From: Atherinomorus stipes
Taxonomy: Eukaryota > Chordata > Actinopteri > Atheriniformes > Atherinidae
NCBI GenBank assembly: GCA_023101725.1
Contig: JALJCO010001126.1
Location: forward strand, 1-64,000
Length of the DNA stretch: 64,000 nt
Direction of reading: 5' to 3'
Position numbers and translations under genes: made by a program
Part shown: positions 1 through 64,000 of the stretch, in pieces
Position numbering within the stretch: position 1 is the first letter of the stretch
Layout of the letters: the number at the start of each line of letters is the position of its first letter
Notes under the pieces: model-generated
The model's database searches: none
The model's input: only the letters and a program-made list of their open reading frames with translations
Told to the model about the DNA's origin: nothing

Positions 1-665
1 AAATATTTTTCATTTCATTACATCCACATTCCTACTTCTTGACCATAAAGGTCTTACAGATGCAACACTGTCATATTGGATGTTGTTCTCAAAGTACAGA
101 GAACTTCTGAAGTTCAGTCACAGTTTATTTTAGTCTTTTCATCACTGGTGGCAAAGTAAGAGATATAGTCGTTCCAATCTTCCTCCATCGTAGATTTATT
201 GAAGCCACAGTGCTTCTGGGGACTTTCAAAAATGTAATAACGGTTTAATATCTTTTGCCCTGATCTACCGTAAGTTGCAATCTCACCATTTTTTTTGAGG
301 ATGGACATCGTGTTTCTGATTCTGTCTCATGAAAGAGTCTTATTTATATTGTGGGGTCTTCATGAGCATAAATCTGATTTTCTCCAAATGACATCTAGTC
401 TAGTCTCAGTTCGATATGGTTGGTATTAAAATTTTACAAACATTTCAAAGAAAATGACTATCAAATGTGGAAAAACTTGATTTTAACTTGTAAAGTTGCT
501 GCAAACTAGCCTGGCTAACACCATGCATGGCATACACGGTCAGCAAACGTCTACACATGGCTTTGAAGGTGCTTAAACATTTATTCAGTACTTCTATTAT
601 CCACATTTACCCAATTTTTTAGGGTCACTCATTCGCATATTGTTTTAGTTTACAATTTTCATATT
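1..665. other. Unassigned AT-rich DNA
   Basis: I see no conserved coding exon, terminal inverted repeat pair or RNA gene here. Short open frames are low-complexity and match no family I know. It ends at the target duplication of the first hAT element. Confidence 0.5.
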
Positions 666-1510
666 GTAAACAGCAGTGTTGGGAACATTACTTTAAAAAA
701 GTAATTAATTAAAATAATCTCTATTGCTTCTCCAAAAAAAGTAATGGTGTTAGTAACGGAGTTACAGCTGTATAAAAAATAACTACTACTCTGAAAAGTA
801 ATTATTCCATTACTTTTTAATGTTCCTATTGATGTAACTTTAAATTACTTTTAATCAATCTATTGAATTAATCTTTAAGTTGAATTAATATAAAAGTGAA
901 TATTAGATCCGACTGATGAATGAAATTAATGGAAACTTCACAGAATAAATTACTAACAGAAAAATCATGGGCACTCAGACTGATGGATGTTAGAAGTCTT
1001 GCCTCCTCCTCGGGAGAGGAGCTTCAGGTCTGCGTGATTACAACGGCTTCCAGCCACCAGGAAGAAGCACAAAGTTTCTAACGAATATTTCTCATGACGT
1101 TCGTGTCTTTGATCACAGAGGGGAAACTGATGTTTGTGATGATTCCATCATATAATTCTTCCTGTTCCCGTGTGCGTGTGTCGGCTGCGCACATTCACTG
1201 CGTTTATATGCAGCCAATAACTCTTTCATAACTGGAATATTAGCAATAACCTCGGTTGCGATCGGCCATGTAAACACCAGCAAAAACCTTTGAATGATGC
1301 TCATACTCTTGTTTATAGTAACCCAAATATTACCCCTGGGTTACTCCTTTTCTAACCGGAATATTTGGTCATGTAAACGCGCATCGGAATATCTCCATTA
1401 TAAGGAATATTATATTGTGTTCTTTGCATGTTTTATTCACAAGGATTCTTGGTCTTTTGAGTAAACTACATAGGGAGTATTTGTACCAGCGATCAGACGG
1501 TACTCTGTAC

Positions 1511-2628
1511 TAGAGCTGGGCGATAACAGGAATTTCTGTAGCACGATCCGATTTAATGCGAAGAAGAGGGCCAGTATCGCCGATACCGATACCGATACTT
1601 TTTCATATTTAAGCTTCATAGATCCAAAGGATCCAAAAAGACCTAAGATAGAATTTAGTTAAACTCAGCTCTTGGGAATCGGGAAATAATAATGGGCTAT
1701 AAAGTACCTGTATGTAATCATTCTGTAGGCTATATATTTCACACGCAACACAAAAAGGTACTTATGTGCAATCAAATGTGAGCTGTATCGTATTTAGTAT
1801 ATTTGTTTCAATTCCAGAAAAATCATTAATCTAGTTTTTTACTAGTCCACCTCTTATGATAAATCTTTCAATCCTTATGTGTATTAATTTTTGCACTGTG
1901 TGCACTTGCCTGTTGCTTTTTAAAGTAATTCTATAAATGTCCCTGTTTTGGAATAATCAAAGCTTTATCTAATGTTAGATAACATTTTTCAATGGAATAA
2001 ATGTACTAGATTATTTCAATGTCTTAATAATATTTTTTAGTCTTTCCGCAAGCATTTGACTCAACTAACATGCACTTTGAAAAAGTAATATGAACTGATG
2101 CTGAAGATGACCACTCTCAAGTTCATTTTATAATGGTCCTCTGTTCCTGTAGCTCCGTGTTTTCTTCTTACTGCATGGGTTTCCATGTGCCTGTAGAGGT
2201 TTGTTGTGTTTTTACTGTATTTAACAGGCCCCGTTGCGATCTATACAGCTCGCTGTCGTTCCATTTTCTGCAACAAACTAAAGCCAAACAGCGCTTCTCT
2301 TCGTCATTTCGATACTCCGCCGTCTCGAGGAGAGGAGAGCGCTGAGTGCGTGGGCCAGGCTGAGCGGACCTATACGGCTGTTTGGCTGGCACCGCTGAGC
2401 CATGTGGATGGTGCAACAACTAATGACAAGAGGGGGAGAGTGCTGCTCCCTGCTCTGTGACAGCACAGCGCCACTCCAGACTTTTATTAATCCGTTTGCG
2501 CTGCAGTGAGTGCGTGCGGGAGAGGGAAAAAAGCTTGAGTATCGATCTTTTTACACGAGTATCGTTCAATATCAATACCAGTGTTGGTATCGAAAATATC
2601 GATATTGGTATCGATCCGCCCACCTATA
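1511..2628. mobile_element. hAT-type MITE nested in the 674-3987 element
   Basis: It is flanked by a perfect 8-bp duplication CTCTGTAC at 1503-1510 and 2629-2636. The left end reads TAGAGCTGGGCGATA and the right end, on the minus strand, TATAGGTGGGCGGAT. Inside both ends are runs of 'gataccgatacc' and 'ggtatcgat' sequence, the signature of fish hAT repeats with the 'gggcgat...tatcg' terminus. There is no transposase and only short spurious frames. It must postdate the surrounding material because it splits it. Confidence 0.85.
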
Positions 2629-3239
2629 CTCTGTACAGCTTGCTAGTTTACATATCACCATGGCGTGGACATTGATTACCTGTCACACCAGCCGAAATCG
2701 GTGAGCTGCATCATTACAACCCGTTCCCACCTGTCTTGACTGCGCACCTTCATCCAAGGTGTCTGGGGGCTTTTAGTGGAACAAGAAGCGTCGATGTGTA
2801 TGGCGAACAGCTCCAGCTCCGAGCTCCATTTCCACCACATGTTCTCTCCTTCTATGACCCTCAATAGTGTCAAGTATTGCTGGTGGGTCAGGACCAGCAC
2901 AGCGGCGCCGGCAAAGGACTGCTGTCGGCTGTAGACTGCAGTCAAAACCAGCCGCCTTCTCGTGGATTCACAGTCAAGCTAACCGGCATTATTTCAGCTG
3001 TAAACTTGGCTGGCTTGACCGCAGTGGCTCTGAATGGTTCATTTACCACCATTATCATGACGTTTTCTGTGCCTCGCGGTTTGGGTTGGGATATTCCAGT
3101 TGATTTCAGTTATCATGTATACAGGAGTAACTCTGTCTGCTCACGCATGTAAACGGGTTATTCCTAATCTTTCAGAAACCCGAATATTGACCTTAACCTG
3201 AATTTCAATGGTGACATGTAAACGTAGTCATTGACTCGG

Positions 3240-3290
3240 GTTTGCAATGACAGTTCATCATTATCATCATCATCATCACTCTGTTTCTAC
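3240..3290. repeat. ATC/CAT trinucleotide microsatellite
   Basis: A short run of tcatcattatcatcatcat type repeats inside the outer hAT element. Confidence 0.6.
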
Positions 3291-3397
3291 CACTCCGGGT
3301 CAGATGAAGATAGATCCAATGTGCAGAACTATGTAATATATTTTTATTATTAACTACTGTATTAACTGAATTTGGTGGTCATGGGTGAAAGAAATAA

Positions 3398-3445
3398 TTC
3401 AAGTCAAGTCAAATTTATTTATAAAACACATTTAAAGACAAGAAT
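3398..3445. repeat. LINE-like 3' tail fragment
   Basis: A stretch reading 'caaatttatttataaaacac' resembles the 3' end shared by many fish LINE copies ('tttatttatatagcac'). It is very short and carries no coding part. Confidence 0.3.
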
Positions 3446-4203
3446 TCAGGAACTCTATTGCTCGAGCTATGATGCTGTTTCCTTCTTAAACTGGATTTAT
3501 ACTCTCACTGCGTCTGTGTCAGGTTGGTGGATGCTCTTGCCACCACCGTGCACCCTGTATTGCTCCGCAGGTCTCCAACACTTGCCTCCTTTAAGCCTGA
3601 CCTGCAGCCGCTCTCAACAGAACACAGTAACTATTTTTTTGTTTGTTTGTTTTTACTCAAACATGAGTGTGTGGACAAGCATGCGTCTGCAGCCCCAGAG
3701 ACCACAGGTTACTATTGAGTGTCTGTCATCTCTGTATCACCCCGCCTCCTTTGTGAGAACACCAGCACAATTTAGTCCCAACAAATGTAAAAACTTCTGT
3801 TCACCCGGGAAAAAAATTAATCTCTCACAACAATAGTAACGCGCTGTCAGTGACAGCCAGTAACAGTAACAGCATTGTCACGATGGACGTAGTAAATAGT
3901 TAGATTACCCCGTTACTGAAAAAAGTAGTGCTGTTAGTATTGGTCATTTATTAGCCGTTTATTCTAACGCCGTTATTCCCATGACTGGTAAACAGCCTAG
4001 TGAGGATAAATTTGCCTTTCAATGAAAAGAAATGAAGACAATAAAACCTGCAGCAGACATCCAAAAATATCCCCATACTTTGTTTGCGATGATTCCCATT
4101 TGACATTTTGCCTGGCCATAGAAGTTTTATAGCCATTTGTTACCCATAGCAACAATGCCACATTATTATCAGTCCAAACAAAAAAATTTTGTTTTCTCTT
4201 CGC

Positions 4204-5387
4204 TAGGCATGTGCTGGTATGAAATTCTGACGGTATGATAACCTTGAGCTAAAATATCATGGTATACCATGGTATCATGACTACGCTTTTAAATATTGTT
4301 TTTGCGTGTCTGGGTAAATAAAAACAACTTATTTTGGTTGAACAATGCCCTTTATTGGAACATCTGTACTTCTTCCTTTGATTTTTAATGGTGTTGGCAA
4401 GACATGTGAATTTATTGCCACCTACTGGAAGCAGTGTCTGAAATTACCTTTTTGATTCACTGGCCAAGTTGGCCGGTAGATGAAAAAAAAATCACCGGCC
4501 AAGCTTATTTTTTACAGGCCAAAATATTGAACTATTTTACACTAAAGCACTTTGACAGTGACATGATTTTGCTGCTTAGAGCAGCTGAACAGAAGCAAAT
4601 ATGCTGGAAGTTGTTTAGGGAATAATTTTAATGTGCGATTATCTACTGAGAAGAATGGCCGCACATCAACATTATTTATCGAACTGGAACAATACGCTGT
4701 CGGATCTGAGCGGATGAAAGTGAAAACTCCGCCCGCCCTACTCAGTTCCCCAGGCAGTAAAATGGAGCAGACCCGGTCGTAGTGCAGCTGGTGTCTTGCG
4801 ACGCCTCCAAAGCTTCTCACTGAACTTTCTGGTTGGCTGTAAATCTGCTGGTTCACTCTCCAGTTCACTGAGCTTTCTTCTGAAGGCTGCCTTCTGATTA
4901 AATCTCCACATGTTCGTGCTACTTAATCAGTCTGAGCTAAGCGCTAGTTGTTAGTAAACGGGAGTAACGTAGTGGGTCGTGTTCTCATGTCACGAGTGCG
5001 TGTTTGTCTGTCTGTGTACATTCTCGTCACTCATACAGGCAGACAGCAGCAACACGGAGAAGAAATCCACCATTGAAATGAAGATACACCTAACTTATTT
5101 AATAGAAACATTTACTCGCCATGTGGTGGGTAGCCCTAAGATTTACTTACCAAACGGAAAATTTAGTCGCATTTGGCGCCTGGAGTGTTCATTTCAGACC
5201 CTGACTGGGAGTGTGCGTCAGGACAGGCGGCGTACACCTGACTTGCACTCTCTCCCTGTTTTATAAGACAGGACGAAGTTCATACCGCGGTCAAGGTATG
5301 AAGGTATGACGGAAAATGTAATGGTTTTCATACCGCTACGTTTTTATACAGTGGTATACCTTGAAACCTTAAACCGGCACATTACTA
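4204..5387. mobile_element. hAT-type DNA transposon, non-autonomous
   Basis: A perfect 8-bp duplication CTCTTCGC lies at 4196-4203 and 5388-5395. The left end is TAGGCATGTGCTGGT and the right end, on the minus strand, TAGTAATGTGCCGGT. That gives a clear terminal inverted repeat of about 15 bp, with further weak similarity (ggtatac, accttga motifs) inward. The 1184-bp interior has no recognisable transposase. A stretch near 4450-4510 ('ggccaagttggccggtaga') is mildly palindromic. The element sits only about 200 bp from the end of the previous hAT. Confidence 0.9.
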
Positions 5388-5395
5388 CTCTTCGC

Positions 5396-7820
5396 ACATG
5401 TGCCCGTGATGTGGCCCGTGTTCAGTAGGCCTATGTGCAAATGGACGGTCAGTATTTTACTTGCGCCGAGGCTTAAACGATTCATAAACGACTGTGTGGA
5501 ATCGTTTAATCAGTCAATGGGACTGATTAAAAAGACAGGGAGGTAAACGTTCCCGTGAAACATTAAGCGCTTAGTGTAGACGTGGCCTTAATTTTGGCTC
5601 CCTCAGTTGGAGACCGACTTCAAATTCAAGACGAGAGGCGGGACTAAGAAGAACAAAAAGAACAGAGAGAACCAATCACAGAAACAGAAAAGTGACGCGA
5701 ACGTCGGAGCAGCCAGTTGTTGTGGTTTTATGGACATGCGCAGCTCATTAAAGACACACAGCGTAACTTTTAGACCTCAAAAATATGCATTTCTGACTCG
5801 TTTTGATGACACACCAACATTCATTATGCACATTTTCCAGCCGTCACTGCCCAGAGGCGCACTGGGGCTCAGAAACAGCACTATGTAAGATTCCCATCCG
5901 GGACATGACTGTGACGCTGCAGCTGACCATTGGTTGCACACCGCATCATTTACTAGCAAACGGATATGAATAAGATATGAACACCAAATGAATTATTTAT
6001 TTCACAAAATTAATTTTTAATTTTTTGTTTATTATTAGTTCCTTTAGTTTGTTGTTATTTGAATTGCTACTGTGAATTTAGCCTTTTTTTTAATTGGGGG
6101 GTTTGAATAGTTTTGAGGATGACTAAATAACATGAAGTACAAACAATACAAACAGTAAAGGTTTGAATAATTCTTTAAAACATTATAAACTGGTATTCAA
6201 TCCAAACCGTAAGTCACACAGACATATGTGGAAATATATTGGCTAAGGGAATCCCTTGTGGTGTTGGCAAACTGGCTGAATATTATGCTGAATTCAGACA
6301 TGTTACTTATGATGACTCATTTCAGGCTGGTAAGCCTTTGTGCCCAATTCGGCTAAATGCATCAATCCTTTCTTTCCTTTCTCAACACAATGGGACTGAT
6401 TAAAAAGGCAGAATTGATAGCCATTAGCAATTTGCTAATTCTCTTCACTCCAATGAGGAGGATTTCTGCTTCCATTGCTGACATTTATTTAACGTTACTC
6501 TCCTCACTTGCAGATACACAATGCCCAGATCAAACAACCTCTGGTGGACTGACAGATAAGTCGATTTTATTTGGCCAAATAATCCCTGAAAACCCTTGAT
6601 AATACACTTGTGTAAAAGGTCTGCCTTAGAAAATGCTCTTTATGAACTAATGACTTGTGTTATTTAGCTCCTTTCTGCTGCCCTCATGATCAGTGATTGC
6701 TTCTTGATGAAAAAAGATCCAGAGTTCAGTTTCATCTTGGCAGCCAAGCTGAGTGGCACAGCACAGAGGAGCTTTTCTTTAAGTTATTAAAGCTCCGACA
6801 GAAGTTCTGCTGCAACAGCAGCGACAAAACTCTTAATCTGACTAACTGGGTTGTCAAACTTAATTACCTGCAGTGCTACAACACAGTCCTCCAGAAGAAA
6901 AGTTCAGCTTATTTTAGTGTAGACTGAAAGCTGTTCATCAATATTTTGCAGAGAAATGCAACACAAAGCATGGCCCACATTTCAAGGACCTGAGGAAATT
7001 GAGTGGAATTGATGTTATCCTGCCCTTTCTCGGCCTGCGTAGCCTTGAAAGCATTGTGTATGAAACGAAGTGCTCTCCTCTTATTGTGAATCTGCCCAGT
7101 TTTCAACATAAAAAGACAAAATATGAAGACAGAAACACCCCAGCCACCTATACAATGAACAAATAGTGCGGGGTCCAGAGAGGGGAATATTTTCTTTTCC
7201 TTCTAAATATGTAGGGGTGGAAGTCAAAGGAATATAACACGGATGTTCCTGCAGAGTCCGGCAAAGAATAACGGCAGGTGCATTTACAAGTTTCACGTTG
7301 TTATGCTGGAGATAAACTATTTCATTTTATGTAGTGCTTTGGTCATAAATCTCTGCGGATTGCAGAGACAGTGCATCCCCTTCTCTTCCCATTATATATA
7401 ACACAAGTTCATGCAGGAGCCTGGTTTCCCCACCAAGCAGCAACCTTAAGTACAGCAGTGCTTCACTTCCCTGCCATCAGCTGCACTGCTAGGTTTAAGA
7501 TCGCACCTGTTGTCGCTGTAACTCTGTGGATGCATCCCCAAAGAGGAGCTATAATGTGGCTGATGACAGATTGTTGATGCTTACATAAAACTTCTGGATA
7601 GTGTTCAGTAATGGAGCCATGCAGAGGGAGGCACAGGCTTCTCTGGAGTCTGATTTCTGGAACATGTGCAACGAAGTGACTATCCAAAGATACAGAACAA
7701 TTACAAAACTTTGACAAAATGACCTCAAATACGTATAAACGGGTTAAATTGGGCCAGGGCTGTCTAGACACAGCTCTGGCACATGAGCTGGCGCTGATTG
7801 TGTGATCTTAACCAATAAAC
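5396..7820. other. Mostly unassigned DNA with repeat fragments
   Basis: No gene is recognised. About 5600-5885 matches parts of 8700-8830 and 30890-31095 (shared 'acaccaacattcatt' and 'agttgttgtgg' blocks), so it is a dispersed repeat of unknown class. About 6010-6125 matches, in inverse orientation, one end of the Tc1-type MITEs at 16317 and 44809. A phrase 'aatgggactgattaaaaa' occurs at 5517 and again at 6388. Confidence 0.5.
6010..6125 (-). repeat. Degraded end of a Tc1-type MITE
   Basis: Read on the minus strand, this reproduces the first roughly 90 bp of the element at 44809-45318, including 'cctcaaaactattcaaac' in place of 'ttcaaaattattcatacc'. The other end is missing. Confidence 0.5.
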
Positions 7821-7832
7821 TTATGAAAAACT

Positions 7833-8349
7833 ATAACCTGGCTCCACCAGATGGATTTGTTCTCGCATATCCATCTGGGAATCATCCGTTGGAGTAGTTT
7901 TGGGAAGGGGTGAAAATACTGGTTAGCTGATTGGATAAGGCATCTGTCTATCACCACCTATATTGGTGATAGATGGGCCAAATCAGCCAATCAGGAAGCA
8001 TATATCACGTACTAACAGAGCGACGACGAAAACACAACCACAAGCCAGGCTACTCTTGCTGCTGCCGGCAATGGCTCGTTAGCTCAGCAAACTAGAAACA
8101 TGTCAGCAGTAATTTCGATAAAACTTCAGCGATGGCCACGCTGACGCCAGTTTCATCCGCTGAAACCGCCATGTTGTTTAGACTGAACTGTCGCTTCTCT
8201 TTACGTCACACCTCAACCCGCCTCAAAGCCAACACTGATTGGACGTTCGTTTGGTGAACTGCTCCAAATTCTCTTCAACGGAAAGTAGCAAGACTGATCT
8301 GCGAGTGAAAACCTGAAGCTCGGGAGATCAGGATGGTCTCACGAGACTA
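7833..8349 (+). mobile_element. hAT-type MITE, family 'TAACCTGGCTCC', copy 1
   Basis: It is flanked by a perfect 8-bp duplication GAAAAACT at 7825-7832 and 8350-8357. The same roughly 500-bp unit occurs in the opposite orientation at 30322-30818, where it is flanked by another, near-perfect 8-bp repeat. The two copies therefore define the ends independently. The left end is ATAACCTGGCTCCACC; the right end on the minus strand is TAGTCTCGTGAGACC. The inverted repeat between ends is weak. There is no open frame of interest. Confidence 0.85.
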
Positions 8350-8357
8350 GAAAAACT

Positions 8358-9490
8358 AAACAAAACAGTTAAATCCCAATATGTTTTCTCTTCTGCTGGA
8401 AAATACCAGATACAAAGAACTCGGCTCTTTCAGAGCACTGATTATAACTTTAGTGAGCAAAGTCTCTAAAGTGCTACAGTTTTTGTCTGAGCAAAAGTCC
8501 GTCTGAGTCAGTTACAGGATGGCAAGTAAATAACAGCAAGAATGAGATCTTGAAAAAAATTTAGCTTCTACCAGTAACAGCGTCAGGTCTGTAGTTAAAT
8601 TCCTCCATCTTTATATGGGAGAAGAGATCCCAACTAGCTACAGTAGAGACAACATTACTAGTTTAATGCCAATGTCTTACAAGTTAAAGAGTCACAACGA
8701 AACTATTCAACCTTAAAACTATTTGTTTCTGACTTGTTTTGATGGCACACCAACATTCATTGTGCACATTTCTTGAGCCATCACAGCCCAGTGACGTCCT
8801 GAGGCTGAAAAACTGCACTATACAACAGATATAAAAATGTCATGGTGGGTTCGGCCGCAAGAAACATTATTGGAGGAAGAGCAAAAATGAAAGGGAGGAA
8901 GGGACAGAACAAGAGATAAGACAAGAGTCAAGATAAGACTGTCTTTTACTGGCTGGAGTGAACTCACAGTACAGGTATGATGCAAGATGGATGCTAGTTT
9001 AGCCGCCGATAGGGGGCGCGTCTCTGAGAAAATTGCAAAATGTTCTGTAGTGGGTCTTTAACATTGCATGAGGTTCACTAACATTGTTGGAAGAATTATC
9101 TCAGTAAAAACTCCCTTATTGCATATAGTACAAAGGCTTCAAACACAATAAACAACATGCACCATGCTCATGCTCAGAGATGAACTGACTCAGAAATGTT
9201 TGCAGGTCATTTATATACTGTTTAAGCTAAGCTCTGTGTGTAGGCGTGCACTTCTCTATGCAGTGTAACTTTTCACTTCCCTCACACTGCCACACATCTC
9301 ATGCACAGAAGAACAACTAATACTCAAACAACAGACTTTTACAGAAATGTTAAGGGATGGACATCAGAAGATGTACAGAATCATAATCATAACATCTGTC
9401 CAACATTTCCCTTCTGTTTACTATTCTTTCATTTATTGCTGTTAATGCCTCCACATGCAACAGAAAACCCTTGGACAGAAAGCTTGTATG
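8358..9490. other. Unassigned DNA with a dispersed repeat fragment
   Basis: About 8695-8830 repeats part of 5740-5885. No gene, inverted-repeat pair or RNA is recognised in the rest. Confidence 0.4.
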
Positions 9491-9842
9491 TACACTACCG
9501 GTAAGAACACCCCTAATTTCCCAGTTCTTTATGGAAAGATATCTTGGGTTGTAAGTATCAAGAAAGGTTTGGAGAGCTCTGGGAAACAGTAGCAACACTT
9601 TCCAAGGCTTGATCAGCTTCTGTTGTTGCAGAATGGATTTAAATTGACTCATTGCTGCCTGAAAGAGGACTTCTGTATAATTCTGAAATGAACATTACTT
9701 TTCATGGAGACCTTGTCCTTTTTCTAACCTCTGGCAGCTTCTCATTTACCTTTTGTATCATCACTGGGCTTGAACTGCTTGAATTCCAACAACCAAAAAA
9801 TAGAAATGATATGTTTTTCTAAAACTTTTGACTGGTAGTGTA
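9491..9842. mobile_element. Tc1/mariner-type MITE (352 bp)
   Basis: The left end reads TACACTACCGGTAAGAAC and the right end, on the minus strand, TACACTACCAGTCAAAAG. Each end begins with the TA expected of a Tc1/mariner target. The inverted repeat is about 10 bp clean and longer with mismatches. The interior has no transposase motif. Confidence 0.8.
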
Positions 9843-9952
9843 TATGCTGGGGATAAGAAACATCATGTCACTGCCCTCATTGATTTCGTTCATACTGTAG
9901 GTGCATTATGTAAAATAAAAAGAAAAACAGTTAGTTACACACATAATGTTAC

Positions 9953-10162
9953 CACTCTCAACCCTGGTCCTCAAGGCACACCATACTGAAGACTTCCCAT
10001 TTTGCCCTGTTGAAATACAGCTGACTCACATTCATGGGTCAGTAGCAGACTGGTGCAGAGCTCATCATAAATCCTTTTAATCTGAATCAACTGTGTCCTA
10101 GCAGGGCAAAATAGAAAATCTGCAGCATAGTGTGCCTTGAGGACCAAGGTTTGGAATCGCTG
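9953..10162. mobile_element. Short palindromic MITE ('CCTGGTCCTCAAGGCAC' family), copy 1
   Basis: The two halves are inverted copies of each other over about 70 bp: the left half carries 'ctggtcctcaaggcacac' and the right half its complement. Copies lie at 16094-16307 and, split by other elements, at 55237-57420. The last has 8-bp flanking repeats, which puts the family with hAT. Confidence 0.75.
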
Positions 10163-10735
10163 TTGTATAATACCCTGAAAACAAAAACGTACACTCATCC
10201 ATGCACTGTACTTCCCTTCCTTATCACACCATCACACTTCACAAAGATTTTCATCCTAAGCATCATAACAGGTTCACTTATGCACTGGTCTGAGGAGTTA
10301 ATTTCACAGCCATGTCATCTTCCTGTAAGGCTGGGTTCTCATCTGGGTCATAGGGTTCATGTTCTTGTGACACTAAAACATATTGGGATGCTTAAGCCCC
10401 CACAACCAATGAGGGACATGAAAAGACAAAAGACTGTCAGTAATACTAAGACAGGAGTTAACCATTTTAACAGGACCTCATACCACTATCCTCCCACTAA
10501 CCAGCTCCACATATTCCCCCCTATAGTGTAGTCATTATTCAGTTTAGCCCTCGGTGTGGTGAGGTGTAAGATGGTTTGGAAAATGACCGCTCCATTCTCA
10601 GTGTTCGCTGGAACACATGCAACACAAAGTGCCCACCGAAGGAAAGTCCAGCCTGCAGCTCGCAGGAAGAGGCAAAGTCGGATAATGGGCAGGGTCAGAT
10701 GTCCGACTCCACCCAAAAACCCCATACCCTTAAGC

Positions 10736-10925
10736 CAAGGGTGTCCAGCTCCAGTCCTCGAGGGCCATATCCTGCAGGTTTTCCATGTCTCCCTTCTCCA
10801 ACACACACGTCACTCAAATTCATCGGCTTTTAGATTCATTTAATTTGAGTCAGCTGTGCTGGTGCAAGGAGGCATGGAAAACCGTCAGGACAGCAGCCCT
10901 TTAGGACCGACTTTATACACCACTG
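10736..10925. mobile_element. hAT-type MITE (190 bp)
   Basis: A perfect 8-bp duplication CCTTAAGC lies at 10728-10735 and 10926-10933. Both halves are inverted copies: 'cagtcctcgagggcc' on the left against 'ggccctt...aggaccga' on the right. A fragment of the same family starts near 57447 ('aggggtgtccaaagtcagt'). Confidence 0.9.
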
Positions 10926-10939
10926 CCTTAAGCCCTAAT

Positions 10940-11364
10940 CCTAACCAACCTATCTGGCCACGCCCAATATCTGACTACTGCAAGCCACAGCCGGTGCTTA
11001 TTGACCATGGCATATTAAACACCACAGGACACTGCCAACTGGTCAAAAACCATCCTGTCTTGCAGTTCAACCAATCGAATGGCAGACATTTCTTCTCTGA
11101 TCCCTTATAGAGCTGTTAGTGTGGAATGAACAAACTCTAAGTAACATCAGCTTCCCAACATCCACCTGTGGGAATACTGAAAACAACAGTCCAGTATCAT
11201 CTCCCCTCAGTTTGTGATCTGGGGAGCATCTGTTCCCCAAACTGAGCCATGAGGCTTGAAGAGGCCTCTTCTCTCTTAAATAAGACGTCGACACAGTGCT
11301 GTTTCCAACTCGTGTCATTGTCTCTCATCTTACTGTATTTCCACAGAAAGAATATTGTCCACAA
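10940..11364. other. Unassigned DNA
   Basis: No gene is recognised. The stretch at about 11115-11155 ('aacaaactctaagtaacatc') is nearly identical to 27738-27775 in the 3' part of the broken hAT-like element. Confidence 0.4.
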
Positions 11365-11595
11365 CTTTGCAGGTGGCTTAAGTATCATAAGGTCATACAA
11401 ACACATGCAGAACTACGCAGGGAAGAGGTAACACCTTGTCAGAGCAACGGGAAGCAACAGCACAGTGTCACCGTGCAGAATAAAGGGTGATCTATGGTGA
11501 TGCAGTCATGCAGATTCAACCTCGTCTCTGCAACGAGGAGGAAGCCCACACGGCCCGAGACCCGGGCCACCAGCAGCTGTCCAGAAGCATGGACC
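11365..11595 (-). repeat. Diverged fragment of the poly(A) retroposon family
   Basis: It shares 'tacgcag', 'agaggta' and 'cgcaacgag' blocks and the segment around 'gatgcagtcatgcagat' with the better copies at 17011-17855 and 59097-59838, in the same orientation. Neither the poly(A) end nor a target duplication can be seen. A minus-strand frame overlapping 11439-11600 is collinear with the frame seen in the other two copies. Confidence 0.7.
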
Positions 11596-11732
11596 CCAGT
11601 ACAGGACGCAATTTGTTCAGTATTTTCATTAACAGCCAAAACATGTCTGTCACATCTATATAATGGGAGTGAAGAGGGCAGAATGAGTGGGCCTCTATAA
11701 GACATCATCTGAAACAAAACTCTGTAAATTCA

Positions 11733-12133
11733 CTAATACTTAAAAATGAATGAATAAACAAATGAGTACTATTTTTCCTGTAAGTTCAGATTTAGCTTTC
11801 TGTTAGTTCTTGGGAGCGTTCTCAATGCTCTACTGGCTGTGTACGCCCATTGACGCGCACAAGCATAGCTGTAAGAGCAGCTAGCTAACCAGACAACAAC
11901 AAACCGCAATCTGTGAAACTGACCTAACAGCAAATTAACAGCACTGTTACTCGTAAGTGTAATCATATTTTACTTCCTATGTTCCTAGAGTGTTTTGAAT
12001 AAGCTAATACACATTATATTATGACTTAAGGTGTTGCGTCTACCCAAAAACCTTGTTCATGGCATGAAGGTGTAGGGCCCCCAAACATTATTCTGCTTAG
12101 GGCCTCTTGAATTCTAGAGCCGGCTCTGGCAGT
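11733..12133 (+). repeat. Right-hand part of family F element (copy of 41295-43220 minus its insertion)
   Basis: From 'tgtaagttcagatttagctt' to 'agagccggctctgg' this follows the same order as 41320-41510 joined to 43097-43220. It therefore shows the empty site for the insertion at 41515-43096. The right end matches the terminal repeat CAGAGCCGG seen at 39760. A short piece of the same family is at about 14640-14710. Confidence 0.7.
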
Positions 12134-12139
12134 TGTGAG

Positions 12140-14060
12140 CATGCACGAATGACGTATGCATAAATTACGAAAAAGGTCCATTGAATCCAAGGAGTGTGAA
12201 AAGTTCTGGCTTTTCCTCTGCAGCAGGACAGCAGAGGAAAAGTAACTGGAAAGCAAGAAAGAACGCAAATGAGACTGATCAGATCTACCTTAATACATTT
12301 TTAACAAAGCTTTATATACTGCATAGTATGTATATGTATGAGCCCTTGGACTTCTGTGTTTTTCATAGTCTCCTAGAGTAACTTGTAATTCTACATCCGG
12401 GCGTGGGTAATGTGATTCTCTGGAAGCTTAAGCTTCGCAGGGAAATGAGTTGCGGTCCTGCATAATCAGATTTCTCCTCCATAACCCCAGAACAGATCTG
12501 TGAACGCTGATAACCCCAATGAGTTCTGATGCATGGGTCTGTCTCGTAACATGGGAAGCAAGAGTTTATCTCCTTGCTTTTATTGTAGGGTTGCAACACT
12601 TAACCAACAACCCCAACTAGCTCCATGCAGGCCTGGGGGAGGAATTCAAATCGGTTTATTGACTTTGGGATATTATAAAAGACTAAATTAAGTCAAGGCA
12701 GGGATGTGACATTGCATAGAAACTACCTGATGACGCTAAGCTTATTCAGAGCCATCTCAGCTCAATCGTGCAGCTCAGACACAGACGACATCTATCATAT
12801 GCACTTATAATCCTGCTGACAGTATCAGACGAGATCCCCAGCTTTCTGTCTGCTCATTATCAGCAGCTCCATGTGGAATTACAACTTCCTCTGTTCTCAC
12901 ACATGACATGTTTCTTAATACAGAGTGAAGTCAGCCTTGTGTTGTTTGTATAGTCAGCATATGGGACTGTTTGCTACAACTCAGCTGTCCCACAATCACT
13001 TAGCAGTAATGATGGTCACACCACTTGCTTCCAGGATGTGTTATCAAAGATTAGAAGCCAAGTTATGAAAAAGAAAAAAAGAAAAAACTCCAACTGACAT
13101 TTGGATTTAATCATAGCTGATTATCTCAGAGCTCTGCAGTCCAATCAGTAATAAATAAGTTTCAACTCAGTGTTTTGGACATACTGTGTAGATATGGCTG
13201 TTGATAAAAAGGTTAAAAACACTGAGGGAGAGAGTTTCCTGCATCACGGTAGCTCATACAGTATCAGATAAAAGGCACTTCTATTGTTACAGATTTTTCC
13301 TCAATTATACATTTTTTTCTCCTTTCAGTTTATTTAGACTTTATAATCCGAGTCTTGGCAGTCAGGAAAACTGGTTTAGCTTCAGTGATAAGGCTCTAAG
13401 CACCAGAGCACATCTGCCAAAAATCTGATTTTCTAGTCAAAGAATTGACATGTTTGCAGTGAATGTTAAGGCCATGGTGAAGGATCCAAAACATCACTGA
13501 GAATTGAGCTTGAAACTACTTGATTCAAGCAGCAGCTTGATAAATAAATAAGAGAAAACATCGAGCCCCGAATCAATGTCTGTTTTTCTTTAACAGCAGT
13601 TTTAGACACAATCTTCTCCAAAGAATTGTCATCTGTGACTGTGTTTTTATGCTGCTTCTGCCTTTGTTGCCAAGTACTTTTTCTGTTGTTCTTTTTCCCT
13701 GTCTTTGGATGTGTTGTTTTTCTTTTGCACTGGATTTGACAAGAGATCATCTACAAGTACCAACAGCAATGTTTGAATCTTGAAAATGCAAAACTAAAAC
13801 TGGGAGTTGAATAAAAGTTGAGTTTTACTTGTGAACGGCAAATAAAAAGAGAACTGAGCGGAAGCAGCAGGCATGGTGAGGGTGGCAGGGTTGCACAGTA
13901 ACATGATTAACAATGCTGAGTTATGATCAGACCTGGGACTCGCGAACAGGGACATTAAGACAAAGAACTCATTGACAAGAGTGATGCCACAATTCTACAT
14001 GGAGCAAGCACAGTAGCTTCACACTTTAATCAGCCTTTGTTGGTGGAGTTTGCACATGCC
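12140..14060. other. No feature recognised
   Basis: Both strands were read. There are short frames only, no known protein motif, no inverted-repeat pair that I can see, and no tRNA-like fold. Confidence 0.5.
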
Positions 14061-14075
14061 AGTTATAGGAGGGGT

Positions 14076-14094
14076 GTTTTTTTTTTTTTTTTTA
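14076..14094. repeat. Poly(T) tract
   Basis: A run of about 18 T. It could be the poly(A) end of a minus-strand retroposon, but no partner target repeat was found. Confidence 0.6.
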
Positions 14095-14210
14095 ACATTG
14101 GGACCTGGTTTCCAAAATAAGTTTTGGGGGCTGCTAAAATGTTGGTTCCATATGGACAAAAGAAGATACACTTAAACTGGTCTCTGTTCATAACTGTAGT
14201 ATTCTCCGTG

Positions 14211-14350
14211 TTAAAGGATAAGTTTCTTTTTTTTTCAACCTGGACCTTATTTCTAGGAATATATACGTACATTTACTCACCGGTAAAATTTCTGCATCAC
14301 TTTGATTCCTTCGGAACATATTAATGTTGAGGGGCCCTTTTGTGTACATC
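14211..14350 (+). repeat. Probable TTAA-type DNA element fragment
   Basis: Starts TTAAAGGATAAG and runs into 'caacctggaccttatttcta', a sequence I know from dispersed fish repeats. The other end is not visible: the copy is cut off before the AT-rich microsatellite. Confidence 0.35.
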
Positions 14351-14384
14351 CAAAAAATGTCAGAGACGGGGCAGTCACTATACA

Positions 14385-14430
14385 GTATGTATATATATGT
14401 ATACACACACATATATATATATATATATTG
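14385..14430. repeat. TA/CA dinucleotide microsatellite
   Basis: Alternating tatatatgtatacacacaca and (at)n. Confidence 0.8.
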
Positions 14431-14434
14431 TTAT

Positions 14435-14610
14435 ACTTTTATGATCCTCGAGGGGAAATTAGGGCTCTGCATTTCACCCATCTCTGTACAGTAGTACCAG
14501 AGAGCAGTGTGCTGCTACTTAAAGTCCCCGGGGAGCAGTTGGTGGGGGTTTAGGACCTTGCTCAGCGGTCCACAGTGGTTCACCTGGGAGTCGTGTCGGG
14601 GACCTTGATT
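14435..14610 (+). repeat. LINE 3'-UTR-like fragment
   Basis: 'gaggggaaattagggctctg', followed by 'catttcacccatc', 'ccccggggagcagttgg' and 'ccttgctcag', reproduces the block order of a common fish non-LTR retrotransposon 3' region. No coding part remains. Confidence 0.45.
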
Positions 14611-14711
14611 TTTGCCAATACTTTAAGAAGAATGAACGAATGAACAAGTACTATTGTCCTGTGAGTCCAGATTTAGCTTTCTGTTAGTTATCAGGGTGTT
14701 CTGCACACTTT

Positions 14712-16085
14712 TTGGGGTCGCGCATTCATGATGCGCGCTTTCCAGGATTTAAATTTAAGACTTTTTAATGACCGGCGGGAACCCTGTAAATCTTTTTCCA
14801 CTGAACCAATATACAGTAATACTGCATTGTGATCAAATTTGTGATTTACACCCTTAATTTATCCCAAAAGCAAGAACCTTGAGTAAAGAGCAACCAACAC
14901 TTAAAATGTGAAAGCAAATTTCTGAAATCTGAGTAATAACAATGAAACCTGGCTCCAACACAAGCTTCTGACAATCAAATTCCCGTGTGAGCACTAGAGA
15001 ATTACCAGCAGTGGACAGTGTTGTATAATAGATGATGAAGAGGAGGATATATTTATGTATATTAATTCATATTTGTTTATGAGATTATAAATAAAACTTC
15101 ATGTTTGACCTCATTTATTGAACTAAAAGAAAAAAAAAACACGTGAAAGCATTTCATTAGTACTCGTCAAAACCTTTTAGTTGGAAATATGGGATTTTTA
15201 ACCCAGTGCATGGGCAAGGAAGTGGAAACATGACGCTAGCTAAAGTTAAGGTGAGAGAAAAGCAACATCTGTTTGGCCTCTCTTATTAAAAGCCGGAGGG
15301 TGAATCTGTCCGACAGAAGGAAAAGCATCTGCAGAGGTGTCCTGCAGCCTGACAGTCAGTGCTCACCCAAGTGTAGGAAGAGATTCCTGTCTGATTGACA
15401 AAACCTTCGGCCAAGGTTAGCCAGTGTGTGTGGGCGTGTGGGTTATGTGTGTGTGTGTGTATAGTGGTGTTGCTGAGGGGCCAATGAGTAATCACCCCTC
15501 TCTGGTTTTTCATTCTGTTCGGATGGCGGTGGGCGGAGGTAATCTCCATGCTAGTGTTGAGTCTAACCATTACAGACACATTCCGTTGTTGAAAATCACC
15601 TTGGGAACATTCAACACATGAAAAATCATACTGCTTCAACGCGGGCAATGTTTGATGGATGGCAATGAGTGGGAGGCAGCCCAGTCCCTCCCCATAGGTT
15701 TACATGGCATGCCAGCTCAACATCAACCACAACAAGCATTGAAATTCCAATGTGTTCTTTCAAGGCAGGGAAAAAATAACTAAATACATAAATAGATAAA
15801 TATAAATATTAGAGCTGTCAAAAGATTAATTCTGTTGTCAAACAAGAGATTTTTTTTTATCTTTAGTTCTGGTATATGCAGAAAATACTTTAACTTTTGT
15901 TTTTCAACTAAACGGCTAAAACCAAGCCAGAAATCTGTGAGTAATCCAGGATTCAGACCTGAATTTCAGCTTCACATTAAGACAGTTGTTAAGTCAGCCT
16001 GTGAGGACCGTATCAGTAGTATTCTGGACTAAACTGCCGCCATCTGAAGGACTTTAGGGAGACATGTAAGGACAGGGTTTCAGTA
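14712..16085. other. No feature recognised apart from short simple repeats
   Basis: A (TG)n run lies near 15440-15460. No gene or transposon ends are visible. Confidence 0.45.
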
Positions 16086-16093
16086 GGCCAGTC

Positions 16094-16307
16094 CAGTGAT
16101 TCCCAATCTTGGTCCTTAAGGCACACTATCCTGAAGACTTTCCATTTTGCCCTGCTGGGACACAGCTGATTCAAATTAAATGGATCTCTGATGAGCTCTG
16201 CACCAGTCTCTTACTGACCTGTTAATGTGAGTCAGCTGTGTTTCAACAGGGCAACATGGAAAGTCTTCAGGATAGTGTGCCCTACGGACCAAGATTGGAA
16301 ATCACTG
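16094..16307. mobile_element. Short palindromic MITE, copy 2 (best preserved)
   Basis: The left end CAGTGATTCCCAATCTTGG and the right end, on the minus strand, CAGTGATTTCCAATCTTGG continue as near-perfect inverted repeats for about 60 bp (ATCCTGAAGACTTTCCAT in both). The copy is uninterrupted, so it gives the intact central sequence 'caaattaaatggatc'. That is the empty site for the insertion in the third copy at 55364. No clear flanking duplication is visible. Confidence 0.85.
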
Positions 16308-16316
16308 GTCTAAAGA

Positions 16317-16837
16317 TACAGTTGAGCTTGGAAGTTTACTTACCCTCCCATTAAAGAGGAGGCTAAATTCACAATAGTGATTAAAATAACAAGAAACTGA
16401 GAAAAGTAATAATAAATAAAAATTTACTAGTTATTGTTGATTCAAAATATTGATTTTGAATTTTTGTTTATAACATAATTTAAGAAAAACAAACAAAACG
16501 GTCCCGGATAAATTAGAACACCAAACTCATGAACATTGGGTCAAAATACCTGTCAACAGGTGTAGACGTCTTATCGATCATTACAGAAAACACCTGATTG
16601 CAGTGATTGCCTCAAAGTGTTGCTCAACTACATTTTAGCTCAGAAGCCCCATCATGCTTGTTTACTTGTTTTATTTTTGGTGTATTTGTTTTTAATATTT
16701 CTGCTAAGCCACAATATAAAATCAATGTCATGATTTTCGTAGAATTTTTATTTATTATTACTTTTGTCAGTTTCGACTTATTTCACTGGCAGCTGATCTT
16801 TAATTGAAGGGTATGCAAACTTTCAAGCACGACTGTA
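16317..16837. mobile_element. Tc1/mariner-type MITE, family 'TACAG..TCATACCCTCC', copy 1
   Basis: Starts TACAGTTGAGCTTGG and ends, on the minus strand, TACAGTCGTGCTTGAAAG. It is collinear over its whole 520 bp with 44809-45318. The interior includes 'caaagtgttgctcaac' and 'ccccatcatgcttgtttac' in both copies. There is no transposase. It begins 9 bp after the palindromic MITE. Confidence 0.85.
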
Positions 16838-17010
16838 AATGCAGAATTCCTGGTGAGACACCTTTGATCCTAAATATGTTCTAGAAGTGATAAAAGTAAT
16901 GTGATTAATCAGGATTAATCTTTTGAATGCCCTAATAAATACATGTACATATGGGCCTTTTCCATTGCAACTGCACATGGCATGGTACAGCACAGTACAG
17001 CACCTATGCT

Positions 17011-17855
17011 TTTTTTTTTTTTTTTTCTTCTCTACTTGTCCTGTCCAGCATCGAAGCAAGCAGAATGGAAATCTGATTGCTTTATTCTGTTGAACAGTTT
17101 TGCTTTATCAAGCGGAGCTTTATGAATATAAGGCTCCACTTGATATCATGTTTATTCATTTTATTTCTTTATTTAAACATTTGTCTATTACACCATTCCA
17201 TTTCATACTGCTGGGCCTGACAAGGGAGAAATGAAAGTTAACAGAGGTAATGATAGAAAGTGAAACAGAGAGAGAGGAGTAAGGAAGAGGAAGAGAGAGA
17301 GGAGAGAAAACATGAATCCACTTACACAGTTCACTGGTACATCTGTACCGCGATCCCTAAACAACCAAGGTCTCTGTTGGAAAACAAAACAAGCAATCCC
17401 CTACAGGAGGACCTGCAGGTGGCTTAAATATCCTCAGATCATACAAACACACACAAACACACGCAGAACTACGCAGAGAAGAGGTACAACCTAGTCAGCG
17501 CAATGGGAAGTAGAGAAGAGGTACAACCTAGTCATCGCAATGGGAAGTAGAGAAGAGGTACAACCTAGTCATCGCAATGGAAAGCAGAGAAGAGGTACAA
17601 CCTAGTCATCGCAATGGGAAGTAGAGAAGAGGTACAACCTAGTCATCGCAATGGGAAGTAGTGTCACAGTGTCAACATGCATAATAAAGGGTGCTCCGTG
17701 GTGATACAGTCATGCAGATGCAGCCTCGTCTCCGCAAGGAGGAGGAAGCCCGCAAGGCTCACGACCCAGGCCCCCAGCAGCCACCCAGAGGCCCAGATCC
17801 CAGCTACCCCCCCCAAAGAGCGGACATGCATCCCCCCGAAGGGCGGCAAAAGGCG
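17011..17855 (-). mobile_element. Poly(A) retroposon of unknown class, copy 1
   Basis: The copy is flanked by an 11-bp direct repeat GCACCTATGCT at 17000-17010 and 17856-17866. It starts on the plus strand with about 18 T. So it is a minus-strand retroposon with a poly(A) tail, the hallmark of LINE-driven retroposition. An aataaa signal is visible on the minus strand in the 3' part. A second copy with its own 14-bp duplication lies at 59097-59838 and a diverged fragment at 11365-11595. A minus-strand frame at 17664-17849 (61 codons, ends '..CITTEHPLLCMLTL') recurs in the other copies. I recognise no protein family, so it could be a retroposed host transcript or an unclassified SINE-like element. 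Confidence 0.85.
17475..17659. repeat. 37-bp tandem array, five units
   Basis: Five head-to-tail copies of a 37-bp unit beginning AGAGAAGAGGTACAACCTAG, the first with one and the third with two substitutions. The sister copies at 59.5 kb and 11.4 kb have a single unit. The array therefore expanded in this copy only. Confidence 0.95.
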
Positions 17856-18149
17856 GCACCTATGCTAAAGACGACCAGAAGCTAAACAGAAGAAGACCAT
17901 GGTGGATACACCGTTTTTGTTAGAAACTGAAAAAGAGAAGGATTATTGAGCACTTTGATGATCACAAACAAACAAACAAACAAAAAAAATATCTTCTCAT
18001 CTAGTAGTCATTGCACATGTCAAAAGCATTACGATCATATTAAATCTGTCTATCATGTAAAAATATCCGATCAGATCACATTATCCAGCGTCATTGATAT
18101 GACAGCGGGAATCTCTGATGTGAATGATTTTTATATTGTGAGCACATTT

Positions 18150-18355
18150 GTCTCATTTTCAGTTCAATATAGCTTATTTATATAGCACATTTCCAACAGC
18201 CACAGCTGACCAAAGTGCTGTAAAATGCTGGCAGCATCATGGATAAAATAAGTTAAAATAGACACAGATCACAGATAAAATCACAAATGAAAAATAGAGA
18301 AAGATTAGATTAAAAATAAATTGAATAAATGAATGAATGAATAAAAAAAAAAGGT
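18150..18355. repeat. LINE 3'-tail fragment
   Basis: 'agcttatttatatagcacat' followed by 'gaccaaagtgctgtaaaatg' is the end of a fish LINE copy. It runs into an A-rich stretch with gaatgaat repeats. Confidence 0.5.
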
Positions 18356-18452
18356 ATGTTGTCGCTTGCTTATTTTATATTTTCATATCTGTATTTTATC
18401 TGTTTTTGCACCACTAGAGTTGTCTTTCAAATGTTGCTGTACATGGTGTACA

Positions 18453-19020
18453 ATCAGTGATGTTGATAGGTGCACGTCCTGCGTCTCTGACGCATTAAAA
18501 TCTGAAAGGACGCAGTAAACACACCATCTGTGCGTCTCAGGTACTCACCCATGAAAAAAAAACCCATTCTGAACAACTCCTATTTAAAATCACAGAAACT
18601 GCCTAAAGCAACATTATTTTTACCCAAGGACGTTGTTAGTTTAGAGGGCCCTGCTAAAATATCATAACTTCTTTGTAACGAAGCCAACGTGGACTCAGTC
18701 TTGTATTATACTGACGCTGAATAGTTATTTTCAAGATGTTCTGAATGCAGCAGCTGCGTGTCTCACCTTAAGTTTCATTTTAATGTACTCGGTAATGACA
18801 CCATTTTAATCTCTTTCTTCTGCCGGTTTAGTGTTCATGGACGTCATTAGGCCTGTTAGAGTTTAATGTTTGCTTGGAGCACGATGGACGACTGCAGATC
18901 CCAGCAGCTGGATCAGTTTTTCATCCCGATGTGATACTACAGCGGCACATGCGCACACCGCGAGTCTGCTCGTGGTTGAAATGGATGTAAGGAGTTTTTT
19001 TCCTTTCAAAAGAAAGTAAG
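18453..19020 (+). mobile_element. Possible hAT-like element 5' portion with a first exon
   Basis: The left edge, 'cagtgatgttgatag', resembles hAT termini. At 18981 an ATG opens a 12-codon stretch (MDVRSFFPFKRK) that ends at a consensus splice donor, GTAAGTAA. Short first exons ending like this occur in fish hAT-like genes, but no second exon was found downstream. The boundaries are guesses. Confidence 0.25.
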
Positions 19021-19024
19021 TAAT

Positions 19025-19835
19025 CTTTCCTGCTGGTTGTACAATTCAGATCAATCCAGCTAATCAATAAATCAAAACAAAGGCTGGTTATTGATAAAAA
19101 CTAGTCCTTTTGATACATTGTTAGCATGATGCTGAGTTCTGCCTGTGTAGCTGTGACAACATGAACCTTTTTCACCACCATTTTCAGTAAAATCATATTC
19201 TTTCTGAAGCAAAACAAAGTGCAGTAACTGGAGTAATTAATATTCTCCATTAGGCTGAGTGATGGTGTGGTAACTAATAGTAGAATATTAACTCTGACCT
19301 TTGTAGGATTTTTATTTTCTTTTATTCTTGGGTCAGTTTGACTTTTTTCAACAAAACCAAATAAACACATTTTTATAAAGTTAATTTGGGAATTGTAAAT
19401 TGACCTAATTAGTTACTGTGGAGAGAAAATTCCTAGCTGCATAGATCTGCATCTATCTGATGGAATAACGTGTGGCCTCCTGCAGTTCTGATAAAAGTTT
19501 ACTGTAGCATTTAGATTATTGCATACAGATTATTTCAGCAAGAGCACAGTGGTCATGGTAGTTCATGCCACACTGTCTGGATGTGTTTAAAAGAACTTAA
19601 AAATAATATTTTTTCAATAGAAAAGAATTGGAAGAGAAAGTCTTGCTTTTAACTGGCTTTATGACTTTCCCACTACCTGATGGACAAAATATTATGTTAC
19701 AGGAGAGCTAAGCTCCTCCTGTAATTTAATCCTAGAGGCATTTGAATTTGATATGTCATGCCACTGACCGTTGTTTTGTAATAGACTTTTCATATTTTAA
19801 ACATTAATTTCATGTTCATACATGAAAATGTGCGT
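19025..19835. other. No feature recognised
   Basis: AT-rich, with no motif or inverted repeat pair seen. Confidence 0.4.
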
Positions 19836-19839
19836 TAAT

Positions 19840-20052
19840 TACACTACTCACAAAAAGTTAAGGATATTTAGCTTTTTGTATGATGTCAGAATGAATCTAA
19901 AATCCACTACAACCTTTCCAGGTGAACTGAATTAAACTTTCTCTAAACTTTTCAATGCACATGTACATTGTTCGATGGTTAAATATTTATTTAACATCAT
20001 TCTGTTCTCCAAAAACAGAAAGTTAAATATCCCTAACCTCTTGTGAGTAGTA
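19840..20052. mobile_element. Tc1/mariner-type MITE (213 bp)
   Basis: The left end is TACACTACTCACAAAAAG and the right end, on the minus strand, TACTACTCACAAGAGGTTAG. Both begin with TA and continue inward as 'ttaaggata' and 'ttagggata'. There is no coding capacity. Confidence 0.85.
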
Positions 20053-20149
20053 TAACCATGTCATACCATACCACCATCAACGGAATTAAACACTACAATA
20101 GGAAAAATAGAAGAATATTAGAAAAAGATGGAAATACTTTTTTTTTTTT

Positions 20150-20290
20150 TTTAAATCGAGGACCCATTGAATTTCCCAGGGACCCACTTAAATCGTCACC
20201 TGTGGGTCCCAGGGACTCACTACATTGAAAACATAACATCACTGTACAATGACAATAAAGAATTCTAATTCTAATAAATAAATAAATAAG
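20150..20290 (+). repeat. LINE 3' end with short tail repeat
   Basis: 'actgtacaatgacaataaag' followed by 'aattctaattctaataaata' repeats is the 3' terminus and tail of a common fish LINE. The T-run at 20140 precedes it. Confidence 0.55.
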
Positions 20291-20294
20291 AATA

Positions 20295-21790
20295 TGACTA
20301 AAAACACCAAATACCCAATTTATGGCCATAATTGGTTAGGCCATTGGGTGTTTTTTTTAAGTAGTGCAGTTCCATGAATTAACTGTGTTGATTTGACAAG
20401 ACAGTTCCTGTAAAGTCTGAAAAAAGAAAAACACAAAGCAAACTGGATTCTTTTGAATAAAACTTTACATAAAAAAAAGTTGAAACTGAAATATTTCAGT
20501 ATCTTGGGCGCCAGAAAAATACTTTTAATATTTAATGGAAGACTTCAGATGATTCTGGCAGTACTTCATTCAACTTCTCTAGTCTGATTACCTTTGACTG
20601 AACAGTCATCATCATGTTTTCACAATTTGGCATCCAACAGGACCGCACTGACTCAAATGTCCTATTTCCATCATATCAGTGTAGCCTCACTCTTTTGGCA
20701 AGACCTCCGGCTCACATGTGAGAGACCTGTGTTCGAAGCATGTGCTACTAGAACACGAGATGGGAAAACACGGATGTGTTGAAACCCATACTCTGCGTTA
20801 ACACAGAAACAGCTCTGACACTGACAAGTGAAGCTGAACCCAGTACCACCACTAACGTGTAACATCCTTCATTAAACACTGAATAGCCAAAATAAAACAA
20901 AAGTTTCAATGTAAGGTTAAAAAATGTTATTTTTTTATACTGAAATTTTATGATACAAGAATGTAAATGAACAATTAGTTTTACTATGTTAATTTGTTCC
21001 CCAACAATCCAGTTTGCTTTGTTTTTCTTTATCAAACTTTACACCAGCTGGCGATAAACACATGGCATTTCTGATGAATAAACTTTCTTTTGCTGGATCA
21101 GCACAATTAATTCATGCAATTGTAGTATTTTTAAGGGGGCAACCACAATTCTGCCACTCCAACATGGAGGTTACAGTAGGGTTAGGGTTTAGGGTTAGGG
21201 TGTCGGAACGGTGGTATGTTGGAATGCCTGCATGTGACATTTTTTTAAAAAACAGTTGTAATAAATCTACTGTTGTATTAACCTATCGTACGCACAAGAA
21301 AATCAATTCAGCTCCTCAGTAAATGTGCAACATTCACTTTTACAGATGTACTTGAACCAAAACATGGTAATCAACAAACAGGCACCCAAATACATCAAGT
21401 TAATCCAGCATTTACATTTAATTCAGGCCTCAAAATTTTTTCTCATCAAAGTGTTTTAGACAGATGGACAAATACACACATTTTCTTGAGAGACTGGACG
21501 AACAGTTTTAAGCTAAGTTTTTTCAGGACAATCTACCACATGGCCCACAGCTTCCAGTTTTTCCATTTACTTTTATCACTGGAAAAAGAAACACAAGCTA
21601 GTTTTGGCAGGAAATAATCAGGATCTTCCTGAATAGCCCCATTTGGACAAAGCAGAACTGCTCACCTTGAATTTCATTCTATGAACTACCACTCTCCAGG
21701 GGAACTGTTTCACATTGCATTCGCACAGGAGTTAGGAACCTTGCTAGGGACCGATGCGACGCATCCGTCTGTGACAGTGACGTGTTACTT
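20295..21790. other. Unassigned DNA with a telomere-like run
   Basis: No gene recognised. A 20-bp telomere-like stretch (gttagggtttagggttaggg) lies near 21179-21200. Confidence 0.4.
21179..21200 (+). repeat. Interstitial telomere-like run
   Basis: About three copies of ttaggg with one extra t. It is too short to prove a telomeric origin. Confidence 0.5.
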
Positions 21791-21793
21791 TTG

Positions 21794-21900
21794 CAGGGCT
21801 CTCAAATCTCACAATGGGTGTGAGACTCTTGCATTTGAACGACATCACATGCTCACACACAACACATGCTACTTCTCACGCTGTTTATTCATTTCATCGC
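21794..21900 (+). repeat. Possible hAT 5' end fragment
   Basis: 'cagggctctcaaatctcaca' then 'gggtgtgagact' matches the opening of a fish hAT repeat I recognise. No right end was found before the next element. Confidence 0.35.
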
Positions 21901-23374
21901 GTTTCTATGAACGAGTCTACCAGGCCACTCTACCAGGTCACTATTAATCACAACAGCACAGTAATGCAACAAACGACAGGCTTACAGGTGAGGAATTCCA
22001 GGCTAGTTAAGGTGAATGCTGGATGGAAGTGAGGGTTATCTATAAACACAGAAATACAAAGCCATGAGGAACATTCATTTGGCAAAAAAACACATTCAAG
22101 GTATTAATTATTACTAATAAATCCCTTACAGTTAGGACTAAATATGCATATGTGTTCAAGACTACCAGTCACAGTTACTGGCATGTAACAGGTCAGCTAC
22201 TGTAGCTTAATAGAATTTAAAAAGGACATGGTGAATGGAGGAACACTTCTGAATAAGCAAGTCAGCGAAATAACATTAAAGGCTAAATAAACATCCTGTT
22301 CACAGGGTTCCAACGGATCCTTAAAAAGTCTTAAAAGGCATTGAATTCATTAATCTAAAAATAAGGCCTTAATTTGCATTAAAATGTCTGAAATACACAT
22401 TTCAAAAGTCTTAAAAATGTCGCACAATCATGCAAGTGGAACCATCAAAACAATGACGTGGTTGCAGCTGGGACTCTAAGAACAGATGCACGTCAATCAG
22501 GATGTAGCAACTTAAAATACAGCACGGGGAAGTGTAAATTTAATGAAAACTATCTGACACAAATTTCTCTTCATGGCTTAAAGCAGTACCAGGCAACGTG
22601 TACGAGGCACAGTGTGTTCTGTGCAAAAGCTGTTTTAAGCGATGGGAATCAAGGTGGTGGGTCTCACATGCAGTCCTCGAAACACAAAGCTTCAAATCGA
22701 GCTACCAACAAACACCAGATATTTCCCAGTTTTGTTCAACTCTCGTCTCCACCTTGCCTCCACCCCCGACATCAACAACCGGGACAACATCATCGCATCT
22801 CCGGACAATGTTCGGGTGTACACCCACACTGAAAGCAGAGGTACTATGGTCGTTGAACACCATGACAAAACCCCAATTATTCAAGTTTAATGAAGGATTG
22901 GAGACTTATTCAGTGTTATGTTCCCAGGCTCTGACATTGCCCACACATTTGCATGCGGACCTGACAAGACGGACTACATCGGCAAGTTTGGATTAGCCCC
23001 TTACATTTCAGAGCAGCTCGTTGCAGATGCTAACAAAGATGCATTTGTTTTAATGTTTGATGAGAGCCCCAACCAGACCACGAAATCAAAACAACTGGAT
23101 CTGCATATCCGTTATTGGTGCGAGGATTACGTCCAGTCAAGATATTTAGGGTTGCAGTTCATGGGAAATGGAACAGCCCAGGATTTACTTCACCATTTCA
23201 AAGTAAGTTATAATGGAAGCAGGAAATTAGAAAGATCACTGCCCATCTCTTGCATGCAAATGTGGTGTCCAAAACTTTCGATATAATGCAGTCCACTTCA
23301 ACACCATTGCAAATTATAACATCATTAATCAAAGGTTGAATATGGAACATTTTTATTAAAAGCTATATTGAAAA

Positions 23375-23428
23375 AAAAAAAAAAAAAAAAAACCTCCACA
23401 GGTCGTTTGGGGGGGGGGGGGGGGGTAC
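23375..23428. repeat. Poly(A) and poly(G) tracts
   Basis: About 20 A followed shortly by about 17 G, inside family A copy 1. The sister copy has short versions. Confidence 0.8.
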
Positions 23429-23643
23429 AGAGCATTTAAAAAAACATTTGGCCTAAAAATAATTATAAAATAATTTTTTAAGGGTTCAATAATGGCATTA
23501 TATTTACGTCTATAAGCCAATACACGCTGCCATTGCGGGTTGCCAAATATGATCTCTGTGTGGCAACAATATGTTGGGCACAGTTGGCTGGTACAGGGAA
23601 ACAGTGAAGATGGCGAGTAAAGCAGCAGAGTCCTGGAGATATT

Positions 23644-25441
23644 GGCCGCGTTTCCCAGTTAAGATTCTTCTTTGGATTAAAGAAGGCCTCAAGGAAGCTC
23701 TTCCCAACAAAGGATCGCAAAGATACGCCCGTTTCCCAGATTGCTTCTTTCGCGCGTTCTTATTTCCTGAGAAACGTCTTTGCTACGCTACATCTTAAGA
23801 AGGTCCTAACAGAAGCTATCCACTTCCGGGGGTGCTGAAAAAAAAGCAACCGAGGTCAGGTATACCGATCGACACCATTCATTTAGTGTGGAGGTTATTT
23901 TCCGACGCTGATATTGAGCCCATTTATACGTTTATGTGTTTGTGCAAGAAGACAAACTGTTAAAAATATGCATGTGATTACCAGTGATTGCAAATATTCA
24001 TTGAAAAGCTCATTGTATATTGTGTAATTGGCCAAATTGTGCTAAACAGGTGTAGGCGATTGGAAATTTACAGATGCCCTATAAATAATGGTCATTCTGA
24101 CGCTATTTGTTGACGTAATGGCTGAAGGGAACCCCGCCAAGAGGATTCCTGAAACGTGCGTGTGTGTCATATCGATGCTCAGTAGTAGAATCGGGAAACG
24201 GTGGCTAGGTGATTGAAACACTGAAAAAGGGTAACATTTTCTTGTTCGCAAAAAAATAGATCAACTCCTGGAACTCCTGACAAGCTTCAGCCAAAAAACG
24301 ATATGCACCAAACTTTCAAAAACTTTTTGTCGGGTTACTGTTGTCTGGGGAAATCTTGGAGGATGTAATCACCTACACACATCTTATGTTAAATGAGCTC
24401 CACATGGCAGCATTTGGTAAATGGGCGACATACTGTATCTGGTGCGTAAAGTGTGCGTCCAGGATGACGCACGTGCATTCAACAAACAGTAATCCCGCAA
24501 ATGGTTGACGTGACTTAATAAAGAATGGCTTGTTCTGCCACTCACTCGTGCCCAATTCTTCAAAGGCCTGCGTAAACGCAAAGTAATGGGAATGCTCCAC
24601 ATATTACACTGAGAGGTTGTGTTTGCCATTTTTGAATCACTGCCCAGTGCCACCTATGATTTTTAACATGACCTTTGTGCTGAGGTTGGCAGAGAAAGGT
24701 AGTCAGGGGGACCTAAATAGGTGGTTCGGGTGGTACTGAAGTGTTTTATAGTTCAATATCAAAGTGTGGCCGGAGGGGGTGGTTTGGTGACTGGAGGGGG
24801 GTGGTTTGGTTTGGGGGTGGTTTGGTTTGGTTCTCTGCACAGACATCTGATGCGGGTCTGATACGGGTATGCGTAAATGGCCATGTTTTTATTGAGCGAA
24901 GCAGGTGCATCTCATCATGAACAGCTGACAAATGCGTAAATATGACGAGAGTCCTCATAGATTGCGTATAATTTGCGTACAATTCCTACCGCAATGTTTT
25001 TGTTTCTGTGGTTGATACCCACAGGCCTATCTTGCCATAATGATTAAACTTAACCACAATATTTTCTGTCATTCACTCGGTAACTACAGTTTTCTTCCAT
25101 CATAGATGATTGACATTATGACATGAGTGAGAAAACATGACTCAATACAACAACTGATCCGTGAATAGGTCCATTTTTAATAATTTCCATTTTCTACTTT
25201 TTTTTCACGGGAAATAGTGTCGTTTCCAAAAGTGACCAGTAGATGGGCCTGTTGTTCCCTTAGCAGGGGGGAACGTTAAAGAAGGTTCGAAAGAGTGGGT
25301 CTGGCCGCTCCTGAAAATAAAGAAGCTCCTGAGTTAAGAGCGCATCTGGGAAACGCAACGTCCAAACAAGGCACCTTTAAGAAGTGACTTAAGAAGGACC
25401 TCAGCGTTAAGAGTGTCTTAACTAATCTGGGAAACGCGGCC
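23644..25441. mobile_element. 1.8-kb DNA element nested in family A copy 1
   Basis: Left end GGCCGCGTTTCCCAG, right end on the minus strand GGCCGCGTTTCCCAG: a perfect 15-bp inverted repeat. 'gcgtttcccaga'-like motifs recur inside both ends. ATT lies on each side (23641-23643, 25442-25444), suggesting a 3-bp target duplication as in PIF/Harbinger. However, the uninterrupted copy at 56.57 kb has three extra bases there, so the duplication is not proven. There is no transposase, and the interior is unassigned. A G-rich run lies at 24770-24840. Confidence 0.85.
24770..24842. repeat. G-rich degenerate tandem repeat
   Basis: Several near-repeats of 'gggggtggtttggtttggtt' in tandem. This strand has many runs of four or more G. 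Confidence 0.6.
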
Positions 25442-26689
25442 ATTATCTGTTGCTGAGGAGGAGTGACCTGAGAAGAGCAAAACCTGGAGTAAATTTAGTT
25501 GAAGACTTCACTAAATGGACCCACATAAACGTTTTCCACGGCGTCAAAACACGGAAATGGCGCCTTTTCTCCTGGATTGGTAAGCTAGCTTGTTTGCTAA
25601 CATGGCTAACGCTAGCTGTCAGCTATAAACTCCTCTGAGTTACTTGTTGGACATGCTGAAGACTGCTGGTCACTTGCGTATCGGCAGTGAGCCTGGCATC
25701 CCAGCGGCTGGAGTTGTTTTTCTGCCGTTGCAACAACAACCTAGATACATGTGATGTTGCTGTTCTGTCCGTTTTCCATATTCAACCTTTAAATTAATAT
25801 ATTTTATGAAAGTGTTGATCAAAACTGAACATTATGTAAAGGTAGAAGTTATGGCTGTTGTACTGGATCATATTATATTGTACAAATGTCTACATAGTAG
25901 GGTCTCCAGCTTTGACTGTTAAGGTGTCGAGAAACATTGTTATTGATACCTGCTCTGTGTCAGCCTTCTGTCTGTTACAAAGATATGATGTATGACAGTT
26001 GACCAAATCTTTACTTGCTTTATAATCCAGCATGATTTTTACATGCTACATGTGCTTCAACATTGTTTATTCTCAGGAAGGTGCCAAGGACCTGGATAGG
26101 CGTACGCTGTTGTCCGTCTCCATGGATGGTAAAACGTTAATTGGAAGTTCCTGGAGCTACTGCAGTAAGAAAAGGCAGAGCAGTATGGGGGTGCTCAACT
26201 GATTGTGGTAGGAAGCTGTGGCCTCCACACCTTACATAACGCTTGCAATGGTGGCTTTGTCATGTGGCAACTGGAAAAGTTTCTCAAGGCCATAAACGCG
26301 CTCTTCCATAATTCTTACCAAAACCACACAATTTCCACTGCCATTCTGTGGCCACCGGTGGCTTGAGAACCTACCAGCTGTGGAGAAGGCTTTAGAGGTA
26401 TGGCCCTCAGTGATCATGTACGTGGATGCAGTCAGGACCAAGAAGTTGCCAAATCCAGGAACTTCATCTTTTGGCACCCCTGAAGCGGCAAAGAAAGATC
26501 CTCTCTTTGCGGCAAAACTTCACTTCTACATGTCTGTCATCAGGACCTCCAGCTCCTTCCTGGCCACATACCAGTCAGATCAGCCAATGATGCCATTCCT
26601 TGTAAACGATTTGGCAGACCTGATGAAGGTAATTATATTCTATTACCATTGTTTCTGATGTTATACAGAAATTATATTATAGACATGAT

Positions 26690-27131
26690 TAGAGATTAAT
26701 CAATCTGACACAGGATCAGATATCGGCTCCAACACTGACAAATTAGCTGGATCATATATCAGATGAATGAGCCTGATCCAGTCATACCTTTTTTAAAAAA
26801 AAAAATCAATATCATAAACAGCAACACAGTTACAGTCATCTAGTCATTTCAATTCTGTTTGCAACGCCAGTTACATCATCACACAGAGCAGAGAAGTGTT
26901 ATTTATTTTGCTGCTAATGTACACTTTATTTGCTAAATAATATTACGTACCTTTATCTGTTAACTTGTTACCTAAATGTTTATGTCAAGCCTGATGCTCT
27001 CACATGGCAAGGTATACGGGTCATTCATTCAACAGTAGAATTGGATCGGTACCGGGTAATGGCTGATATCCTAAGCCAAGGTAAGTGTATTGGATTGGAT
27101 CAGAAAAAAAACTGAATTGGGTGCATCTCTA
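26690..27131. mobile_element. hAT-type MITE in intron 2 of the hAT-like gene
   Basis: Starts TAGAGATTAATCAATC and ends, on the minus strand, TAGAGATGCACCCAATTC. Flanks are GACATGAT (26682-26689) and TACATGAT (27132-27139), a 7 of 8 match. Interior motifs 'ggatcagatatcggctcc' and 'ggatcggtaccgg' are typical of the 'tagagatgcaccgat' fish hAT repeats. Confidence 0.75.
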
Positions 27132-27848
27132 TACATGATGTGACAGTTACACTATATCATGTTGGAAAAAAACTGAAAGAAGAAAACAAAGAAGGAAAGG
27201 AGTGTTGACATTTTTCCTTATTGTCAAGTCAATATGGTTGTAATTATTTGAGTTACATTTGAACTTTTCCATTTACAGTGTATTCTGAGGCGTTTCATCA
27301 AGAGGGAGGTCCTTGAGGACATCAGTCCACTCCAGTTAGCCAGACTGGATGTTGGTGACAAAAAGAATTGGCTTTATTCTAATGAACTGGACATTGGCTT
27401 GGGCGCAGAATCAGCTGTTCAGGTATGGTTTGAAGTTATTGTTTAAAATACTTCCACTATCCAGAAAAAAAGGAATTTACTAGTTGTTACACAGGATACT
27501 CTCATTATTCCTGTCAGGAAGATGGGAATAAGACAGAAAAAAAAGAAAAGGATCGGAGAACTCACAGTCCTAGACTTTGAGGGACTGCATCAAGGTGATG
27601 TCAACTATCCTGCAGAAAGTGCACGACAAGAGCCCCTTTAAAATATCCCACTGAGAAACAGGTGACCTGTTTGGACCCTAGAAAGATGTTTTCTGATCCA
27701 GAGATGTGCCAGGGCAAGATGAAGAATCGTTTTATGATGTGGAATTAACAAACTCTACGTAACATCAGCTTCCCATGTCATGTTTTATGTTAAAATAAAC
27801 ATTTTGGTGAAATTGTCCCTAACCCTGTGAACTTGATTTGGTGTCAAG

Positions 27849-27872
27849 TCCCCCCCCCCCCCCCCCCCCCGG
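27849..27872. repeat. Poly(C) tract
   Basis: About 22 consecutive C in the 3' part of the fossil hAT-like element. Confidence 0.9.
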
Positions 27873-27929
27873 TTGTGAAATTGGTGTTGAATTTGATTTC
27901 AAATAGCATTGCAAAAGTCTTTAAAAGTC

Positions 27930-28542
27930 TTAAAGTTGTACTTCCGTGGTCATTTCATTAATATTTCTGTGTTCTCCATTATTATTGAATGCATTCTGCA
28001 TCGTTTCTGTTTAAAAAAAACCTTCTGGTATCTTTGTATCCAGCTGTATTTGTATACTAGAAGAGAGGCTTGTGGTCCAACGGCAGCTTTTCCGGGTCCT
28101 TCTCATGAATTTCCGTCTGATTGGCTGGCTCCCGTCAGTGTATGAAGGAAGCTCCGCCCTCCGCTCTTATTTCGCTACAGACAGGAAATAGAGCCGACAA
28201 ACAAGTTTGTTCCGCCATGCTAACAAACAGTTAGCTAATTAGCTTCTCAACTCCGAAGCTACAGTCGTGCCGTCTTTACTTCTAGTGTGTAGTGGAGGGT
28301 TACCTGCCTTCCAATGGACAGATAGAAACCCCACGTGGGATACACTATTTGAAATGTTACGTAGAAGTGCAAGGCTGTTCCCGATTCGCTCTTTTCTTCG
28401 TATTGTTTCTGTGATGAGGAAGCACAGCCGACTGGGGGGAACGCAACACTAGCAAGTCAGCATGTGTAAGTAAACAAGGGGAAACCCTCCGTATTTCAGA
28501 AGGAGCAAGTTAAACGGGTTTTCAGTGGAAGGAGGCGTTTAA
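27930..28542 (+). mobile_element. TTAA-target DNA element, 613 bp, copy 1
   Basis: Bounded by TTAA at 27930-27933 and 28539-28542. Left end TTAAAGTTGTACTTCC, right end on the minus strand TTAAACGCCTCCTTCC. A second copy of the same length lies at 37473-38085 in the same orientation and ends at TTAA on both sides. A TTAA target fits piggyBac or Kolobok. There is no transposase. The copy sits in the 3' part of the fossil hAT-like element. Confidence 0.85.
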
Positions 28543-29732
28543 AGGAGCCCTATCATGAAAAATGGACTTTTAAGAGCTTTTCAGCATGTCAGTGTGTTAT
28601 TTCCTTATCAAGAAATGATTTAAATCGTTATTTTTCTTCATTCATGCATATTTGAGTAATCTACATGAATATTTAAACCAAGCGCTACCTCCCTGCAAAC
28701 GGCTGACTACCCACCCCATTACGTATGAACGTGGCACCAATCAGGAAAGTCCAAATGCGCACGCTCAGAATCGTAGCAAGACGCCCTGTGTTAAACAGAA
28801 ACTCAGAGAAATACACACTCTCTGGGGGAAGAAACTAACACCTGCAGAAAGATTTCCTCAGAGACAAGCAGCCATCAGCTAACAGACGTTTGCTCCAGAG
28901 TTCAGGAGAATTTTCTTCCTTTTTTTTTTCTTTTTTTTTTAAGCTCTAGAGGACAGCAAGTTGTGAAAATGCAGTTACATTCAGCGTGGTTATGTTCAGC
29001 GTGGGAGTTTATTTGTTGTACCTACTGGATGAATCAACTTGCCAGAAGTGGTTGGATTTTAACTTCAGGAGCAGGGAAAAATAAAACCTCAACTTTGTGT
29101 GTGAACTTCACTCCTGACAACTTCATGAATCTCGGGCAGTAAAGTGTTTTTTTCTCTGGGATTACTTCTGAAACCGGACGCAGTTCCTACTATAAAAACG
29201 CACATGGACAGACAACAACACTGGTGAGTCAACACATCTCTCGGCTCAATGCTAACTGTTACCCTATGATTTGTTCGCTAATTTACTTACTTGTCAGGGG
29301 TCTCTGTGGTACTTCTGTGGTACTGCGTGTACTTCAAACTCCATATCAGACTCTGGGTGGAGCGCATACAGCTCCATAACAGGCTGGTCTGTTTTATCCC
29401 GTCGATCGGAGGAATTATCCATCAATGTTTACTACTAACATCCACATGAGAGCTGCCGGTGCCGGTGCTACAGACAATTCTGTGACGCTTCAGAATAAGT
29501 GTCTCTTCCGGGGCGACGTCATGCAATGGGCGTAAAAAATGCTGCAATTGGTCGAGAGCTCCGCGGTTCAGGACAGTCAGCCATCTTACTTCCGTGTTGG
29601 AAATTAGATGCATCGAAAAACTAATATTTAACACCAAATTAGTTTCTATAGTAATGATGGGAACATATCTAGCTTATAAATGCCTATATTTGACTTTTGG
29701 AACCTTTGAAAAGCATGATACAGCTCCTTTAA
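28539..29732. mobile_element. TTAA-target DNA element, about 1.19 kb, abutting the previous one
   Basis: Left end TTAAAGGAGCCCTATCATG, right end on the minus strand TTTAAAGGAGCTGTATCATG, giving an inverted repeat of about 18 bp with mismatches. It shares the TTAA at 28539-28542 with the 613-bp element. The outer TTAA is at 29729-29732. The family is a common fish repeat. The termini look more Kolobok-like (AGG...) than piggyBac-like (CCC...), which is inference. Confidence 0.8.
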
Positions 29733-29984
29733 ATTTAACTTGCCTTCAGCTGTAGAAACCCTATGTTCAGGCAGAAATACAATTAGTTACTTACAGTTCT
29801 TCACAGATACACAGTTCACCAAATTCAACTGGCTAGAAGTCTGTCCAACAGTCTTCTTTCCCCGTGCTCACTGCTGCTCATAAGTTTCCTTTCTACATCC
29901 TGACGTCATGAGCTCAGCTGCACACTTCTGCCACAAGGGAGCACTCACGCTTCATCTACAGCCTTTCCAACATGGCCGATCTCA

Positions 29985-30190
29985 CAATGATAAAGAATCC
30001 TTCAAAACATTCCTGGACTCAGAGGGTGATCCGGATCACCACGAAAATTTAATGGGTTGGGCTGAGACACACAGCTGGTGAAAATTTTAGGTCAATCCGT
30101 CCAGTACTTTTTCAGTAAAGTTGCTGAAAGACGGACGGACAAACCAACGCTACTGAAGACATTACATGCTTGGTGAAGGTAATAATTATG
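29985..30190 (+). repeat. RTE-like LINE 3' end
   Basis: The block order 'gatccggatcaccac', 'aattttaggtcaatccgtcc', 'gacggacggacaaaccaacg' and 'ttggtgaaggtaataa' matches the 3' end of RTE-type LINEs in fish. No coding part is present. Confidence 0.6.
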
Positions 30191-30321
30191 AAGAGGATCT
30201 GTGCAAATGTTGCCCATGTGTTGGCATGACCTACAGTACTGCTTCATATAATGGGTTACAACACATTTTTGAGTTACTTTGTTGCAGCAGCCAAATATCC
30301 TGTCCAGGTTTTGTGAACATT

Positions 30322-30818
30322 TAGCCTCGTGAGACCATCCTGATCTTGCAAGCTTCAGGTATTCACTCGCAGATCAGTCTTGCTACTTTCCGTTGAAGCG
30401 AATTTGGAGCAGTTCACCAAACGAACGTCCAATCAGTGTTGGCTTTGAGGCGGGTTGAGGTGTGATGCGACGAGAAGCGACAGTTCAGTCTAAACAACAT
30501 GGCGGCTTCAGCGGATGAAACTAGCGTCAGCGTGTCTATCACTTAAGTTTTATCGGAATTACTGCCGACAAGTTTCTTGTTTGCTGAGCTAACGAGCCAT
30601 TGCAGGCAGCAGCAAGAGTAGCCTGGCTTGTGGTTGTGTTTTTGTCGTCGAATTGTCAGTACGTCATATGCTTCGTTGATGTGATTGGTTGATTTAGCCC
30701 GTCTATCACCAACATAGGTGGTGATAGACAGATGCCTTATCCAATCAGCTAACCAGTATTTTCGTCCCGTCCCAAAACTACTCTCACGGATGATTTCCAT
30801 CTGGTGGAGTCAGGTTAG
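30322..30818 (-). mobile_element. hAT-type MITE, family 'TAACCTGGCTCC', copy 2
   Basis: Inverse-orientation partner of 7833-8349. Flanks are TGAACATT (30314-30321) and TAAACATT (30819-30826), 7 of 8 identical. Confidence 0.85.
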
Positions 30819-30889
30819 TAAACATTAGCATTCCCCCCACCCCAGCCCAGGCAGGCAACGACCCTCGCCCTGCCTCAATCACACTCCAA

Positions 30890-31095
30890 GCAATTTTGAA
30901 AACTTGAGAGCCCTGCCCCAACAAAATAAAACAAAACCCAGAAAAAGTAAGAAGAGAAGACAAGAAGACAAAACCAATCAGAGAAACATGGAAGTGAGGC
31001 AAGTGTCTTATTGTAAGAGGAAAATGGAGAAAAGCCTTCAGAGCAGCAAATTGTTGTGGATTTAAGGACATTTGCAACTCATTAAGACATCAGAA
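30890..31095 (+). repeat. Dispersed repeat fragment
   Basis: Shares 'accaatcagagaaac' and 'ttgttgtgga...aaggacat' blocks with 5670-5760. Class unknown. Confidence 0.4.
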
Positions 31096-31099
31096 AGGG

Positions 31100-31690
31100 C
31101 ATCGTTATGGAGTTGCTCCTCTGCAGCTGCTATTCTGACTGTTTATGGTTAGAGAAATGAGTCGCCGAAACAGGCGTGTCGTTCAGTCCCGCATCCCACG
31201 CTGTGATCGGTCTGGTCAATTTTTTACAGGAGTGGAAATCACTTCACAAAGGAGGGAACCCAGACTGACTTGCTGTGTATCTCACGGCGTTAGTCAGGTT
31301 GGTGTACCAGGATAATTAATCACGGACAGTCACATCAGGCTTCTAACTTTGAAGCTGGAAGAGCACAGAAAAGCCAGAAGAAGTAGAAGGCGGCAGCGGC
31401 AGGCAGCAGGCGATACTTCTTTGTTTCGAGGAAGAAAGGAGAGCAGAGTGCCGCAGATAAAGGAAACAGCGTATAAGTTTAACATATTAAACATGTGCCG
31501 GTTGTATCTGTGTTGTATCTGTAAACATTTAAGACATTATTCTATTGTTTGCTTTTAATGGCAACAAAATACTAAACACCTTTATCGCACGAGTTCCTAT
31601 GGAACCACAAAAACCCTGCCTCAGAGTAGGAGCTAAAATGGTTATGGATCACCATTTTAGCACTCAGGAATTTTCGCCAAATTTGTCACA
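31100..31690. other. No feature recognised
   Basis: Short frames only, and no inverted repeat pair assigned with confidence. The stretch at 31698-31745 has an inverted partner at about 33365-33412, which may be the ends of a larger damaged element. Confidence 0.35.
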
Positions 31691-31829
31691 TCCGGTTAGG
31701 TAGGGGGGTGAAAACATCGCTTCGTTGCATAGGGGAGCCATTTGATTACCAGCTTCATTATTCATCAATCTTCATTAATTCTAGTTTGGAAATACCGAGA
31801 AGTCACACTGTGTATGGCAGCCATAAACA

Positions 31830-32528
31830 TAATAATAATAATAATAATAATATTGGATTAGATTTATATCGCGCTTTTTCTTGCCAGGCACTCAAAGCGC
31901 TCACAATAGGTCCATTATTCTTTCATTCCTCTTTCATACTTAGTAGTGGTAAGCTACGTATGTAGCCACAGCTGCCCTTGAGCAGACTGACAGAAGCATG
32001 GCAGCCATTTGCCTACGGCCCCTCCGACCACCACCGGAACATTCACACATTCATACACCAGTAGGGACGTAACAATTACCGGTAAAATGGTTAACTGTGA
32101 TAAAATTCCCAACGATTAGCAATACCGTTTCAAATTTCAATTATCGTGAAAACCGTGACTGATTATTGCACTTTGAAAAACTACCAGTGATGCTGCTCAT
32201 TGGCTGGAAAAGCAGCAGCAGTCAGTTTGCAATGCTTAATTTATGAAAACATGGCAGAAGGCAACAAGGTGGACAGTTCTCTTGAAATTTCCCCCCTTTA
32301 AAAAGGACGACATGTAGACCCATTTTGGATATTTTTTAAGATTCTTGGAGGCATTTCTATAGTACCGCGACAAAAATGATAACCGTGATATGAAATTTTC
32401 ATATTGTTATATATATATTAAGTGTCTTGCCCAAGGATACAACAACAGATGGCTGGGGGATCGGGATTCGAACCGCTGATCGTTTGATCATTGGGCAACC
32501 TGTTCTACCACCCGAGCCACATGGACAA
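31830..32528 (-). mobile_element. tRNA-derived SINE, minus strand, split by a MITE
   Basis: On the minus strand the right end (32440-32528) reads like a tRNA: 'gtggctcgggtggtaga' as A box and 'ggttcgaatcc' as B box. It is followed by the SINE body 'ccttgggcaagacactt'. After an interruption (about 32056-32416) the body resumes with 'gctgtggctacatacgtagc', 'gagcgctttgagtg' and an (ATT)n tail at 31830-31851. This is the layout of a widespread fish tRNA-SINE with a LINE-related tail. A second tail, on the plus strand, is at 62018-62120. Confidence 0.75.
32056..32416. mobile_element. hAT-like MITE inside the SINE
   Basis: It starts TAGGGACGTAACAATTACC. Its far end carries 'ataaccgtgatatgaaatt' and, on the minus strand, TATAACAATATGAAA. 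It exactly separates the two halves of the SINE body. No clean 8-bp duplication is left. Confidence 0.6.
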
Positions 32529-32584
32529 GCAAACATGTTTGGTCCAGTTCCCATAACAACAACAACAACAAAAAAACCAACAGA

Positions 32585-32704
32585 AAAAGCCCCGAACGAC
32601 GTGCTAAGTGGCTAGCGTTTATCAAGCCCATAAATGCTGACAGTTCACACTGGAAACCATGGAAACATCTAACAATATGTCCGGATCACTTTGTGACTAA
32701 TAAA
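32585..32704 (+). pseudogene. THAP-domain fragment (C-terminal half)
   Basis: One frame reads 'RRAKWLAFIKPINA' then 'KHLTICPDHF', the C-x2-H end of the C2CH zinc-binding THAP domain. The N-terminal half with the first two cysteines is not in frame upstream. The frame runs into a poly(A) stretch. THAP domains are found in Kolobok and P-type transposases and in host proteins. Surrounded by repeats, it is most likely transposon-derived. Confidence 0.55.
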
Positions 32705-32724
32705 AAAAAAAAAAAAAAAAAAAA
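32701..32724. repeat. Poly(A) tract
   Basis: About 23 A directly after the THAP fragment. Confidence 0.9.
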
Positions 32725-33429
32725 CTATATTCTGGTCACACTATTTAAACCCTGTAGTTGTTTTTGTACAGATGACAGAAAACGCCATTAAATCAGTGGA
32801 TGTACAGAATCACAGCACCGCCCACTGTTCCTGTCTCCTCAGGACTTTTAAAGATCACGTTAATCCAGATTACTGCCATTAATATTCCCACGTAACAATA
32901 AGCCATAAAAACTGTCAGGAAAGCATTTGCAGCGTTATAAACACTGCACAAAGTCATCACCAGTAAAATACTGATGAGCTTCTAGCTACCGATAACTTAT
33001 GGTTTGATCGTTGAGCGTAAACTCCTGAGAAGTACAGCAAAGAAATACCACTATTTCTTAAAAATCTGGGAAAATTAATATTCAATAAAGAATAAATGGT
33101 TTGAACACAGGGCTTACCTGATGAAACCAAATATATCACAAGATTGGAAAACTGATCATCAGGCCGTTATGTAGGTTCGTCTAACCAGGTACCAGCGGGC
33201 AGACGATGGGCATGACTTAGTCCAACAGACATGAGTTTGCTTCGTTTCTAGCATCGACAGTAAGACTTTCAATATAACTGAACGACATTTCAACATTATT
33301 TCAAAGGCAGACCGGCGGAGAAAAAAACATTAAAAAAGGGTGCAAGAACGGTTTTTGAGGCTCACAGTCCATCAGATGGCATTCAAATGCGAGGCATGTT
33401 TTTACCCCCTACCAGCTTCATGGTCACGT

Positions 33430-34322
33430 GAATTGACCTATGGCTACGCCACGCCCCCTGCACTCACTCCGACAAACATTCGGTGACAGGCGCTATGTGA
33501 CATCTCAGGATATGACAGCTGTCAACACGGACAGCAGACATGTGATCAGACAGAGAGATCATGACAAGATAAATCAAAAAACATAAAAACAAGACAAACA
33601 AAAAGAAATTGTTCACAAGTCTTAAACTGGGAGTAGAAATCAGCCTGAGAATCTCTGGATGTGACTCGTGTCGCTCCCTCAGTTTCTTGCACAAACTGCT
33701 GCACAGCTGCTGTTGTTGTGCCAAAAAGTGATCATCTGACAAAAACTGATCAAACAGCCACGGAAGCGGAGCAGTCTGGCTGCAGCTTGGAAGCCAGAGG
33801 CGTGTCATTATCGACATTACTACACGACACCTGTACTACACGACAGTGTCTTATGTACCGTTACCACGTACCAAAACTAGCATGTTTAGCTAGCGTTAGC
33901 CAACTTAAACTAACGTTAGGGAAGGTAACTTCATATTTCTTTCAAGCAAAGTGACAACATGTGCCTCAAATACGATGTTCCATACCTTAGAAGAGATGTA
34001 GACATCCTTGTTCATTTTATCCACGTTCAGTTGATGCTGTGGTCTGCTGTATAACTTTGGCTTGATGTGACTTGGTAAAAGGCAAAAAATACACCCTGTC
34101 ACCCAGCCTCTTAGGATACCTAGTGTCGGAGTTGCATGTACCCCATGCACACCGTTTGACCATTTTAAACTAAAAAGAACACATAAAAACGAACAAAAAC
34201 GGACTAACTTCAATGCATTTCAATGGGCGTTCAAGCAGAGAATGTCCGAGTGTATGGGATAGCTGTGCGCACTGTGATTGGCTCATCGCGTTTGGGGGCG
34301 TGGTTTAGCCATAGGTCAATTC
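33430..34322 (-). mobile_element. Inverted-repeat element carrying a THAP first exon
   Basis: A 28-bp inverted repeat with two mismatches closes the segment: 'gaattgacctatggcta' plus 'ccacgcccc' on the left (33430-33457), and the complement at 34295-34322. The true termini may extend a little further out, since gtcac/gtgac blocks follow on both sides. The only coding trace is the minus-strand THAP exon. No target duplication was identified, so the superfamily is open. Confidence 0.55.
33986..34163 (-). pseudogene. THAP-domain first exon, frameshifted
   Basis: From an ATG at 34163 (minus strand) the frame begins MVKRCAWGTCNSDTRYPKRL, giving the first two cysteines (C-x4-C) of a THAP domain, and continues to 'VYFLPF'. 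A frameshift follows. The neighbouring frame then supplies 'RPQHQLNV' and 'DVYISSK', ending at a splice donor (AAG|GTATGG). This start is typical of a multicopy fish THAP protein family tied to DNA transposons. No later exon was found in the window. Confidence 0.65.
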
Positions 34323-34329
34323 TGGGTGG

Positions 34330-35010
34330 TGACATAGGCTCGCGCTGATTTAGGAACTGAGGGCTGTGGTCCCTAGTTCCTGTCTGTTCGAATGCACAAA
34401 AAAACGACCCCATTCCTGAAAAGGTTCCTACAGTGGGAATGCCTCTAATGACTTAGATTTTACTCCATCTGTCCGCACCATATAAGATTAATTCTCCAGA
34501 TCGAGGTGAAGTTTGAAAAATAGTGGGAAACGGTGACCCCAACACCTTTCCCCCCCAAGACAAAACCATTTTGTGACATTACTTTTTCTAAGGGTTCTTT
34601 GGGATTGAATGCAAGCAGGTCACATCTGTGTGCTTCTCTAAATAATATCCCACCATTAATCTCCTCTGCCTAAGAAGGTCCCATAAAGGGACTGTGCCAT
34701 ATTGTTTATCAAAAAGCACCATACTGCCCTTTTGGGAACTTGGCACACTCATTGCAGCAGCAAAATTATTTTCATTTATTTCTGTCACATAAAAAACACT
34801 CGAAGTTATGGGTGCTCATTGTAATCTCAGATGCAGGCTGTTATTTTTCCATTTGCAGTTTTGAAAAAGCAGAAGTCAAAATGTCTATTTTTTTCAGTTT
34901 TGTTCATGTCCAACTTGTATTTTATGAAAAAAGTGGACAGATATACCATTATAAAAACACATATTAAAGTCCAACAGTCATGAAATAGAGGGGGAAATAA
35001 TAATCCTAAC
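34330..35010. other. No feature recognised
   Basis: Short frames only. Confidence 0.4.
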
Positions 35011-35013
35011 ACA

Positions 35014-36522
35014 TACAGCTGTGTGAAAAAGATTTTGTCCCCTTCCTAATTTCTTACTTTTTTGCATGTTAGTCACACTTAAATATTTCAGATAATCAAA
35101 CAAATTTAAATGTGAGACAAAGATAACACATGTAAACAGAAATTGTAGTTTTTAAATGAAGATGCAATCAAGTGTTTGTGAAAACTGGCAATGAGTCTAC
35201 AGCAATGTGGATGAATTTTAGCCCACTCATCTTTGCAGGATTATTGTAATTCAGCCACATTGGAGGGTTTTTTCAGCATGAACCGCCTTTTTAAGGTCAT
35301 GCCACAGCATCTCTATTGGATTCAGAACAGGACTTTGACTAGGCCACTCCAAAGTCTTCATTTTGTTGTTCTTAAGCCTTTTCAGAGGTGGACTTGCTGG
35401 TGTGTTTTGGATCATTGTCCTGCTGCAGAACCCAAGTCCGCTTCAGCTTGAGGTCACCAACAGATGGCCGGACATTCTCCTTCAGGATTGTTTGGTAGAC
35501 AGCAGAATTCATGGTTCCATTTATCACAGCAAGTCTTTCAGGTCCTGAAGCAGCAAAAGAGCCCCAGACCATCACACTAAAACCACCATATTTTACTTTT
35601 GGAATGATGTTCCTTTTCTGAAATGCCGTGTTACTTGTACGCCAGATGTAATGGGACCTACACCTTCCAAAAAGTTCAACTTTTGTTTTGTCAGTCTTTT
35701 CCCAGAAGTCTTGGGGATCATTAAAATGCTTTCTGGCATCCTGAGACGAGCCTTTATGTTCTTTTTGCTCAGCAGTGATTTAAGTCTTGGAATTCTGCAA
35801 TCCAGGCCATTTTTGCCCAGTCTCTTTCTGATGGTGGAGTCATGAACGCTGACCTTGATTGAGGCAAGTGAGGCCTGCAGTTCTTGGATGTTGTTCTGGG
35901 TCTTTTGTGACCTCTTGGATGAGTCGTTGCTGTGCTCTTGGGGTAATTTTGGTCGGTCGGCCATTCCTGGGAAGGTTCACCACTGTTCCATGTTTTCACC
36001 ATTTGTGGATAATGGCTCTCACTGTGGTTCGCTGGAGTCCCAAAACTTTAGAAATGGCTTTGGAACCTTTTCCACACTGATAGATCCCAATAACTTTGTT
36101 TCTCATTTTTTACTGAATTTTTTTTGGATCGCAACATGATGTCCAGCTTTTGAGGATCTTTTTGGTCTATTAAACTTCATCAGGCAGGTCCTATTTAAGT
36201 GATTTCTTGATTGAGAACAGGTGTGGCAGTGATCCAGCCTTGGTGTGGCTAGAGAAATTGAACTCAGCTTTCCAAAGATGTGATAAACCACAGTTAATTT
36301 ATGTTTTAGCAGGGGGCAGTCACTTTTTCACACAGGACCATGGAGGTTTGGATCCACCCCCCAATAGAAATCTTCATTCAAAAACTGCATTTTCTGTTTT
36401 CTTGTGTTATCTTTGACTCACATTAAAATTTGTTTGATGATCTGAAACATTTAAGTGTGACAAACATGCAAAAAAGTAAGAAGTTAGGAAGGGGGCAAAC
36501 ACTTTTGTATTATACAGCTGTA
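35014..36522 (-). mobile_element. Tc1-type transposon, nearly full length, defective
   Basis: Left end TACAGCTGTGTGAAAAAG, right end on the minus strand TACAGCTGTATAATACAAAA. The ends are inverted copies for more than 110 bp ('cttacttttttgcatgtt', 'aatgtgag' in both). TA lies at each edge. The 1509-bp length is close to the usual 1.6 kb of fish Tc1 elements. The transposase frame is on the minus strand and broken. A fragment of a related element's end lies at 57001-57265. Confidence 0.95.
35195..36155 (-). pseudogene. Tc1 transposase pseudogene
   Basis: Reading the minus strand through changes of frame gives an N-terminal paired-like helix-turn-helix region near 36000-36100 and 'LLSKKNIKARL'. 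The first catalytic region is degenerate ('TDKTK' where family members have an Asp-Glu pair). 'VMVWGSFAASG' follows, then the second Asp in '[11 protein letters not shown]' and '[10 protein letters not shown]' with the catalytic Glu. The family protein is about 340 residues and uses a DDE triad to cut and join DNA at TA. Here at least three frame breaks and the altered first Asp region make it inactive. Confidence 0.9.
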
Positions 36523-36529
36523 TAATACA

Positions 36530-37035
36530 ATCCAAGTCTGAAAATAGTCTTTACACACATAACTAGCTTCCATCAGACAAGCAAACAAGGCCAATTTAAA
36601 AATCTGCAGAGCCGCAAAGAATTTGTTTTATAAGTAATACAAGCAGTGTGGGGTTAAAAGTAGATTTTACTGTAAGGACGGGTTTGAAGTCAGGACTGCC
36701 TGCCACAAGCAGCTCAGATAGCTCATTTTCTACTATCAAACAGCTATTATACACCATGAAAGTCAAGAAAAGACACAAATCAATGTGATAAAACATCATT
36801 TATTAGATAAGGTTCCAATTCAACTGTACAATCCAAGAGTGATGTATTATTAATGAATGAGCCGACTCTAAGAGCTGAATCTTTGTAGTGAAGGAGAAGA
36901 ACTGATTCCTGTCTAAGAGAGCCGAATCTTTAAAAGAGGCAGGACTTTATTTTACATACGAGCAAAGATTAGGATCATACCACTATGCAGAAAAGGAGGG
37001 GGTGGCAGTTTGTTAGAAGACAAGAGCATGGTAGT
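36530..37035. other. Unassigned DNA with a hAT-like fragment
   Basis: At 36845-36945 'gagccgactctaagagctg' and 'gagagccgaatcttt' resemble the terminal region of a fish hAT MITE whose opposite-type fragment is at 43495-43617. No gene was recognised. Confidence 0.4.
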
Positions 37036-37040
37036 ACAGA

Positions 37041-37457
37041 TACACTATATTGCCAAAAGTATTCACTCACCTGCCTTACTCACATTTGAGCTTAAGTGGC
37101 ATCCCATTCCATCAGCTGACCCTGCTCCATCAGTTTACGTGGCCGACCACTTCGTGACTGAGTTGCTGTCGTTCCCAAACACTTCCATTTTCTTATAATA
37201 CAGCTGACAGTTGACTTTGGAATATTTAGGAGCAAGGAAATTTCATAACTGGATTTGTTGCACAGGTGGCATACTATCACAGTTCCACACTGGAATTCAC
37301 TGAGGCCCTGAGAGCGACAAATTCTGTCACAAATGTGAAAACAGTCTGCATGCCTAGCTGCTTCATTTTATACACCTGTGGCCATGGAAGTGATTGGAAC
37401 ACCTGATTCTGATCATTTGGATGGATTGGATGCAAATACTTTTGGCAATATAGTGTA
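37041..37457 (-). mobile_element. Internally deleted Tc1-type element (417 bp) with transposase N-terminus
   Basis: Left end TACACTATATTGCCAAAAGT, right end on the minus strand the same 20 bases, giving a perfect inverted repeat with TA at the edges. The minus frame 37092-37280 reads 'SSYEISLLLNIPKSTVSCI' and 'SRSGRPRKL', the end of the second helix-turn-helix and the GRPR hook of Tc1 transposases. The catalytic domain has been deleted. Confidence 0.95.
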
Positions 37458-37472
37458 GATGAGAAGTCAGAT

Positions 37473-38085
37473 TTAAAGTTGTACTTCCATGGTCATTTCA
37501 TTAATATTTCTGTGTTCTCCATTATTATTGAATGCATTTTGCATCGTTTCTGTAAAAAAAAAAACTTCCTGGTATCTTTGTATCCAGCTGTATTTGTATA
37601 CTAGAAGAGAGGCTTGTGGTCCAACGGCAGGCTTTTCCGGGTCCTTCTCATGAATTTCAGTCTGATTGGCTGCCTCCCATCAGTGTATGAAGGAAGCTCC
37701 GCCCTCCGCTCTTATTTCGCTACAGACAGGAAATAGAGCCGACAAACAAGTTTGTTCCGCCATGCTAACAAACAGTTAGCTAATTAGCTTCTCAACTCCG
37801 AAGCTACAGTCGCGCTGTCTTCAGTTCTAGTGTGTAGTGGAGGGTTACCTGCCTTCCAATGGACAGATAGAAACCCCACGTGGGATACGCTATTTGCAAT
37901 GTGACGTAGAAGTGCAAGGCTGTTCCTGATTCGCTCTTTTCTTTGTATTGTTTCTCTGATGAGAAAGCACAGCCGACTGGGAGCAACACAACGCTAGCAA
38001 GTCAGCATGTGTAAGTAAACAAGGGGAAACCCTCCGTTTCAGAAGGAGCAAGTTAAACGGGTTTTCAGTGGAAGGAGGCCTTTAA
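37473..38085 (+). mobile_element. TTAA-target DNA element, 613 bp, copy 2
   Basis: Collinear with 27930-28542 over the full length. TTAA at 37473-37476 and 38082-38085. Right end on the minus strand TTAAAGGCCTCCTTCC. It starts only 15 bp after the Tc1-type element. Confidence 0.9.
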
Positions 38086-38126
38086 GTTACAAGTGTGTCA
38101 GGAAAAAAATACAAAAATAAGCTAAT

Positions 38127-39413
38127 TTAAAGTGCTGATGACAGGTTTTTGACATGCTTATCAACCAAAACGTTCTTTATGATGATCTATGTAACAGACA
38201 CAAGCGCAGCTGCATAGATGAGTTATTAGAAAATATCGCTGCTTTTCAGCACATCTGACCAGACTGTGGCACTATGAGCCGAAACAGGATGTGACGTCTG
38301 CCAGAGAGTCTTCTTCGCTACTTATTTAACATCGAAGTCAATGGCTTCATTGTGGTTTTTAAGTTCCTTTTCCAGTTTTAGAGACAAACCGTAACGACTC
38401 AGCCTTCAAAATTGTATTGACAGTTAATGGTTAAAAGCTCATAAGTACAGTATTAGTTTATTTAGGTTTCCTACAGGCTTATCATTTTATTTGGAAGAGG
38501 ACAAAGAAGCAGGTCGGAGTCGGACTCACCGAGAAACAGTAGGCAGTAGCCCGTCTGCACGTCTCTCCTGTCCACAGCGTCCGTTTACTGGAGCTGCAGC
38601 CACCAACGTGTTGAGACTTCTAACACATGCTTCATCACATCAGTCATACAGCTACTGTATCGACAGACAGCTGTGGCTCGGTTATATGAGGACGTCCCCG
38701 GTCATCAGATCTCTTCCAGCTGCTTCCAAAGATGCATCCTTCCCTCGATCTTCATCCTTATAAACTAGAACTATTTAAAACTCAACTGGAACCATGTAAG
38801 TTGTTATCTTCTCATTTTTTAAGGGCCAATTATTCCCCGTGGCTAGCTCGTGGCTAGCCATTAGCCGCGAGCTAACGCAGGGAACGTTCTATCAAACCAG
38901 TGCAGATCCTTCTCAGTTGTGGGTCTGCTTGTGCTGTTCTGGGTCGCCCCTTACAGTTCTGGTTCCCTCGGTGTGGTCTTGCAGGCTTTTAGCTGAACCA
39001 GTGGACCTGAGGCTGGAGACAGACTGTGGGCAGCTGACTACAGTTCTACTCCGATTCTAGCTTGTAAAATGTGATTTCCCCCAATTCCTCAGCATTATCA
39101 CACTTTTGTGAACTGGCTGATGATCCCACCACACAAACCAGTTCCAATCTAGCTGTTCTGGATTATCTTTCATGTTTTCCATGGCTTAGATTATACATGT
39201 AACTCAATGGGCGGACCGTCGCTGACGACACAACATGGCGGCTAGTTTCCTGACTGAAAAGCTATTAGCATTTAGCCAAGCATCCTAAACATCGGATAAT
39301 TACATAAATACACGTCTGAGTAATTTCTAATTGCACAGAACTACTTATTTTGTCTTGGTGTGTTGTTGTATGGCAAAGTTACTTGAAGTTAAGGTCGTGT
39401 CATCAGCACTTTC
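38127..39413 (+). mobile_element. Family C DNA element (TTAA-like target), copy 1
   Basis: Left end TTAAAGTGCTGATGACAG, right end on the minus strand TGAAAGTGCTGATGACACG, so the inverted repeat is about 14 bp. TTAA is at 38127; the right side reads TTCAA, one change from the expected TTTAA. A second copy in opposite orientation is at 60203-61203. There is no transposase. Confidence 0.8.
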
Positions 39414-41514
39414 AAGCGTCATAATGTTCAGACTTTAAACCTTCATTGACTTAATTTGCTTGGTGTGGTTCTGTGTTCATTTGTTCATTCACAGATTTGA
39501 TTAAAATATGAAACATAACTTTATTTTCTAATAAAAAAAAAATATGCACAATAACGCTGCGTACACACCAAACGCAATTTGTCAAAAATGCGCCTGATGC
39601 TCAAAGTTGGACGCTGGGTCGCTAAAAAGTCAAACGCTTGATTTCCAGCATCAGATCACAGTTTATCCTCCTCTTTCTTCAGAGAGAGAAGAGATTCCCC
39701 TGGTTCTTCTGGGTGTTTCCCGTCCTGTCACAAAATGTGTCTGTGTCATGACATTCGCTCAGAGCCGGTTTTACCACTAAGTAGACTAAGCCCCGCACCG
39801 CTAGGGGGCCCCCTAAGGAAGTTTGTCTCAGTGAGTACTTGATGGACTTCCGAAACAGCTGGCAAGGACAAGATGATTTATTTTGTGGTGTGTCTGAATG
39901 GGTAAAAACCCATGGTTCCACCGATTATTACATAGTTTGTCTCCTCGCCACACATATTTCCGAGGCGCCTTGAATGTACGATCACTATCTTTTAAGTTTC
40001 GTTTTTAAAACATCAGAGACGGGTGGCTCACCTGCAGTAGTAAACAGCAAACACGGAGGGAGGAGACAGCAGGTGAAGAGGACATTTAGCATCTCTGAGG
40101 ACACAAAAGTTTGGCAATACTTGAAGATGGAAAACTTTAAAAGAAATCTGTGGTTTGAAAACAATGTTGCGCTGCTATAAAAGACGTCAGCAGCATGACG
40201 AACATGGCAAAGCGAGCGGCATGGTGTGGATACTGCTCCCCCCACATTGTCCTCAGGTGATTCTACTGATGAACATAAATATAAGGTGAGCAGAAGCTGA
40301 ACTGGTGAGAAAAATATCTAGTTGTTTTCTTAAAGGAGTGATGACATAGCACTAAAAAGTAGTTCATGTTGTTGGCATTGCTGCATACGTCAAATCTCGG
40401 ATGGTGCATAGACCGTTAGGAGAGGGGGGGCTGTTTACTTGATAGTGTGCTCTTATTGGAGCAAATGAATTACTTAGAATGATAGAACTACGTAGAATGA
40501 TAAGCTGCTGTCTGATTCAACCGTTTCTGAACAGAGTGACAAAGCTGACTGACTATGAACAGGAACTTTGCTTCTCACTCTGGACATTCACATGGCCTCA
40601 TCAGCGCACAACAGATCATATTATACCCCCAAAACCCCAGAAAAGGGAAATTTGATGTCATGGCACCTTTAAACAAAACTGAGACTTCCTGACAGCATCT
40701 CTGTCTGTACCAGAGTGAACTGCATCAGTTTAAGATGGATTTATTTGTTTGATTTATAGAAAACAATCAAAAACACAAGTATTAAAAGCATCTTTCAAGG
40801 GAAAGGGAGAAGTCAAAATAATTGTGATGATGCTTAGAAACCAGATGGAGACTTGTAAATGATTTGTTATGTGTTGAATAGTTTTGAATCGCAGAATTGT
40901 ATCGAATCATATTGTATAAAGTCAAATCACTGGGGATTCACATCCCTATCAGATATTAGTCTGGTGTCAATGATAATGAAGATTAATAGACTAGACATAT
41001 CACAGCAATTTTTGAAAACGCGATTTCATATAGTAGCCGCTAACAGATTTAGTGACTGGTTGAGTCCTGTTGGTCGTCAAAGCAGTTGTAGCTCAAGGTA
41101 GCAGCAGGGTTGCCAACTGTCCTTTAGAATATGGAGTTGTTCCTTATTTAGTAATCAATTGGTTCGATATTTTATTGGTTCAGTATTGATGCTCCATATA
41201 ATACGGGATCAAATCACATCCTGTACTAGTTCAATCCAGTTTTGAAGCAATGTATTTTGTTCAGTATTTTCATAAACTCTGTAATTCACCAATTCTTTAA
41301 GACGGACGGACGAACAAGTATTATTGTCCTGTAAGTTCAGATTTAGCTTTCCTTCAGTTCTTGGAGACTTTCTCCACTCTGATGGAACGCACGCTGCTGC
41401 AACAAATCGCAACCCGTGAAACTCTGAACTCAGCAAACAGCACTATATATTTTACTAGTAAATGTTGTCATATTTCATTTACTATGTTCCTAAACAGTTT
41501 TGAATATGTTAATA

Positions 41515-41640
41515 AAGCAATAAGCCCCGAGAAGCCGTGGGTTACAGCGGTTTTACAACGGCGGGGCACGACGCGAAGCGGAGTGCCCCTCCGCCGTTGT
41601 AAAACCGCTGTAACCCACGGATTCAAGGGGCTTATTGCTT
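41515..41640. repeat. Long near-perfect hairpin
   Basis: Arms of about 50 bp, 41515-41565 and 41590-41640, share 'aagcaataagcccc' and then 'cgtgggttacagcggtttta' through to 'caacggcgg'. There is one short mismatched patch. An inner stem ggggcac/gtgcccc closes a loop of about 13 bases. This is strong enough to extrude as a cruciform. Confidence 0.95.
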
Positions 41641-42058
41641 TTATAAAACGGTTACTTCACATATTGCCTATAAAATAGATAAAAATAAATAGGCTACACA
41701 CATACAAAATAAACAATTTATGGGTAATAATGAAATAATGAAATAGAGAACTATTTGTTCTCCCAACACATAAGATTGAGTGGACAGTATGGTTGCTAAG
41801 CAACTCAGCTTGTTCACAAGTAGGAGGGTCTCGTAAAACGAAGATATTTCCTACGATTTGGCCCATCATTAACACGTAAACGCAGATTTTATTTCTTTGT
41901 ATTTTTTTTTCTACTTATTTATTTATTTTTTTGGCATTAAGAAAAGTTCATTTCAAAAACTTCGACCAAAGTGAAGATTTAGTTTACCTCGTTTATGCAA
42001 CTGCGTGTGGACATTAATAACCAGGGTTTTAAGGTTTGAAACATCACTGCCTGCGACA

Positions 42059-42083
42059 AAAAAAAAAAAAAAAAAAAAAAAAA
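42059..42083. repeat. Poly(A) tract
   Basis: About 24 A within the 41515-43096 element. Confidence 0.9.
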
Positions 42084-43494
42084 GCTCTGATCACATTTGC
42101 TACCTGTGTTTACACTGGATCGCTTTCCAGGCGAACAAGCTGTGAACTGGGTCAGCGGAGTTTTCACTTGTTTAAAACGGCGATCAGACAGATGATCCGC
42201 TCAGATCCGATGGCCTGCTCAGTCGATTTTTATTTTATTTTATTAACTTTGCTCCCAAAGATCCATGCTTCATTTGTTTTGTTAAACCCTCTTTCCGCCT
42301 GCAAACGCTTTCCCCTCCATTTAAGCAGCAAACTCCTCACCCGCCAATCATCACTTCTTTTTTCCCCCCGTTTCATTTATCCATCCATATTAATATTTCT
42401 CCATACAGCTGATAAGTATTAAAATGTGGATATAAAGCAGCACTTCTCCCAGGCCATCGCCTGGCTGACGACGGTAAAGGAGCGAACCATCAGAAACAGC
42501 TAAACTCTGTGAATGTGCTTAACGCACTTCTGCAGTTCGGTATGAGGATTTTTATTCCAAAAACAAGGTGGATGCGATTTTGTTTTTCTTTTTAAAATTT
42601 TCTTAGTTGGAGGAGGGAAGACGCTCGTTTTACAAAAATCCGGCTACACATTGGACATTCGCTCTCATCAATTCAGGCTGTCTGGCCTCGTTAATGTTGT
42701 TACTTCCATTAATAGTGGTGTAAAAATGTTTGGAGAAACGGTGGTGTGCGTTTGGCGGCAGCTGTTTTTGTGCAGATGTGACGGCTGCTTTGCAAATGAG
42801 GCAACATGTCCGCGGTGAAATCTGCGCTGTCATCTTCCACCCCTCATCCAGATTCAGGACACCCAAAATATCAAAATTCACCACAAAGTCTACAAAAGTC
42901 TTGAAACAAATATAATCCTACGAATCGGGTGAACTCAGAGCAGTTGGTTGCTAAGCAACGCAACATCTGTTTATGCTGCCGCAGGGATATTTTGTGCTGC
43001 GGTCTGCCGGATCTACGTGTAGGTTACAGTCTGTTTTACCACGGGCTTGGAACGCAGCTCAGCCAATCACATTTAAGAATGAGAAACACCCGTTTTATAA
43101 TACACATTATATTTTGACTAAGGTGTTGTGTCTACCCAAAAACTTTGTTCATGGCATGAAGGGGTAGGGCCCCCAAACATTATTCTGTTTAGGGCCCCCT
43201 GAAATCCAGAGCCTCCTCTGCATTGAGCAGCACTGATTGGTTGACGCCCTGCGTCAAGATGCCAAAGTTCAGATTTTCCCATTCCAGCATCTGCTGCCCA
43301 TGACGTTCAAAATGTCAAAAGTCAACGCACGAAATGCATAAAACGTGTCGCAGGGTTTTCAACGCCTCCTAGACGCGTGCCGGCCATTGACTTTGCATGT
43401 AAACTTGACGCCCTTGATGCCCAAATCTGGTGTGTCTCTTATGATTAAAGAGTTAATTTAAAAAAATCCTCCCAACATACATAGCACTCATGCT

Positions 43495-43617
43495 AAATTA
43501 GACTAAAACCGAAGCTTCTAGTGATGCTTTGGGAGCCGAAAGAGACGACTCCTCTGAGGGAGCCGAGTCAAAAGAACTGAATCTTTGAAAAGAGCTGAAT
43601 GTCTCATCACTACAACC
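43495..43617. repeat. hAT-like MITE fragment
   Basis: 'tgggagccgaaagagacgac' and 'gagccgagtcaaaagaactg' followed by 'catcactacaac' match the terminal region of a fish hAT repeat. A related piece is at 36845-36945. Confidence 0.4.
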
Positions 43618-43619
43618 CA

Positions 43620-44800
43620 ACCCAGATCAAACATCAACATGGATGTCAGGTGCTCTATTTCACAATATGTCATTGCTTGTTAAAATCCAAATTTGGAATT
43701 TATCTACTCCATGTTTAATATTTTCCCAATGAGATAAAGTCTAATGCAGTCAGAGAACACAGCTCCAAACAATAGATTATTCAGGTATGTCTTTTTCTGT
43801 TGCAACAACTAATAGAGCTGAGCTGAGACAACATCTAAACAGATGATGAGTACCTTTAACTCGCGAAAATGACTGGCTGGAGGTCCCCGAGCGCACCATC
43901 AGAAAGCTTTACCAATCAATATTTCACTGACACTGAATCCTCCTCTGCTTTCCCCCTCAAATGAGACAATCAATTTTTCCACCCCTGTGTGTTTCTCAAA
44001 TCTAACAGGACTTGGGTGCTGTAAACTGGTAGTGGAATACAGTATTTAAGAGTTCAGATCACACGGCTGCTACGAAGGCCGGGCTGCAGTTGAAAGCCAG
44101 GAGGGACCGGTTGATAGAAAGGTCAGGTATCAGCTACCCTGACCACACCAAATGTCAGCAAGACAATCTGATAATTTCTGACCCCGGGGTGGGGGAATAA
44201 AAAGAAAATCAAAAGAGGCTATATGCAGGATCTGTAAAAGACCTATAGTGCAAAATGTCAGACAAACATATGCGGGGATGAAGTGATATGTCAGTCACTG
44301 CTCAGTATTCTGCTCAAAGCTTCACACTCACTCTTCTCCAGTGCAGCAAGCTGCAGTAAGCTGCTTTTAATGCCTGAATAATAACAAACACAACCAGCAA
44401 GCAGGGGCAAGGTGCCTGTTCAGCTGATGAGAAATAAATTATCAGTTTTTCTGGAATGGAAACTGAATTTAAAACTCTTGGACAGAGGGATTTTGTTTGC
44501 ATGTAAACCATCCCTGACTCGGATGATGGAGCAGAGTCTGCAGAGACAGCAGGGTTGGGACATTCAAGCAGGAATATTTGTTCACAGTGCTTTTGACTTT
44601 AAATTGCACAGATGGCACATTATTATTAATATTATCCCTATGATCATTAATATTATATGAGGTAGCAGCTGTCATACTGTTGTTATCATCAGTAGCATAC
44701 ATGATAGCAGAACTATTACTATTAGGAATCCACTGATTGATACCACATTTTCTCAAACAGAGTAAAAAATAGTTGTATTTGAGTACTTGCCGATACAAAG
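43620..44800. other. No feature recognised
   Basis: Short frames only. Around 44740-44808 'gcagatac/gccgatacaaagtaccgatat' looks like the edge of a hAT repeat cut by the next element. Confidence 0.4.
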
Positions 44801-44808
44801 TACCGATA

Positions 44809-45318
44809 TACAGCCATCTTCAAAATTATTCATACCCTCCAGTTAAAGAAAATGCAAAATTCACAAAAGTAATTCAAATAACAAGAAACTAAAGATAAAT
44901 GAAAATTCGCAAAATAATTTACTTAAATAAAATATTGCTTTTCACTTGTAGTTGAAAATAACTTTAAAAAACAAAACTCTCTTGAACACATTAATGCACC
45001 TTATGAACAGTGGACCAGCATACCTGTCAACAGGTGTAGAAGTCTTTGAACATTAGAGAAAACACGATTGCAGTGATTCCCTCAAAGTGTTGCTCAACAA
45101 AATTTTACCTTCTGAGCCCCATCATGCTTGTTTACTTGTTTTATTTTATTGTGTGTTTGTTTTTAATATTTTTGTTGAACCACAATATAAAATCAATGTC
45201 ACGATTTTCATAGAATTTTTATTTATAATTACTTTTGTCAATTTCAACTTATTTCACTGACAGCTGATTTTTTTCCTTCTTCAGTTGGAGGGTATGAATA
45301 ATTTTGAGGATGTGTGTA
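44809..45318. mobile_element. Tc1/mariner-type MITE, family 'TACAG..TCATACCCTCC', copy 2
   Basis: Left end TACAGCCATCTTCAAAATTA, right end on the minus strand TACACACATCCTCAAAATTA, extending inward to 'ttcataccctcca' on both sides. Collinear with 16317-16837. Confidence 0.9.
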
Positions 45319-45321
45319 CTA

Positions 45322-47185
45322 ATAAATCTGTACTTAAAAAAAACAATGCTAACTTTTCATCTCAACACAGTCCCAAAATCCATGACACTAGAATGTGAGA
45401 AATTCTTGTTTTCTTTTTTGTTTGTTTGTTTGTTTGTTTTCCCAGATGCCAATTAAAATCTGAGCAGAAGAGAATCAGTGACCAATAAAATGTTTTTAAA
45501 ACTTAATTGGAACAGAAACTGAGAACTTAGCTGAAGTTTTAAAAGCCAAAAGGGTCACAAGAAAAAAATAAAAGAAGAAAAAAATTAATATGCTTCATAG
45601 GTAGAAAATAGATTGGGGAAAGTTGGCCCTGATGGGAAATGAGTTTTAATAAAAAGTGGTTTCTTCACAGTGGGCTGGGCAGAATACAGAGTACGCCAGC
45701 ATCATTGACTCTCCTGGCTGGCGGGTACAGAACCTTGCTGAAACAATCAATGCAGAAGCAAAGCTCTAAAACAACCCAACCTTGCCACAAATGTAACTCC
45801 TTTAGCTCTGGGCTGGATGATCCAATCACACGACATGAATAACCTCAGTGCAAAAAAGCAATTACCCTGCAGCCGAGACAAAAGGGCTGAGGCAAGACTC
45901 CACGAGGGCCAGAGTGGCAGCACCGGGTTGCTGCTGTCTGTACTGCTGTACAACCTAACACCCTGTGCACTGCTGTTTAATCACACAGAAATGGCTTCAG
46001 CCTGAAATTCCCAATGTTTGGGTGATAATCTGAGGTATTTTTCTGTGACATGTCTGTTATTATTACTCACTGTCATCTGATGATTCAATGCATGTCCAGT
46101 TCATAAAAGCATGTACAGTCGGTGCTGTAATCACCAGCTGTCAGAGAGCGTCGTCCTGGGAGAATGCACTGTTGCACAGAGATGATATGGATCATCCACA
46201 TGACTGAGCAGACACAAAGATTAGCATATTTTCACCTTAGCATATTTCATTCTGTGGGAGACGTTGCTTTCAGCTGGAGATGTAAGCTTTGGAAAGATAA
46301 GATTAAACGCTTATTCAAAAAAATTTGTTTTGCATTGCAACTGAGCGCAGGCGTCATCTGAGAGTACACAGAGTGACATCTTTCAAATTCATCTTGTTTA
46401 TGAACACATTTCTGTAAACAAGACTGAAAATTTGTACCAGGGGCATGCTGTATGCCTAGATTTGGCCTAACGGATATTAACTTTCTACAACTTAAGAGAA
46501 TCTGAACATTTTCAGCAAATGAAAGCTCTCTGAATCCCAAATTAATTATTTGTAGGTGTTAATAAAGTGTTCAAGATGAAGCCTCTTAGGCGTGGTTATC
46601 TAAAAGCAATGTTAACACAAGTAGTTTCATTAAAAGGCATCATTGTTGCAACTCACAATTTGTGAAGTGAACAAAAACATAACAGGTCTGTAGTCTATAA
46701 ACTAATCCATCGAGTGTATTGTGTGTTGCGCCATCTTGCAGCGCCGCCATTGCCTGGGGAACAAGTCCCAATGACCTCCTATCTGCCAACATGGAAAGCA
46801 GCGTGAATATTTGGATTTACAACGTTGGACAGTCGTCTAAGGTGATGCTAACCTATAGGTATGTTATCTGGATATCTCTAAAGTATTCTGACATTTTTTT
46901 TTTTTTTTACATCGAAGCATTAATGTAAGCTATTCATTCTGTTTTTATTTTCTAGTCCCAATGTTTCCTTGATCAGAGCAAATAACGTTATATTTCACAA
47001 TATCTCCCAAATTAGTCATGAACTCACTACAACACCACAGTTGTCTCTGTAAGCAATAGCTAGCATAATAACATTGTGCGGTGCGTCATTTTTGGGAGCA
47101 TAGATACGTAGTGTCAGATTAATGAGTGTTCACCATAATTTACTGTGTTTTTGTTGTTGGGGATTAAATCCGGTGTTTTCTCCGC
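45322..47185. other. No feature recognised apart from simple repeats
   Basis: A (TGTT)n run lies at about 45415-45442 and a T-run at 46898-46910. No exon, inverted repeat pair or RNA was recognised. Confidence 0.4.
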
Positions 47186-47189
47186 CGTG

Positions 47190-47530
47190 GCAGCAAGTTA
47201 TTCCTCAGGCAGGGTGGATGATGTTTTCCAGGAGCATTTTTTACTATATTGCTTAAAGTCTTCTTCACTTCCTGATTGCAGCCGATTAATTAAATGTTCT
47301 GACACAAAAATTAAAAAAATATTACCTGTGGAACGTACAGCACTGGAAAAACCCCATCCAATGAAATTCATTTCATTGGATGGGGTTTTGAACAGTCCGT
47401 ACTGATTGATTTTTATGTCCATCAAACTTGACTGCTCTCTGTCGCGCACCAACCGTCCTCGCGCGGCGCGCGCACACTCGCGACTCACCATGAGCATCTC
47501 AGTGCAGACGAACCGAGAGAACATGGCTGC
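47190..47530 (+). repeat. Family D repeat, copy 1 (uninterrupted)
   Basis: From 'ctcaggcagggtggatgat' through 'attgcttaaagtcttcttc', a perfect hairpin, and 'atgtccatcaaacttgactg', this matches the minus strand of 53130-55035. It lacks the two insertions found there. The outer ends were not determined. Confidence 0.75.
47348..47389. repeat. Perfect 19-bp-arm hairpin
   Basis: Arm aaaaccccatccaatgaaa, a 4-base loop ttca, and the exact complement of the arm. This lies at the centre of family D. Confidence 0.98.
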
Positions 47531-47534
47531 TCGC

Positions 47535-48020
47535 TGCTCTTATCTATGCCGCTGTTCGCTCTTAAAAAGAAGAATCGGATGTGGATTAAGTCATGGAGGT
47601 GTTGGTGTTTGCAGTGAGGATGTTTTACGCCGCAGAAGAAGTCGGAGGTGAGATAAATGTCGAGATATCAAGATATTTGATGGCCTGACTCGACTAGGCT
47701 TGGCACAGAGGACGCAGGAACCAACTCAATTCAATCCTTTTTATTTGACTTTGTCACTTTCTTTTGTTGGAATAGGTTGATAACCTCAAAGAGAAACAGA
47801 CAGAGATTAATTTATTATATATCACACATATAACCACATAAGTTTATCCTTGAATTTAAATTGAGCAAATCAAACTAACTCAAATTTCAAATCAAGGCAA
47901 ACATGGTGCTTTACAGTAACCAAAATGTAAAGTGATAAACAAATAAAGAGATACATACCAATAGCGTCTCTGTGCTCTGACTCACTACACCCAGGGCAGA
48001 CAGACAAAGACCCCACAGGT
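47535..48020. other. No feature recognised
   Basis: No coding or transposon evidence. Confidence 0.4.
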
Positions 48021-48033
48021 GCACCCTCACAGG

Positions 48034-49387
48034 ATGGGTACCGAAATCGGTACTTTTATTGGTACCTACCGAACTCCGTCTGTACTACCGGGTACCGATT
48101 CATGTAAAATCAAACAGTACCATGTTTTGGTACCTAAATGCATCATTTTTAATGTGAGGTAGTGGAAGAGTTTGTTATTTCTGTGCCGCACGTGAACGTT
48201 GCATCGCAGCATGACATCAGCAGCAGCGGCCGCATGTTCAGTCAGAAGCTTTCCTGCTTCACTTCTCTAAAACATCAAGTTCGCTGCATTATTTGTGATG
48301 CCAGCGGCGGGAACATGTCTGATCTGAGAAAGCAGCTGATTTAACACAACATTCTTTTCAAAGTTCCGTTCCCGACACGTCGTCCGCAGCCCGCAGAAAA
48401 AAGAGGGAGAAGTCCGTCAGCGCCTCGGCGGCTGAACAGATGTAATCGGGGCAGATAATAACCAGCAGGGTTCACAAACTGCCGTTCAAGAACTTAATAC
48501 GATGTGAATATTTACTGAGTTTACCATCAACCAAGACAGTAAACCAGTTCTGGGACGAAGCGCATGTCACGTCTCTTCCTCCCTCTGTTGCATCCCACAT
48601 CTTATTATCTCTTTATCAAAGCGGAGTTTCTGCACGCGAGTGCACCAGCCACCATACTGCCATCTGATAAATCAGAGTCTGCGTCTCTCTGAAACAGCTT
48701 GTTGGTTTAACCAGCACGGCAGAAACTGTCTGCATCAAGTTAGTAACCTGATCCCTGCAGCAGGATTACAGCCTCCAGACCTGCGCAAAACGCCGCCACA
48801 AAATCAGTATAGTGTCGGAGAATATTCTGTCTTTTTTCTCATTAAATTATTCTGTCGTTATTATTATTTCGTCTGGAACAAACTCCCAGAAAGTCTCAGA
48901 TCAGCTGAAACACTTGTTCTCAGCTGCATTCACATAGATTTTACTCTAAAGTTCAAATCTGCACAGCTCTATGCTCTCTCTCTTTTAAATCTTAAATATT
49001 TTTTGATGTTTATCATTTTAAAATCATACTTCTACTTTTTGTTTTTAATCATTTTCCCTTTTACACCCCGCTGCAATGCTTATGGTTTATCTAAAGCACT
49101 TTGAATTTTCCTGTAGGCTACATGAAATGTGCTGTATAAAAAAAAAAAACTTGCCTCACCATTAAGTGTCCCTGTTAACAGACGCTCTGACATCATAGAG
49201 AAACAGCTGGATTTTGCTTTAATATATTATTAAAAAATTTTATGTTGAGAATGCGAAATAAATCTGTTATTGCTATATAAACACACATAAAAGTACCGAA
49301 AACTGGTACCGTTTGGTACCGGTACCGATTCGCAGGTACTAAAAGTTGGTACCGTATCGATTCAAATGTGAAAGGTACCCGTCCCTA
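48034..49387. mobile_element. hAT-type DNA element containing a LINE tail
   Basis: A perfect 8-bp duplication CTCACAGG lies at 48026-48033 and 49388-49395. The left edge reads ATGGGTACCGAAATCGG and the right edge, on the minus strand, TAGGGACGGGTACC. The left end therefore seems to have lost about five terminal bases. 'gguaccg'-type runs (ggtaccggtaccg) sit inside both ends. A LINE 3' fragment occupies about 48860-49152. Confidence 0.85.
48860..49152 (+). pseudogene. LINE reverse-transcriptase C-terminal fragment and 3' end
   Basis: A plus-strand frame carries 'VWNKLPESLRSAETL' and 'FKSAQLYAL', the last part of the reverse transcriptase ORF of a fish LINE. It is followed by 'aaagcactttgaattttcct', 'atgaaatgtgctgtataa' and an A-run at 49140. 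It has lost everything upstream. Probably an L2/CR1-group element, judging from the tail (inference). Confidence 0.65.
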
Positions 49388-49424
49388 CTCACAGGTAATC
49401 AGTGCCAGTGCATCTTGCTCTTGC

Positions 49425-49442
49425 CTCTCTCTCTCTCTCTGA
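49425..49442. repeat. CT dinucleotide run
   Basis: (ct)8 or so. Confidence 0.9.
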
Positions 49443-49622
49443 CACCAAGTGAACACCTGTGCTCTCTACTGCCCTCTGACATACTCCATGCACCAAATAA
49501 CTATTCACCATATAGCAAAGTAAGAATAGCAAAACTAAGAAAAAAAAATGAATGAATAAATAACATGCATAACTCAACACCTCCCACTTGAGCTCCTGGT
49601 TAATAAACCTAAGGAGGTCACA

Positions 49623-50660
49623 TCAGTCTTTGTTCAATTGTTCTTCAATGGGAAGCAGGACTATCAGGCGTCGAACATCCCGGTGAAGGATGATAGAGGG
49701 GATACTGGATGACAGTCTTCCTGTGTGTTTCCTTTGCTTGTGCACTGTACCTTCCTTTCTGATTGGAACAGGGTAGCTTGGGAAAGTCCTCACATTCACA
49801 TCCCTCACAATTCCTCTCTAGTCCGGGTTCACACTGACGACTCTGTCGAGCTTGTACCGGCTTCTTAAAGCATTTTGATCCGCCAGCCACACTACATCTC
49901 TTACTGAGACGTTCCGTTGCTTTGTGTGCCATTTGCTCCTGATGAACAGGGTGGGGCCAGCCAGCTCACACCACTTCCTCCAGAACCTGTTCATTTCTTG
50001 CTGAATCCTTTGAAGCCTTTTATAGGAATATCCTTCAAACTGAAAATCTCCAGGATCTCCTCTTGGGCCAACCCGACCCAGTAAGAGTGTGTTTGGGGTG
50101 ACATACTCCACAAGGTCTTCACTACTTTGCACTCTGGCGTCTATGGGTCGTTCATTCACCAAGTTTGCTGCCATGAAGAGAAATGTCTGGAACTCACCCC
50201 ATGTGAAGACTCCATCACCACCAAGATTATTCAAGGCTCTTTTCGCTAAACGGACTGCTGCTTCTACCGCTCCATTCCTATGGGGGAGTCTGCCGGGTGG
50301 ATCTTCCAAGACCACTCTGTCCCATTCCCTGCAGCTTCAACCTCTAGGTCATCTTTGTTCAGTTTATCTAAGAAACTTTGAAGTTTCTTCAGTGCAGGTT
50401 TTGCTCCCACGAAATTTGTCCCAGCATCTGACCGCAGTTTCCTTGGGTGTCCTCTGAGAGATGTGAATCTCTTGTAAGCCAAGAGAAAACCTTCTGAAGA
50501 CTGGTCGCTCACAACATCAGTGTGAACAGCTCTTGAAGCCATGCAACAGAATACAACACCCCAGACTTTCAGTTAAGTCCTCTTCTTTGCCTCCTCTCTG
50601 ACTTCATATGGTCCAAACAATCAATTCAAATGGATTTGAAGGGCAATTTTAGAAATGTGG
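49623..50660 (-). pseudogene. BEL/Pao retrotransposon integrase and C-terminal domain, broken
   Basis: Minus strand, 5' to 3': an Asp-Cys then Gly-Pro-Tyr piece around 50600-50625 (first catalytic Asp region, with a 1-base frame loss); 'SRAVHTDVVSD'; 'LRSDAGTNFVGAKPALKKLQ' with the second Asp; 'HRNGAVEAAVRLAKRALN' with the catalytic Glu. Then comes the BEL/Pao-specific C-terminal domain ('PNTLLLGR', 'FWRKWC', 'VRDVVWLADQNALRSRYKL'). A frameshift lies near 50264-50315 and an in-frame stop at about 49818. After that, 'RDVNVRTF' continues to the end of the domain. Protease, reverse transcriptase and LTRs are absent. In life the domain would insert retrotransposon DNA. Confidence 0.9.
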
Positions 50661-50664
50661 TTCC

Positions 50665-51225
50665 TCTGCTGTTTACTTGGAAGCTAACAAGCTAGCCACT
50701 CGGCTTTTCTTGGTTATCTTTGTCGATAAGGGCACACGCGACGCGTTTCTGTGCCCTGGAGGCGTAGTTTCGGGGATGTATATTTTTTCAAATGTAGCTT
50801 GTTCGAACTGTTTTCCAAGATCTCCTACCCTGCCTTTCAGTTTATTTTGTGATGCCACGGTCTGTAGGGAACGCTCCCCGGACAGGCAAAAAGCACTCTT
50901 GCCCACCGCCTGCAGGCTTAGAGGAAGCCAGAGAAACACAGTTATGCTTCTGGAGAATGCCAGATGGTTGTTTTGCGATCTGATGCACAAACCGCCAAGA
51001 AAAAAGACCAGAGTTGTTTTGTTTTTTTGTTTGTTTTCATTCTTTTTTCATCCCCATATTCAGCTGAACAAAGGCAAGATTGTACTCCTATATTTGAAAT
51101 GATATTCCTTGTTTTTCATGCATACCTGTCCTATAAGCTTTACCTTTTTTTTTTTTTTTTTTTTTTTTTTACGTTAGGTTGTAACAAGTTAAAATGAAAG
51201 GAAATAATTTTGTTTCTATAATTTC
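50665..51225. other. Unassigned DNA with a poly(T) run
   Basis: The block 50675-50720 ('tttacttggaagctaacaag') has an inverted, diverged partner at 51325-51360. A T-run is at 51146-51170. No gene was recognised. Confidence 0.4.
51146..51170. repeat. Poly(T) tract
   Basis: About 25 T. Confidence 0.9.
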
Positions 51226-51230
51226 TTGTT

Positions 51231-51781
51231 TTAAAGGCAGAATAGAGGATCCTGGAAAACCAGTGAGAGCAAGCTAAATTTGAGCACAGGAGCGCGTGCA
51301 CGATAGTTGTCGGCAAACATAACCGAGAACAGTTAGCTTGTTAGCTTCCCAGTAAACGGCAGAGGAACCAGTCTGCACTGTGACACGCTCTTGGCGGTTA
51401 CATGCTGGCGTTCTGACATCCAGCCATTCTGACATACTGTCATTCAGACATACCCCCCCCCTCCTTGTCGTCGTCCTCCTCTCTGACAAAGCTGGTCATA
51501 ACTACTCTGCGGCAGGTAATCAGTTGCTTTCAGGTGGTGCTAAAGAGGCTAGCTTAACAGCTAGCAGCCTCTCTAGTTCACGTCATTCGGGGGAGAACAT
51601 CCAAACCGCGTACTGTGGAGAGCACGCTTTTGTGGCCGATTCTGGTGAGAAGTGAGAGCCCGCACTCAAAGACAAAGCCACTTTTACTTTCTGGAGTTTC
51701 TGGCACGTTTTTACTGAGGTCCTGTTCCAATACACATGTTTTAACTTGAAAAGTGGGATTTCCGGGTGACGACTTCTTTAA
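51231..51781. mobile_element. Candidate TTAA-target DNA element
   Basis: TTAAAGGCAGAATAGAGG on the left and TTAAAGAAGTCGTCACC on the minus strand at the right, each starting at TTAA. The inverted repeat is weak beyond the first six bases. The left end resembles fish repeats I know. No second copy in the window confirms the limits. Confidence 0.4.
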
Positions 51782-51789
51782 TAAAAGTC

Positions 51790-53125
51790 ACTGACTCTGC
51801 GCTGTCCGGTGCTGAACTGCAAACGGTCGAGACCCTGATTGAGCATTTTGCTTCTGCATATGAATAAATATTTGCTGCCACAACACAATTTGGTAAACTG
51901 TCAAGGAATGAAACAGTTTTCACTCCAAAACCTCCAAATAGAGCCCTGCACTGGAGCCCCAAGCCCGCAGGCCGGGCTTCGGGCCAGTAACCATATCATC
52001 ACCTCAGGCCTGGGCCGGGCTCAGGCTCTCCTTTTTTTTTTTTTTTTAAACCAGCTAATTAGAGAGATGTTTGCAGTGTTTGTTTTCAACCAATTTAAAT
52101 GGCAACATTTGAACGCAGCAGCCGCTTTTCCCTTCTCCCCGTCACCCCTGCCGTGCAGGTAAGACAAGCTGCTTGTTATTAGACTGATAGTTCGTCTGCT
52201 CCTAGTTGTCTTCATTAAGATAAAGAAGAAAATATTCCTGATGGGCCAAAGCTTTTGCTACATTTATCATAATAATAAACACTGAGATACTATTCAAGTG
52301 TGTCGGCTTTTGTTTCTTATTGCTGTGATATATAGGTCAAATTACCATGCGCTGTTGCAGTTGCATCGCTGAGTCATAAAAGAAAAACCACACAATTATA
52401 AATTAAACACCAGCCAAATTGCTTTATACACTTTACAAACTAATGTTAATATTGAAAGGAAATGAAATATACCCCCCATGCCATAAAAGTTCTCAGATAA
52501 GATTGGAGGTGTATAACTGCACCTATATGCATTACGCACCAATTCTCATTAAATAAAATAATGCAGTTAAGTTAAATCAATTCATTAACTTTATTTGAAT
52601 AAAAAATATAATTAATATAGCATAATATCACGCAAGATCCCCAATTAGCTGTCATTGGAAATTGCAGTGCACTTGCATACAAACAGACAAGAGGATACCA
52701 GACGGATACAATGACGGCAAATAGTTAATTACTGATTTAAAATGTAAACAAATAAAATAAATAATAAAAAAGGTACAAGATTTACAAGATTTAATTAGAC
52801 ATAGGCCTAATTAACAGAAGCTTAATAGCTACGTGGAGGCATATCATATTTCCCGTTTCAGGAAATTTTGATAACAGATTATTAGGTTGGTTTGCGAGGT
52901 TGTGGAGTCCATCTACCGTAAAAGCACGTAAAAATCTGCATGAGAGGGCTTTTAAAGAAACTGTCGGAATGGTGGGATGTGTTTTATTTTTTTCAAATAC
53001 CGTCATTCCAACCATAGAATGAAAAATTTGTAGGAATGATGAGACGTTTGGCAGAAATTCAAGTGCTGCCATTTCAACAATTGAAAACTCATGTCGGAGT
53101 GGAGGAACGTCGGAATGGCGATTGC
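51790..53125. other. Unassigned DNA
   Basis: At 51930-52030 'gagccctgcactggagcccc' and 'gcctgggccgggctcaggct' look like the edge of a hAT-type repeat, followed by a T-run. The rest is AT-rich without recognised features. Confidence 0.35.
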
Positions 53126-53283
53126 CTCCCGTTCACGGCGAGTTGTGAGCGCACGCACGAGGAAGGTGGACGCAACTAACGGCAGTCGAGTTTGATGGAC
53201 ATAATAATTCAATCAATCAGCAAAGGCCATTCGCAACCCCATCTAATTAAATTCATTTCATTGGATGAAATGATTATTATGTC

Positions 53284-54513
53284 AATTGGTCTCTGCCAGA
53301 CACGTGACTTTTATTGCTAAGATGCCATTTTAGGCGGAAAAAGTCAACGGTCCCATTTATCAAACAAGCGTGGAAATGAGCGCACATCTGATCTTATTAT
53401 TGTATCCACGTGTGATTCATAAATGTTCCTGTCTGACCAAACAATAGAATCTATGTCAGAAATCCCTCCTCATCCAGCTGCTTCTACCCTGAAGCAGCAG
53501 CGCAGACAGGCGGAGGCTGGTCCAAGCCTGACCCGGACTGTCGGATCTGAGCCTGACCCGCACAGAGACAGAAGAAAAAATAACTTCCATTAGCTAAGCT
53601 AAGAAACAGTCTGCTGACTGAGCACTTATAGACGATAACTTTACAGATTACTTAATAGAAACGACGGATCGCCTCCTGTGTCCTCCTGTGTCCTCCCGTG
53701 TCCTCCGTGTCTCAGTGGGAGCTGCAGGTCTCATACCAGCCAGATGATCTTAACAGCAGAGGTGTTATAACTTCTGATGAAGGCGACAACTGACCGCCAA
53801 AAATTTCAAGATAAATCAGACTTTATTATCTCACTGTTGATGTCTGAATAAAGAAAAGAAAGCTCGGCTGCTTGTAAGAAGACGGACAGTCGGGCTGCAG
53901 AAAGGCGCAGGTGCATCGGACCAGCGGGAAACGCTGCTTTAGACTCAGAGAAAGTTTGCAACACAACCCTGACCTGTGTGGATCTGTACAGCGATGCTGT
54001 AACTTGTCAAGACTTTATTGACAAGTTAAATAGCAGAAATACTAGTTTATAAACATTATGCGCAGCCAGAAGGGCAGACGCGCTGGTAACTGCAGCTCCC
54101 AGGAGACACGGAGTTTGGTGGAGGAGATCCGTATCTATAAATTAATCTATACATTAACGTTGTACAAGTGTTCATACGGTAGACTGTTTCTTAGTTTAAC
54201 TAATGAAAGTTATCGTTTCTTATGTTCCTGTCCGGGTCAGGCTCAGATCCGACCAGCCTCCATCTGTCAGCGCTGCTGCTTCAGGAGAAACAGCTGGATG
54301 ACGGTGCATTTCTGACGAACATTCTGTTGTTTGGTCAGACAAGAACATTTTATAAATCACACATGGATTCAGTCATAAGATCATTTTTATGATCAGATGT
54401 GCGCTCATTTCCACACCGGTTTGACCACTGACAGTTTTACGCCTGAAATGGCGTCAAGCGCTGGTTACTGCTGGTTAAGCAACAAGTGATACGTCACTCG
54501 GCGGAGACCGATT
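53284..54513. mobile_element. Long-inverted-repeat element (family E) inside the family D hairpin
   Basis: Arms of roughly 280 bp (53284-53560 and 54235-54513) are inverted copies. Shared blocks include 'gtggaaatgagcgcacatct', 'gcagcagcgc.gacag' and 'gatctgagcctgacccg'. The central 670 bp are unique. Halves of the family D hairpin flank it on both sides. No coding capacity was recognised. Confidence 0.75.
53682..53716. repeat. CCTCCTGTGT short tandem repeat
   Basis: About three and a half copies of a 10-bp unit within family E. Confidence 0.8.
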
Positions 54514-54635
54514 GGAATGAAATTCATTTCATTGGAAGGAGTTTTTCCAGTCCTGGACGTTTCACAGGTGATTAATTTGTTTTAGTTTTTGTGTCAGAAC
54601 ATTTAATTGTCTGCAGTTTGGGTGTGAAGAAGACT

Positions 54636-54974
54636 TTAAAGCAACCCTTACCGATGTTGCATTCTTACACTATTTTTCTAACAGGGTAAAATGCTATGAA
54701 TGAGATAATGGAACTCTGAAATACAAGACAGACCCACCATTAATCAATATAAAATATTATTCCAATCTCTAAATATTCAATGAAAACTCCAACCAATCCT
54801 TGAAGTGGGGTGCACCTCTAGGATTGTCCAACGGACCTGCCAGTCAGACCTTTGCTTCTGCATTGGGAGGCAGAGAGAATAAGGGGGTGTGTCTTAGAAG
54901 TGAGGCGGGACTGTTTATATTCAAATTATCTTGCTGTGCTTTCTGAAATGCAAGATTGGTAAAGGTTGCTTTAA
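54636..54974. mobile_element. TTAA-target MITE (339 bp) with confirmed empty site
   Basis: Left end TTAAAGCAACCCTTACCG, right end on the minus strand TTAAAGCAACCTTTACCA. The inverted repeat is about 20 bp. TTAA lies at both edges. Family D copy 1 at about 47248-47262 has a single TTAA at the equivalent place. Confidence 0.95.
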
Positions 54975-55699
54975 GCAATATAGTAAAAAATGCTCCTGGA
55001 AAACGTCATCCACCCTGCCTGAGAACTGTTGGTACTCTTGTATACCTTCAGTCTGGCAGTGGAGTACAGTGACGTTTTCTCAACCAGTCAGATGTAAATA
55101 TAACTGAATGCAGGCTGGGCAGGAACACGGCGGGGTTCATATACAGCAGTTGCTTCTCTATATGGGTCAGAAGTGTCCAAAATTTCCATCTTATTTCTGT
55201 ATATTTCCTTCTCAGCGACTTACAGGTGATCTAAACCAGTAATTCCCAACCCTGGTCCTTAAAGCACATTATCCTGAAGACTTTCCATGTTGCCCTGTTG
55301 AAACACAGCTAATTCACATTAACGGGTCAGAAGCAGACTGGTGCAGAGCTTGTCAGAGATCCATTTAAGGTTGGATATGGAATACAGGCAGAACAACGAC
55401 ATCACGTGGGTCTAGGTTGTAGTTGCAACGGCAGAAAACAACACCAGACGTTTGGTTGCCAGGCTTGCGGCCGATACGGCAATTGACTAGCAGCCTGCAC
55501 CATGTCCAACAAGTAATGCAGAGGAGTTTATAACTGACAGGTAACGTTAGCCCCGCTAACAAGAGAGTTAGCTTATCGATCCAGGAGAAAAGTCGCCATT
55601 TCCATGATGCCGTGAGGCATTTCCATGAGGTCCATTTGGTGTAGTCTTTACCTAAATTTACTCCAGTTTTTTGCTCTTCTCAGGTCACTCATCTTCTGA

Positions 55700-57000
55700 G
55701 CCAGATACATTACAATACAATAAAACTGTATTTATATAGCACTTTAAAACAGCAACAGCTAACACGAAGTGCTGAACATGACAAAACCCCCCCAAAAATG
55801 AAAAAATCAAATAACAAATCACCAATAAAAACTACTAACAAAGCAAGGTCTCGTGCTGGATAAAGACCAGTGGTAAAAGTGGCTTTTAATTACTTCTAAA
55901 ATCATTAAAGGGCAAACTAAAGCAACTAAAAGAGAGCAAATTCTCATGCTGAGTTAAAAGCCAAGCCATAAAAGTGGGTTTTGAAATTTGTTTTAAAAAC
56001 AGCCAGTGAGGAGGCCTGCCTGATGTGGAACCCTAAACTATTCAACATCCTGGTGGCAGCAACAAAGAAGGCCCTGTCCCCTCTGAGCTTACTCCTGGAC
56101 CTCGGTTCTTCAAGGAGCAGATGATCAGCCGAGCGGAGGCACCGTGTAGGGGCGTAGGGGTGATGGAGCTCAGAGAGGTAGAACGGGGAGAGGCCATTTA
56201 AAGTCTTAAAAACAAATAAAAGAATCTTAAAATGGACCTTTAAAGGTTGAATATGGAACATTTTTATTAAAAGCTATATTTTTTTAAAAATAATACCTCC
56301 ACAGGTCGTTTGGGGGTGTACAGAGTGAAAGTACAACATTTCCCAGAAAAATTATTTTTAGCCTAAAAATAATTATAAAATAATTTTTTACAGGTTCGAT
56401 AATGGCATTTTATTTACGTCTATAAGCCAATACACGCCGCCATTGCAGATTGCCAAATACGATCTATGTGTGGACACAATATTTCGGTCATAGTCAGGCT
56501 TGTACAGGGGAAAACCGTGGAGACGACGAGTGAAGCAGCTGCTTCAGAGCCCTGGAGATATTGTTATCTGTTCCTGAGGAGGAGTGACCTGAGAAGAGCA
56601 AAACCTGGAGTAAATTTAGGTGAAGACTTCACTAAATGGACCCACATAAACGTTTTCCATGGAGTAAAACACGGAAATGGCGACTTTTCTCCTGGATCGG
56701 TAAGCTAGCTTGTTTGCTAACATGGCTAACGTTAGCTGTCAGTTATAAACTTCTCTGTGTTACTTGTTGGACATGCTGCAGACCGTTGGTCACTTGCGTA
56801 TCGGCAGTGAGCCTGGCATCCCAGCGGCTGGAGTTGTTTTTCTGCAGTTGCAACTACAACCTAGACACACGTGATGTCGCTGTTCTGTCCGTATTCCATA
56901 TTCAACCTTTAAGTGCAAAGGCAGCCAATGGAAGGAGGCCAGGATTGGAGTGATGTGCTCCCTCTTACGCTCTCCAGTTAGCAGACGGGCGGCAGCGTCT
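55700..57000 (-). pseudogene. LINE reverse-transcriptase C-terminus and 3' end, interrupted by family A copy 3
   Basis: Minus strand: 'AAARLLTGERKREHITPI' and 'HWLPLH' at 56999-56913. After skipping the insertion the same frame goes on with 'LKVHFKILLFVFKTLNGL', 'PRSRSKLRGDRAF' and 'FKTNFKTHFYG' (56243-55944). The frame is continuous across the junction. It ends in a tail with 'tgctatataaataca' near 55715-55745. The fragment is 5'-truncated and belongs to the L2/CR1-like group of fish LINEs, by motif. Confidence 0.8.
56245..56907 (+). mobile_element. Family A MITE, copy 3 (intact)
   Basis: Complete 663-bp copy with GGTTGAATATGGAA at both ends in inverted orientation. TTTAA is at 56239-56243 and 56908-56912. 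It is inserted in the LINE frame. It supplies the reference for copy 1, whose 1.8-kb insertion it lacks. Confidence 0.95.
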
Positions 57001-57265
57001 CTGTGAAAAAGTGTTTGCCTCTTTCCTGATTTCTTATTTTTTTTGCATGTTTGTCACACATATTTGTTTCAGATAATCAAACAAATTTAAATGTGAGACA
57101 AATATAACACATGTAAACAGAAAATGCAGTTTTTAAATAAAAATTTGTATCTTTAAGGGGAGAAAAAAATCCAAACCTTCATGGCCCTGTGTGAAAAACT
57201 GATTGCCCCTTAACCTAATAACTGTTTGGGCCGCCCTTAGTAGCAACGACTGGAAAAGCTGGACT
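57001..57265. repeat. Tc1-type transposon end fragment
   Basis: The first 190 bp match the left end of 35014-36522 ('ctgtgaaaaagtg', 'tcagataatcaaacaaattt', 'taacacatgtaaacagaaa'). It is followed by 'gccgcccttagtagcaacga' from the interior of such elements. Its other end is missing. Confidence 0.8.
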
Positions 57266-57446
57266 TTCATTCTGCACCCCTCCAAACGGCTCACGGAGGT
57301 ATTTTTTTTAGTAAAAATTCTCCATATTCAACCTTTAATTTGAATCAGCTGTGTCCTAGCAGGGCGAAATGGAAAGTCTTCAGGATAGTGTGCCTTGAGG
57401 ACCAGAGTTGGGAATCATTGATTTAAACAACTATTCTGTAGTCCAG

Positions 57447-57505
57447 GGGTGTCCAAAGTCAGTCCTCGAGGGCTGTTGACCATTCCTGCACATTATGTCT
57501 CTTGT
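57447..57505 (+). repeat. hAT MITE fragment (family of 10736-10925)
   Basis: 'aggggtgtccaaagtcagtc' then 'ctcgagggc' matches the left part of that element. The rest is missing. Confidence 0.6.
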
Positions 57506-57509
57506 AACA

Positions 57510-58425
57510 TGTTTTTTTTCTTACCATTTCTTTTTTAATGAGTTTATGTACAGTAAGTGTAAATGAGAGCAGAAAAATGTCCTAAAAAAAAGGTACAAAA
57601 ACCTTCTTGTGGGCACATCCTTCGTCATCTACCAACCTGGATCCCAAACACACATTTGTGAACACTTGAATATGAGAGCGACCCTTCAGTGAGCCGGCGT
57701 GGCCGGAGGAAGTACGGAGAGAAAGTCAATTAAAGTCTCTTCAGTAGAAACGATTGTAAATCCTCCACTTAATTAAAAGCACCTCAATTTACTGCTCTTA
57801 TCTGAGGTTATCATGTTAAACAATAGGGGAGCTAAAAACCCATTAGGCGTATGGATTTTAATTAGCATCCTTGTAGATGCAACATAAAATACACCCCCAC
57901 TCCTCTCCCCCCCAGCTCACCTCCCACCCGTCCTCCTCAAACAGGAGCTGTTCGGTAATGGGAATATTCAGGCTTGGTGGTTGTTGGGAAAGATAATTAT
58001 TAGCCATTTCATCTCACTGTTTCCCAGTTAAGCATTTGTTTAGCTGAACACTACTTATTGGAGTAATTAAGCCACACTTTAAATACACTGCTCATCCATG
58101 AAACTAAATGTGTTTTTGTAAGTAGATGTAGAATTAAATGGAAGTAAAATGATCTGCCATAAGAAAACAGCTCCATGAGATATGAATTTAAAAGAAAAAT
58201 AACTTATAAACCATAACTGCTTGGTAGTACTGGTGTGAAATGCTCTAAGAAGTACATTTTTGTCTGGGTTTAATGCACACAAGCTCCAGTTTCACTGGAA
58301 GTTGAGGTGGAAGTGTAGGAAACATTGTAGATGGATAGAATAAAATACATCCCAACTTTAGATGCTTAAAAAACAATAAAGTGAGGTAATCAGCTGTGAA
58401 GCATTTCTGTGTAAAAAAAAGTGTG
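57510..58425. other. No feature recognised
   Basis: AT-rich, with short frames only. Confidence 0.4.
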
Positions 58426-58430
58426 TCAGT

Positions 58431-59936
58431 CTAAAGCCCAGCATACACTGGGCAATTTTTGGACGTTTTTGAGCCAGTTTTCCAGTCGTGCGACAAGTTT
58501 GGCGATTGGGCCATGTGTCGTGTGTCATGCAGTGCATTAGGGGGTCACGAGAGGCGATTGGCACCTCATGACGAGCTCCCGATTAGAAATCGTGGGTCGC
58601 AAGAAAATCAAACCTGTTTGACATTTTGGTCGTAGCTCGTGAGTGAATCGGATGTTAAAGCGGCACCACGACCAGACTGAGAACTCTTTCCTCGGAGATT
58701 TTCACATTTCCGATGCGCTGAAGTAAAACAGACGCAGAATGGCGACCATTTGGATGGAGATGTAGTTGTTAAACCGACAGACTGTACAGCTCACGTCTGG
58801 ACAGCCAATTCCTCGTCCACACACTCGTCGCCTTTTATTTTTGGTGAATTCTTCACAAAGAAAGAACGCAAATCACCAAGGCAGCGCGTTTTTTTTTGGT
58901 GGTAGCATAATGTTGCTGCTGCTGCTGTTGTTATTGTCATCTTCTTCTTCTACGACTAGCTGTATTTATTGCGTTGCATGTTGGGATTGTTCAAGACCCC
59001 AACGTGTCTTTGAGGACGTACAGTGTGAGTAGTCATATCGCATCCGAGTGTCGGTTCGTACAGTATGAGGACAGACATTGCAAGCTGTGAACTTTTTTTT
59101 TTTTTTTTCTTACTTGTCCTGTCCAGCATCATAGCAAGCAGAATGGAAATCCGATTGTTTTATTGTGTTGAACAGTTTTGCTTTGCCAAGGGGAGCTTTA
59201 TGAACACAAGGCTCCCCTTGATATCCTGTTTATTCATTTTATTTCTTTGATAAAACATTTGTCTAAAACAGCATTCCATATCATACTGCTGGGCCTGACA
59301 AGGGAGAAATGAAAGTTAACAGAGGTAATGATAGAAAGTGGAACATAGAGAAAGGAGTAAGGAAGAGGAAGAGAGAGAGAGGAGAGAAAACATGAATCCA
59401 CTTACACAGTTCAGTGGTGCATCTGTACAGAAATCCCTAAACAACATTCCAAGGTCTCTGTCGGAAAACAAAACAAGCAATCCCCTACAGGAGGACCTGC
59501 AGGTGGCTCGAGTATCCTCAGATCATACAAACACACGCAGAACTACGCAGAGAAGAGGTAAAACCTAGTTAGCGCAACGGGAAACAGTGTCACAGTGTCA
59601 ACATGCATAATAAAGGGTGCTCCGTGGTGATACAGTCATGCAGATGCAGCCTCGTCTCTGCAAGGAGGAGGAAGCCCACAAAGCTCATGACCCAGGCCCC
59701 CAGCAGCCACCTAGAGGCCCAGATCTGAGCCGTCCCCCCAAAAGAACAGACATGCATCCCCCAGAGGGCGGTAAAAGGCGGCCCCAGCCGGAGCCCCCCG
59801 CAGTCTGGGGGCCCAGGCCCCAGCGGACCAAGACCAGCAGCTGTGAACTTTTGAACTGTGCGACTGATTCGCACAATTTGAGTTGGAGCTGCGAGCAACG
59901 ATTGAAAAAAATCGCACAGTGTATCCCATGCTTTAG
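58431..59936. mobile_element. DNA element with CTAAAGC..GCTTTAG ends, holding a retroposon
   Basis: Left end CTAAAGCCCAGCATACACTG, right end on the minus strand CTAAAGCATGGGATACACTG, continuing as 'gcaattttt' and 'gcgatttttt'. Without the retroposon it is about 750 bp. No convincing target duplication, so superfamily unassigned. Confidence 0.8.
59097..59838 (-). mobile_element. Poly(A) retroposon of unknown class, copy 2
   Basis: A perfect 14-bp duplication AGCTGTGAACTTTT lies at 59083-59096 and 59839-59852. The T-run at the left is the poly(A) tail of a minus-strand insertion. It is collinear with 17011-17855 except for a single 37-bp unit. It has a longer 5' end than copy 1 (Gly/Pro-rich frame, GC-rich). 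The minus frame 59590-59898 contains the C-terminal 50 or so codons shared with copy 1. Confidence 0.9.
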
Positions 59937-60202
59937 GTGGTTTTATAAGGTTTGGGCTTCTAAATCAATTCTAATCAGACTATAAGACTCCATGTAAACC
60001 CAACTAATAGTCGTTTTATGTCATATCTTTGGTGCAAAATCAGGTTAATCACCTGGTGATAACAACTGTCATTTACTTACGGTATTTTCTTACAATAATA
60101 ACAGTTTAAAAATATTGTTTTTACCAAAAAACTAGGAAAATTTACATTGAAAAACTGACAGCTTATCACATAATAAAAATTACAGTGGCAATGTATAAAT
60201 CA

Positions 60203-61203
60203 TTAAAGTGCTGATGACACGACCTTAACTTCAAATAACTTTGCCATACAAAAAACACACCAAGACAAAATAAGTAGTTCTGTGGAGTTGGAAGTTAATC
60301 AGACACGTATTTACGTAAATATCCAATGTTAAAGAGGCGCGGCTAGGCGCTAATAGGTTTTCACATAGCCTTTGTGATGTGATCTCAGCAACATAAGGAG
60401 TTGCGGTCCACTTATTGATTTACAGGTGTAAACAAAGCTGTGGAAAACATGAAAAATGCTCCAGAACAGCTAGATTGGAACTGGTTTGTATGGTGGATCA
60501 TCAGTCAGTTCAGAAGACTGTGATAATGCTGAGGCATTTGGGGATATCACATTTTACAAGCTAGAACCAGAGTAGAACTGTAGCCAAGTGCTTACAGTCT
60601 GTCTCCCAGCCTCAAGTCCACTCGGTTAAGCTAAATGCCTGCAATGCCGTCACACCGAGTGACTCAGAACTGTAGGGAACTGACCCAGAACAGCACAAGC
60701 AGACCCACAGCTGTAAAGGAGCTGCACTGGTTTGACATACTGTAGAGTCAAGCGTGACAGAGGAGAGACACTCATTTCCTGCATTAGCTCGTGGCTAACC
60801 GGGTAATTATTTGCTGCGAGTTAGCTGTATGACCAATCTGATTAAGCAACAATGGTTGAAAAAGAATATTCCAGAGGACATTAATGCAGTTTTATGTGTT
60901 AGAAGTCTCAACAGCTCCAGTAAACAGAAGCTGTAGACAGGAGAGACGTGAAGAGGCTCCTACTGCTATCTGGTAAGTCTGACTTGCTTCTTTATCCTCT
61001 TCAAAATAAAATTCTGGATCTGTAGGAAACCTAAATAAACTAACGCTGTACTTACAAGCTTTTAAATATTAACTGGCAATACAGTTTGAAGACTGAGTCG
61101 TTACTGTTTGTCTGTAATACTGGAAAAAGGAACTTAAAGACTGCTATGAAGCCATAGACTTCAATGTTAAATGAGCTGAGAATGTTCTCTGGTAGACGTC
61201 ACC
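60203..61203 (-). mobile_element. Family C DNA element, copy 2, truncated
   Basis: Starts TTAAAGTGCTGATGACACG and follows the minus strand of 38127-39413 until about 61203. The last 170 bp or so are missing. The break coincides with the start of a possible hAT end ('ccagggcttggcattaac'). Confidence 0.8.
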
Positions 61204-62015
61204 AGGGCTTGGCATTAACACCCACCAACCGCCAAATGCGGGTGAATTTCAGCAATGGCGGGTAACACGGCCACTCCAACCAGCCACTTTGGCAGGTTGA
61301 ACTCTATTTACATTTTAATTGTAGTTTTCTCAAACGGCATCTGAAATAATAAACAAACTTAAATGTTGGACTAAAAGACTACAACTCCCATGAGCACCGC
61401 CTGCGCACAGTGTTTGCTCATTGGTCAATCTGTGGCCGACATCACTTAGAGGCGGTTCCTGTGGAGAGCGCAGTTGTGAAGCGAGGCGCTGCTAACTGAG
61501 ATCGGCTTTCCAAAGGGAACTCCTAACTTTGCTTCTGCACGTCCGATCTTCCCAGTTCTACCTGCAGCGCTTAGTTCATGTTCAACATGAGAAAACTCGA
61601 GTTTGTCTGAATGTGGGTCAGAGTCAGACTGTGAAGCAGTTTGTTCTGTTTTTAGTTTTCTCCTGAATGTGTCAAATCCAGATCCCTCATACAGCAGCTG
61701 TTTTCACGCTGGTTGTGAGCAGTGATGATGAAGATTTAACGTGTCGGACTCGAGCTCTATGGGAGACATCTGGTTTTCTTCACTGGGAGACGTGGTCTAC
61801 CTGTATGACGAGGCTGAGCCATGCCCGAAATGATTGCAGCAGGCCGGCGGAGATGCGCCCAAGCTCCGGTGTGCTCATAGAGCCGAACACGTCACTGCAA
61901 GTTTGGGATGTAAACATCCTAAACGTGCACGGTAGCATGTTTTATAAACCATTCCCAAAGATGCAGCAATGTATTCATGAAGCTGCAGCATCCACTATTA
62001 CTGAGGAGTGAACAC
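61204..62015. other. Unassigned DNA, possible hAT left end at its start
   Basis: 'cagggcttggcattaacacc' with 'ccaccaaccgccaaatgcgg' and 'cagccactttggcaggttga' resembles the left end of a fish hAT. No right end was found. A 114-codon frame at 61667-62011 matches nothing I know. Confidence 0.3.
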
Positions 62016-62017
62016 AT

Positions 62018-62077
62018 GATGGATCCAATGTGAGCGCTTTGAGTGTCCAGCAGCAAAAGCACGATATATATCGAATC

Positions 62078-62120
<43 letters not shown>
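62018..62120 (+). repeat. SINE 3' tail with (ATT)n
   Basis: 'gtgagcgctttgagtgtcca' then 'gcacgatatatatcgaatcc' and about 12 ATT units match the tail of the SINE at 31830-32528. Confidence 0.7.
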
Positions 62121-62123
<3 letters not shown>

Positions 62124-62431
62124 CAGACAGCGACTGTAGGATGAAGGCTGTGGGGGTGAAAAGATTTAGCGGTCTCTTTTGTTTTTTCATTTTTTCTTCT
62201 CTGTAGTTGCCTATTTAGTCTACTGCAGTAAATAAATACTGAAACAGGGATTCTTTTCAGATTTTTTCCAGTTCAGCTTTTATCTTATAAATTAATCTTT
62301 TACTCCCCTGCACCATTCTTAAAATGCAAAAAGAAACCACGTTTTTTTATTACTTTGTACAGTACGCTGCATATTTTCATCCAAAAAGAGCTTTCCACAG
62401 AACCCTATCGGAGCTGAATGACTGATAATGA

Positions 62432-63880
62432 CCAGGGGCCTCATGTACAAAGGGTTCGTACGCACAAAAACGTGGCGTACGATCATTTCCACGGTAAGGT
62501 CGAGATGTATCAAGAATGGAGTGACCGTGGAAATGTGCGGGGCTTCACGTCAACTTCATGGCTGGCGTACGAACGTTTCTACAGCTGTGGAGACTTTGGC
62601 GACACTTGGAGGCGACGCTGGGAAAATGTTAAAAGAAATAAATGTGAAAACAACCATCCCCAGACTGAGTGATGTGGTCAGACACATGAACAAACAGCCC
62701 TCATAAACAATTAACACCTGCGTCTGCAATTATGTGTGGATATAAAAGCGCAAAAATAGGCTCCTGTCCAGCAGCTGCTTTAGTTGGAAGAAAACGTTCG
62801 AAATGGTGGATTTGCAGAGAGAGTGTATTCAGAGGTCTTACTGATTTAATTATAACTGGCTGGTCAGACGCTTTAAGTTCACTATCTCTGTGCGCAGGGC
62901 TGAAGCCAGGCTGGGGGCGCAACACCCCCAGCTGCGCCTCCACGAGCTCCGGCGCATAAATTCACTTATATGCCGATTTATTTATTAATGCACTTAATTT
63001 GTGAGGACATCTATAGGATGATCTGTTCAATCATTTATACCAGCACAGTAGGGGGGAGGACTCTGCCGGTATGGCAATTTAATAGCAACAGGTCAGTCAC
63101 GTCTGCGTCCTGGGGATGAGGAAACCCCCGAGGCTGTGACGCAGGTGATGCAGAAGGAATCCCCAATGCTGCACGTCCTCTTATAGTAATAGATTGTGTC
63201 AGCTAATAAATACAGTATTTCCCGTGACATCGGGCTGTGAGGAGGCGACTGTATAAACACACATTTCACAAATATATATTTATTTACCTTTAGAAAAACC
63301 GGAGTCACCCGCGTGAACTCCCATCACCTTTGAAAGACGAAATGCAGTCACGAGCAGCCGTCCTCTGATTCACATCCAACTTGTTGTCGGACCACTTCTT
63401 ATTTCGGCTTGTGTGTGCGACTCTGACCCCACATCGTTGTCACACACTCTCCCATTCACTTTTCTGTCGGGGTGCGATGCCGGACATCAGCGTGCTAAAG
63501 TGCACATTTTTGCGCATTTATACTAAAACAGGCTGCCTCAAGTTCGTTCTCCATGAATGTTTTTTTTTTCATTTTCATTCACTGTCATGTTCATATTTTG
63601 TCTTTCTGATGGTGCAGAGAGGAGAATCTCCGCTGCAGATCTCATTTAAATGTCATTTGCGTATTTATGTTGGGGGTGTGGACAGGGAGGCGTCAGGTAC
63701 TCCAACATGTGCGCTCAATTCCACGTTGATTGGGATGTACAAAGGAAAAGTACTTGGATCCATGCGTGCGTACTGTTTCATACATCTGAAAACTTTTGTG
63801 CGTATGACGTTTTCAGGATTTGATCGTACGCCGGGTCTCAGTAGGAAATCCACGCAACTCTTTGTACATGAGGCCCCTGG
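62432..63880. mobile_element. 1.45-kb DNA element with CCAGGGGCCTCATGTACAAAG ends
   Basis: The two ends are inverted copies beginning CCAGGGGCCTCATGTACAAA and continuing with 'cgtacgatca' on both sides. The family is abundant in fish, and I lean to Harbinger-like, but no TWA duplication is seen (flanks differ). Frames in 62732-63000 and 63381-63950 show no convincing transposase motif. Confidence 0.8.
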
Positions 63881-64000
63881 AGTGTTAAATATTTTATGTA
63901 GCCTTCATATGAATGTGTACAAGAGTCATTTACGTTTAAAAAGTTTGTAAATATAGTTTAAGTAAACTTTAGCAGGCCATAGTCGGCTTTAATCCTATTA

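What the first reader, a model, noticed from the sequence alone, without database searches (positions are those of the whole stretch)
55229..57428. Four-deep transposon nest that can be unpicked from sister copies in the same window
Order of events read from the sequence: (1) a palindromic hAT-type MITE inserted (flanks ATCTAAAC/ATTTAAAC); (2) family A entered it at TTTAA, duplicated on both sides, while the intact MITE at 16.2 kb has TTTAA once; (3) a 5'-truncated LINE, with a Tc1 end fragment next to it, landed inside family A; (4) another, intact family A landed inside the LINE reverse-transcriptase frame, again at TTTAA. The LINE frame reads straight through when the last insert is skipped. 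A family inserting into a nest already containing itself shows two separate activity periods.
Basis: seen in the sequence. Interest (0 to 1): 0.75.

Follow-up and report, generated by a model that had tools for sequence, protein, structure and literature searches.

The report
Ordinary nested transposons in fish DNA
A short stretch of fish DNA holds jumping genes inserted one inside another, including two copies of one family that arrived at different times; it is a clean example of a familiar process rather than something new.

Summary
The nest is real. Skipping the insert plus one TTAA restores a 214-bp hAT-type MITE with no gap against a 20-copy consensus; a LINE frame reads through the innermost insert for 128 codons. 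Corrections: family A duplicates TTAA, not TTTAA (25 of 30 loci on both sides; the base before TTAA is T in 8 of 29), and its AG..CT ends fit Kolobok. The outer A copy has lost about 218 bp of its middle. The Tc1 piece meets A at a shared CTG; 0 of 39 other scored hits carry its junction with the LINE. Dating: inner A differs from consensus at 13 of 665 sites (2.0%), outer A 36/338 (10.7%), LINE 57/604 (9.4%), Tc1 18/236 (7.6%), MITE 13/214 (6.1%); only inner A stands apart, and the outermost layer has the lowest value of the other four. Outer and inner A are different subfamilies (17 versus 0 old states of 20), but intermediates exist, so "two separate periods" is not shown. MITE, then A, then LINE is the simplest order, not proven, because cut-and-paste elements can carry cargo. 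Ordinary biology; new member of a known kind.

The parts
55229..55236 (.). 8-bp target duplication of the hAT-type MITE, left (ATCTAAAC)
55237..55364 (-). hAT-type MITE, left part (minus strand relative to the 16.1-kb copy)
55365..55368 (.). TTAA, left copy of the outer family A target duplication
   Evidence: joining across it gives the 214-bp MITE without a gap
55369..55707 (-). outer family A copy, positions 665-322 of the consensus; old subfamily
55708..56239 (-). LINE 3' part with pentamer tail (ACAAT)n at its left end
56240..56243 (.). TTAA, left copy of the inner family A target duplication
56244..56908 (+). inner family A copy, 665 bp, intact ends AGGTTGAATATGGA..; young subfamily
56909..56912 (.). 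TTAA, right copy of the inner family A target duplication
56913..56998 (-). LINE, 5'-truncated remainder; same reading frame as the piece ending at 56243
56999..57252 (+). Tc1 end fragment (terminal repeat side at left, about 6 terminal bases lost); last three bases CTG shared with A
57250..57334 (-). outer family A copy, positions 103-1 of the consensus (A 104-321 missing)
57335..57338 (.). TTAA, right copy of the outer family A target duplication
57339..57420 (-). hAT-type MITE, right part
57421..57428 (.). 8-bp target duplication of the MITE, right (ATTTAAAC)

Best explanation
An ordinary nest of mobile elements in what is most likely a fish genome. A hAT-type MITE sits at an 8-bp target duplication. 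A Kolobok-type MITE (family A, old subfamily) lies in it at TTAA. A 5'-truncated LINE lies in that A copy, its tail at the spot where A itself reads ACAAT. A Tc1 end fragment and a deletion of about 218 bp of A lie beside the LINE. A young-subfamily A copy lies in the LINE at TTAA. Shown: topology, the restored MITE and LINE frame, TTAA targets, the youth of inner A, two different A subfamilies. Inferred: that the outer layers arrived singly in the order MITE, A, (Tc1 and LINE); that Tc1 was cut back by a microhomology deletion; that the LINE entered by target-primed reverse transcription; that family A stayed active over a long span through successive subfamilies.
For: Joined MITE: 214 sites aligned, 0 gaps, against the consensus of 20 fetched copies. 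Skipping inner A and one TTAA joins two LINE pieces in one frame, 128 codons open, with stops in the other two frames; 11 of 12 fetched LINE relatives have no A insert there, the 12th (L110) is not comparable. Family A: 665-bp consensus from 29 copies, TTAA both sides in 25 of 30 loci. Inner A 13/665 versus MITE 13/214 p=0.004, Tc1 18/236 p=0.0002, outer A 36/338 p=7e-9, LINE 57/604 p=4e-9. Outer A has 17 old and 2 young states at 20 diagnostic sites, inner 0 and 20. Proteins like the LINE frame of relative L103 carry PF00078 in 22 of the 120 listed; relatives are 5'-truncated at various points. Junctions seen nowhere else among the scored places: outer A/LINE 0 of 39 and 0 of 39, LINE/Tc1 0 of 39; each call scored only 40 of 1755 to 3336 candidates.
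Against: The MITE (6.1%) is not more diverged than outer A (10.7%) or LINE (9.4%), as a simple series predicts (p=0.07 and 0.16; pooled contents versus MITE p=0.12). Consensuses come from best-scoring copies only: 29 for A, 20 of 39 for the MITE, 6 of 12 fetched (of 39) for the LINE, 5 of 39 for Tc1; the old-A consensus comes from 12 copies found with the outer copy as query. The LINE shows no target duplication because one side abuts Tc1.
Confidence: 0.85

Rival explanations
1. The outer A copy already carried the LINE and the Tc1 piece when it transposed into the MITE: a composite moved by cut and paste, so steps 2 and 3 of the reader are reversed.
For: Outer A still has both end repeats (one end base lost) and a TTAA duplication. 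Its contents are nominally more diverged than the MITE that hosts it (111/1178, 9.4% pooled, versus 13/214, 6.1%, p=0.12).
Against: The difference is not significant. Private changes are of similar frequency: MITE 8/214 (22 others compared), outer A 14/338 (60 others), LINE 33/604 (12 others) (the numbers of others differ, so this is rough). No second copy of the composite among the 39 other scored places. One candidate precedent, two A copies with the same inner insert (L044, L064), is a segmental duplication with the same flanks.
Confidence: 0.12
2. Family A has TTTAA (5 bp) as target and two separate bursts.
For: Inner and outer copies in this window both have T before TTAA. Outer and inner A differ in subfamily.
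Against: In 29 loci the base before TTAA is A 10, T 8, C 6, G 5. Eight copies have 5-9 of 20 old states, at 2.1-5.6% from the young consensus. Four copies met as by-catch or in the window rather than as best hits (third copy, L002b, L016b, L078) lie at 4.1-5.6%.
Confidence: 0.05
3. The LINE and Tc1 pieces came in together as a chimera made by template switching during reverse transcription.
For: They abut with no family A sequence between them.
Against: The Tc1 piece meets the LINE near its own terminal repeat and meets A at a 3-base CTG identity, as after a deletion. None of the 39 other scored hits has the LINE/Tc1 junction.
Confidence: 0.08

Closest known systems
Kolobok superfamily and T2-type MITEs of Xenopus (PMC9587614 and PMC6004289; passages seen)
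   Same: TTAA target duplication, 5'-RR..YY-3' ends; some T2 subfamilies are described there as active over very long spans with old and young members, as family A appears here.
   Different: Family A begins AGGTT, not the AGGRR motif given for T2; no transposase was linked to it here.
hAT-type MITEs with 8-bp target duplications
   Same: CAGTG..CACTG ends, 8-bp duplications, near-palindromic.
   Different: Nothing notable; the assignment to hAT rests on recalled end and target motifs.
LINEs of fishes with a PF00078 reverse transcriptase
   Same: Relative L103's 197-aa frame: best hits 83% identity over 99%; a Sparus aurata entry named 'Reverse transcriptase domain-containing protein' 81% over 91%; 5' truncation and tandem pentamer tail.
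   Different: Nothing notable; a clade (L2/CR1-like) is recalled, not tested.
Dating by transpositions in transpositions (TinT, PMC3014933, passages seen; REANNOTATE, PMC2672092, search listing with abstract start only)
   Different: TinT pools many nests; a single nest does not establish activity periods.

Membership tests
Kolobok (non-autonomous) | TTAA 4-bp target duplication (PMC9587614) | tested here: met
   25 of 30 loci both sides; the other 5 have one side changed or an end not found exactly
Kolobok (non-autonomous) | ends 5'-RR and YY-3' (PMC9587614) | tested here: met
   665-bp consensus AG..CT
Kolobok (non-autonomous) | mobilised by a Kolobok transposase | not tested
   no autonomous partner was sought
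T2-type MITE | terminal AGGRR motif (PMC6004289) | tested here: not met
   family A begins AGGTT
hAT MITE | 8-bp target duplication | tested here: met
   ATCTAAAC/ATTTAAAC, 7 of 8 bases; seen also at other copies, for example L092; not counted over all copies; the 16.1-kb copy has no clear one
hAT MITE | mobilised by a hAT transposase | not tested
   none sought
LINE | frame belongs to a reverse-transcriptase protein | tested here: met
   for relative L103: 2011 proteins at E<=0.001, 22 of the 120 listed carry PF00078 by my count. The nest pieces themselves match no Pfam model, nor does L103's frame above a weak chance hit
LINE | variable 5' truncation and a repeated 3' tail | tested here: met
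   12 relatives aligned; (ACAAT)n tail, several different 5' ends
Tc1 | TA target next to the end repeat | tested here: inconclusive
   TA before CAG at the 5 fetched relatives; the nest piece has lost its last bases

The most novel reading that the evidence does not exclude
The MITE is younger than what it contains: an old Kolobok-type element already loaded with LINE and Tc1 debris moved as a cargo-carrying unit into the MITE, so nest order and time order differ.
Probability: 0.12. Interest if true: 0.4.

Novelty: new member of a known kind. Interest (0 to 1): 0.2.

Why it matters
It is a resolved example in which empty sites can be read from sister copies. It suggests that a Kolobok-type MITE stayed mobile long enough for an old-subfamily copy to be hit by a LINE and a young-subfamily copy to enter that LINE. 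It also warns that nest order alone does not date cut-and-paste elements: four of the five layers here cannot be ranked by divergence.

Tried and rejected
Composite precedent: L044 and L064 both carry a Tc1-type MITE inside A, which looked like a moving composite; they are 95% alike over 3.3 kb including flanks, so a segmental duplication. The first divergence of outer A (0.286) was inflated by a misplaced 97-bp piece and was replaced by the right half only. The apparent inversion of ages (MITE below its contents) was tested and is not significant. Pfam on the two nest LINE pieces: nothing. Upstream stretch L113: its only frame of 90 or more codons is not one I recognise as LINE; it was not searched further. 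Viral-contig pattern hits L031-L034 were not used. The unbiased genome sample was limited to 13 kb (L078, L111, L112), with one A copy. Six paper searches were seen as listings; passages were read in three papers. No claim is made that such nests are unreported.

Full report
The window lies in a 1.18-Gb genome held as G000. The species is not given; the LINE protein's named relatives are mostly fishes, so I take it to be a fish.

Structure. The outer element is a near-palindromic 214-bp MITE with 8-bp flanks ATCTAAAC/ATTTAAAC. Its halves match the copies at 16.1 and 10.0 kb. When the halves are joined with one TTAA, the 214 sites align without a gap to the consensus of 20 fetched relatives. 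These are 20 of the 39 other places scored; the 19 not fetched include C5033, whose match also covers flanking sequence. The 16.1-kb and 10.0-kb copies show the site unfilled.

Family A. A search with the inner copy gave 3758 first-look candidates, of which 40 were scored. From 29 fetched copies (the inner one left out) the consensus is 665 bp, AGGTTGAATATGG..CCATATTCAACCT. TTAA lies on both sides in 25 of 30 loci (inner included); the base before the left TTAA is A 10, T 8, C 6, G 5 in 29 loci. TTAA with 5'-RR..YY-3' ends is the Kolobok rule as stated in PMC9587614 (passages). Family A misses the AGGRR motif given for Xenopus T2-MITEs (PMC6004289, passages).

Two subfamilies. Right halves of 58 other copies, the three window copies and the young consensus were compared; loci fetched twice were dropped. 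A consensus of 12 copies more than 8% from the young consensus differs from it at 20 of 344 sites. The outer copy has 17 old and 2 young states, the inner 0 and 20, the third window copy 2 and 17. The 12 copies were found with the outer copy as query, which biases the set; but independent private changes would not agree among 12 copies. Eight copies have 5-9 old states, so there is a series. The best relative of the outer copy is 86% alike. On a tree of right halves the outer copy has the longest terminal branch (0.099; inner 0.012).

LINE. Minus strand, tail (ACAAT)n at about 55708, where family A itself reads ACAAT; truncated at about 56998. The two pieces share one frame, open for 128 codons when the inner A and one TTAA are skipped; the other two frames have stops. 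Of 12 fetched relatives (of 39 other places), 9 read CCCTAAAGTGC at the insertion point, L100 a variant without TTAA, L105 CCCTTAAGTGC, and L110 cannot be compared. So the LINE copy probably gained its TTAA by point change before it was hit. The frame is near the end of the LINE protein: the 197-aa frame of relative L103 finds 2011 proteins, 22 of the 120 listed with PF00078.

Tc1 piece. 56999-57252. Five fetched relatives (of 39) go on as Tc1 where the nest turns into family A at a shared CTG. Of the 39 other scored hits none includes the LINE side. Family A positions 104-321 are missing. The simplest account is a Tc1 in A, cut back by a microhomology deletion, and a LINE insertion that removed the rest; this is inference.

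Dating. Differences from own-family consensus with 95% limits: MITE 13/214 (3.3-10.2%), outer A 36/338 to the old (7.6-14.4%) or 51/338 to the young consensus (11.4-19.4%), Tc1 18/236 (4.6-11.8%), inner A 13/665 (1.0-3.3%); LINE 57/604 (7.2-12.1%) to the consensus of the 6 relatives of its type, 54/588 to all 12, 74/582 to the other type. Inner A is less diverged than each of the others (p 0.004 or less). The other four cannot be told apart (outer A-MITE 0.07, LINE-MITE 0.16, others higher). A divergence also contains what the source copy had before it moved, so these are upper bounds on age.

Order. A nest shows which DNA lay inside which, not always when it arrived at the site: a cut-and-paste element can travel with an insert. 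No second copy of A with this LINE was seen among the 39 other places scored, so single arrivals are preferred but not proved.

Verdict. A correct and well-read observation, partly corrected; ordinary biology.

Noticed in passing
23333-25788: Third family A copy, split at position 320/321 by a 1.8-kb element (23644-25441) with ends GGCCGCGTTTCCCAG and ATT on both sides; longest frame inside it 89 codons. It sits within a few bases of the point where the LINE enters the outer A copy.
   Followed up: partly
54636-54974: Another TTAA-flanked element, 331 bp, ends AGCAACCCTT/AGCAACCTTT, just left of the nest.
   Followed up: no
L044, L064: Two contigs (C6568, C3247) share 3.3 kb at 95% including an A copy with a Tc1-type MITE inside: a segmental duplication. 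A relative of that MITE is at window 19841-20051 (91%).
   Followed up: yes
G000 C7418:82472-83919 and C6240:2482016-2483242: Pairs of family A copies in opposite orientation, 104 and 4 bp apart, which may reflect repeated insertion next to itself.
   Followed up: no
G000 C5033:17232-17468: 97% match to window 16085-16320 including flanks: a duplicate or allelic contig of that stretch.
   Followed up: no
35013-36523: A Tc1-like element with inverted ends, 88% alike.
   Followed up: no
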